A stretch of 37,257 nt of DNA from a virus. Shown in pieces: positions 1 to 37,257 of the stretch. The notes below the pieces were generated by a model, which did not search any database, was not told the origin of the DNA, and was given only the letters and a program-made list of their open reading frames with translations. Each line of letters begins with the position of its first letter. The stretch's first letter is position 1. The translations under genes and the position numbers were made by a program. The stretch spans positions 1-37,257 of IMG/VR virus record IMGVR_UViG_3300021438_000039. One strand, 5' to 3'.

Positions 1-47
1 CCAAGACGCACACATCGGCAAAACTGGCGGGGTCTATTGCTTTATGA
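1..47 (+). CDS. 3' end of a small ORF, possibly continuing from the right end of the window
   Basis: The frame is open from base 1 to a TGA at 45-47 and encodes a short basic stretch (TKTHTSAKLAGSIAL at its end). If the two window ends are adjacent, it joins the frame that starts with ATG at 37206, giving a 32-residue protein. The TGA overlaps the ATG of the next gene as ATGA, the same coupling seen at many real junctions here. There is no recognisable family. The call depends on the genome being circular or permuted, which cannot be proved from the window. Confidence 0.35.
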   Translation, partial: KTHTSAKLAGSIAL

Positions 48-277
48 AACTTTATATCCGATTTTGTAAGTTTATTTTGTGTTTAGATGATATCAGAATG
101 GCGCAAGTGCAGGGCAAAACTTTGATTATTAATTATTACGAGAATGTTGAAGGGGCTTCAAAAACTTTAATTTGTGATTGCGGAGATGAAAAATTTGCTA
201 ACGAAGTTTTTGATAAAATTTGGGATATGTTTGAGAAACTTTATCCTGACTTTACAGAATCGCAGGTGATACACTAA
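44..277 (+). CDS. Small hypothetical protein upstream of the terminase
   Basis: A 77-residue protein of unknown function. The pattern FILCLDDIRMAQVQGKTLIINYY looks like two beta strands, followed by an acidic amphipathic helix (EVFDKIWDMFEKLYPDF). An internal ATG at 98 could give a 59-residue form. The start at 44 is preferred because the beta-strand pattern begins before residue 19 and because ATG44 overlaps the preceding TGA. The stop overlaps the small-terminase start as TAATG at 275-279, so the two are probably translated from one message. Its place just before the packaging genes says nothing firm about its role. Confidence 0.6.
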   Translation: MKLYIRFCKFILCLDDIRMAQVQGKTLIINYYENVEGASKTLICDCGDEKFANEVFDKIWDMFEKLYPDFTESQVIH

Positions 278-777
278 TGGGAATGAAGGGCGGTCGACCG
301 CGCAAAGCAACAGCGTTGAAACTGCTTGAGGGGAACCCGGGTGAGCGCAAACTTAACCTAGAAGCGGAGGCGGTATTTGGTGATCAAAGCTTGGTCATGC
401 CTGAGATTTTTGAGAACAAGAAAAACAAAATAGCCAAAGAAACATGGTTAAAATATTCTAAAATTTTACTTGATGCTCGGGTGCTAAAGGATTCGGACGC
501 CATTTGCCTAGAATCTTTGGCGCTATGCTATCAACACTGGAAGGGCGCGGAAGCCTTAATTACCCGGGATGGTTATTTAGTTACAGCTAGTACCGGCTGG
601 CAAACAGCAAACCCGGCAATAAATATTGCTAATCAAATGCTTAAACAAATTCGCGGATTCTTAAATGAGCTTGGGTTAACTCCGGCCTCAAGATCGCGGC
701 TGCAAGTTGAGCCAAAAAAGAGCGATAGCGCGGATGCGCTCAGAGATTTGATTGCAAATGCCAATAAGCGCCAATGA
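277..777 (+). CDS. Phage terminase small subunit, P27 family
   Basis: This is the DNA-recognition subunit of the packaging motor; it binds the packaging site and loads the large subunit. The N-terminus GGRPRKATALKLLEGNPGER is the hallmark of the P27/Terminase_4 family (PF05119), and the 166-residue length is normal. A helical middle (CYQHWKGAEALI) and the NELGLTPASRSRL segment near the C-terminus, also typical, follow. The gene directly precedes the large subunit and overlaps it by about 20 bases in another frame, so the two are likely coupled. The P27 type usually partners HK97-like large terminases, as here. Confidence 0.92.
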   Translation: MGMKGGRPRKATALKLLEGNPGERKLNLEAEAVFGDQSLVMPEIFENKKNKIAKETWLKYSKILLDARVLKDSDAICLESLALCYQHWKGAEALITRDGYLVTASTGWQTANPAINIANQMLKQIRGFLNELGLTPASRSRLQVEPKKSDSADALRDLIANANKRQ

Positions 778-2437
778 AGTTGTTAAAAAATACTGCAAAG
801 ATGTTCTAGCCGGGAAAATTCTTTGCGGTAAGAATCAGCGTCTTTGCGTTGAACGGCACGTTCGAGATTTAAAAACCAAAAAACATTTTTATTTTTCAGA
901 AAAAGCCGCGCAGCATGTAATTGATTTCTTTTCTTTACTCAAACATTCTAAGGGAAAGTGGGCGGGCCAACCGCTAGATCTGCAACCTTGGCAAATTTTT
1001 TGTTTGGCTGTTGAATTTGGGTGGATCGAGAAATCAACGGGCCTAAGAAGATTTCGCGAGGCTTGGAATGAGGTTCCAAGGAAGAATGGCAAAAGTACAA
1101 TAAGCGCAGGCAAGGCACTTTATTTGCTGATCGCAGATGGTGAACCAGGCGCGGAGATTTACACGGCGGCCACCAAAAAAGAACAAGCTAGAATAATATT
1201 TGAAGAAGCAAGATCGATGGTTGCTCAATCTGCCGCACTTTCGGCCATCGTAAAACCATTTAGAAATAGTTTAGTTTTTGGGGATACTTTTTCCAAAATT
1301 GAGCCACTGTCTTCAGAAGATCACACACTGGACGGGCTAAATATTCACGGGGCTTTGATTGACGAAATTCACGCGCACAAAACGAGCGCAATCTATGATG
1401 TTTTAAAAACAGGTGTTGGATCGAGACAACAGCCGATGATTGATATTGTAACCACGGCGGGGGTGAGCAACGAAGGCCCAGGTATTGCATTGCATAATCA
1501 CGCGGTATCCGTGATTGAGAACGTCGTTGAAGATGATAGGCTTTTTATTTTTATCGCGAGTGCCGATATTGAAGATGTAAACTTTTTTAATAATGAAAAA
1601 GTTTGGAGAAAAGCAAATCCCAATTATGGGATTTCCGTAAATCCTGAAGATATTAAAGAACAATCAGCGCGGGCCGTGTCCGTACCAAGTTTTAGAAATA
1701 CTTTTTTAATTAAAAGATTAAATCTTTGGGTGCAGCAATCAGAAGCTTGGCTATCAATTGAGAAATGGAACAAGCTTGGGAATGCTAAGTTAAAAATCGA
1801 AGAGTTCGCAGGGCAAAAAGCTTATTTAGGGTTGGACTTGTCGCAATCAATCGATTTATCGGCCGTAGTTGTGATGATCCCGGTCGATAAAAAGATTATA
1901 ATTTTCCCTTATTTTTTTGTGCCAGAGGATGAAATTTTTGAACGAGCAAAAATAGACCGCGTGCCTTATGATGTTTGGGCGACTGATGGCGTACTCACGG
2001 CAACGCCCGGGGCATATGTCGATATTGGTTTTATTGAGGCAAAGATCTTAGAAATTTCTAAAATTGTAAATATTAAAAGACTTAGTGCAGATACATGGAA
2101 CGCACAGCAATTTTTAGCGCGGATGCACTCACAGCATGGAATTTCAACAATTGGAATTCCTCAAACAATGGGGGGATTGAGTCCGGCAACCAAAGAATTT
2201 GAAAAATTATTAGTTAGCAATCAAATTGAGCACGACGCTAATCCGCTAATGACATGGATGGTTAGCAATGTTTCGACAACGAAGGACTCGAATCAGAATA
2301 TCAAACCAGATAAATCAAAATCACGGCACCGGATTGACGGGGTTGTTGCGGCAATCACGGGGTTAGCTGGTATGCGATTGCAATCCGAGGATGAACCAGA
2401 ATTTGTTTATAACAATATGGGAATATATGTCGGATGA
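758..2437 (+). CDS. Phage terminase large subunit (ATPase-nuclease)
   Basis: The motor protein that pumps DNA into the prohead and cuts concatemers. The N-terminal ATPase has the terminase Walker A variant EVPRKNGKST (about residues 104-113) and Walker B GALIDEIHAH (about 198-207), followed by TTAG as coupling motif. The C-terminal RNase H-like nuclease shows AYLGLDLSQSIDLSAV, LSADTWNAQQF and the closing HRIDGVVAAITG. At 559 residues it fits the Terminase_1 family (PF03354). I chose ATG758; a TTG at 752 in the same frame is the alternative. Neither has a clear Shine-Dalgarno sequence, consistent with coupling to the overlapping small subunit. The P27/Terminase_1 pairing is often found in cos-type phages. 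Confidence 0.93.
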   Translation: MPISANEVVKKYCKDVLAGKILCGKNQRLCVERHVRDLKTKKHFYFSEKAAQHVIDFFSLLKHSKGKWAGQPLDLQPWQIFCLAVEFGWIEKSTGLRRFREAWNEVPRKNGKSTISAGKALYLLIADGEPGAEIYTAATKKEQARIIFEEARSMVAQSAALSAIVKPFRNSLVFGDTFSKIEPLSSEDHTLDGLNIHGALIDEIHAHKTSAIYDVLKTGVGSRQQPMIDIVTTAGVSNEGPGIALHNHAVSVIENVVEDDRLFIFIASADIEDVNFFNNEKVWRKANPNYGISVNPEDIKEQSARAVSVPSFRNTFLIKRLNLWVQQSEAWLSIEKWNKLGNAKLKIEEFAGQKAYLGLDLSQSIDLSAVVVMIPVDKKIIIFPYFFVPEDEIFERAKIDRVPYDVWATDGVLTATPGAYVDIGFIEAKILEISKIVNIKRLSADTWNAQQFLARMHSQHGISTIGIPQTMGGLSPATKEFEKLLVSNQIEHDANPLMTWMVSNVSTTKDSNQNIKPDKSKSRHRIDGVVAAITGLAGMRLQSEDEPEFVYNNMGIYVG

Positions 2438-2531
2438 TTGTTGTTTTTTGTCAGTTAAAGCAAAAAAATCTTGCAACAATAAAGATTGGCGCATACTCTA
2501 AATATATTAATAATAAATTTAGGGGGTTTTT

Positions 2532-3077
2532 ATGTTTCGTAAAATAACTTTTGTCTTTTTTGTTTTTTTTGTTTTTTTTGTTTTTGTCGAAAATTCAAAT
2601 TGGGCCACAGCAACAAAACCAATCGAGGGTGGCGCAAAGAAAATAACTTTAGTTGAAGCAATTGATGATATTTGGCCTCGGTACGGGCTAAATTCTTTAA
2701 TTGCTCAGGCAGTTATCGCGCAGGAATCAGGCGGCAAGCTCGATGCAATTCGTTTTGAGCCGGGGCAAATGGCCCGAGCGCGAGAAATTACAAAGAATCC
2801 GGAGCAGCAACGCATGTATTCTAGCTCTCATTGTGCGTTTCAGATCATGGGGTGGTGGGCTCCTGAGTATAAAATTAGCTGGTCTGAGCTTTACCAAGTT
2901 GAAACTTGCACGGAGATTGCCGCGAATATTTTTAAAAAATGCTTAGAAAAGCAAAAAAACGCAGGGGATAAAACAGACAAAATCAAAAAAGCGCTTATTT
3001 GCTACAATGGCAACACGCAGTACGCCGATCAAGTGGTAGCGCGGCTTGGGCGCGTTTTAATTAATTCGAGATTGTAG
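2532..3077 (+). CDS. Secreted lysozyme-like lytic transglycosylase (SLT domain)
   Basis: A 181-residue peptidoglycan-cleaving enzyme. The N-terminus (MFRKITFV then FF/V repeats to about residue 19) is a Sec signal peptide or membrane anchor; the SLT domain follows from about residue 38. AVIAQESGGK carries the likely catalytic Glu65, HCAFQIMGWWA is the Q-I-M-G motif, and ICYNGN is the third conserved block. It is paralogous to the transglycosylase at 20048. It lies between large terminase and portal, preceded by a 94-base gap and followed by a strong terminator, so it looks like an independently transcribed insertion (moron-like). AGGGGG lies just upstream of the ATG. Role may be entry, lysis or host-wall modification. 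Confidence 0.85.
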   Translation: MFRKITFVFFVFFVFFVFVENSNWATATKPIEGGAKKITLVEAIDDIWPRYGLNSLIAQAVIAQESGGKLDAIRFEPGQMARAREITKNPEQQRMYSSSHCAFQIMGWWAPEYKISWSELYQVETCTEIAANIFKKCLEKQKNAGDKTDKIKKALICYNGNTQYADQVVARLGRVLINSRL

Positions 3078-3094
3078 GCATCGGGGCTTTTTAT
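3078..3094 (+). repeat. 17-bp direct repeat, copy 1 (half-terminator)
   Basis: GCATCGGGGCTTTTTAT starts right at the end of the transglycosylase gene and recurs identically at 3217-3233, where it is the 3' half and U-tract of an intact terminator. Here the 5' half of the stem is missing, so this copy cannot fold as a terminator by itself. Confidence 0.85.
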
Positions 3095-3195
3095 CAAAGT
3101 TTGTTTGATGTAATCTTGGGAATAGGTTGATTATTCTCCTTATTTTGCTTTCGGGGACTCGGGCCTCTTTTCTCAAAACTTTTTCGGTGGTTTTA

Positions 3196-3231
3196 GCCCC
3201 GGTGCGCTCGTAGAACGCATCGGGGCTTTTT
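3196..3231 (+). terminator. Rho-independent terminator after the transglycosylase gene
   Basis: The stem GCCCCGGTGCG pairs with CGCATCGGGGC (11 pairs with one G-U), the loop is 9 nt, and TTTTT follows. It sits between the transglycosylase and the portal gene on the + strand and should separate the inserted gene from the head operon, or attenuate read-through into it. Confidence 0.85.
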
Positions 3232-3233
3232 AT
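3217..3233 (+). repeat. 17-bp direct repeat, copy 2 (inside the terminator)
   Basis: This copy is identical to 3078-3094, 139 bp upstream. The 3' arm and T-tract of the terminator form the repeat, which suggests that a terminator or insertion junction was duplicated. Confidence 0.85.
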
Positions 3234-3288
3234 TGAAATTTATTTGCGTTAAATTTGCTCTTTACCCCTAAAAAAAGAGCAAAAAACC

Positions 3289-4527
3289 TTGGGTATTTTT
3301 TCAAAACCACAAAAAAGATCGGCGTTGCCGCCGCCAACTGACGATTTTTGGTACAAAACGTTACCTTTTTCATCAAGCGGCGGCGGTGTTTCTACGGAAA
3401 CTGTTGCCAGCCTCGCGGCGTTCTATGCTTGCCGGTTGGTGATTTGTGAGTCGGTCGCCATGTTACCGGCGTTTGTTTTCTCGCAAGAGCAAGAAAACAA
3501 CAGCATAAAAGCCAAAGATCATCCGCTGTACGACATATTGCACGATGCGCCGAACAATCTAATGGACTCTTTTACATTTTTTGAAACGATGGTTGGATCG
3601 ATGATCGACCACGGAGCGAGTTTTAATTTTATTCAAAGAACTAAAACAGAAGAATTAGCTGGATTATTGCCGCTTGATGCCGCAAGAATCCAAACGAAGG
3701 TTGTAGACAATGAACTTTTGTTTAAATATTCCCCTATGGGGTCAGCACCGGAAAGTTATCGCGCAAAAGATATTTTTAGAGTTTTATATAATTCTAAAGA
3801 TGGAGTAACGGGGCGAACGCCAATTCAAACAGCGGCAGAAACTTTTGGATTCTCGTTAGCGTTGCAGCAACATGGGAATCAGCTTTTTGAAAACGGCGCG
3901 TTCATGTCGGGATTCTTAAAAGTTCCATTTGTTTTTAAAGATAGTGAAGCACGTTCAAACTTCATGGATTCTTTTAAGAAATATTTTGGAGCCAAGAACG
4001 CCGGGAAAGCTGCGTTGCTTGAGCAAGGTGCTGACTACGTACCTTTTTCAATGAATAATCGCGATGCTCAATTTATCGAATCCAAAAAATTATCTGTACT
4101 TGATATTGCGAGAATCATGCGAGTACCACCGCACATGATTCAAGAGTTAGAGCACGGCACAAGCTTTGCTAGCGTTGAGCAGCATTCAATTAATTTTATC
4201 CAACATACTATCCAACCCTGGTTAACTCGAATTGAAAAAGCAATTAACTTTCAGTTGCTACGAAGCAAAATAAAGAAAGCGGAAAAATATTTTGTAAAAT
4301 TTAATGCAGCGGCGTTGTTGCGCGGGGATCTAAAATCGCAAACTGAAAGTTTAGTGATGCAGATTCAGTATGGATTAAAAACAATTAACGAAGCAAGAGA
4401 ACTTTTAGATAGCAACCGGGTTTCTGATGCTATCGCAGATAATATTTTACTTTCTCATAATTTAGTCCCGGCACAAAAAGCCGTTGAACAATCTCAAAAT
4501 CTTTTAAAAGGTCAATCAAATGAGTGA
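3289..4527 (+). CDS. Phage portal protein, HK97 family
   Basis: The dodecameric ring at the head vertex through which DNA passes. This 412-residue protein has the family start MGIFSK, the helix TVASLAAFYACRLVICESVAMLPAFV, the HPLYDILHDAPN motif, the GASFNFIQR strand and the closing ARIMRVPPHMIQELEHGTSFASVEQ clip/wing region typical of PF04860. TTG at 3289 is the start: no in-frame ATG lies early enough, and MGIFSK is the usual N-terminus. A hairpin (GCTCTTT with AAAGAGC, 3257-3280) lies just upstream and could modulate initiation. The 3' end overlaps the protease gene by 8 bases. Confidence 0.93.
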   Translation: MGIFSKPQKRSALPPPTDDFWYKTLPFSSSGGGVSTETVASLAAFYACRLVICESVAMLPAFVFSQEQENNSIKAKDHPLYDILHDAPNNLMDSFTFFETMVGSMIDHGASFNFIQRTKTEELAGLLPLDAARIQTKVVDNELLFKYSPMGSAPESYRAKDIFRVLYNSKDGVTGRTPIQTAAETFGFSLALQQHGNQLFENGAFMSGFLKVPFVFKDSEARSNFMDSFKKYFGAKNAGKAALLEQGADYVPFSMNNRDAQFIESKKLSVLDIARIMRVPPHMIQELEHGTSFASVEQHSINFIQHTIQPWLTRIEKAINFQLLRSKIKKAEKYFVKFNAAALLRGDLKSQTESLVMQIQYGLKTINEARELLDSNRVSDAIADNILLSHNLVPAQKAVEQSQNLLKGQSNE

Positions 4528-5134
4528 AATAAAATTTTTACGCGGGAAAACAGAACAACCAGAATTTAGAATTAAAAAAGAGGAAGGCAAGTTACCAAAA
4601 ATCGAAGGTTATGCCGCTATTTTTAACTCAAAAACTGAAATTGGTTGGTTTACAGAATCAATTGCTCCGGGTGCTTTTGCTGAATCGATAGCAAGGCCCG
4701 ATGATGTTCGAGCGCTTTTTAATCATGATGCAAATCAAGTCTTAGGTCGCACAAAGGCGGGGACGCTAGAGCTAAGAGAAGATGAAAAGGGGCTTTTTTG
4801 TGTGATTACCCCACCAGAGACACAACTTGGGCGCGACTTGGTTGTGTCAATCGAGCGCGGCGATATTTCGCAAATGTCTTTTGGTTTTTATTTAGAAGTT
4901 GAAGAATCTCAAGCTGAAAAGGATAAAAAGCCGCATTTTGTAATTAAAAAAGCGCGACTATTTGATATTTCTCCGGTTACTTTTCCGGCCTACGAAGCCA
5001 CAGAAGTAGGGATATCTCGCGGGTATCGCTCCCGAGACATGACAAACTCGGGGAATCCCGAGGCAGAGCTTGAGCAGCGCAAGCGCGAGGTTGATTTAAT
5101 TATCTTAGAATCGGGGCTTGGATTTGAAAACTAG
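4520..5134 (+). CDS. HK97-family prohead protease
   Basis: A serine protease that trims the capsid scaffold/delta domain during head maturation and then degrades itself. Seen: GYAAIFN near the N-terminus, the catalytic-His block ALFNHDANQVLGRT (His69), the Ser block GDISQMSFGF (about 115-122) and the LFDISPVTFPAY end motif, all in the order of PF04586. Length 204 is normal. The start overlaps the portal stop and the major capsid gene follows after a 116-bp leader, the canonical portal-protease-capsid order. Confidence 0.93.
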   Translation: MSEIKFLRGKTEQPEFRIKKEEGKLPKIEGYAAIFNSKTEIGWFTESIAPGAFAESIARPDDVRALFNHDANQVLGRTKAGTLELREDEKGLFCVITPPETQLGRDLVVSIERGDISQMSFGFYLEVEESQAEKDKKPHFVIKKARLFDISPVTFPAYEATEVGISRGYRSRDMTNSGNPEAELEQRKREVDLIILESGLGFEN

Positions 5135-5152
5135 ATTGTTCAAAATAGGGGG

Positions 5153-5164
5153 GCCAATATTGGC
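5153..5164. repeat. 12-bp palindrome in the leader of the major capsid gene
   Basis: GCCAATATTGGC is a perfect palindrome within the 116-bp gap between protease and capsid genes. A second, longer inverted repeat (AAATTTTC at about 5170, GAAAATTT at about 5210) lies downstream of it. The leader may hold a promoter or message-stabilising structure for the most abundant virion protein; no clean -35/-10 pair is visible. Confidence 0.5.
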
Positions 5165-5250
5165 AGTAAATTTTCGTTTAGGTCTTTTGGTTCGGTCTTA
5201 ATCTGGACTGAAAATTTTTATTTATTAAAGAAATCGAGGGAATTTTATTT

Positions 5251-6573
5251 ATGTTTACTTTAGAAGAATTAAGAAAACAGTTGGTCGCGCTTACGGGCCA
5301 GCTTCGAGCGCTAAATGATAAAGCGGTTGATGAGAAAAACATAGTTCGTAGTTTTACGGACGAAGAACAAGCAGAGTATGATAGCTTGAAACAAAAAGTT
5401 TCTAATGTTCGCGCAGCAATTGCACGGAAGGAGGAAGAAAATAAGCTTGAATCTGAAGCTGAACAATTAAGAGCTTTAAAGCCTGGGACTCCGTCCGTTC
5501 AGGTGATTAGAGAAGAATATCACAACTCAGCCGGGGAAGTCCGGGCGTATGAGCCAGCTAACAAAGGTGGGCTTGGTACCTTTATGAAGGATATCCGGCT
5601 TGAGGCTGAAGGTCGCGGAGAAGATGCGTCAAAAGCTTTAAAAATATTAAGGGCGGCGTTGGGCGCGAATGAAAAAGTTGGTAGCGAAGGCGGGTTTTTG
5701 CCGCAATCGGATCACGCTGAAATGTTGTTTGACGCGGCTAAAACAAGCGGGGTTATCGCTCCACTTTGCGCCGTGATTAATTCTAGTTCAAATTCGACTA
5801 CCGTGACGATGTTGGACGAAACTTCAAAAGCGGATGGATCTCAATACGGTGGGGTTGCTGCTTATTGGAGAGCAGAAGCGGGATCGCTTACAGCGAGCAA
5901 GCCAAAGTTTAGACAAGCTCAGGTAACTTTGAGTTCTCTTGATGCTCTTTTTTACGCAACAGAGGAACAACTTGGAGATGCTCCACAGCTTGAATCTTTC
6001 GCGGATCAAGCTTTTAGAACAGTAATGGCTTGGAAGCTTGACGATGCAATAATTGGCGGGAATGGTGCGGGGAAGCCTTTCGGTATATTGGGGGCTCCTG
6101 GCACTATCAGCGTTGCAAAAGAAAGTGGGCAAGTGGCGGCTACGCTCAATTATCAAAATATTGATAATATGAAAAATCGGATGCTTGTTGATTCGCGCAA
6201 TAAAGCCAAGTTCTTTATGCATGCAGATGCTTACCAAGCTGTAAAAAATATCGTTAAAACTGGCACAAATTCTGACTTGTTTGTTGGGCAACAATTGAGC
6301 GAGTTCTTAGAGTACCCATACCAAGTAATTGATCAGTGCCGGGCGCTTGGATCGGTTGGAGATATTATTCTTGCTGATTTTAGCCAATACTTTTTATTTA
6401 AAAAAGTGGGCATAGCAGCGGCGCAATCGATGCACGTAGCTTTTGTGACTAACGAAAGAGCTTACCGATGGACGATGAGGGTTGCGGGTCAGCCAATGAG
6501 GGCATCAGCGATTACAGATTCTTACGGGTCTAATACTCGCGCTCCATTTATCGTGACCGCGGTTCGAGCATAA
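5251..6573 (+). CDS. Major capsid protein, HK97 family
   Basis: The head shell protein (440 residues). Residues 1 to about 95 are a charged coiled-coil delta (scaffolding) domain (LEELRKQLVALTGQLRAL onward) that the protease is expected to remove. The HK97 fold begins near GSEGGFLPQSDHAEMLFD and continues through the spine/P domain (FRQAQVTLSSLDALFYATEEQLGDA) and the A domain to the closing TNERAYRWTMRVAGQP. GNGAGKPFGIL is the usual P-loop-like family motif. GAGGGA lies upstream of the ATG. A strong terminator immediately follows, which would help make this the highest-copy transcript of the head region. Confidence 0.94.
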   Translation: MFTLEELRKQLVALTGQLRALNDKAVDEKNIVRSFTDEEQAEYDSLKQKVSNVRAAIARKEEENKLESEAEQLRALKPGTPSVQVIREEYHNSAGEVRAYEPANKGGLGTFMKDIRLEAEGRGEDASKALKILRAALGANEKVGSEGGFLPQSDHAEMLFDAAKTSGVIAPLCAVINSSSNSTTVTMLDETSKADGSQYGGVAAYWRAEAGSLTASKPKFRQAQVTLSSLDALFYATEEQLGDAPQLESFADQAFRTVMAWKLDDAIIGGNGAGKPFGILGAPGTISVAKESGQVAATLNYQNIDNMKNRMLVDSRNKAKFFMHADAYQAVKNIVKTGTNSDLFVGQQLSEFLEYPYQVIDQCRALGSVGDIILADFSQYFLFKKVGIAAAQSMHVAFVTNERAYRWTMRVAGQPMRASAITDSYGSNTRAPFIVTAVRA

Positions 6574-6586
6574 TTATAAAAAAATG

Positions 6587-6609
6587 GCCCCTAGCGATAG
6601 GGGCTTTTT
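6587..6609 (+). terminator. Rho-independent terminator after the major capsid gene
   Basis: GCCCCTA, a GCGA tetraloop and TAGGGGC form a perfect 7-bp stem followed by TTTTT. It lies 13 bases after the capsid stop and is expected to lower expression of the connector and tail genes relative to the capsid. Confidence 0.9.
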
Positions 6610-6639
6610 AAAACAAATTTTTAAAAAGGGAAAAATAAA

Positions 6640-7107
6640 ATGAACTTATTAAGTGAAAAATTAAAATTCGTAACAGGGCTAGCACCAGTGGCCGATGCGT
6701 TTTCAGGGACAGTAACAAGCGATGTTGTTAGTCTCGCCAAATATAAAAAAGCCTTGGCTAAAATTATAAAAGGCGTTGGGACTCTTGGCACATCAACCGT
6801 AACAGTCCAAGCCAGCGCGGCTGATGATGGCGCGTCGCCCACGGCAATTGCTTTCAAATACCGTCGAATCGCCTCTGGTGATACTGCTGGGTCTGTGGTC
6901 GATGCGACAACAGCGGGCTTTACAACCACTGCGGGGTCGGGTGATTCGTACCTGATCGAAATCGATGCCGACGATTTGCCAGATGGCAAACCTTGGTTCC
7001 ATATAAAAATGGTTGAAGTTGTCAACGATCCGGTACTGGGTGGAATCGAGATTATTCTTGGTGAACCTAGATATGCTGGGCTAACTTTACCAACCGCTAT
7101 TGTTTAA
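6640..7107 (+). CDS. Putative capsid decoration or head-associated protein
   Basis: A 155-residue, beta-rich protein, Ala/Thr/Gly-rich and without Cys. The start (LLSEKLKFVTGLAPVADAFSG) and the middle (GTLGTSTVTVQA, AGFTTTAGSGDSYLIEID) resemble a family I recall as commonly encoded right after HK97 capsid genes in siphoviruses. Position directly behind the capsid terminator supports a head surface or cement role, but no motif proves it. AAAAGGGAAAAATAAAATG supplies a ribosome-binding site. Alternative: a connector-associated protein. Confidence 0.6.
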   Translation: MNLLSEKLKFVTGLAPVADAFSGTVTSDVVSLAKYKKALAKIIKGVGTLGTSTVTVQASAADDGASPTAIAFKYRRIASGDTAGSVVDATTAGFTTTAGSGDSYLIEIDADDLPDGKPWFHIKMVEVVNDPVLGGIEIILGEPRYAGLTLPTAIV

Positions 7108-7114
7108 ATAATTA

Positions 7115-7375
7115 ATGCTGGTGCAGGTTGCTTTTTTAAAAGATTACGCTTTCGGTTCTGGTGAGGTTGCAAAACCTGGAAGCGTAATCCCTCTATCTGC
7201 TAACGAAGCTGAAATGCTGGTAAATCTTGGGTACGCTGTTTATTCTTGGGAATTTTCGGAGAAAATGATCGAGAAGGCACAAACGAAAGAAGAATTTTTT
7301 ATTGAAGAATCTAAAGTTTTTCCAGAAGAAAAAAAAGTTAAAAGCTATGAACGAAAAAGTAGCAATCGTTCTTAG
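7115..7375 (+). CDS. Small hypothetical head-to-tail region protein
   Basis: An 86-residue protein. The first half (FLKDYAFGSGEVAKPGSVIPLSANEAEML) has the compact beta pattern of short proteins encoded between capsid and connector genes in many siphoviruses: a 'pathway requires a value' beta strand, then 'V-I-P-L-x-x-x-E-A-x-x-L-x-x-x-G-x-A'. The C-terminus is highly charged. It overlaps the next gene by 29 bases. Function is unknown. Confidence 0.55.
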   Translation: MLVQVAFLKDYAFGSGEVAKPGSVIPLSANEAEMLVNLGYAVYSWEFSEKMIEKAQTKEEFFIEESKVFPEEKKVKSYERKSSNRS

Positions 7376-7556
7376 AAAACCAACTAGTTTTTTAGTTGAC
7401 GATGTTGAAATTTTGCATCCGGTTAACCGAGTATTGTTTGTCGAGCAAACGGAGGCGGTTAGATTAATTGAGATTGGTGCGGCGGTTCCGCTAGTTGTCA
7501 AGGATGCACGGTCAACTCGGGTTGTTACGGCAGAGCAGCATAGAAGGGTTGGATGA
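7347..7556 (+). CDS. Small hypothetical protein, possibly related to its upstream neighbour
   Basis: A 69-residue protein read from ATG7347; an earlier in-frame ATG at 7302 lies deep in the preceding gene and is unlikely. It shows LRKPTSFLVDDVEILHPVNR, then EAVRLIEIGAAVPL, the same strand-helix 'E-A-x-x-L-x-x-x-G-A-A' logic as the protein before it, so the two may be diverged copies of one small fold. It ends one base before the next gene's start. Function is unknown. Confidence 0.55.
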   Translation: MNEKVAIVLRKPTSFLVDDVEILHPVNRVLFVEQTEAVRLIEIGAAVPLVVKDARSTRVVTAEQHRRVG

Positions 7557-7557
7557 T

Positions 7558-8145
7558 ATGGCATTATTGCGAACATTAGAACCTGAAATTGAGCCAGTAT
7601 CGCTTGCGGAAGCAAAAACGCATTTACGGGTTATCCATACTGATGATGATAGTTATATCACTGAATTAATCACAGTTGCTCGGAGAGCAATTGAAATTAA
7701 AATTCAAAGGGCGCTAATTAACACAACTTTTGAACTGGTTTTGCAAAGCTTCCCAGGTAGTAGAATCATTTATTTACCGATGGGGCGAATTCAAGAGATT
7801 GAGAGTTTGCAATACTACGACGCAAACGATGATTTGCAAATTTTTGATGAAAATAATTATAAAAATTCAGTAACAGAACCGGGGCGACTGATTCTTAAAA
7901 GTGATCAATCGTGGCCTAGCAGTATTTCTCCAGATGGCGATGCCGTTAGAGTTACTTTTATAGCTGGCTATGGTGAGGGAGCTAGCGAGGTACCAAGTGA
8001 GCTAAAGCTAGCTATAAAGCTTTTAATTGGTCATTACTACGCAAATCGTGAAGAAGTTTTATCCTCACCGGGGGAGTTAAAAGAATTACCTCAAGGCGTT
8101 ATTTCTCTTGCGATGCCTTACCGCGTTTGGTGCGCAGATGATTAG
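7558..8145 (+). CDS. Head-tail connector protein, phiE125 gp8 family
   Basis: The adaptor that docks on the portal (HK97 gp6-like fold). The N-terminus EIEPVSLAEAKTHLRVIHTDDDSYITELITVARRAIE is diagnostic for the phiE125 gp8/gp6-like connector group (TIGR02215/PF05135), and ELKLAIKLLIGHYYANRE is the closing helix of the family. It has 195 residues from ATG7558; the frame is open further upstream, but the conserved region begins here. The stop overlaps the next start at 8138. Confidence 0.88.
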   Translation: MALLRTLEPEIEPVSLAEAKTHLRVIHTDDDSYITELITVARRAIEIKIQRALINTTFELVLQSFPGSRIIYLPMGRIQEIESLQYYDANDDLQIFDENNYKNSVTEPGRLILKSDQSWPSSISPDGDAVRVTFIAGYGEGASEVPSELKLAIKLLIGHYYANREEVLSSPGELKELPQGVISLAMPYRVWCADD

Positions 8146-8458
8146 GGCGGGGCGACGTGATCGTAAAATTACAATTGAGCGAGATAGCGGCACGACTAGA
8201 AACGCAATCGGGTCTATTATTTCAAATTGGGTCACGCTAAGATCCACATGGGTAGAAGTGATACCGACAAGCGGGAACGAAGCGTTCCGGGTTGGCGCGG
8301 ATCGGGTTGTAAAATCGGCGCGGTTTGTAATGCCCTTTTTTTCTGATTTAACAGAAAAAGATCGCATTGTTTTTGATTCTCAGAATTGGGGAATTGTTTA
8401 CATTCGAGAAATTGGACGGCGGGAAGCAACTGAAGTTTTGGCGCAGGTGGCAAAATGA
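8138..8458 (+). CDS. Head-closure / head-tail adaptor protein (PF05521-like)
   Basis: A 106-residue SPP1 gp16-type stopper. Seen: IRAGRRDRKITIERDSGT at the start, WVTLRSTWVEVIPTSGNEAF in the middle and a beta-rich end, the strand pattern of the Phage_H_T_join family. ATG8138 overlaps the preceding stop; the longer frame from 8108 adds only residues translated from the upstream gene's end. Overlaps the next gene by 4 bases (ATGA). Confidence 0.85.
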   Translation: MIRAGRRDRKITIERDSGTTRNAIGSIISNWVTLRSTWVEVIPTSGNEAFRVGADRVVKSARFVMPFFSDLTEKDRIVFDSQNWGIVYIREIGRREATEVLAQVAK

Positions 8459-8895
8459 GCGTTGAAAATTACAAAAGCAGCGTTGAAGTTAGGGGCATCG
8501 AGGAGTTAATTAAGAATCTTTCAAAGCTTGGGAACGAAATTCAGGGCCAAGTTGTGGAAGAAGGGCTAAATCGTGCTTCTGAAATTGTTTTGCAGTCGGC
8601 AAAATCAGCCGCACCAATTGGCCCAACAGGGAATTTAAAAAACTCTTTGGTAAAGGAAGTTAGAAAAAAGGCATCGGGTTTTAGTGCGAGGGTAAGGGCG
8701 AAAGCTCCACACGCGCACTTAGTTGAATTTGGTTTTTGGTTTACTTCTCATGCCGGTAGACGGCTAAAAAGAGTTGAGCCACGACCGGCAAGAGGATTTC
8801 TAAGAACGGCTTTATATTCAAATGCTGAAAAAGTTAGAGACGTTTTTAAAAATTCTGTAGATGAAGCGCTAGCAAAGATCGAAAAGCCAGCATGA
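8455..8895 (+). CDS. HK97 gp10-family tail completion protein
   Basis: A 146-residue protein at the head-tail interface or tail terminus. It has the typical GIEELIKNLSKLGNEIQGQVVEEGLNRASEIVLQSAKSAAP helix, PTGNLKNSL, HAHLVEFG and ARGFLRTALYSNA blocks of the HK97 gp10/PF04883 family. It is translationally coupled on both sides by 4-base overlaps. Confidence 0.88.
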   Translation: MSVENYKSSVEVRGIEELIKNLSKLGNEIQGQVVEEGLNRASEIVLQSAKSAAPIGPTGNLKNSLVKEVRKKASGFSARVRAKAPHAHLVEFGFWFTSHAGRRLKRVEPRPARGFLRTALYSNAEKVRDVFKNSVDEALAKIEKPA

Positions 8896-9281
8896 TCGAG
8901 GAAGCTTTATATAGTTTGCTTTCAGGGGATGCGGCAATAGCGGCAATAGTTGGGAATAAAATTTTTCCTTTAACTTTGCCACAATTTAGCGATTTGCCAG
9001 CGATTAACTTTATTAGAATTGCAACAACTGGACGTGAGATTACGCACAGCGGAACAAGTCGGACGGCAAGCCCGATTTTCCAGATCAATTGCTTTGCAAC
9101 AACATCATTAGCAGCAAAGCAATTGGTGGTAGCAGTGGTTAGTAAGCTAAGTGGGTATTCGGGAACAGTTGGAGGGGTAAAGATTTTTTTTGCAAAGGTT
9201 GTGAACGAAGCAGACATTTTTGACACAGAACTTGGAGTTTTCCAGGTTGCTGTTGATGTTGAAATTGTTCACGCCGAATAA
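8892..9281 (+). CDS. Tail terminator-like protein, DUF3168 family
   Basis: This 129-residue protein probably caps the tail tube and joins it to the head (lambda gpU-like role). The MIEEALYSLLSGDAAIAAIVGNKIFPLTLPQ start, the RTASPIFQINCFA strand and the VFQVAVDVEIVH end match DUF3168. Position between gp10-like and tail tube genes is the standard one. Confidence 0.86.
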   Translation: MIEEALYSLLSGDAAIAAIVGNKIFPLTLPQFSDLPAINFIRIATTGREITHSGTSRTASPIFQINCFATTSLAAKQLVVAVVSKLSGYSGTVGGVKIFFAKVVNEADIFDTELGVFQVAVDVEIVHAE

Positions 9282-9318
9282 TATTTTTTTATTAATTATT
9301 TTTTGGAGATAACAGTAT

Positions 9319-9738
9319 ATGGCAGTAGCAGCAACAGCAGCTAAGGGCGCGGTAGTCGCGATAGGTGACGGGGCAACCGTTGAAACGTTTAACGCATTGG
9401 GTAACGTTCTTAGTGGCCCAAATGCAATTGGTTTTGAACCGCAATTTATCGAAGCAATGCCGCATGATTCGACAAATCCAATTTCTAAACCAACTTACGT
9501 TAAGAATCCGGCGATCACTTTCGATGTTCTTTATGATTCTGCTGACACGCAACATGCTGCGGTCGTGACATCGGCTAAAAACAAAACTAAAAAGAATTAC
9601 AAAATCACGCTAACCGATACAGGGGCCGAAATTTATAGTTTTGGTGCATATGCTTCAGTCAGTGTGAAGGCAGACCCAGAAGGGTTTAACGTAATGTCGG
9701 TTACGCTAACTCCTGACGGTGGAATTACTTACGCTTAA
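9319..9738 (+). CDS. Major tail protein (tail tube)
   Basis: A 139-residue beta-rich tube protein. The pattern GAVVAIGDGATVETFNALGNV at the start and FNVMSVTLTPDGGITY at the end is typical of short tail tube proteins of siphoviruses and GTA-like particles. GGAG lies upstream of the ATG. It sits between the tail terminator and the tail chaperone, as expected. It polymerises around the tape measure to form the tube. Confidence 0.85.
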   Translation: MAVAATAAKGAVVAIGDGATVETFNALGNVLSGPNAIGFEPQFIEAMPHDSTNPISKPTYVKNPAITFDVLYDSADTQHAAVVTSAKNKTKKNYKITLTDTGAEIYSFGAYASVSVKADPEGFNVMSVTLTPDGGITYA

Positions 9739-9754
9739 TAATAATTAGGAACCT

Positions 9755-10147
9755 ATGGCCCAAAGTAAAAATAATAACGTATTGCATCCTGGCGTTGTAA
9801 TTGAGATTGGCGGCGAACAAAAAAAAATTGTTTACGATATGTGGGCCGCTACTCAGTTTGAGGCGCTAACAGGCAAAAGCCTCTTTGGTAATATTGAGGT
9901 GTCTGCTAGCAACGTTGTTAATTTACTTTGGGCCGGGTTGATCCGTGAAGATGAAAAGCTTGACGGTGAAATAATTATCGTAGGGGATCTAAGAACTCCA
10001 TCAACTTCAGTTAAGGCAGCACTTAAAAAAATCGCGCAAGGTTTAGATTTTGCGCGATTTGCTGAAGTAAATGAAAAAATTCAGGAAGCGATCAGGCAAT
10101 CAGTCGGAGAGGGTGACGAAAAAAACGAGCAAGCCCAAACGACGTAG
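9755..10147 (+). CDS. Tail assembly chaperone, short (gpG-like) form
   Basis: A 130-residue protein made by normal decoding. DMWAATQFEALTGKSLF and WAGLIREDEKL are characteristic of tail assembly chaperones encoded between tail tube and tape measure. It binds the tape measure protein and recruits tube subunits. A slippery A_AAA_AAC at 10120-10126 close to the 3' end allows a -1 shift into the frame that ends at 10467, giving the long form. The zero-frame stop is TAG at 10145-10147. Confidence 0.87.
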   Translation: MAQSKNNNVLHPGVVIEIGGEQKKIVYDMWAATQFEALTGKSLFGNIEVSASNVVNLLWAGLIREDEKLDGEIIIVGDLRTPSTSVKAALKKIAQGLDFARFAEVNEKIQEAIRQSVGEGDEKNEQAQTT

Positions 10148-10180
10148 AAACTTCGCACGTTTGGGACTGGCTAGAAGTTT
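10120..10180 (+). promoter_or_regulatory. Programmed -1 ribosomal frameshift signal with pseudoknot
   Basis: The heptamer A_AAA_AAC lies in the correct zero frame at 10120-10126. After a 7-nt spacer, CCCAAACG (10134-10141) pairs with CGTTTGGG (10158-10165), a perfect 8-bp stem 1. In its loop AAACTTC (10148-10154) pairs with GAAGTTT (10174-10180), a 7-bp stem 2, forming an H-type pseudoknot with loops of 6, 3 and 8 nt. This is the architecture known to drive -1 frameshifting; here it connects the gpG-like and gpT-like parts of the tail chaperone. Confidence 0.92.
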
Positions 10181-10467
10181 ATTCTAGATCTCGGATTGAT
10201 TTAGAGCTTTCAGAAAAAGAGTTTTGGAGAATTACCCCACGGCAGTGGTCGGCACTTTGGCAAGCGCATAAAGAAAAAATAAAGCGCGAGGATTATCGGG
10301 CGGGGGTGATTGTGACAGTTATTAAACAACTCATGGGCAACAAAGATGCAAGGGTCTTTGATCATTGGCCCGAGCATCAGAATCCGGAGGAAGAAAAGAA
10401 ATTACACGCTGCAAGTTTACGTGCTGCTTTCACAGCTTATCAAGAGGTTGTGAAGAAAAATGGCTGA
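10126..10467 (+). CDS. gpT-like extension of the tail chaperone, reached by -1 frameshift
   Basis: A 113-residue stretch in the -1 frame with no good start codon of its own. It opens after the slippery site and ends at TGA 10465-10467, overlapping the tape measure start. It is rich in Trp and charged residues (HVWDWLEVYSRSRIDLELSEKEFWRI, then WSALWQAHKEKIKRED), the style of C-terminal domains of GT chaperones and of GTA-type chaperone pairs. The fusion from 9755 would have about 237 residues (124 + 113). It fills the otherwise unexplained 312-bp gap before the tape measure gene. Confidence 0.88.
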   Translation, partial: RASPNDVETSHVWDWLEVYSRSRIDLELSEKEFWRITPRQWSALWQAHKEKIKREDYRAGVIVTVIKQLMGNKDARVFDHWPEHQNPEEEKKLHAASLRAAFTAYQEVVKKNG

Positions 10468-13400
10468 TAAACGCGCAGGGGGAATATATGTCGATCTTGG
10501 CCTTTTAACGGCGAATTTTGATAAGTCTTTAAAGGAAGTCCAGAGATCGTTAGGTCGCGCATCGCGAGATTTTAGTACAGCAGGCAATGCACTTTCTAAG
10601 TCTTTTTCTTTACCACTTTTGGCTATCGGCGGCTTTGCGGCTAAAGCGGCAGTTGATTATGACAAGGCTTTTTCTACCATCCGGCGCAAGACTGGCGAAA
10701 CCGGCCAGCAATTAAATAGCTTAAAGAAAACATTTAAAGAAGTTTTTGCCGCGGGCGATGATTCTGCCGCTGAGGTTGTAACGGCTCTGACTAAAGTGCG
10801 CGTTTCAACTGGCGCTAGTGGCGATTCATTAAAGAGTTTAACAAATACAGTTTTAGATCTCGCTGATGTTACTGAGGGGGATTTAAATGCAACGGTTGAA
10901 GCTTCAACAAAATTATTAAAAAATTGGCAAATTGGACTTAGCAAATCTACCGAGTCGCTAGATTTTGTTTTTAAAGTTTCGCAAAAAACCGGCGCAAGCT
11001 TTGAATCGCTCTCAACCAATCTTGTAAAGTTCGGGCCGGTACTTAGAACTTTTGGGTTTGGGTTTAATGAGGCGGCTATTTTAATTGGGTCGCTGGAGAA
11101 AAAGGGCGTTGATGTCGAAAAAGTTTTAACTGGTTTTCAAAAAGTTTTACCAAAACTAATTGAAAATAATATACCACTTAAAGCAGGATTTGAGGGCGTA
11201 GCTGGCGCAATTGCAAAAGCCGGGGATGGAGCAAAAGGCGCAGAAATTGCACTAAATGCCTTTGGGGCAAAGGGCGGTGCTGATTTAGCAGATGCGTTAA
11301 AGGGCGGACGCGCAGAAATTGACGCGTTAACAAAATCGGTAACGGGGTCTTCTGAAACAATTAGCGGCACGGCAAAAGATTCAGAAACTTTAGGCCAAAG
11401 AATTTCAAAAACATTAAATTCCTTGAGTGATGCTCTTTCCCCAATCGGTGAAATTTTAATTAATTCTTTTTCACGTGGGTTAGACGCAGCACTCCCTAAA
11501 CTTGCTGATTTTGCAAAATATTTGAAGCAATTAAATCCCGATACGCTTAATTTCGCAATTGGGGTTAGCGCGATAGCGGCGGGGATTGGGCCTTTGCTGA
11601 TTGGCATTGGCGGGGCGATACGTGGCGTTAAGGAAGTTCTTTCTGTTTTTTCGCTCTTGTTAAAAATTCCAATTAATCCTTTTACAATAGGGGTTGCTGT
11701 TGCTTTCGGCGCAATGGCAACAGCCGCTTTTATTTGGCGCGATGATCTAAAATCTATTTTCAATAGTGTTGTTAGTTTTTTAAAACCAATTGCAACAGGT
11801 TTTACGGATGTTTTGGCCGTTGCTCAATATGTTTTCGGGACAGTTTTTAAGGCTATTTTTACCGCAGTTGTCGGCTATTTTTCAACGGTGGGCGATTCGC
11901 TTAGAGCAAATTTTAGCGGAGTATTTTCGGAAATTATAATTGCAGCTTCGGCATTGCGCGATGCGTTGAAGTCTATTTTTGCTTCTATTGTTAATTTTCT
12001 AAAACCAGTTGGGGAAGCATTCACGGCAATATTTAATAAAATCGAAGAACAGCAAACGCAAGCTTTTAACGTTCAGTTTGAAAAATTACGCGCTAGTAAT
12101 CAAAAATTAAAAGAATCATTAAAAGAAACTAGCAAGGCAACTGGGGAAGTTAACAAAGAAATAAAAGCAACAGGGGATACAGTAGCGACAACTACACCAA
12201 AAGTTGGAATGCTTGATAATACCTTCAAAGGGTTTCCCGATGGCGTCAAGAAATCCGAATCAGCGCTAAAAAATCTTAACCAGCAATTAAAAAGCTTAGA
12301 AACTGATGCACTAAAAGAATCTTTGCAAAAAGCAATTGCCTCTGGCGATATTGCCGGGTTTGAGCAGCTAAAAGCAAAATATTTAGAAAGCGTAAAAAGC
12401 GGAACGCTTGCGGGGTTGAGCGAAGCTGTTAAAAATGGCGGGGCGGAAGCTACGAAGTTAGCAAATCAAATTGCTGAAGCGAATGTAAAAAAAGAAACTA
12501 CATTAATCGATACTGAATTCACCGATTCGCTAAAAAACGCACACAAAGAATCTGTCGATTTTTGGCGGCGAAATTTCGAAAACGCAATTACTGGCGTGAA
12601 ATTCAATCTTGAAGATATGCTGAAGCAAGTCGCTGTCGGATTTGCGGCAGAGATTGCAGCAGGTGCATTCAAGGGCTTGGGTGGGATATTCAAGGGGATC
12701 ACTTCCCCTCAAGATCTTGGCGGCAAATTTGCGGAACTTATTCTCGGGAAAGCGGGCGGCCTAAGCGCCTTGTTTGGCGGGGGGCAATTGCAAGGGCCGG
12801 TGTTACCTGGGCAAGCACCACTGGGCAGCGCGGGGTTTTCTCTTTCAGCTTTTATCCCGGCAATCACAGCAGCAGCGGCAGCAGTAACCGCAAAGCTCTC
12901 AATTAGTGGTGTATCGAGTTTAGCAAAAGGCAATAAATTAAATTTAGGAGAGCAAGCAGCGCTTGCGCTTCCAACTTTTGGTACGTCGTTTTTGTTTAAT
13001 AGTTTTCTTGGTGACAAAGAAGATCCGCAACGCTTAGCGCGTGAAGCCTTTAGTAAAATTTTCGGTAAAGATTTTGATCCGGGAATTATAGATTTTAACA
13101 CAAATTGGGCTGATGATTTTTGGAGTAAATTTCAAGGTAAGGGGGCTGAAACCTTTTTAGCAGTCGGGGAAGGATTAAAAGGAATTTTTGGAATTGAAAG
13201 CGGTGTTGGCGAACAGTTCGGCGCGTTGCTCGCTGGAAACTTTGGCGGCGAATCGCTAGAAACAAATCTTGATCGTATTAAGTTGTTGCTTGATACAATG
13301 GGGGTAACGACTGAGCAGCTGATCGGGAATTTTTTTGACATGGCACAAGCTGGGGAAATTTCTTATTTGCAGTTTGAGAGTTTTCGCGATGGATTGAACC

Positions 13401-14224
13401 AATTACCAGAAGAAGGATTGGCGGCGTTTGGTGCGTTTGGGGAAGCTTTCGATCTAATTGCACAAGCTGGGAATCGCGGCAAATCAGTTTTAATCCAAAT
13501 TAAGAATTTCGCAATTGAAGCGCAGCAAGCCGGGATTAATTCTTTTGAATCGTTAAGGGCAGAGCTTTTAAGTTCTGGTAAATCAGTCGAGCAGGTTGAT
13601 GCTTTATTTGCTGCTTTCACTGAAAATGGAATTAATAATATCAAAGAACTTGCGGCGGCAACAGATCAACAACTTGGTAGTATTGTCGGCGATGCAGAGA
13701 AAGGCGGCTTTAAGTTTGAAGAATTTGGAAATGCCATAAAGGGCGTTGAACCTGCAATAAATAAACTTGCTAGCGCAATCGATAAATTATCAAATTCTAT
13801 TAACGGATTACCAAATTCTAAGACAATTAATGTAACAACAAAATATCGCACTGAAGGATCGAAGGGGGCTAGCGGTGATAGCGGATCGGGATCGGGCGGT
13901 AGTGGTTCGGGTAGTGGCGGCATCGGGATAAAATTAGCCAATGGCGGGATATTAAGCCGGGCAACTCTTGTTGCTCCAAATGTTTTAGCTGGGGAAGCAG
14001 GATTAGAGGCGTACTTTCCAGTTTCGCGGAAAAACGGCAAACTTTCGATTGCTGGCACGATGCCAACCGGGGGCGCCCCGACTATTGTTTTTAATGTTGA
14101 TGCGCGTGGCGCGGCCCCTGGGGTTCATGCCGATGTTGTTTATGCAATGTCAGAAATGCGCGATCAAATTTTGAACGATGTTGTTTCGGTAATGTCGGAA
14201 GGATCACGGCGGGGGCATTTCTAA
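10460..14224 (+). CDS. Tail tape measure protein
   Basis: A 1254-residue protein that sets tail length (about 1.5 angstrom per residue would predict roughly 190 nm) and is ejected with the DNA. The N-terminal ~330 residues match the PhageMin_Tail type (FSTAGNALSKSFSLPLLAIGGFAAKAAVDYDKAF). Hydrophobic helices occur around residues 365-425. Two related segments, LKSIFNSVVSFLKPI (about 428) and LKSIFASIVNFLKPV (about 501), form an internal repeat. A charged coiled coil follows around 530-575. Near the C-terminus is a Gly/Ser linker (about residues 1135-1155), then a small conserved cap (NGGILSRATLVAPNVLAGEAGLEAYFPV). The start overlaps the chaperone extension. Confidence 0.94.
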   Translation: MADKRAGGIYVDLGLLTANFDKSLKEVQRSLGRASRDFSTAGNALSKSFSLPLLAIGGFAAKAAVDYDKAFSTIRRKTGETGQQLNSLKKTFKEVFAAGDDSAAEVVTALTKVRVSTGASGDSLKSLTNTVLDLADVTEGDLNATVEASTKLLKNWQIGLSKSTESLDFVFKVSQKTGASFESLSTNLVKFGPVLRTFGFGFNEAAILIGSLEKKGVDVEKVLTGFQKVLPKLIENNIPLKAGFEGVAGAIAKAGDGAKGAEIALNAFGAKGGADLADALKGGRAEIDALTKSVTGSSETISGTAKDSETLGQRISKTLNSLSDALSPIGEILINSFSRGLDAALPKLADFAKYLKQLNPDTLNFAIGVSAIAAGIGPLLIGIGGAIRGVKEVLSVFSLLLKIPINPFTIGVAVAFGAMATAAFIWRDDLKSIFNSVVSFLKPIATGFTDVLAVAQYVFGTVFKAIFTAVVGYFSTVGDSLRANFSGVFSEIIIAASALRDALKSIFASIVNFLKPVGEAFTAIFNKIEEQQTQAFNVQFEKLRASNQKLKESLKETSKATGEVNKEIKATGDTVATTTPKVGMLDNTFKGFPDGVKKSESALKNLNQQLKSLETDALKESLQKAIASGDIAGFEQLKAKYLESVKSGTLAGLSEAVKNGGAEATKLANQIAEANVKKETTLIDTEFTDSLKNAHKESVDFWRRNFENAITGVKFNLEDMLKQVAVGFAAEIAAGAFKGLGGIFKGITSPQDLGGKFAELILGKAGGLSALFGGGQLQGPVLPGQAPLGSAGFSLSAFIPAITAAAAAVTAKLSISGVSSLAKGNKLNLGEQAALALPTFGTSFLFNSFLGDKEDPQRLAREAFSKIFGKDFDPGIIDFNTNWADDFWSKFQGKGAETFLAVGEGLKGIFGIESGVGEQFGALLAGNFGGESLETNLDRIKLLLDTMGVTTEQLIGNFFDMAQAGEISYLQFESFRDGLNQLPEEGLAAFGAFGEAFDLIAQAGNRGKSVLIQIKNFAIEAQQAGINSFESLRAELLSSGKSVEQVDALFAAFTENGINNIKELAAATDQQLGSIVGDAEKGGFKFEEFGNAIKGVEPAINKLASAIDKLSNSINGLPNSKTINVTTKYRTEGSKGASGDSGSGSGGSGSGSGGIGIKLANGGILSRATLVAPNVLAGEAGLEAYFPVSRKNGKLSIAGTMPTGGAPTIVFNVDARGAAPGVHADVVYAMSEMRDQILNDVVSVMSEGSRRGHF

Positions 14225-14225
14225 A

Positions 14226-14831
14226 ATGGCAATTAGTTATCCAATCACACTACCATCAACAATTAAGCCGTCTAGCGTAGAATGGATTGAATGCAACACT
14301 GTTGGGGTGTCTCAGTCTCCATATACTAAGCAGCAACAAGTTTACGAATGGAGCGGGTCATTTTGGAAAGTTAGAGCTGATTACGAGGCGATGACGAGGC
14401 TAGAGGCGCAAGCATTAATCGCGGCGTTTAGCTCTTTGCACGGCTCGCGTGGTACTTTTTATTTCGGAGATTATTTATTTGCTGCAGCGCTTGGATCTCC
14501 TAGTGGCACCCCAAGGGTAAACGGTGCAAGCCAAATAGGTTTTGAGCTTATCACAGATGGTTGGCCTAATTCTACTTTGGTTCTAAAAGCTGGCGATATG
14601 TTCCAAATCGGAACTTCTCTTTACCGGAATTTAAGCGATGCGACAACAAACGGTTCGGGGCAAGCAACTTTGAATATTTGGCCGCAAGCGCACAATCATG
14701 CAGATAATTCTCTTATTACAACATCATCACCAGTTGGTGTTTTCCGTTTGGTTGATAACCAAATTAAAACGCAAGATGCACCACGTGATAGGCATTATAG
14801 AATTTCTTTTGTTGCTGTCGAGGCGCTATGA
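14226..14831 (+). CDS. Distal tail (Dit)-like minor tail protein
   Basis: A 201-residue protein. YEWSGSFWKVRADYEAMTRLEAQALIAAFSSLHGSRGTFYFGD follows the pattern of the distal-tail family seen after tape measure genes in many siphoviruses of Gram-negative bacteria; LVLKAGDMFQIG, ATLNIWP and PVGVFRLVDNQI are further conserved stations. It likely forms the ring below the tube to which the tip complex attaches. It starts 1 base after the tape measure stop and overlaps the next gene by 4 bases. Confidence 0.75.
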   Translation: MAISYPITLPSTIKPSSVEWIECNTVGVSQSPYTKQQQVYEWSGSFWKVRADYEAMTRLEAQALIAAFSSLHGSRGTFYFGDYLFAAALGSPSGTPRVNGASQIGFELITDGWPNSTLVLKAGDMFQIGTSLYRNLSDATTNGSGQATLNIWPQAHNHADNSLITTSSPVGVFRLVDNQIKTQDAPRDRHYRISFVAVEAL

Positions 14832-15412
14832 GAGATTTAGAAACTGCGGTAGAAACAGAATTATCTGCAAGCGTTGTTAGGCCATTTTATTTATTTAAAG
14901 GCGAATTTGTTAGCAGCACAATCCGGCTCGCGTCAACTCATGAAAATATTCAATGGGATTCTGTGACTTGGCAAGGGGATGGATTGTTTCGCGGGCTTTC
15001 GTCATTGCGCGAATCGGGGAATGTCGAAGCAAATGGAATTGAAATTGTGCTTGATGGGGTAACGGAGGCGCTACTTGCCCTGGTCTTTGACGACGCACAG
15101 CAAGGTAAGCACGGCACTATTTATTTAGGCTTTTTTGATTCTAGCTGGAACGTGATCGCAAATCCTGCCGTGTTGTTCATCGGTGGCTATGATTATGCAA
15201 GAATAAATGAATCGATTAACGAACCTACGCTTTCGCTTTTTTATGAATCGAATTCCCTTTTGCTAAAAAAAAAGAACGGGAGCCGGTACACTAACGAAGA
15301 ACAAAAAAAGAAATACGCGGCTGATGTAGGTTTTGAATTTGTTAATTCGCTAAAAGACTGGAAAGGTTTTTGGGGGACAAATACTGATTTACCAACAAAG
15401 AAAAAAAATTAG
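14828..15412 (+). CDS. Tail hub/tip assembly protein, DUF2163-like
   Basis: A 194-residue protein. MRDLETAVETELSASVVRPFYLFKGEF, then TIRLASTHENIQWDSVTWQGDGLF and LRESGNVEANGIEIVLDGV, match the N-terminal part of the DUF2163 group found before tail-tip proteins. NGSRYTNEEQKKKYAADVGFEFV is the family's usual C-terminal motif. The closing basic tail (PTKKKN) is unremarkable. It likely bridges the Dit-like ring and the gpJ-like protein that starts 3 bases later. Confidence 0.75.
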   Translation: MRDLETAVETELSASVVRPFYLFKGEFVSSTIRLASTHENIQWDSVTWQGDGLFRGLSSLRESGNVEANGIEIVLDGVTEALLALVFDDAQQGKHGTIYLGFFDSSWNVIANPAVLFIGGYDYARINESINEPTLSLFYESNSLLLKKKNGSRYTNEEQKKKYAADVGFEFVNSLKDWKGFWGTNTDLPTKKKN

Positions 15413-15415
15413 CGT

Positions 15416-18400
15416 ATGTCAGTACCAGCAAAGCGCCCAACAGTTTCAGTTAGTGATAATGAGATAAGTAGTTATCTTAAAAAATACAAGCTTCCTAAAA
15501 CTTCAGCAAATTATGCATTAGCGCGTTCGCGGGTTGAGTATGATAAGCAATCTGAGCAGCTTCCAAAAGGGCGCGACATTTCAATTGTCAAAACCGATGC
15601 GGCCCGTCAAGCGGTCTATGGTGAGGCGCTAGTCGGTGGAGTGATTACCTTTGCGGCTCTAAATTCTGATAATACGATTTTAAATTTAGTTGTAACGTTA
15701 ACTGGTCATCCGGTTGAATCAATTTGGGATGTTCATCTAGACAAAGGCCGGGTTGATTTCTCGGCAGTGCCTGGGGCTTGTTATCGTTTTGTGACGTTTG
15801 ACGGAACAATAATTACAACCAATAAAGTTTATTTTCAAAGAAATAATGGGTCGACCACACAAACAGCGTTAAGCGAGTTAGTCTCGCGCTCGGTAGGTTG
15901 GACAAGCAACCATCGGCAGCGAGGATGCGCACATGCTTTAATTGCTCTAACTTGGGATGCAAGTTTGTTTGCCGATGGCTTGCCTGAAATTTTCTGCACG
16001 ATTCATGGGAAAAAAGTTTATGATCCTAGAAACACGCTGACAGAATATTCTCAAAATGCAGCTTTGATTATTGCAGATTACTTAACTGATACAACTTTCG
16101 GATTAGGGGTTAGCTCTAGTTTAATCGATTGGGACAATATCGAAATAGCGGCAGATACTTGTGATGAATTAGTTACTCTTGCCGATGCCTCAACGGAAGC
16201 GCGATATCAGATAAATGGATATTTTGATTTTGACGAATCCCCGGATTCGGTTCTAAAAAAAATGGCAGCGGCGATTGCCGGGAACATCACTTTCTCAGCC
16301 GGGAAATGGCGTGTTTATCCGGGCGTATGGCGAGCCCCGGTGCTTGAACTAACAGAAGATGATTGCAGGGGCGATTTAAAAATTGAAACACAAACTAGCA
16401 AAAGAGATTTATTTAATTCGGTTCGCGGAGCACATGTTAATAAATATGATAGATGGGAAGTTACCGACTACCCACCAGTTGTTAATTCAACTTACATTAC
16501 CGCCGATGGCGGTGAAGAGCTCTGGACGGATTTACCGCTTGCTTACGTAACTTCGCCATCCGCTTGCCAACGAATTGCGAAAATTGCGCTAGAAAAAGTC
16601 AGGCAGGGGATCCGGGTTTCAGGAACTTTTTCGTTAAAAAGTTTTGTGCTTCAGGTTGCCGACGTTGTTGAGCTAACCTTGCCGCGCATGGGATGGAGTG
16701 CAAAAACTTTTGAAGTTGAATCAGTGGATTTTATTGAAGAAATTGAAGGCGACGGGCCGGTAATTAGCACAAGATTAGTTTTAGTTGAAACCGCAGAAGG
16801 AATTTATGATTGGGCGAATGGTGAAGAAACAACTTACGATATTTCGCCAAACAGTAATTTGCCGAATCCATTTGATACAACAGCCATCACGGGGCTAGCG
16901 CTTGAGAGTGGCACCGATCATTTATATCTACGAAACGATGGAACTGTTTTTTCGAGATTATACGCAGAATGGAACGCAGTAACAGATGGTTATGTTTTGC
17001 AAGGTGGATGGATTCGTTGTCAGTATAAACGTCACGCTGATTCAACTTGGCTAACGGTTGCAGATCTAGAGCCGGATCAACTTTCTTTTTATATTTTAGA
17101 CGTCGAGGATAATGTTGCTTACGATTTTCGAGTTAGAACTTTTAATTCGGTTGGGGCCGCAAGTTCTTGGACTACGGTTAGCAATCATACCGTAATCGGG
17201 AAAACAGAAAAGCCATCCAATGTAACAAATTTTGCGGTGACAATTGCAGATCCTGGCGTTGTGTTTTCTTGGGATGCAATTTCTGATGTTGATGTTGCTT
17301 CCTATGAAATAAGAAGCGGCGCTACCTGGGCCGGTGGCGAAGTGATCGCGCAGTCTCGCGCTATTGGCACAAGTTTGGAATATTTAGATGCGGGTTCGTA
17401 TACCTTTAAAATAAAAGCGGTTGATACTTCTGGAAATTATTCAACAACAGAAGCAACAACAACTTTAACGATTGTGGCCCCTGGAGTTGTTAGAACTTTG
17501 TCGGCAGAAGTTATTGATAATAATATTTTATTTCGCTGGTCATTGCCAGAAACGGGAACTTATCAAGTTGTTAGATATAATTTTTATAAGGGCGCAACTT
17601 GGGAAACTAAATCTTATGTTGGATCGACTGATTCTACTTTCAAGAACTTTTTAGAAGCTGTTGCCGGGACTTTTGTTTATTGGATCGCGGCAGTCGATCA
17701 AGCGGGAACGCTAGGAACGCAAACTAGTATTTCAGTCACGGTTTCGCAACCACCTGATTTTATCGCGGAACAATCAATTTTATTGGAACTAACTGATGCA
17801 ACAACTAAAACCAACGTTTTTGTAGATACAACATTGAACAAGATGTTCATGCCGGTTGTTGAAGAAACTTATCAGCAACATTTCGACAATACGGCCTGGA
17901 ACGCTTACGGCAATCAACTAGAATCCCCTGATGACGTTAGCTCGGTTGATTGGTACCGCGAGAACGTGACAGCCTCAGGCGATACTATTACAGCGAGTGC
18001 AGGATCGGCGCGGCACAACGTGAGGCAGCCAGATTCTAGTGTTGTTGCAGCGCAAGTTTACCAAATTGAGGTTGAAGTTAAGTATGGCAACCATCGCTAT
18101 TTGTGGATCGGTGATGGCGGCGATGCAAACTGGCACGGTGGGTATTTTGATTTTACCGCAGAAACTTTTACAGCAAATGCTTATGTAGATCGCTCCTATG
18201 TGCAAAAGCTGGCTAGTGGTTGGTATAGAATTAGAATATTTTTTACACGAATAAACGCAGGTGGAACGCACGAAATATATGCAGCGTTTCAACAAACAGC
18301 GAGCGCGGCAAGCCCACAAACTTGGACGACCGCAGGAACCGAAACTTTTTTATATAGAAATTTTTGGTTGAGTAAGTGGGCCGAAACAAGCCCACAAGAT

Positions 18401-18976
18401 CAAGTTGATGCGGGGTACCCATATTTCTTACAGCCAGCGGCCGAAACTGCTTTATATGTTCAGTCTTATACGCTTGGCGCGTCAATTAATTCGCAAGCTT
18501 TGGTTAGTTTGGTTTTTGACAAAACAGAAATTTCAGGCACAACGCTAATCACTCCGACAATCTCACTTTATATTAGCGGTGCTTGGGTAGATTATGCCGG
18601 GGCGTATAGTGTTTATGGCTCGGGGTTTACGGATGTTCGGGTGCAACTTGCGGTTGAGGCAGGGGATGGGTTAGCGTTTGTTAAAATCGAAAATCTTTCT
18701 ATCGAAATTTCTCTAAAAGAAATTACAGAAAGCGGCACGGTATCCTGCTTGGCGGCTGATAGCGGTGGGACTACGGTTACTTTTGAAAAAAGTTTTTACG
18801 ATATACAATCATTGCAGGTGACGGCAAAATATCAAGCTGGCGAAACAAAGGGCATTACGGCCGTTTATGATTTTGTTGATACCCCTAACCCAACTAGTTT
18901 TAAAGTTTTATTGTATTCAAATTTAACCGGCGCTAGAATAAATGGTGATGCCGGATGGACAATCACAGGAGTTTAG
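15416..18976 (+). CDS. Tail-tip host-specificity protein, gpJ-like, with fibronectin-type III domains
   Basis: A 1186-residue central tip protein that contacts the host receptor. The first ~450 residues form the hub (IWDVHLDKGRVDF, IALTWDASLFADGLPEIFCTIHGKKVYDPRN, LIIADYLTDTTFGLG; then a tip-attachment region with FSAGKWRVYPGVWRAP), as in lambda gpJ relatives. From about residue 482 come three FN3-like repeats (about 482-595, 598-685, 688-780). Residues about 820-1010 form a beta-sandwich, carbohydrate-binding-like module (WYRENVTASGDTITASAG, ASGWYRIRIFFTRI). The remaining C-terminus is beta-rich. The FN3 and carbohydrate-binding modules are probably the receptor-facing, variable part. Confidence 0.9.
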   Translation: MSVPAKRPTVSVSDNEISSYLKKYKLPKTSANYALARSRVEYDKQSEQLPKGRDISIVKTDAARQAVYGEALVGGVITFAALNSDNTILNLVVTLTGHPVESIWDVHLDKGRVDFSAVPGACYRFVTFDGTIITTNKVYFQRNNGSTTQTALSELVSRSVGWTSNHRQRGCAHALIALTWDASLFADGLPEIFCTIHGKKVYDPRNTLTEYSQNAALIIADYLTDTTFGLGVSSSLIDWDNIEIAADTCDELVTLADASTEARYQINGYFDFDESPDSVLKKMAAAIAGNITFSAGKWRVYPGVWRAPVLELTEDDCRGDLKIETQTSKRDLFNSVRGAHVNKYDRWEVTDYPPVVNSTYITADGGEELWTDLPLAYVTSPSACQRIAKIALEKVRQGIRVSGTFSLKSFVLQVADVVELTLPRMGWSAKTFEVESVDFIEEIEGDGPVISTRLVLVETAEGIYDWANGEETTYDISPNSNLPNPFDTTAITGLALESGTDHLYLRNDGTVFSRLYAEWNAVTDGYVLQGGWIRCQYKRHADSTWLTVADLEPDQLSFYILDVEDNVAYDFRVRTFNSVGAASSWTTVSNHTVIGKTEKPSNVTNFAVTIADPGVVFSWDAISDVDVASYEIRSGATWAGGEVIAQSRAIGTSLEYLDAGSYTFKIKAVDTSGNYSTTEATTTLTIVAPGVVRTLSAEVIDNNILFRWSLPETGTYQVVRYNFYKGATWETKSYVGSTDSTFKNFLEAVAGTFVYWIAAVDQAGTLGTQTSISVTVSQPPDFIAEQSILLELTDATTKTNVFVDTTLNKMFMPVVEETYQQHFDNTAWNAYGNQLESPDDVSSVDWYRENVTASGDTITASAGSARHNVRQPDSSVVAAQVYQIEVEVKYGNHRYLWIGDGGDANWHGGYFDFTAETFTANAYVDRSYVQKLASGWYRIRIFFTRINAGGTHEIYAAFQQTASAASPQTWTTAGTETFLYRNFWLSKWAETSPQDQVDAGYPYFLQPAAETALYVQSYTLGASINSQALVSLVFDKTEISGTTLITPTISLYISGAWVDYAGAYSVYGSGFTDVRVQLAVEAGDGLAFVKIENLSIEISLKEITESGTVSCLAADSGGTTVTFEKSFYDIQSLQVTAKYQAGETKGITAVYDFVDTPNPTSFKVLLYSNLTGARINGDAGWTITGV

Positions 18977-18983
18977 AAAAATT

Positions 18984-20048
18984 ATGAAAAAAATATTTAG
19001 ATATTTAATTACAAGTTTAGTTTTATTTGTTGCAATCTTTGCGGCGAATGTTCAGATAGCGCAGAGCGCGGATCACAACAAACCGGCGTTAACAGATACC
19101 TATTCAAACTTTTTGACTTACATGATGGCGCGGATAACGGACGCCGTGACGATGATGTATGGTTCTCCTACCAACATCCCGGCAAATGCAATGCGGTACT
19201 ATCGCACAAACAACGTATTTCAGGAGTATATCGCGAGCGTTTGGACGGACAAGGTTTTAGGGGCAACTGGTGGTGGAACGGGGCTAAGCACGGCAACGCA
19301 GGGCGATATCATTTATGCAAGTGCTGCCGATACTTTTTCGAAGCTCGCAAAGAATACGAACGCAACGCGTTATTTAAGCAATACTGGAGCTTCGAATAAT
19401 CCAGCTTGGGCGCAAGTAGCGCTGGCCACTGGTGTTAGCGGAACTTTACCGATTGCAAACGGTGGAACAAATAATACCGCGCTCGCGGCAACCGGTGGTA
19501 TTGATTATTCCGACGGAACAAAAATAACCGGGAACGCAAGTTATTTATTTTATGATTCATCAGCTTATGCGGTGGCGATTGGTCGCGGTTCGGCGGGCGC
19601 TACATTAGATGCACAACAAAATACGGCAGGAAGTTTTGTTATTAAACTTCAAACGGCTCCGGTGTCGGCAACGGATCGGCCTACACGGTGGGTGTATCAG
19701 GCAGACGTTAAAACTACCGATGCCACAGTCACCACTTTAGGGTCTCTATCTGTCCCGGCAAGCACAACACAGATGATTGAAGCTACCGTAACAGCGCGGC
19801 GGACTGGAGGTTCGGCGGGCGCGGCAGAGGACGGCGCGGCATATGTTATTCGGGCGGCCGCAAAAAACGTATCGGGAACGGCAACGATTATAGGATCGGT
19901 AACGGCAGGATTTACAGCAGAGGATCAAGCGGCGTGGAACGCAACAATCGACGTTTCCGGTGGTGCGATGCGGGTTAGAGTCACCGGCGCGGCAAATAAT
20001 AATATCACATGGACAGTTACGGCCAACATGGATCGCATAGGATCGTAA
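18984..20048 (+). CDS. Tail fibre-like protein with an N-terminal signal peptide
   Basis: A 354-residue protein from ATG18984, 8 bases after the tip gene; a start at 18942 would overlap that gene and precede the signal sequence. Residues 1-29 look like a classical Sec signal (MKKIFRYLITSLVLFVAIFA, cleavage after AQSA). The rest has fibre-type modules: GATGGGTGLSTATQGDIIYASA, RYLSNTGASNNPAWAQVAL and GTLPIANGGTNNTA, then a beta-rich C-terminal domain. These Gly/Thr/Ser repeats are typical of phage fibres. A cleavable signal on a fibre is unusual: it could be a periplasmic or secreted receptor-like protein, or a mis-called anchor. Confidence 0.75.
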   Translation: MKKIFRYLITSLVLFVAIFAANVQIAQSADHNKPALTDTYSNFLTYMMARITDAVTMMYGSPTNIPANAMRYYRTNNVFQEYIASVWTDKVLGATGGGTGLSTATQGDIIYASAADTFSKLAKNTNATRYLSNTGASNNPAWAQVALATGVSGTLPIANGGTNNTALAATGGIDYSDGTKITGNASYLFYDSSAYAVAIGRGSAGATLDAQQNTAGSFVIKLQTAPVSATDRPTRWVYQADVKTTDATVTTLGSLSVPASTTQMIEATVTARRTGGSAGAAEDGAAYVIRAAAKNVSGTATIIGSVTAGFTAEDQAAWNATIDVSGGAMRVRVTGAANNNITWTVTANMDRIGS

Positions 20049-20551
20049 TGCTTAAAGAAATAATTAAAAAATATGCTGATTATTATAAGCTTGGTTCTGA
20101 ACTTGTAGCGGCAGTTATTGCTCAAGAATCGTCCGGGGATTCTTTTGCCTTTCGCTACGAGCCTGCTTTTTTTAGGCGATACATTAAAAATAAATCCCAA
20201 AAAGAATTAGGGGGTTTTTGGCTTCAAACAGAAAGCAAGAATGACGAAATGCTCGAGCGTTATCACCGTTCTTGCTCGTGGGGTTTAATGCAAATAATGG
20301 GGCAAACAGCGCGAGAAATGGGCTTTGTGGGGGTTGGATTTGAAAATTTATGGTGCGATAATGAAAATATAAAATATGGTTGTAAAAAGTTGGCTTTGTG
20401 TTTTGAATTTGCAGAAAAGCAAAACAAAGCACAGATCGAAACACTAGAAATTGCTTTGCTAAAATGGAATGGTGGCGGGGATCTTGATTACCCAAAAAGA
20501 GTTTTAAAACATTTAGAAACTGGGGAAGCAGAAAGGATTTTGAAATTATGA
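20048..20551 (+). CDS. Lytic transglycosylase-like endolysin candidate (SLT domain)
   Basis: A 167-residue protein starting at ATG20048, which overlaps the previous stop as TAATG. AVIAQESSGD carries the likely catalytic Glu27; CSWGLMQIMGQTAREMG is the second SLT block, and the helix YGCKKLALCFEFA plus LLKWNGGGDLDYPKRVL completes the fold. It shares AVIAQES, RYEP/RFEP and QIMG with the enzyme at 2532, so the two are paralogues. It has no signal peptide, so it would need a holin, which fits its place at the head of the lysis region. It may be the main endolysin. Confidence 0.83.
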   Translation: MLKEIIKKYADYYKLGSELVAAVIAQESSGDSFAFRYEPAFFRRYIKNKSQKELGGFWLQTESKNDEMLERYHRSCSWGLMQIMGQTAREMGFVGVGFENLWCDNENIKYGCKKLALCFEFAEKQNKAQIETLEIALLKWNGGGDLDYPKRVLKHLETGEAERILKL

Positions 20552-20907
20552 AATATATTTTTCTTTTTTTAGTTTTGCTTTTAAATTCTTGCGGCACGGG
20601 GGGCGATGATAGTACAAGCAATCCGAGCTCCGTAAGCACGGTAACAAATTGCGAGGAAGTAAAAGGGGCAAGTTTAGAAAAAATTCTCGCAGCGGCGAAA
20701 AGCAAAAAGATAGAAATAATTGATTATCGAGTGAATAAAGGCGGTGACGTTATTGTGGTGCAATGTGGTGGGACTCTTAACCAAACAACAACGAATACTA
20801 CAACAACGACCACAACCACCGTCGACGCAAGCGATACTGAAACAACAGAAGTTGTTAAAAAAATTAATAGCGGTGAAATTTCACGGCTAGAATTAATTAG
20901 TAGATGA
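20548..20907 (+). CDS. Small lipoprotein of the lysis region
   Basis: A 119-residue protein with signal peptide and lipobox (MKYIFLFLVLLLNSCGTG, Cys15). After the Cys comes a Ser/Asn-rich linker, a small alpha-beta segment (LEKILAAAKSKKIEIIDYRVNKGGDVIVVQCGG), then a Thr-rich stretch from repeated ACA/ACC/ACG triplets. The start overlaps the transglycosylase stop as ATGA. It could be an outer-membrane spanin component or a surface lipoprotein; there is no diagnostic motif for either. Confidence 0.72.
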   Translation: MKYIFLFLVLLLNSCGTGGDDSTSNPSSVSTVTNCEEVKGASLEKILAAAKSKKIEIIDYRVNKGGDVIVVQCGGTLNQTTTNTTTTTTTTVDASDTETTEVVKKINSGEISRLELISR

Positions 20908-21053
20908 TAGTTGACGATCAAATATTGTTTAATATTTGTGTTAGTATTTTTAGTTTTTTCTTTGGGTTGTTCTGTGGGGGTAGGCGGTCGGTCTATCACA
21001 TTCATTTGCCGACCGATGCCGATTTGGAATTTAGAGAGTTTGAAAGCCGGTAA
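20904..21053 (+). CDS. Possible 49-residue membrane protein, overlapping the next ORF in another frame
   Basis: The ATG overlaps the preceding TGA (ATGA), matching the coupling used elsewhere here. The product has an acidic start (MIVDDQ), one hydrophobic segment (ILFNICVSIFSFFFGLFCGG) and RR followed by a charged tail ending EFREFESR. It overlaps the 20911-21108 frame for nearly its whole length. Either frame, or both in the manner of nested spanin genes, may be used. Confidence 0.4.
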   Translation: MIVDDQILFNICVSIFSFFFGLFCGGRRSVYHIHLPTDADLEFREFESR

Positions 21054-21108
21054 CGGTATTTTAGAATCAATAGAGGGTGAGCAGTTTGTTTGCTCAACTT
21101 CTTTTTAA
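20911..21108 (+). CDS. Possible 65-residue lipoprotein-like peptide with TTG start
   Basis: The frame opens with TTG; MTIKYCLIFVLVFLVFSLGC is a signal peptide with a lipobox-like end (S-L-G-C, imperfect at -3). A short mature part with two further cysteines follows (FICRPMPIW, EQFVCSTSF). The alternative frame from 20904 has an ATG with better coupling. This one is longer and has a convincing export signal, so I keep both at moderate confidence. Confidence 0.45.
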   Translation: MTIKYCLIFVLVFLVFSLGCSVGVGGRSITFICRPMPIWNLESLKAGNGILESIEGEQFVCSTSF

Positions 21109-21120
21109 AAATGGGATTGT

Positions 21121-21438
21121 ATGAATAAAATAATTGATTTTTTAACAGGGTTAGTTAGTGGCCCGGTGAATTATGTTTTTAGCAAAACAACACTTGGCAA
21201 ACTAATTGATGGTAAGAAAACTGAAATTGGTTTTAGCTTGCTTGCGCTTAATCTTTTAATCGCTTTTCTAATTCAACTTGCTGATTTGGGCTCTCAATAT
21301 TTCGCAGGGGTTCCTTTTTTCGCGAATGCTTACCAAACTTTAATTGGTGTCCAAGCTAGTGTTAGCGATATTATTTCAAAAGCTGGCAGCATTGGGATCG
21401 CGGTTGGGGTTTACCATGATAAACTAAAACGCAGCTAG
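21121..21438 (+). CDS. Holin-like membrane protein
   Basis: A 105-residue protein with one strong transmembrane helix (IGFSLLALNLLIAFLIQLADLG, about 37-58) and a second weak hydrophobic segment near the C-terminus (SIGIAVGVY), ending DKLKRS. The size, the basic C-terminus and the place among transglycosylase and lipoprotein genes suggest a holin or antiholin that controls release of the endolysin. There is no family signature I can name. Confidence 0.5.
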   Translation: MNKIIDFLTGLVSGPVNYVFSKTTLGKLIDGKKTEIGFSLLALNLLIAFLIQLADLGSQYFAGVPFFANAYQTLIGVQASVSDIISKAGSIGIAVGVYHDKLKRS

Positions 21439-21442
21439 GAAA

Positions 21443-21631
21443 ATGCTAAAAGCAGAAATACAAACAAGAGATCGCTTGATTGAAGAAGCTAAAAAAATAG
21501 ATTTATCTCAGATTGATTTTTGCCGTTTCTTGGCCTCAAAAGTTTTCAGAACGCTTTGTGCCCATTATTTTCCTGATGCAAACCCTTGGGAACAAAAAAA
21601 AAGATATTATGGCGCTCAACCATCACGATGA
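21443..21631 (+). CDS. Small hypothetical protein in the lysis region
   Basis: A 62-residue, mainly helical, charged protein without a membrane segment. AGGAAA precedes ATG21443. LASKVFRTLCAHYFPDANPWEQKKRYYG is distinctive but unrecognised. Its last 23 bases overlap the following gene in another frame. It could be a cytoplasmic regulator of the neighbouring membrane proteins. Confidence 0.5.
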   Translation: MLKAEIQTRDRLIEEAKKIDLSQIDFCRFLASKVFRTLCAHYFPDANPWEQKKRYYGAQPSR

Positions 21632-21920
21632 AGCAACAATTTGGTTAGAGAAAATTCTCGAGAAGCTTCACGCTGATTTAAGAGATTTGGAGAATGTTGT
21701 TAGCCAACAGGCTAAGGATCATTATAAATTAGAAATAGAAGTTGAAAAATTTTCAGCGATTAAAAAGACATTACAAGCTATTGAAGCTCAGATCGAAAAA
21801 ATAGAAAAAACACTAGCAGGACATAAAAAAAAAATAACTATCTTAGCTCTAGGGCTTGGTGGGGCAAGCGGGTATTTAATGGGATGGGAAAAAATAAAAT
21901 CTTTTTGCCAGAAGTATTAA
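21609..21920 (+). CDS. Coiled-coil protein with a C-terminal membrane segment (possible lysis protein)
   Basis: 103 residues from ATG21609; the longer frame from 21513 would be an unlikely extension inside the previous gene. A long amphipathic coiled coil (HADLRDLENVVSQQAKDHYK ... IEAQIEKIEKTLAGH) leads to a C-terminal hydrophobic helix (ITILALGLGGASGYLMGW). This is a reversed i-spanin layout (membrane anchor at the C-terminus) and also resembles DUF1515/gp-type tail or holin accessory proteins. Function is unresolved; position suggests lysis. Confidence 0.5.
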   Translation: MALNHHDEATIWLEKILEKLHADLRDLENVVSQQAKDHYKLEIEVEKFSAIKKTLQAIEAQIEKIEKTLAGHKKKITILALGLGGASGYLMGWEKIKSFCQKY

Positions 21921-21921
21921 A

Positions 21922-23133
21922 ATGGTGGGCGCTAGGGATTCTAATAGTTTGGATTTTTTAATTTTCTTAATTTGTTTTTTGCTTTTTGGATGCAGCGCTA
22001 AAGCTGAAACACTTTCTATTACGCTTGGCCCGCAAGAAAAAGTTTTTGATTATACAACTTTTAATTGCCCACTTAGCGAGAATGAGCATGATACCGTTGA
22101 TATGCCGGTTACGGCGTTTCGTCGCGGTGATGGGAAAGTGCTGTTTCTGGCCTCAAATAGCAACAATTTTGAAATGGTTGGGAATTCGGTAGAATCGGCG
22201 CAAAGATCGGCAAATTGCAAAAAACTTATTTTTTCTAATTACAATCCTAACCCGGCTAGCTATGATTATAAATCGTGGCTTCAGGCGGTTTACAAAACAA
22301 AACTTGGCGAAACTCTGGGGTTAATCCACCATGAATACCACGGTGAGGACATTACCCCGGTGCAATGCCAGCCGGATTCTAACGGCAAGCATACTTGTTG
22401 GTACGGGTCGGCACTCGTGGCAATCTCACAAGATGGCGGTAATAATTTTATTTTTAGCCCTAGTTTCTCAAAAGTTTTAGCCACCCCACCATACCCTTAT
22501 CAGATTGGGATCGGGCGTATGGGGTACTCTAGCCCAAAAGTGGTTAGATTGCCCGATACGGCGTCAAATAAATTTGCGGTGTTTGTGCTAGCTAGTCATG
22601 GGATTAATCAATCTGTGACTGTTTCTAGCGCTTCCGGGACATGTTTATTTATTGGTAGTGGAAGCAATACCGCTAATTGGCGTGGCTGGAATGGATCAAG
22701 CTTTTCAACCATCGTAAAAGATCCTTACACGCCGGGCGGTTCTCTGTTGGCTAATCTCTGTGAGCCGGTTATTGATCTTAATATTATGTCAGTAAAATTT
22801 ATTCCAGCAAAGAATTTGTTTTTGGCTATTGGGTACAGGCCATCAGCTACAGCAAACAGAACTGATTTAATGTTTTCAACTTCAAATAATTTAATAAGCT
22901 GGTCGGAGCCGCAATTGCTTAGAACTTTTATTTCACATCGGGATTGGCAACCTGGTGACATCAGGCCAAGCTATTATCATTCATTACTAGATCCAGATTC
23001 TAGTTCGGTGAATTTTGATACCTTAGAGAATCGTCCGTTTCTTTATCACGCAAAATGGAAAACGTCCGTAACGGAAGTTTTGGACGATGAACGATTGCTT
23101 TACCGGCAGCCAATGTTTTTAAATTGGGAATAA
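21922..23133 (+). CDS. Secreted lipoprotein with beta-propeller / sialidase-like fold
   Basis: A 403-residue exported protein. FLIFLICFLLFGC is the signal with lipobox (LFGC). The mature part looks like repeated beta-blades: LVAISQDGGNNFIF fits the Asp-box motif (S-x-D-x-G-x-x-F/W), and LMFSTSNNLISWSEPQ is a second, weaker one; several Cys may form disulfides (C48, C98, C153, C158). Such propellers occur in sialidases and GH43-type glycosidases, but I cannot see their catalytic residues with certainty. As a surface lipoprotein encoded late, it could alter the host surface, degrade capsule, or attach to virions. Confidence 0.55.
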   Translation: MVGARDSNSLDFLIFLICFLLFGCSAKAETLSITLGPQEKVFDYTTFNCPLSENEHDTVDMPVTAFRRGDGKVLFLASNSNNFEMVGNSVESAQRSANCKKLIFSNYNPNPASYDYKSWLQAVYKTKLGETLGLIHHEYHGEDITPVQCQPDSNGKHTCWYGSALVAISQDGGNNFIFSPSFSKVLATPPYPYQIGIGRMGYSSPKVVRLPDTASNKFAVFVLASHGINQSVTVSSASGTCLFIGSGSNTANWRGWNGSSFSTIVKDPYTPGGSLLANLCEPVIDLNIMSVKFIPAKNLFLAIGYRPSATANRTDLMFSTSNNLISWSEPQLLRTFISHRDWQPGDIRPSYYHSLLDPDSSSVNFDTLENRPFLYHAKWKTSVTEVLDDERLLYRQPMFLNWE

Positions 23134-23171
23134 AAAAGTTTCCAGCTTCTAACCAGCAGGAGGTTTTGAAA

Positions 23172-23393
23172 ATGTACTACACAATCACAGTTGATTCAGA
23201 TCGCGGCTATATGATTCTTACTGCGCTTTCATTTAGACAATCAATAGAATTGAAAATCGCGGGGGAAGAAATTACGGCAAATTTTCCGGGGGCTTGCTTG
23301 TGTCTTTTTGGCGATGATGTTCTCAAGAATTGTTGTGCGGTCATTAACAAAGCTTACCCCGGATATTCTCGGGTTGTTGTTAGGGTTGCGTAG
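23172..23393 (+). CDS. Small hypothetical protein, last gene of the + strand operon
   Basis: 73 residues from ATG23172, chosen because a perfect AGGAGG lies at 23158-23163, 8 bases ahead; an in-frame start at 23124 lies inside the upstream gene. MYYTITVDSDRGYMILTALSF looks beta-rich, and the cysteine pairs (ACLC, NCC) are unusual for a cytoplasmic protein this short. No family recognised. It faces the reverse-strand operon across a 33-bp gap that holds only a weak hairpin plus T-run (AGCT...AGCT then TTTTTTT). Confidence 0.55.
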   Translation: MYYTITVDSDRGYMILTALSFRQSIELKIAGEEITANFPGACLCLFGDDVLKNCCAVINKAYPGYSRVVVRVA

Positions 23394-23426
23394 CTATTTT
23401 AAAGCTGGAATTTTTTTAATAAAAAT

Positions 23427-23738
23427 CTATTCGTCTAGCATTTTCAAGATTTCGGGGAAAACAACGGACTGAGCTTGAAGAAAAATTTCTTTTGCATTAG
23501 GTTCTCTTGTGTTTTTATAAATATCTGGCAACCAATAATTAGGAGTCTCAATTAACAAATCAGCATTTTTAAGAGATTTTGCCAAAACTTCGAGTCTCCA
23601 TCGAGTGCATTTTGGAATCATTAACTTTATCAAATCTTGTTTTTTAATTGGGGCCATCCAAGCTATATAACCTAAGATATAAGTAAGAATTGCCGCATTT
23701 GCTTGGTTTGCTTGCTCGTTATTTATATTCTTAACCAT
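23427..23738 (-). CDS. Hypothetical protein, possible winged-helix
   Basis: A 103-residue protein at the promoter-distal end of the early operon. The middle (MAPIKKQDLIKLMIPKCTRWRLEVLAKSLKNADLLIETPNYW) resembles a winged-helix: two helices followed by a strand-loop 'wing'. It lies 3 bases behind the DnaA-like gene and may work with it. No family identified. Confidence 0.5.
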   Translation of the reverse strand: MVKNINNEQANQANAAILTYILGYIAWMAPIKKQDLIKLMIPKCTRWRLEVLAKSLKNADLLIETPNYWLPDIYKNTREPNAKEIFLQAQSVVFPEILKMLDE

Positions 23739-23741
23739 TAT

Positions 23742-24203
23742 TTATAGCTTACCTTGCTTCGCGATTTCCTTCTCTAGGTATTGATTAAATATTTTTTCAA
23801 CTAATCTCTTTCTCGATTCCCATTGTGGGTGTTTGTTCTTTCTGATTTCATCGACCGCATATAAAATTGTGGAATGATCTCTTTGGAAAATTTCACCAAG
23901 AATTGCGAGCCGGGCGAACCTACATTCATAAGGAACGAGCCGGGCAACGCAATACATGCAAAGTTTTCGGGCATCGCTGATACGCTCCCGGCCTCGCCTT
24001 TTGCTGAAAATTTCTTTAATCAACACTTCTTTTTCTCTTTGTGGCAAATTTGGCACAGATTCATTGATAATTGCATTAGCGAAAAAATAAGCCCGATCAC
24101 GAAAGAAAAAAAACTCATCTAAATCTTTTTCCATTTTTTTGCGCAGGTTTAAATACTCTTGAATTTTTTTGTCTAAATTCGTTATTTTGTTTTTTGTTTG
24201 CAT
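23742..24203 (-). CDS. DnaA domain IV-like DNA-binding protein (no AAA+ domain)
   Basis: A 153-residue protein. SDARKLCMYCVARLVPYECRFARLAILGEIFQRDHSTILYAVDEI (given in parts: ARKLCMYCVARL, LGEIFQRDHSTILYAVDEI) matches the DnaA C-terminal DNA-binding domain: helix, then the signature G-x-x-F-x-R-D-H-S/T-T-x-x-x-A. The N-terminal ~70 residues are charged helical and lack the Walker motifs, so this is domain IV alone on a new N-terminus. It may bind DnaA-box-like sites, initiate phage replication, or compete with host DnaA. It is preceded by a C9A9 tract next to its start codon rather than a clear Shine-Dalgarno. Confidence 0.75.
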   Translation of the reverse strand: MQTKNKITNLDKKIQEYLNLRKKMEKDLDEFFFFRDRAYFFANAIINESVPNLPQREKEVLIKEIFSKRRGRERISDARKLCMYCVARLVPYECRFARLAILGEIFQRDHSTILYAVDEIRKNKHPQWESRKRLVEKIFNQYLEKEIAKQGKL

Positions 24204-24213
24204 ATATTTTTTG

Positions 24214-24231
24214 TTTTTTTTTGGGGGGGGG
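24214..24231. repeat. T9-G9 homopolymer junction in front of the DnaA-like gene
   Basis: On the + strand nine T are followed by nine G; in the gene's direction this reads C9A9, ending 10 bases before the ATG. A run of nine G/C is far outside the local composition. It may be a slippage-prone translation control site or a sequencing/assembly artefact. Confidence 0.8.
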
Positions 24232-24330
24232 TCATCGGAGAATATTTCCGATTATGTATGTAATTAAAGTTAGGATTATAATTGTTGTTGCCAACATTGT
24301 TAGGCCATAAAAAAAAGGATTTTTAATCAT
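24232..24330 (-). CDS. 32-residue single-pass membrane microprotein
   Basis: MIKNPFFYGLTMLATTIIIL followed by TLITYIIGNILR is one long hydrophobic helix with basic ends. Its ATG overlaps the stop of the upstream ASCH-like gene as ATGA, the coupling style of this operon. The stop borders the C9A9 tract. Unknown function. Confidence 0.55.
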   Translation of the reverse strand: MIKNPFFYGLTMLATTIIILTLITYIIGNILR

Positions 24331-24815
24331 AATTTCACAAACTCGATCACCCAAACTTTCGGGTTCTCGCTTTCGGTTCCATCGATGCCGTGATCGGGGT
24401 TCCGCTTATAAAAATAATTAAGAAAATCTTGCCGGAACTCGAAGCTCTCGGCTCTCGCGTCGGCCTCGTTGATGTCGAGCAGTTGTTCTTGCCTGAGATT
24501 AACAACTTCCCCAAAAATACGAGCGTAAATTTTCGGCATAAACATTGACGGCAGAAAATCTGCAGACCAACGCCAATCACAAGGATTCTGATTCTTTGGC
24601 AGCACGTCTATTATGTCTATTATGTTTTTTTTGTCCGCGAAATACGCGATAGTCCCGCCTTCGTTGTATAGCGTCTCTTTTATATAAAAAGTATCGCCGA
24701 TTCCAAGTTTCGGCTTGCTCAGTCGCCGCGTCTGCGTTTTGTCCCCCGCAAGGATGGCGACAACCATCTGAGATGAGAACGAAAGGGGCCTAGTCTTTTT
24801 GTCCACTATTTCCAC
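24327..24815 (-). CDS. ASCH-domain-like protein
   Basis: A 162-residue protein. RPLSFSSQMVVAILAGDKTQTRRLSKP is the typical start of phage proteins with an ASCH (PUA-like) fold, followed by LGIGDTFYIKETL, WSADFLPSMFMPKIYARIF, LLDINEADARAESF and the closing PKVWVIEFVKL. ASCH domains are predicted RNA- or nucleotide-binding; the role in phages is not well known. The start overlaps the end of the Dam-type methylase gene by 10 bases. Confidence 0.78.
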   Translation of the reverse strand: MEIVDKKTRPLSFSSQMVVAILAGDKTQTRRLSKPKLGIGDTFYIKETLYNEGGTIAYFADKKNIIDIIDVLPKNQNPCDWRWSADFLPSMFMPKIYARIFGEVVNLRQEQLLDINEADARAESFEFRQDFLNYFYKRNPDHGIDGTESENPKVWVIEFVKL

Positions 24816-25318
24816 CTCCTGAAGAAGTATTTATCTTCGCTTAATTCCCAAATTCCCCAGTCTCCAAAAAGTGCTAGCATTGAACAAAAATTATTAGACA
24901 TTACTTCGGGCAGTCCTATTGCCCTCCTTACTGCTGACAACTCAGCGGAGGGAATAAACTGAAGGCGCGGGGCAAGTAGAACAATATGTTTCGCAAAGTC
25001 TTCAACCAATGCATACCATCGAGTAGAAGGGTCTAGTTTTAATAACATCACTCCACGTCTTGCTATGTCGTTTCCAGTTACAGCAACGGCGCGCTGAACC
25101 CAAGGAAGGGGCTTGCTGTATGGGGGATTACACCAAAAAGTATCACTCTCCCAACTATTTTTATAACTAAGTCCGTTATCTTTTATCGTAAAATATCTTT
25201 TGCATTTATGATTTTCGTCAGACGCACAAACGTCAAGATCGAACGGGCCAAACTCCTTGCTGCACCAGTTGAAAAACTCCGGCGGTGTTTCGTATTTGTC
25301 GGTTAGTTTTTCAGTCAT
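24806..25318 (-). CDS. DNA N6-adenine methyltransferase, phage Dam type
   Basis: A 170-residue enzyme. DKYETPPEFFNWCSKEFGPFDLDVCA at the start and FWCNPPYSKPLPWVQRA (catalytic NPPY, 64-67) are diagnostic of the Dam family PF05869, a small S-adenosylmethionine-dependent adenine methylase common in phages. It probably modifies phage DNA against restriction or marks it for replication control. AAGGA lies upstream of the ATG; a 123-bp gap separates it from the HTH gene upstream. Confidence 0.88.
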   Translation of the reverse strand: MTEKLTDKYETPPEFFNWCSKEFGPFDLDVCASDENHKCKRYFTIKDNGLSYKNSWESDTFWCNPPYSKPLPWVQRAVAVTGNDIARRGVMLLKLDPSTRWYALVEDFAKHIVLLAPRLQFIPSAELSAVRRAIGLPEVMSNNFCSMLALFGDWGIWELSEDKYFFRRWK

Positions 25319-25441
25319 TTTTAAAAATCCTTAACAATTTAAAGAACGTGCTTTGTTTTTGCCGCTATTCGTTTTTCAGTCGTTACGTGTTTTAAACTTA
25401 GTCACATTGCGGCATCGGCACTTACCCAACTATAATAAATA

Positions 25442-25615
25442 TCATTTCTCACTTTCCATTAATTTATAAACACTCTCAGAATAATAACGAATTACCCCGC
25501 ATATTTTACACCACTTTGGCCCGGCTCCATCACGACGCCAATTTTTCAGCGTGCTTTGAGTCACTTTAAAAAGTTCGGCGACTGTCTCAGGCTTTAATAA
25601 TTTTTCATTTTCCAT
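25442..25615 (-). CDS. Small helix-turn-helix protein (MerR/excisionase type)
   Basis: A 57-residue protein below the size usually reported. LLKPETVAELFKVTQSTLKNW is the HTH_17 (excisionase-like) helix-turn-helix and RRDGAGPKWCKICGVIRYY the following wing, with the usual 'W-x-R-x-G-x-x-P' pattern. It is a candidate transcription factor or excisionase; no integrase is visible, so regulation is more likely. The start overlaps the previous gene by 11 bases. Confidence 0.8.
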   Translation of the reverse strand: MENEKLLKPETVAELFKVTQSTLKNWRRDGAGPKWCKICGVIRYYSESVYKLMESEK

Positions 25616-25910
25616 TGTTTGAGTCCTCCGACAAAAAAGCCCACAAAAAATTTACAAGGTCAAAGATTTTTTCTTTGCTCACTTCTTCTTTAATTTCGCG
25701 ATGAAGATCGGTATCGAAACAAGTTAAAAAAAGATTTTGTTGCTCAGAGAAACAACAGTCAGGATCTTCGCGGGTGATAGCGAAGCGGGGGGAAAGGTAC
25801 AATATCCAATCTTGGGCCGGGGGTTTCAAGCTTTTTAACGTGAGGCAAAGCAAATCGCGTTTGTCGTCTTCGCTCATATATGAGAGTATTTCGAGGGTTT
25901 TTTTCTCCAT
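25605..25910 (-). CDS. Small hypothetical early protein A
   Basis: A 101-residue protein. SPRFAITREDPDCCF and NLFLTCFDTDL are beta-like, and the end KIFDLVNFLWAFLSE is an amphipathic helix. The same order (basic-acidic strand, LFLE/LFLT strand, then [IL]xD[IL]VxFLxxFL helix) occurs in the next upstream gene, so the two look like paralogues. Unknown function; four-base spacing from its neighbour. Confidence 0.55.
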   Translation of the reverse strand: MEKKTLEILSYMSEDDKRDLLCLTLKSLKPPAQDWILYLSPRFAITREDPDCCFSEQQNLFLTCFDTDLHREIKEEVSKEKIFDLVNFLWAFLSEDSNNGK

Positions 25911-25914
25911 AATT

Positions 25915-26145
25915 TCAAGCCGGATAATTTTCTTTTAAAAAAGTTTGCAAAAATTCAACAATGTCTAAGATTGCGGCCTTATCGAGCCTGACATTTTGCG
26001 CAGCATATTCGAGAAAGAGAATTTCTTTTATTCCGCGGGTGCCTGCGTAGCTCCATCTATTTTCCTCACGGCGCAAACGGAAACCGTAAGATATTGCAAG
26101 TTCCTTTTTAAGATTTTCATTTATAGTTTCATGCAAAGTTGGCAT
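25915..26145 (-). CDS. Small hypothetical early protein B, likely paralogue of the downstream gene
   Basis: A 76-residue protein. It shows LRREENRWSYAG, EILFLEYA and the closing helix AAILDIVEFLQTFLKEN, which aligns with KIFDLVNFLWAFLSE of the 25605-25910 product. No family recognised. It is one base from the zinc-ribbon gene. Confidence 0.55.
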   Translation of the reverse strand: MPTLHETINENLKKELAISYGFRLRREENRWSYAGTRGIKEILFLEYAAQNVRLDKAAILDIVEFLQTFLKENYPA

Positions 26146-26146
26146 T

Positions 26147-26356
26147 TTAATCTTTTTCTAAAAGTTGATAATAAGAACTACTGCATCTAGAATTAGCTTG
26201 AGACAAGACTTGTTCTCGCCAGTTCCATAAAAACATTTGGCGACACTTTACGCAACATATTTCTGAAATTAGAGGGCGCGAATAAATAAATTCTTCGTGC
26301 GAATTCCCACACGCTGGGCAAGTGAACAGTCGAATTTCTAAAAGTTCAGAGTTCAT
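26147..26356 (-). CDS. Small zinc-ribbon protein
   Basis: 69 residues from the ATG at 26356, which overlaps the preceding gene's stop; a start at 26368 adds four residues. Two Cys pairs (FTCPACG, C13/C16; CCVKCR, C35/C38, with C34 adjacent) form a zinc ribbon. The C-terminal half is helical with two more Cys/Ser-rich residues. A nucleic-acid-binding or protein-bridging role is usual for such proteins; the substrate is not known. Confidence 0.65.
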   Translation of the reverse strand: MNSELLEIRLFTCPACGNSHEEFIYSRPLISEICCVKCRQMFLWNWREQVLSQANSRCSSSYYQLLEKD

Positions 26357-27035
26357 CAGCAACACCAAGCGGTTTCATTATTATTTGGACTACTCCCAAT
26401 ATAGCTTTAAAAGAATATTCAATTTTTTCTTGCGGGTAATTATTGTCAAGAACTTCGTGCAAGATATCGTCGAAAAATATTTTATGCGGTGGGTGCCAGA
26501 TGTTGTCACGTTGTCGTAATTTAATTTTCTTTAACCATTCTCGTTGAGGCCAAAGCCGGTGCGAATCGTCGTTAAACGGCAAATAATATTCCTCGTTTTT
26601 GTCTTGCCGCAAATAAAAATCAAAATTAAAAATATACAAACTCTTTATCGGTTGCATTAAAAAAAACTTAATAGCGATTAATCCCGATAGTGGGATCGTG
26701 TTGTCTATTTCGTGAATCAAATCCGTGATCCATTGTTGCGCAGGGTCGGGGTTCTCACCTTGATACATTTCAGCATCGTAGCCAAAACTATTCTTGCAGT
26801 TCGGTGGGGTTGGGTTTGTGTTTTTGTCGTAAAGAATAAATTCTTGGCTAAAGTAATCGTCGGGAAGAATTTGACCACATCCCCAAACAGAAGCTTGATT
26901 TAAAGGCGAAAGCCGATTGAAGGTTACAAAGAAATCGCTCGGTGAGAAAAATGAGTTCTGATCGACAATTTCAGTTATGCTTAATCCCGGCGCATTACCA
27001 ACTAGTATAATATTTTTATTTTCAAAAATATTCAT
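26346..27035 (-). CDS. Sialyltransferase-like glycosyltransferase (GT42/GT29-type fold)
   Basis: A 229-residue protein. ENKNIILVGNAPGLS (V-G-N-A-P-G at 12-17) followed by FFVTFNR (Phe39-Asn40) matches the nucleotide-binding start of CMP-sialic-acid-type transferases. IPLSGLIAIKFF (Ser117-Gly118), SLYIFNFDFY (138-141) and a His at 159 (DDSHRLW) are in the order of CstII-like enzymes: SG motif, strand ending in FDFY, then the catalytic-type His. It is coded in the early operon, not with surface genes, so DNA, a small molecule or host glycans could be the acceptor. It lacks a signal peptide, so it acts in the cytoplasm. Confidence 0.65.
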   Translation of the reverse strand: MNIFENKNIILVGNAPGLSITEIVDQNSFFSPSDFFVTFNRLSPLNQASVWGCGQILPDDYFSQEFILYDKNTNPTPPNCKNSFGYDAEMYQGENPDPAQQWITDLIHEIDNTIPLSGLIAIKFFLMQPIKSLYIFNFDFYLRQDKNEEYYLPFNDDSHRLWPQREWLKKIKLRQRDNIWHPPHKIFFDDILHEVLDNNYPQEKIEYSFKAILGVVQIIMKPLGVADEL

Positions 27036-27037
27036 AA

Positions 27038-27295
27038 TTACCCCTCAATTCTCTGAATCCATCGCTCTTCGGCTTCAAGAACATCAAATTCTTTAGTAGT
27101 TCTTAGGAAAGCTATTTGCAGCAATGTTAGCCCAAAAATAGTGTTGTCGGGCATCGCGACAATTTCAGATATTGTTTCTTCAACTTCCTTAAGCTCTTGG
27201 CGGCTAGAGTAAGGGAATTTCTCTAGCAAGCTTCTTAGCTCTTTTCTTCTCTCGCAAAGGCGCTTGATGGCCTGCTCCTTGGTGTATTTGTTCAT
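27038..27295 (-). CDS. Small hypothetical early protein
   Basis: An 85-residue, highly charged, mostly helical protein (RLCERRKELRSLLEKFPYSSRQELKEVEETISEIVAM), with a helical C-terminus (EFDVLEAEERWIQRIEG). No domain recognised. Spacing of 1-2 bases to both neighbours indicates coupling. Confidence 0.5.
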   Translation of the reverse strand: MNKYTKEQAIKRLCERRKELRSLLEKFPYSSRQELKEVEETISEIVAMPDNTIFGLTLLQIAFLRTTKEFDVLEAEERWIQRIEG

Positions 27296-27296
27296 A

Positions 27297-27644
27297 CTAG
27301 ACCCCCTCCGAGCTTAATTCTAAACCTTGGAATTCTTGTATAATATTTTCGAGAATCCTATCTATCCTTCTTTTTTCTATCTCCTTGCGCCATTTTTTAA
27401 TGCAAATTCTTAGCCAAAGGGTGAAAGGGAAACTCAGCCTAGTAACAGCGCTCCCCGGCATCGTTATTGAGAGCGAAGGACTTAAACAAATTTTTAATTT
27501 AGATTTTTCATGAAATAACAAAATCCAATTAGAATCTACCGCAGTTACCCACTGAGAATCGAATACCCAATCTTCGGGCCGATGTTGCAGAGATCGACAA
27601 ATTAACTTAGTGGCTTTCATTTGTTTGATAATTCTCGTTGTCAT
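27297..27644 (-). CDS. Hypothetical early protein overlapping the helicase stop
   Basis: A 115-residue protein. The start at 27644 overlaps the helicase stop at 27641 as ATGA; an internal Met at residue 9 is the alternative. The N-terminal half is beta-rich (EDWVFDSQWVTAVDSNWILLFHE), and the C-terminal half has a basic helix (WLRICIKKWRKEIEKRRIDRILENI). No family recognised. Confidence 0.5.
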   Translation of the reverse strand: MTTRIIKQMKATKLICRSLQHRPEDWVFDSQWVTAVDSNWILLFHEKSKLKICLSPSLSITMPGSAVTRLSFPFTLWLRICIKKWRKEIEKRRIDRILENIIQEFQGLELSSEGV

Positions 27645-29308
27645 ATCCCAATTGCTTCGCGTAAATAATTCTGCGTTGATTTTTCTGCATCAATTTCTTT
27701 TTTGCTTTTGAATTCAGCGGACAAAATACGCCAATATTTGCCATCTTTTTTTGCTCGGAGGCTTTTGATTGGTTTCAATTCGCTGATACGGGCAAGCGCT
27801 TCGTCAATTGTTTTGGGGGTTGAAAAAGCTCGCTCTCTTTGCGCTCGCTCTCTCCACCATCTAACCGCTTTTTGTCTCGCAAAATTCTCCGCTGGATGTT
27901 CAAAGCAAATCCATTCCATAATTATTCGCGCATCAAGACAAAGATAGTCTACGCGCAACGTGGGGATGCGCTCAGGCTTTTCATTTTTTTTGTAGCTAAC
28001 GTTCAAAACTTCGAATTCTTGCGGTAGGGAACGCGCAAGCGGATCGGCGTTGGTGGCCTCTGCATCGTGTTTCGGTTCGATTGGAAAAATATAACCACAG
28101 TCTAAACATTCTTTTACGGCAGGGTGCATTATAGATCTACAACTTGGGCAAGTCTTGATCGGGCCACGGGATGCAATCCCTTCCTTATCACCGGTTGCAC
28201 CTTTGCCGCTTTTTACAATTATTTCAGTTATTGGGCCGTGCCGCTCAATATTCCCGGCAAAATCAAGCACTAAACAATTTTGCTTACCCTGCGCGGGTCG
28301 CATACCACGACCAACTATTTGACAATAAAGGCCAGTGCTTTGTGTTGGTCGAAGTAAAATAATCGCATCGGTATTTGGCGCATCAAAGCCAGTTGTAAGC
28401 ACGTTACAATTGCAAAGCGCTTTTATTTTCTTGTTTTTAAAATCTTCTAAAAGTTTTTTTCTTTCAAATTTTGGCGTTTCACCAGTTACGATTTTAGAAA
28501 AAATATTATTGCGAGTTAGTTCTTCACAAACATGGTTAGCGTGCTCAATCCCGGTGCAAAATACCAGCCAAGAGCTACGATCAGATGCGTACTTTAAACA
28601 CTCTTTAATTGCGGCGCGAGTTAATTCTTCTTTATCCATTGCCCTTGCTGAATCAGTTTCTAAGAATTCTCCGCCACGTATTCTAACTTCAGATAAATCA
28701 GCTTGTGTTGCCGCATTTTTGCCAATTAGCGGCGATAAAAAGCCATCTTTTATCAGTTCAGAAATCGAAATATTATAACAAATATCAGTGAATATTCTTC
28801 CTTCTCCTTGATGCAGCAAACCGCTATCAAGTCGAAACGGTGTGGCGGTAAATCCAATTATTTTCAGATTTGGATTTATTTCACGCATTGCGGAAATAAA
28901 AGTTAAGTAGCGCCCTTGGCCTTTTTTGGGGATTAAGTGGCATTCGTCAATCAAAATTAAATCAAAATGACCAAAAGTTTCAGCTTTGCTAAAAACGGAT
29001 TGAATCCCGGCGATTGTAATTTGATTAATTCGCCTTGAGCCTAATCCAGCACTGTATACTCCAAGTGGGCACCCGGGCCAAAATTGCAAAAGCTTGCTTG
29101 CGTTTTGTTCTAGTATTTCCTTGACGTGCGACAAAATTAAAATTCTTTGATCCTTGTAGGATTCACAAACTCCACGCACGAAATCAGCAATTAACAATGA
29201 TTTCCCCGAGCCGGTTGGGGCAACAACAAGCGGGTTGCCAGCATTGCCAGCCTCAAAATACCGGTAGATGCTGGCAATCGCAGCTTGTTGGTAGGGTCGC
29301 AAGTTCAT
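27641..29308 (-). CDS. SF2 DEAD/DEAH-type helicase, UvsW/SSL2-like
   Basis: A 555-residue helicase. Motifs in order: LRPYQQAAIASIY, Walker A VVAPTGSGKS (28-37), LILSHVKEIL, DECH (121-124), GFTATPFR, and the C-terminal domain motifs VFCTGIEHA, LTTGFDAPN and QIVGRGMRPAQGK (motif VI). A zinc-finger-like CPSCRSIMHPAVKECLDCGY follows. Such phage helicases resolve branched DNA and replication forks. The gene lies downstream of the Sak4-like and DUF669 genes and forms a recombination/replication set with them. Confidence 0.9.
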   Translation of the reverse strand: MNLRPYQQAAIASIYRYFEAGNAGNPLVVAPTGSGKSLLIADFVRGVCESYKDQRILILSHVKEILEQNASKLLQFWPGCPLGVYSAGLGSRRINQITIAGIQSVFSKAETFGHFDLILIDECHLIPKKGQGRYLTFISAMREINPNLKIIGFTATPFRLDSGLLHQGEGRIFTDICYNISISELIKDGFLSPLIGKNAATQADLSEVRIRGGEFLETDSARAMDKEELTRAAIKECLKYASDRSSWLVFCTGIEHANHVCEELTRNNIFSKIVTGETPKFERKKLLEDFKNKKIKALCNCNVLTTGFDAPNTDAIILLRPTQSTGLYCQIVGRGMRPAQGKQNCLVLDFAGNIERHGPITEIIVKSGKGATGDKEGIASRGPIKTCPSCRSIMHPAVKECLDCGYIFPIEPKHDAEATNADPLARSLPQEFEVLNVSYKKNEKPERIPTLRVDYLCLDARIIMEWICFEHPAENFARQKAVRWWRERAQRERAFSTPKTIDEALARISELKPIKSLRAKKDGKYWRILSAEFKSKKEIDAEKSTQNYLREAIGI

Positions 29309-29309
29309 T

Positions 29310-29450
29310 TTATCGTTGTGCCATTTGTTTAAAATAAATATCTACAGCACGATCACTTTTCCCGGCGTTATAACCAAAATAAAAAAAGCAAGCGGCTAGA
29401 ATAATTGAGCCGAAAAACAATGAAATTAAAAAATCTCGGTCGGGTGTCAT
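29310..29450 (-). CDS. 46-residue membrane microprotein
   Basis: MTPDRDFLISLFFGSIILAA then CFFYFGYNAG gives one transmembrane segment followed by a basic/polar tail ending MAQR. It ends 1 base before the helicase start. Its ATG overlaps, as ATGA, the TGA of an open frame that covers 29451-29570 without a start codon. Unknown function. Confidence 0.5.
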   Translation of the reverse strand: MTPDRDFLISLFFGSIILAACFFYFGYNAGKSDRAVDIYFKQMAQR

Positions 29451-29561
29451 ATTTCGCCATTCTCCCTGTCATCGGCCTCGGGCGCACCACTCCTGCCTTT
29501 AACAAAACTAAGAACATCCGCAGCGGTGCGCCAGAAAAAAGCGAAAGCACGTTCATTTTTT

Positions 29562-30068
29562 TTACTTTGCCCAAGGTGCTTTTGCTTTTTGGGTTTCCGG
29601 AGGCATTTCTTTGATTTGCGCGGCTACGTTTTGCTCCGGATTTTCAGCATCCTCAACTTTCTGGGCGTTTGCAATCGCATATGGTTTAAATGCTTTAATT
29701 TTGTTCTGCTCGGGGTTTTGCTTGTCGAGATCAACAACAATCCGGATCGGGCAATCGTGCAACTCGTTAGAGTCTTTTAGTTCTCCGTTTATCCCACAAG
29801 CGCGAGAAATTGCGGATAATTGCCCACGGCCAATTGCTTGAGCTTCAGAATTCGGGTTCACAATATTGAGATTGTGAAACAAAATTCTATTTTGAAATTT
29901 ACCTTCTAATATTTGAAAAACTAATTTCAGATACTTCCCCGTCTCGGCCTTTGTTTCCTTAACGTCACTTGCTGTTATCATCGCAATATATTCCCCTCTT
30001 GGAAGTGGTGCATATTCGCTAGTGGGCTCAACTTCTCTATTGTCAAAACTAATTCCTAATTCAGCCAT
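29562..30068 (-). CDS. DUF669 protein, ssDNA-binding-like
   Basis: A 168-residue protein. GISFDNREVEPTSEYAPLPRGEYIAMI, then KYLKLVFQILEG and NRILFHNLNI, are diagnostic of DUF669, an OB-fold-like phage family thought to bind single-stranded DNA next to Sak4-type recombinases. The C-terminus PETQKAKAPWAK is a usual family ending. AAGGA lies upstream of the ATG. Confidence 0.86.
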   Translation of the reverse strand: MAELGISFDNREVEPTSEYAPLPRGEYIAMITASDVKETKAETGKYLKLVFQILEGKFQNRILFHNLNIVNPNSEAQAIGRGQLSAISRACGINGELKDSNELHDCPIRIVVDLDKQNPEQNKIKAFKPYAIANAQKVEDAENPEQNVAAQIKEMPPETQKAKAPWAK

Positions 30069-30117
30069 ATTTTTCCTTTCTTGTTTTTTTGTTTTTATTG
30101 TTTAGAGATTTTTTTAT

Positions 30118-30873
30118 TTATTTTTTAGGCCACATTGCGGCGGCAAATGTTGCCCAAGAGGTTTCTTTTTCGAACGGCAGTTCGTACGGCAAGGAGTAAC
30201 GATTCTTAGCCCAATGCGTTGGCCGTTCTTCTGTATAAAGAAACCTTAAATTTTGGGCCGAATTTGTGGCTTTTGTGGTTCTTTGGTCAGCGGAGGTTTT
30301 TGTAAAAACTTTGTATTTTGCAAATAAAATGCAATCAGCCCAATCGCGAATAAAACTTGCCGATTTATCGTGCAAATCTAACCGATACCTATCATAGCTT
30401 TCGGTGTCGGGGGAATTAAAAGTCTTAATTAGCGAGTGGCCAACTAAGATAACGAGCATTTGCTTGTTATTCCTAAGCCAATTTAGTTTATTTGCGACAT
30501 TATCCCAAAGCCCAAGCGCAAAAACGTAGCCTTTCCCGTAAGCGATCTCTTCGATTACTTCCTTCCCTTCATCTTCCGCAACTTTTTGAAAAATTAATTT
30601 TTCTAGCCAATCAAGCGAGTCGATAATAACAGTGCTAAAATCATGTTTTTCTTTTTCTAGCGAATCAAGCGAGTCAATAACATCTTGGTATGTAGTCGCA
30701 AGCGGAAATCTCGGGATATCTAATTGCCCTAAACCATCTTCGGTTTGAATCAGCACCGGGCTTGGGGCTTGCGCGGCGAAAGTGGTTTTCCCAATCCCGT
30801 TTTCCCCGTAAATAATAATTCGAGGCGGTTTGTTTTCCTGGCCGTGTTGGAGCGATTTTAGGTTGATTGCCAT
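30118..30873 (-). CDS. Sak4-like RecA-fold ATPase (AAA_24)
   Basis: A 251-residue single-strand annealing/recombination ATPase. The P-loop IIIYGENGIGKTTFA (19-33), Walker B FSTVIIDSLDWLEK and the sensor region ILVGHSLIKTF are as in the AAA_24/Sak4 group. Such proteins promote annealing with DUF669-type SSBs and supply phage recombination. It is the first gene of the leftward early operon, so its upstream region (30874-31010) should hold the main leftward early promoter. Confidence 0.88.
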   Translation of the reverse strand: MAINLKSLQHGQENKPPRIIIYGENGIGKTTFAAQAPSPVLIQTEDGLGQLDIPRFPLATTYQDVIDSLDSLEKEKHDFSTVIIDSLDWLEKLIFQKVAEDEGKEVIEEIAYGKGYVFALGLWDNVANKLNWLRNNKQMLVILVGHSLIKTFNSPDTESYDRYRLDLHDKSASFIRDWADCILFAKYKVFTKTSADQRTTKATNSAQNLRFLYTEERPTHWAKNRYSLPYELPFEKETSWATFAAAMWPKK

Positions 30874-30925
30874 TGTTTTTTGCCTTTATTTTGAATTGAT
30901 ATTTTTTCTTTACCAATTACCTTTT

Positions 30926-30940
30926 TTTGTCTATGACAAA
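30926..30940. promoter_or_regulatory. Palindromic operator candidate in the divergent early region
   Basis: TTTGTC, TAT and GACAAA form a 6-3-6 inverted repeat in the 137-bp gap between the leftward Sak4-like and rightward helicase genes. It is the only clear palindrome in the gap, as expected for the site of a shared repressor. The flanks are A/T-rich; AGGGTATAA precedes the + gene. Promoter boxes are not resolved. Confidence 0.5.
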
Positions 30941-31010
30941 GACTCTCTAACCCCAAACCAAAAAACACGCAAGAAAAAAAACGCAAAATAAAAGAATATA
31001 GGGTATAAAT

Positions 31011-32387
31011 ATGAATTATTCGGAATTTCTTAAAAGCAAGCAACATTCTCAAGTTGATTATGGAATTGAGCCCTTTTTTTTCCCGAATAATTTATTTGAT
31101 TTTCAAAAACATGTTGCAACTTACTCGATTAAAAAGGGGAGATGCGCGGTATTTCTCGATACAGGACTTGGTAAAACAATCATCGAATTAACCATTGCTA
31201 GAAACTATATTCAACACACTAATAAGCCCGTTTTAATTATTTGTCCGCTAGCGGTGGCCTTCCAGTTCTTAAAAGAGGCGGAGAGATTTGGTATAGATGA
31301 CATATCCTATTCCAAAGACGGGAAGTACGATACTAAAATTGTGGTATGCAACTACGAGCGGTTAGAGAAATTCAATAGCAATGATTTTAATTGTGTAATT
31401 TTGGACGAAAGCTCCATTCTCAAAAATTTCGAGGGGGCTACAAAAAAGCTTTGCACAAATTTTTTGCAAAAAGTGAAATATAGATATCTATTTACGGCTA
31501 CGCCTTCCCCTAATGATTATGTCGAACTAGGGACATCCTCGGAGGCGTTGGGGTATTTAGGGTATATCGACATGCTTACAAAATTCTTTAAAAACAATAA
31601 CAATACTATTAAAGCATCTGGACAACACAGAGCCGGGGAGGAATGGTATCTAAAACCTCACGCGGAAAAATCATTTTGGCAATGGATGTCAAGTTGGAGT
31701 ATTAGCATGAGGAAGCCAAGCGATTTAGGCTTTAGTGACGCCTTGCATACCCTCCCCTCGCTTGACGAAGTTCAAACTATTGTTAGAAATAAACAGCCTA
31801 TTGCGATAAATAATCAATGTTCTTTGTTTAACTTCCCTGCTACGAACTTTTTTGAAATAAAAGCGGAAGTTAGAGCAACAATACAGGAACGATGCGAAAT
31901 GGCGGTAGAAAAAGCAACCGATCATGATATCTCTGTGTATTGGGTAAACTTAAATGACGAGGCGGATTTGATTTCAAAATTGGACAAAGAAGCATACGAA
32001 ATAAAGGGCAAAATGAATATAGACGAGAAAGAAGAAGTTTTACTTTCCTTCTCTAACGGGGACATTAAGAAATTAATAACGAAAGCCTCTATCACAGCAT
32101 TTGGGCTAAATTGGCAACACTGCAACCATACAACATATTTCCCCACCTACTCCTACGAGCAATACTATCAGGCGATAAGAAGATTTTGGCGATTTGGCCA
32201 GACAAGACCAGTTACCGTAGATTTGGTTTTATCGGATGGTCAAACACGAATAATGGAAAGTTTGATGATAAAAAAAAATAAAGCGATTCAAATGTTTGAA
32301 AATTTAACTACTCAAACAAATTCAGATTATAAAATTACAAAAAAAGAATTCGACAAACAAATATTATTGCCAAGTTTTATTAATTAG
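31011..32387 (+). CDS. SNF2-type DEAD-like helicase
   Basis: A 458-residue SF2 ATPase. Motifs: Walker A FLDTGLGKTI (49-58), LLICPLAV-like (IICPLAVAFQFL), DESS (132-135) in place of DEAH, FTATPSPNDYVELGTSSEALGY (motif III region) and the C-terminal AIRRFWRFGQTRPV (motif VI) with SYEQYYQ. This helicase type is common in phages next to a DNA methylase, as here. Exact role is unknown: possibly fork or DNA-protein remodelling. Divergent from the Sak4-like gene; 14 bases before the methylase. Confidence 0.85.
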   Translation: MNYSEFLKSKQHSQVDYGIEPFFFPNNLFDFQKHVATYSIKKGRCAVFLDTGLGKTIIELTIARNYIQHTNKPVLIICPLAVAFQFLKEAERFGIDDISYSKDGKYDTKIVVCNYERLEKFNSNDFNCVILDESSILKNFEGATKKLCTNFLQKVKYRYLFTATPSPNDYVELGTSSEALGYLGYIDMLTKFFKNNNNTIKASGQHRAGEEWYLKPHAEKSFWQWMSSWSISMRKPSDLGFSDALHTLPSLDEVQTIVRNKQPIAINNQCSLFNFPATNFFEIKAEVRATIQERCEMAVEKATDHDISVYWVNLNDEADLISKLDKEAYEIKGKMNIDEKEEVLLSFSNGDIKKLITKASITAFGLNWQHCNHTTYFPTYSYEQYYQAIRRFWRFGQTRPVTVDLVLSDGQTRIMESLMIKKNKAIQMFENLTTQTNSDYKITKKEFDKQILLPSFIN

Positions 32388-32401
32388 TTGAGGGGGAATT
32401 T

Positions 32402-33385
32402 ATGATTAAAGAGCAAACAATCAAAGATAATTACGCCTTGTATAATAGCGACTGCATGTATGTATTACCTACGTTGCCAACTTCAAGTATTGATCTAAGT
32501 ATATATTCCCCGCCTTTTGCGGGACTATACAACTATTCAAGCTCAGAAAACGATTTCTCGAACTGTGAAAGCAGGGAACAATTTTTAGAGCAATACGATT
32601 TTTTAATCGCAGAGATGGCAAGAATAACAAAGCCCGGGAGAATAAGCGCCGTCCATTGCACAGATATACATGATAATAAGTGCTATTTGTGGGATTTCCC
32701 GCACGAAATAATCCGGCTGCACGAGAAGCACGATTTTTTTTATCGCAATAGAATCACGATATGGAAAGAGCCATTGAAGGTCAGAATGAGGACGATGGTT
32801 CAATCTTTAATGCACAAATTTATTGTAGAAGATACGACGCGTTGTTTTACTGCGATGCCTGATTATATATTAATATTTACGAAAAAAGGGGAAAATAAAA
32901 TACCCGTAACTCATCCATTTGGTTTAAACGAGTATTTTGGAGAAACTCCTTTTCTCCCCGCGCATATCGAAACTTACGGCAATTACGCGGATTTTAAAAA
33001 AAAATGGATTAACTACGATGGAGATCCGCGAGAAAACAAAATGTCTCATTTGATTTGGCAACGATACGCGAGCTCTGTTTGGGATGATATCCGAATTGAA
33101 AATGTTTTGCCTTTTAAAGAAAGCAGGGAGGAGGACGACGAAAAGCATGTTCACCCCTTACAGCTTGATGTAGTCGATAGGTTGGTAGAGCTTTATAGTA
33201 ACCCAAGGGAGGTGGTATTGACTCCATTTATGGGAGTAGGCTCGGAGGTATATAGCCCTGTTTCTCTGGGAAGAAAAGCTATAGGGATAGAACTAAAGGA
33301 TAGTTATTACAAACAAGCAATAATGAATTTAAAAGACGCTGATTCTAGATTTGAAAAAAAAGAAAATCTAACGCTGGCGTTCTAA
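32402..33385 (+). CDS. Beta-class DNA methyltransferase (N4-cytosine or N6-adenine)
   Basis: A 327-residue DNA methyltransferase. The catalytic motif IV (SIYSPPFAGL, SPPF at 36-39) comes first and the S-adenosylmethionine motif I (TPFMGVGSEVYSPVSLGRKAIGIELKDSYY) near the C-terminus: the beta-class order of PF01555. SPPF favours N4-cytosine or N6-adenine; target sequence cannot be told. GAGGGGG gives a strong ribosome-binding site. No restriction nuclease is adjacent, so it may be an orphan methylase protecting phage DNA, partnered with the preceding helicase. Confidence 0.87.
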   Translation: MIKEQTIKDNYALYNSDCMYVLPTLPTSSIDLSIYSPPFAGLYNYSSSENDFSNCESREQFLEQYDFLIAEMARITKPGRISAVHCTDIHDNKCYLWDFPHEIIRLHEKHDFFYRNRITIWKEPLKVRMRTMVQSLMHKFIVEDTTRCFTAMPDYILIFTKKGENKIPVTHPFGLNEYFGETPFLPAHIETYGNYADFKKKWINYDGDPRENKMSHLIWQRYASSVWDDIRIENVLPFKESREEDDEKHVHPLQLDVVDRLVELYSNPREVVLTPFMGVGSEVYSPVSLGRKAIGIELKDSYYKQAIMNLKDADSRFEKKENLTLAF

Positions 33386-33394
33386 AATTTCGTT

Positions 33395-35575
33395 ATGAAT
33401 ATTTTTCAAAGTTTAATTGAAAAAGAAGTCTCAGCAATCCCCATAATCTCTAAAGACAAAAGACCGGGCCGGTACATAGACAATCGATGGTACTACCTGG
33501 AGTGGCAAAAATATCAGCGCGAGATCGCAGATAAAAAAACATGTGAAGGCTGGAGTAAGTGGCCGGGTGTCGGCGTTGGGGTTGTGCTTGGCAAAGTTTC
33601 AGGAATTGTTGCAATAGATTTTGATAATCAGCCTGAGCTTTGCGAGCGCATTTATAAAATGCTTCCTGGTTCCCCGGTCATCAAAAAAGGAAGTAAAGGA
33701 TTTACCGCATTTTATAAATATAACGGTGAAGGCTCGCGGCGTTGGGTTGTTGATGGTGAGGTGATTTGTGAATTGTTAAGCGACGGTAGACAAACCGTTA
33801 TCCCACCGTCGCAACATCCAAACGGCAATAATTACGAATGGCTAACAAGTGAAACACTTTTAACAATCGACAAAAACGAATTGCCAAGCTTGCCAAATTT
33901 AGATTTTATCAATGAAATAGTTGGCGGCAAAACGAATTCAAAACAAGTTATCCTAGAGCCTAAAAGCAAAGAAAATTCACTAACAACAATCGATGAAGTA
34001 ATTGACGCTCTCGAATTTTGTAGTCCTGATTGTGGGTATCACGAATGGATCGAAATCGGAATGGCGATTGCTTCGGAGTTCCCGGGCGGTGATGGTTTAA
34101 ACGCTTGGAATAATTGGAGCGCAAAAGGTTCAAAATACAAAGAAAGCGAAATGCAAAATAAATGGGCAAGCTTTCGCGGCTCAGGGATCAACATAGAAAC
34201 TTTATTTTGGTATGCAAATTTAAACGGCTACTATGCGCGGCAAGAAATTAATCCTGATATTCAAGCCTCGGTTGAAAATTTAATTGCTAATTTAGAAAAC
34301 AAAAAAACAGAAATCGAAAATACCAAAAAAGAAAGTTTTGTGATTTCTGATGATTTAGCGATGAACGCACCGGGGCTTGTCGGCAAAATCACACGCTGGA
34401 TTACGCAAACAGCCATCAAGCCCCAGCCGGCATTAAGCCTCGGAGTGGCGCTTTCTCTAGTTGGGGCATTAAAAGCGCACAGGGTGCGAACCGAAACAAA
34501 TTTAAGAACAAATTTATTAATTATTGGGCTTGCGAAATCAGGCGCGGGGAAAAATCATCCAATAGAATCGGCTAAAAAAATATTACACGAAGTTTTGCAA
34601 TCGGGATTAGTGGGTGGGGAACCACAGAGCGCGGCAGGGCTACTTAAATCCATGCAAAACAATTTTGGCCGGCGATTAATTTTATGGGATGAATTCGGAG
34701 AAGCTTTGAAAATTCTAACATCACGCAATGCGGCGGGGCATCAGGCGGCGATTATCGGAACAACAATGAAATTGTTTAGCAGCGCGGGGTCTATTTTCAT
34801 TGGCGGTGAATACGCCGATCACGATTCTAAAATGTCGCGCAAGGATATCGAGCAACCATGTCTTTGCGTTTTTGGCGCGAGCACGCCGGGGAACTTTTAT
34901 AAAAGTTTAAATTCTAGCCATGCGCTTTCGGGGTTCTTGCCGCGTTGGCTGGTTTTTGAAATCGAAAATAAGCGAGTAAAAAAACGGCGCGAGGCGCTAA
35001 CAGCGGCGAACAAAATATCAGAAAATATTATTGAAGAAATAAAATCAATTCTCAACATGCCGACCAACACAAACCCAAGCGGGAATCTTGATGCAATTAG
35101 CGGAATAAAACCCAAAGTTGTGAATTTTAGCAAAGAAGCAGAAACGCTATTCTGGGAAGCCGATGATTGGTTTGAGGATCAAGCGCAGGACGCGGCAGAA
35201 GGGGTTGATACTGTTTGGAATCGTGCGAGTGAGCACGCCGCAAAGCTCGCGCTTACAGTTTGCGACAATAGCGAAATCACAAAAGAAGATTTAACTTGGG
35301 CGGTCGAAATCACAACAACTTGCATCAGCGCACTAGCCCAATCAATCACAACTCAAATCGCGGATTCCGATTTTGAGCGCAAGAAAAACAAAGTTAAGGA
35401 AATAATTTCTAAAAATGAAAATGGGGTTTTAAGAAAAACGCTTTTAAAAAATTCTCACACAAGCGCGAAAGAACTCAACGAAATTTTAAACACAATGTTG
35501 GAAGCTGAAGAAATTACCGCCCAGCCCACAAGCGGGGCCGGTCGGCGCGGTAATTTGTATAAAATTTATTCTTGA
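33395..35575 (+). CDS. Prim-pol / helicase fusion: primase-polymerase, PriCT-2 and DUF3987 domains
   Basis: A 726-residue replication protein. Residues 1 to about 185 are the bifunctional primase-polymerase (PF09250) with active-site AIDFDNQ (73-79) and the VIPPSQHPNGNNYEWL signature. About 200-275 is PriCT-2 (YHEWIEIGMAIASEFPGGDGLNAWNNWS). From about 320 comes a DUF3987 RecA-like helicase with Walker A AKSGAGKN (about 379-386) and Walker B LILWDEFGEAL (about 428). The C-terminus (VLRKTLLKNSHTSAKELNEILN) is a winged helix. It likely opens and primes at the phage origin. It overlaps the convergent RHH gene by 10 bases. Confidence 0.9.
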   Translation: MNIFQSLIEKEVSAIPIISKDKRPGRYIDNRWYYLEWQKYQREIADKKTCEGWSKWPGVGVGVVLGKVSGIVAIDFDNQPELCERIYKMLPGSPVIKKGSKGFTAFYKYNGEGSRRWVVDGEVICELLSDGRQTVIPPSQHPNGNNYEWLTSETLLTIDKNELPSLPNLDFINEIVGGKTNSKQVILEPKSKENSLTTIDEVIDALEFCSPDCGYHEWIEIGMAIASEFPGGDGLNAWNNWSAKGSKYKESEMQNKWASFRGSGINIETLFWYANLNGYYARQEINPDIQASVENLIANLENKKTEIENTKKESFVISDDLAMNAPGLVGKITRWITQTAIKPQPALSLGVALSLVGALKAHRVRTETNLRTNLLIIGLAKSGAGKNHPIESAKKILHEVLQSGLVGGEPQSAAGLLKSMQNNFGRRLILWDEFGEALKILTSRNAAGHQAAIIGTTMKLFSSAGSIFIGGEYADHDSKMSRKDIEQPCLCVFGASTPGNFYKSLNSSHALSGFLPRWLVFEIENKRVKKRREALTAANKISENIIEEIKSILNMPTNTNPSGNLDAISGIKPKVVNFSKEAETLFWEADDWFEDQAQDAAEGVDTVWNRASEHAAKLALTVCDNSEITKEDLTWAVEITTTCISALAQSITTQIADSDFERKKNKVKEIISKNENGVLRKTLLKNSHTSAKELNEILNTMLEAEEITAQPTSGAGRRGNLYKIYS

Positions 35576-35727
35576 ATTTCTTTTTCTAAAAAGTCAGAAA
35601 TTAGCCGACGCAGAAGCGCGGCAACCGTATTTTCTCTTTTTGCCGCCTCCGCTTCTAATTTCGATTTCTGTTCGCGGCTCATGTAAAGATGAAGCTGCTC
35701 GGGCCACCGTCGTCTTTTTTCGGTCAT
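35566..35727 (-). CDS. Small ribbon-helix-helix (Arc/CopG-like) DNA-binding protein
   Basis: A 53-residue protein. RRRWPEQLHLYMSREQKSKLEAEAAKRENTVAALLRRLISDFLEKE has the one-strand, two-helix pattern of ribbon-helix-helix repressors (here in pieces: WPEQLHLYMS strand; EQKSKLEAEAAKRE helix 1; TVAALLRRLISDFL helix 2). GGAG lies 8 bases before the ATG. A likely transcriptional regulator of the surrounding early region. Convergent with the prim-pol gene. Confidence 0.72.
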   Translation of the reverse strand: MTEKRRRWPEQLHLYMSREQKSKLEAEAAKRENTVAALLRRLISDFLEKEIQE

Positions 35728-35751
35728 AGTTTTTTCTCCTAGTTTTTGATT

Positions 35752-36003
35752 TTAAGTTACAATATTTTTTTCGCGGACATAGCCTGCGCCAAAATCAGTC
35801 AACAAGAGGTACCTGCCTGCCCCAACACCCCCAAAGCGACCAAAGTAAGCGGAGCGATACTCGATCAGTCCCAGCCTTTCCAGTGCGGCGGCGGTTTTTG
35901 GGTGAAGTTCGGTGCTCCGAATGGTTCTCGTTGCTATTTCGTAAAGCGCGCTTTCCATTTTTTTTGTCATGGTTTTTTCTCCTAAGCTTTTTTTAGTTCC
36001 CAT
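35752..36003 (-). CDS. Small hypothetical protein next to the repeat region
   Basis: An 83-residue protein with two possible starts, both with good Shine-Dalgarno sequences: ATG36003 (AAGGAG at 5 bases) and ATG35970 (GGAG at 8 bases; 72 residues). The second leader (GGAGAAAAAACCATGAC) is almost identical to that of the RHH gene downstream. The body, ATRTIRSTELHPKTAAALERLGLIEYR, then GAGRYLLLTDFGAGYVRE, looks like a small winged-helix or wing fragment. Unknown function; may be regulatory. Confidence 0.55.
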   Translation of the reverse strand: MGTKKSLGEKTMTKKMESALYEIATRTIRSTELHPKTAAALERLGLIEYRSAYFGRFGGVGAGRYLLLTDFGAGYVREKNIVT

Positions 36004-36112
36004 TTTGTCTCCTTGTTCCTGGTTTTTGTCTAATTTTCTTTAATATATATATAGTATATACTAATTTGCTGCATAGTCAATATTTTTTTTAAAAAAAAAT
36101 AGATCGTTCGCG

Positions 36113-36149
36113 AAAGGCCGCACTTGTTCGCAGTCATTTTGCGGCCTTT
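36113..36149. repeat. Hairpin from inverted iterons
   Basis: AAAGGCCGCA (36113-36122) and TGCGGCCTTT (36140-36149) are exact complements, giving a 10-bp stem with a 17-nt loop. The loop contains GTTCGCA, another repeated element of the region. Confidence 0.8.
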
Positions 36150-36258
36150 TGAATTTTAAAATTGACCGATAAGAACATTCTTATTGTTATATAAGTATAT
36201 ATATTTATTATATATATTATATATATATATATTACTATTATTATGTAGGTATATAGAT

Positions 36259-36275
36259 AGTTCGCATAGTTCGCA
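36259..36275 (+). repeat. Tandem AGTTCGCA repeat (9-bp period)
   Basis: AGTTCGCA occurs at 36259-36266 and 36268-36275. A one-base spacer gives a 9-bp period; related GTTCGC sites lie at 36106 and 36126. Iteron-like. Confidence 0.7.
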
Positions 36276-36340
36276 CCCTATACTCCTATCCCTACTTTTC
36301 CTGCTATTCCCTACCTAACTACTGCCGGGATACCCTACCC

Positions 36341-36358
36341 TATACCCATATGGGTATA
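36341..36358. repeat. Perfect 18-bp palindrome
   Basis: TATACCCATATGGGTATA is its own complement over all 18 bases, without a spacer. It follows five CCCTA units. It could be a dimer binding site or an extrusion-prone origin element. Confidence 0.85.
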
Positions 36359-36362
36359 AGGA

Positions 36363-36391
36363 AAAAGTGCGGCCTTTGCGGCCTTTCTCGG
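36363..36391 (+). repeat. 29-bp direct repeat, copy 1 (two tandem iterons)
   Basis: It begins AAAAGTGCGGCC and ends CTTTCTCGG, identical over 29 bases to 36509-36537, 146 bp away. Each copy holds two tandem TGCGGCCTT units (36368-36376 and 36377-36385 here). Confidence 0.9.
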
Positions 36392-36427
36392 AAAGATTAA
36401 TAATTATAATATCTTAGATATGTTTTT

Positions 36428-36453
36428 AAGGCCGCAAAATAAAATGCGGCCTT
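36428..36453. repeat. Hairpin from inverted iterons, terminator-like
   Basis: AAGGCCGCA (36428-36436) and TGCGGCCTT (36445-36453) form a perfect 9-bp stem with an 8-nt A-rich loop, followed by TGTGTTTTTT. It could end a + strand transcript, but no + strand gene lies upstream, so an iteron-pair role is as likely. Confidence 0.75.
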
Positions 36454-36508
36454 TGTGTTTTTTAGCTGGATTCTTTAATAATATTAAGGGTTTGTCCTAG
36501 TTTTTCGC

Positions 36509-36537
36509 AAAAGTGCGGCCTTTGCGGCCTTTCTCGG
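36509..36537 (+). repeat. 29-bp direct repeat, copy 2 (two tandem iterons)
   Basis: Identical to 36363-36391. It ends 12 bases before the stop codon of the last - strand gene, with TTTTTCGCA immediately upstream. Confidence 0.9.
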
Positions 36538-36549
36538 GGAGGATCTTTT

Positions 36550-37035
36550 TTACGGGATAGCTACAAAATCACGCTGGATGGCGCAACTGGCACGAACGTA
36601 TCCATGAACAATCTTTTTTGCGGCGTAGTCGGGGGGAACAACGGCGCAGTACGCTCGGGGGTGTTTGCTCAAAAAAAGCCTTCTCAAATTCTCTTGCCAG
36701 TAAATTTTATACCCGATGTTGAGATGCAAATCGAACCACTTGCAGATTAATTTGGCCTTCTCAGCGCGAATCATTTTCTCAAAAGGTTTGTAATTTAATT
36801 GAGGAACAATTGTCGCTATTTCTTCCGGCGTTAAATCACACCGGCTATTTTTGGGGTGATAGTTTTTCTCAGCATCAAACCAGCCAAGCAATTTACCGCT
36901 TTTAATATTAATAATTCTTGCAATTTGCTCAGGGTCGGATTTACTCGTAAATTCAAAAATGCCGTCTTTAAAAATTCTTGATTCGTCAAGTTTTAAGGTG
37001 ATTTTTATCGGATAATTAATTGATAAATTTCTCAT
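36550..37035 (-). CDS. Hypothetical protein beside the repeat region
   Basis: A 161-residue protein. IKITLKLDESRIFKDGIFEF is beta-rich and KNSRCDLTPEEIATIVPQL follows; the C-terminal half is basic and aromatic (LICKWFDLHLNIGYKIYWQENLRRLFLSKHPRAY). GGAGGA precedes the ATG with proper spacing. No family recognised. The basic C-terminus and the adjoining iterons make a DNA-binding or replication-initiation role conceivable, but no motif shows it. Confidence 0.55.
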   Translation of the reverse strand: MRNLSINYPIKITLKLDESRIFKDGIFEFTSKSDPEQIARIINIKSGKLLGWFDAEKNYHPKNSRCDLTPEEIATIVPQLNYKPFEKMIRAEKAKLICKWFDLHLNIGYKIYWQENLRRLFLSKHPRAYCAVVPPDYAAKKIVHGYVRASCAIQRDFVAIP

Positions 37036-37102
37036 AGTTTAATCCTCCCACGTGGCCGAAGTTTCGCTAACTATTATTAGCTATTACCACAAAAAATAAA
37101 AA

Positions 37103-37139
37103 GCGGGATCTTTTTTTCTTAATTGTCTCGATTTCCCGC
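37103..37139 (-). terminator. Weak terminator-like hairpin, - strand direction
   Basis: GCGGGA (37103-37108) pairs with TCCCGC (37134-37139); read on the - strand, the stem is followed by TTTTTATTTTTT. The 25-nt loop makes it weak. It lies upstream of the 36550-37035 gene and would stop - strand transcripts entering from the window's right end. Confidence 0.3.
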
Positions 37140-37205
37140 AATTTGTACCGGCTTACCCCAATATCCCCGATGGTAATTAAGCTTTAATTGTTTTAAATCT
37201 AACAC

Positions 37206-37257
37206 ATGTCGAATTACTACTCACATTTCAAAGAATCTATCCTTAGCAAAAAGCTAA
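37206..37257 (+). CDS. Partial ORF running off the right end
   Basis: ATG37206 opens MSNYYSHFKESILSKKL, with no stop before the window ends. If base 37257 joins base 1, the same frame continues TKTHTSAKL and stops at 45-47 (32 residues in all). No Shine-Dalgarno is evident. Low complexity aside, it is unrecognised; it would be the first gene ahead of the terminase block. Confidence 0.35.
   Translation, partial: MSNYYSHFKESILSKKL

Follow-up and report, generated by a model that had tools for sequence, protein, structure and literature searches.

A predicted lambda G/GT-type −1 frameshift in a viral tail-assembly chaperone gene, and the RNA stem that follows the slippery site in its family

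In a virus of the IMG/VR collection (record IMGVR_UViG_3300021438_000039), the short gene between the major tail protein and the tape measure protein is overlapped by an open −1 frame. How is this second frame translated, and does an RNA pseudoknot take part? A sequence-only reading had proposed that a textbook −1 frameshift pseudoknot joins the two frames, as the two halves of a tail-assembly chaperone. Here we consider the frameshift and the pseudoknot separately, in the whole stretch of 37,257 nt (hereinafter the window) and in its relatives.

The gene order of the window is that of a standard siphovirus: terminase, portal, capsid, connectors, tail terminator, major tail protein, chaperone pair, and tape measure. 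Specifically, phrog matches place the pair between the major tail protein and the tape measure (Table 1). The right arm (27641–35575) encodes two helicases, an N6/N4 DNA methylase, and a Prim-Pol/DUF3987 primase, whose nearest relatives, 24–28% identical, are in proteobacterial phages. No DNA relative of the window was found in the phage collection searched.

The anatomy of the site agrees base for base with the sequence-only reading. The slippery heptamer A_AAA_AAC is in frame in the ORF 9755–10147, where the codons read GAA(122) AAA(123) AAC(124) GAG. Downstream of it come a spacer of 7 nt and then two perfect stems, S1 of 8 bp and S2 of 7 bp, the second crossing the first. The loops of the proposed S1/S2 structure are 6, 3, and 8 nt long, and the first of them contains the 0-frame stop. 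After the heptamer, the −1 frame runs through 113 codons (10126–10464) to a stop at 10465–10467, and thereby overlaps the tape-measure start at 10460. The predicted gpG-T fusion is 237 aa long. As had also been claimed, the −1 frame has no ATG, GTG, or TTG start yielding at least 60 aa, and the gap that it fills contains no second ORF of this length or longer. The AT-rich genome has 109 in-frame X_XXY_YYZ heptamers in 8,706 codons; with so many, the heptamer alone carries little weight.

Table 1. Features of the chaperone locus, in window coordinates
Feature	Position	Strand	Evidence
Major tail protein (context)	9319–9738	+	phrog_158, E = 7e-7
0-frame tail-assembly chaperone half, gpG-like, 130 aa	9755–10147	+	phrog_2115 tail protein, E = 6.6e-12
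Possible internal SD-like GGAG, 10 nt before heptamer	10106–10109	+	window p = 0.58
Slippery heptamer A_AAA_AAC	10120–10126	+	sequence; same heptamer near gpG stop in 19/73 family loci
7-nt spacer GAGCAAG	10127–10133	+	sequence
S1 5' arm CCCAAACG	10134–10141	+	p = 0.007 (dinucleotide shuffles), 0.02 (synonymous codons)
0-frame stop TAG ending unshifted product	10145–10147	+	sequence
Candidate crossing stem S2, 5' arm AAACTTC	10148–10154	+	perfect 7 bp; p = 0.10–0.13 given S1
S1 3' arm CGTTTGGG, over T-half V-W-D codons	10158–10165	+	perfect 8-bp complement; interval stem-enriched family-wide
Candidate S2, 3' arm GAAGTTT	10174–10180	+	perfect 7 bp; p = 0.10–0.13 given S1; overlaps hairpin 10171–10187
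Competing local hairpin CTAGAA/TTCTAG	10171–10187	+	−5.6 kcal/mol alone; in MFE fold
−1-frame half, gpT-like, 113 codons + stop	10126–10467	+	relatives in 61 viral loci, best E = 1e-15
Tape measure protein (context)	10460–14224	+	phrog_991, E = 6e-40

The T half of the window has weak matches to PF09550 and PF06223 (tail chaperone/tail T families). By itself it scores below the curated cut-off of PF09550 (Phage_TAC_6; 19.2 vs 23.4 bits), and the gpG protein of the window has no match to PF11836 (Phage_TAC_11) at the curated cut-off. When the proteins of the family are aligned, 19 of 22 T proteins, the window's among them, match PF09550 at E ≤ 0.01, and 16 of 22 gpG proteins match PF11836 (Phage_TAC_11/GTA-gp10) at the same threshold. 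Both halves give confident AlphaFold models, with pLDDT of 84.7 for gpG and 88.4 for T. The matches of the gpG model in a viral fold search include annotated tail assembly chaperones (E = 1.8e-5); its search against solved structures returned no match.

Searches by DNA and by single proteins found no close relatives, and a wide TerL search, which returned mostly unrelated tail modules, was discarded. A distant phage, PV036453, has weak matches to both halves, adjacent to each other. There, too, the T half overlaps gpG in the −1 frame, and C_CCA_AAC lies directly at the gpG stop. Small profiles derived from the pair were then used to search for further relatives of each half: the gpG search gave 26 viral loci and one bacterial contig, the T search 61 viral loci. 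Because these loci were picked by protein similarity, not by heptamer, they are a fair test of the heptamer. After removal of duplicates, the family comprises 73 loci.

The two-frame layout is conserved. In nearly all loci, the T half lies in the −1 frame overlapping gpG. The aligned T proteins have the residues W..LW..GR.DL.LSE.EFW.LTP and D.RA in common. An in-frame X_XXY_YYZ heptamer is present in the overlap near the gpG stop in 48 of the 73 loci, against 3.7 expected, and A_AAA_AAC itself in 19, against 0.06 expected. Thus, the two features whose absence from related phages had been named as the test of the frameshift proposal, the heptamer and the −1 frame, are both present in relatives. 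The full heptamer is absent from the stretch tested in 25 of the 73 loci. Seven loci without it (L145, L151, L159, L163, L164, L171, and L172) have GAC_CCT in common near the gpG stop. C_CCY is a known shift-prone tetramer (PMC4066793), and these relatives may use single-tRNA slippage. Separately, at the tail protein gene of an Anaerosphaera phage (L006, 18246–18290), A_AAA_AAC is followed by a 12-bp stem.

The relatives also bear on two explanations that do without frameshifting. Homopolymer runs are error-prone, and one long gene could have been split by a mistake in sequencing or assembling the A run. However, the same 0/−1 split recurs at the homologous place in dozens of independent contigs, on different heptamers; because relatives show the same split, we exclude such an error, whose probability we regard as negligible. 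Alternatively, the T half could have its own initiation, either at an unusual start or by ribosomes that re-initiate close to the gpG stop, and the public annotation of PV036453 does call a distinct downstream ORF. At 3001–3644 of that phage, two separate hypothetical proteins are annotated, the second from an internal start, and no −1 frameshift. Separate translation is nevertheless highly improbable: the window has no ATG, GTG, or TTG start of the required kind, most relatives have no start before the conserved core, and the in-frame heptamers and the stems would be left unexplained.

The stem that follows the heptamer was compared with chance, in the window and in the family. In the window, S1 alone is modestly significant: 723 of 100,000 dinucleotide shuffles contain a stem as strong at this spacing, and the synonymous-codon null gives a similarly small p-value (Table 1). 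Its onset 7 nt past the heptamer is within the ~5–9 nt range for pseudoknot-type signals. The family test covered the window and the other heptamer-bearing loci, 54 in all. In 59% of them, the strongest stem that begins 4–14 nt past the heptamer beats dinucleotide shuffles at p < 0.05 (Fisher 5.5e-34), and the enrichment persists when the −1 frame is randomised over synonymous codons (Fisher 1.5e-26); the family loci are interrelated, so these combined p-values overstate independence, and the flat controls are the better guide. Specifically, at six control positions 90–210 nt away only 2–9% of loci fall below p = 0.05, with the strongest, +90, marginal at most (Fisher 0.02), and the +90 and +150 controls are flat under synonymous randomisation. 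Selection for a stem directly downstream of the heptamer is strong across the family.

In about 14 relatives, the 3' arm of this stem lies over the codons of a conserved T-half motif, G-R-[YF]-D. Differing synonymous codons of the motif are met by matching 5' arms, as read from the listed arms and not by a formal covariation count. Twelve loci (L099, L118, L120, L124, L130, L131, L139, L148, L150, L167, L170, and L173) have the motif codons under their 3' arms and matching changes in their 5' arms, and in these an RNA structure overlies a conserved protein motif. The stem of the window lies further upstream than those of the relatives, over V-W-D. Because the 3' arm of S1 covers these codons, S1 is retained in 28% of cases when synonymous codons are randomised with the 5' arm fixed, and for this reason the 3' arm alone is weak evidence. 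S1 is nonetheless a believable stimulator, because stems at that place are strongly selected in the family.

The heptamers and the stem also help to tell ribosomal from transcriptional slippage, in which the two frames would be joined on the A run when the RNA is made. The window has seven A (10119–10125) and a few relatives have runs of A8–A9, as this explanation would favour. However, most A_AAA_AAC relatives have only six A, half of the family is on non-homopolymer heptamers such as CCCAAAC, CCCTTTG, and AAACCCT, and a selected downstream mRNA stem fits ribosomes. Transcriptional slippage is therefore very improbable.

The proposal that a −1 frameshift joins the two chaperone halves is thus strongly supported by the −1 frame and the heptamer, which recur in relatives, and by the stem selected in the family. 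On sequence grounds, the gene very probably carries a programmed −1 ribosomal frameshift of the lambda G/GT type. The slippage itself, its efficiency, and its role in tail assembly we infer as follows. Most ribosomes would stop at the 0-frame TAG and release the 130-aa gpG-like protein. In a minority, A_AAA_AAC would let the tRNA-Lys (P site, AAA) and the tRNA-Asn (A site, AAC) slip by −1 and pair anew with AAA_AAA. Translation would then resume at CGA 10126 to give the gpG-T fusion, with the shift stimulated by S1. On the lambda model, G would be the part that binds the tape measure protein and T the part that recruits the tail tube protein; what would matter is therefore a low GT:G ratio. 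Such a signal, with an S1-type stem-loop stimulator and membership of the G/GT tail-chaperone class, would be ordinary in kind.

Whether the stimulator is a true H-type pseudoknot, with the shift dependent on S2 forming on S1, is a separate question. The description of a compact, perfectly paired pseudoknot stands as far as the pairing goes: both stems are perfect, and the loops are sterically possible. S1 plus S2 of this strength occurs at this spacing in 72 of 100,000 dinucleotide shuffles, and either structure, stem-loop or pseudoknot, is known in some related recoding signals (PMC5009743). However, S1 carries much of that rarity (723 vs 72 of 100,000), and distinct sites with a similar pseudoknot score number well over twenty in the window. 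With S1 kept and the loop and 3' flank shuffled, an equally good S2 appears 5,053 times in 40,000 (12.6%), or in 9.8% by a second estimate, and by itself S2 is within chance. Crossing stems are unenriched in the 54 loci, which are distant relatives (Fisher 0.82; 1/54 below 0.05). L114, whose T half has the best E-value among the relatives, has a tetraloop hairpin that leaves no room for S2.

In the window, the bases of S2 are partly common to the local hairpin at 10171–10187, which is used in the MFE fold. S1 together with this hairpin has an energy of −16.1 kcal/mol; the pseudoknot would be about equally stable, at approximately −16 kcal/mol by a rough hand estimate from stem energies and typical loop costs. 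With S2 not significant given S1, crossing stems unenriched in relatives, and a competing hairpin, the epithet "textbook" is not borne out, and a pseudoknot that forms and matters is rather doubtful. The locus is a caution that a perfect-looking pseudoknot beside a real frameshift site can have a second stem that is within chance.

A Shine-Dalgarno (SD)-like site upstream of the heptamer is a possible helper of the shift. In the family, GGAG, GAGG, or AGGA peaks 6–10 nt upstream of the heptamer (30 of 54 loci vs about 7). Shuffles and control positions made the peak look convincing, but little of it survived when synonymous codons were randomised (Fisher 0.034 in the family; p = 0.58 in the window), and it is mostly explained by the amino-acid composition of the gpG tail. 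For this reason, an SD stimulator is not claimed.

One trait of the family was unexpected, namely its preference for AAC as the second slippery codon. At sites with an AAA-type second codon, the last base is C in 29 of 36 and never T (54 family loci: the window, L001, which is PV036453, and L087–L174), against C in 31 of 232 background heptamers. For AAAAAAN alone, the preference has a Fisher exact p of 3e-9. In E. coli, A_AAA_AAC shifts weakly (PMC5009743; PMC4066793), and AAG is favoured at the A-site slippery codon; the family favours AAC. Because the heptamer is weak there, the shift efficiency in the true host cannot be inferred. The preference may reflect a need for a low GT:G ratio, obtained by pairing a weak heptamer with a hairpin; alternatively, tRNA modification may be different in the hosts of the family. 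It is unlikely, in our estimate, that this chaperone class has a signal of its own, a "mammalian-like" AAC heptamer with a fast-changing stem-loop that has here grown into a working H-type pseudoknot.

Frameshifting of tail G/GT genes, presented as known in the sequence-only reading, is indeed well known and widespread (PMC5009743; PRFect, PMC10885494), and determines in what ratio two tail-building chaperones are made. In two tested tail-chaperone cases, the shift occurs at 6–7% (PMC3711429). A literature search, from which most subscription journals, Xu 2004 included, were out of reach, found no paper on the signal of this chaperone family. Annotation can miss the T half, as in PV036453, where T is called as a separate truncated ORF. 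Because the comparative set consists of many natural sites with matched heptamers and stems, it makes testable why these bacterial viruses so often pick AAC, a poor shifter in E. coli, together with a hairpin.

Among known systems, the E. coli dnaX and IS911 signals (upstream SD, heptamer, hairpin) resemble the site in the heptamer, the hairpin, and the GGAG 10 nt upstream, and differ in that the SD here is not distinguishable from amino-acid composition. RNA-virus H-type pseudoknots of the IBV and MMTV type have in common with it the heptamer, the 7-nt spacer, and possibly S1 and S2; unlike in those, S2 is here unsupported by statistics or relatives, the inter-stem element is 3 nt, and a hairpin competes. 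The IS-element cluster A_AAA_AAC_1 is a proven A_AAA_AAC frameshift (PMC4066793) with the same heptamer, but in an IS element, not a phage tail gene, and with no established stimulator. The haloarchaeal virus HCTV-2 uses A_AAA_AAC for its gene G/T frameshift (PMC5009743); the likeness is by heptamer and gene pair, not sequence comparison, and the host is archaeal. The GTA gp10 type (PF11836, TAC_11) and PF09550 (TAC_6) are matched by relatives, with the window proteins below curated cut-offs.

A close parallel in layout is lambda gpG/gpGT, whose −1 frameshift and counterparts in other long-tailed phages (Levin 1993; Xu 2004) are reviewed in PMC5009743. The window differs in its A_AAA_AAC heptamer, its clear 3' stem, and its TAC_11/TAC_6-like rather than lambda G/T proteins. 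The lambda heptamer is GGGAAAG. As in lambda, the pair lies between the major tail protein and the tape measure, a 0-frame product has a −1 extension, an X_XXY_YYZ heptamer is close to the gpG stop, and T is without a separate start.
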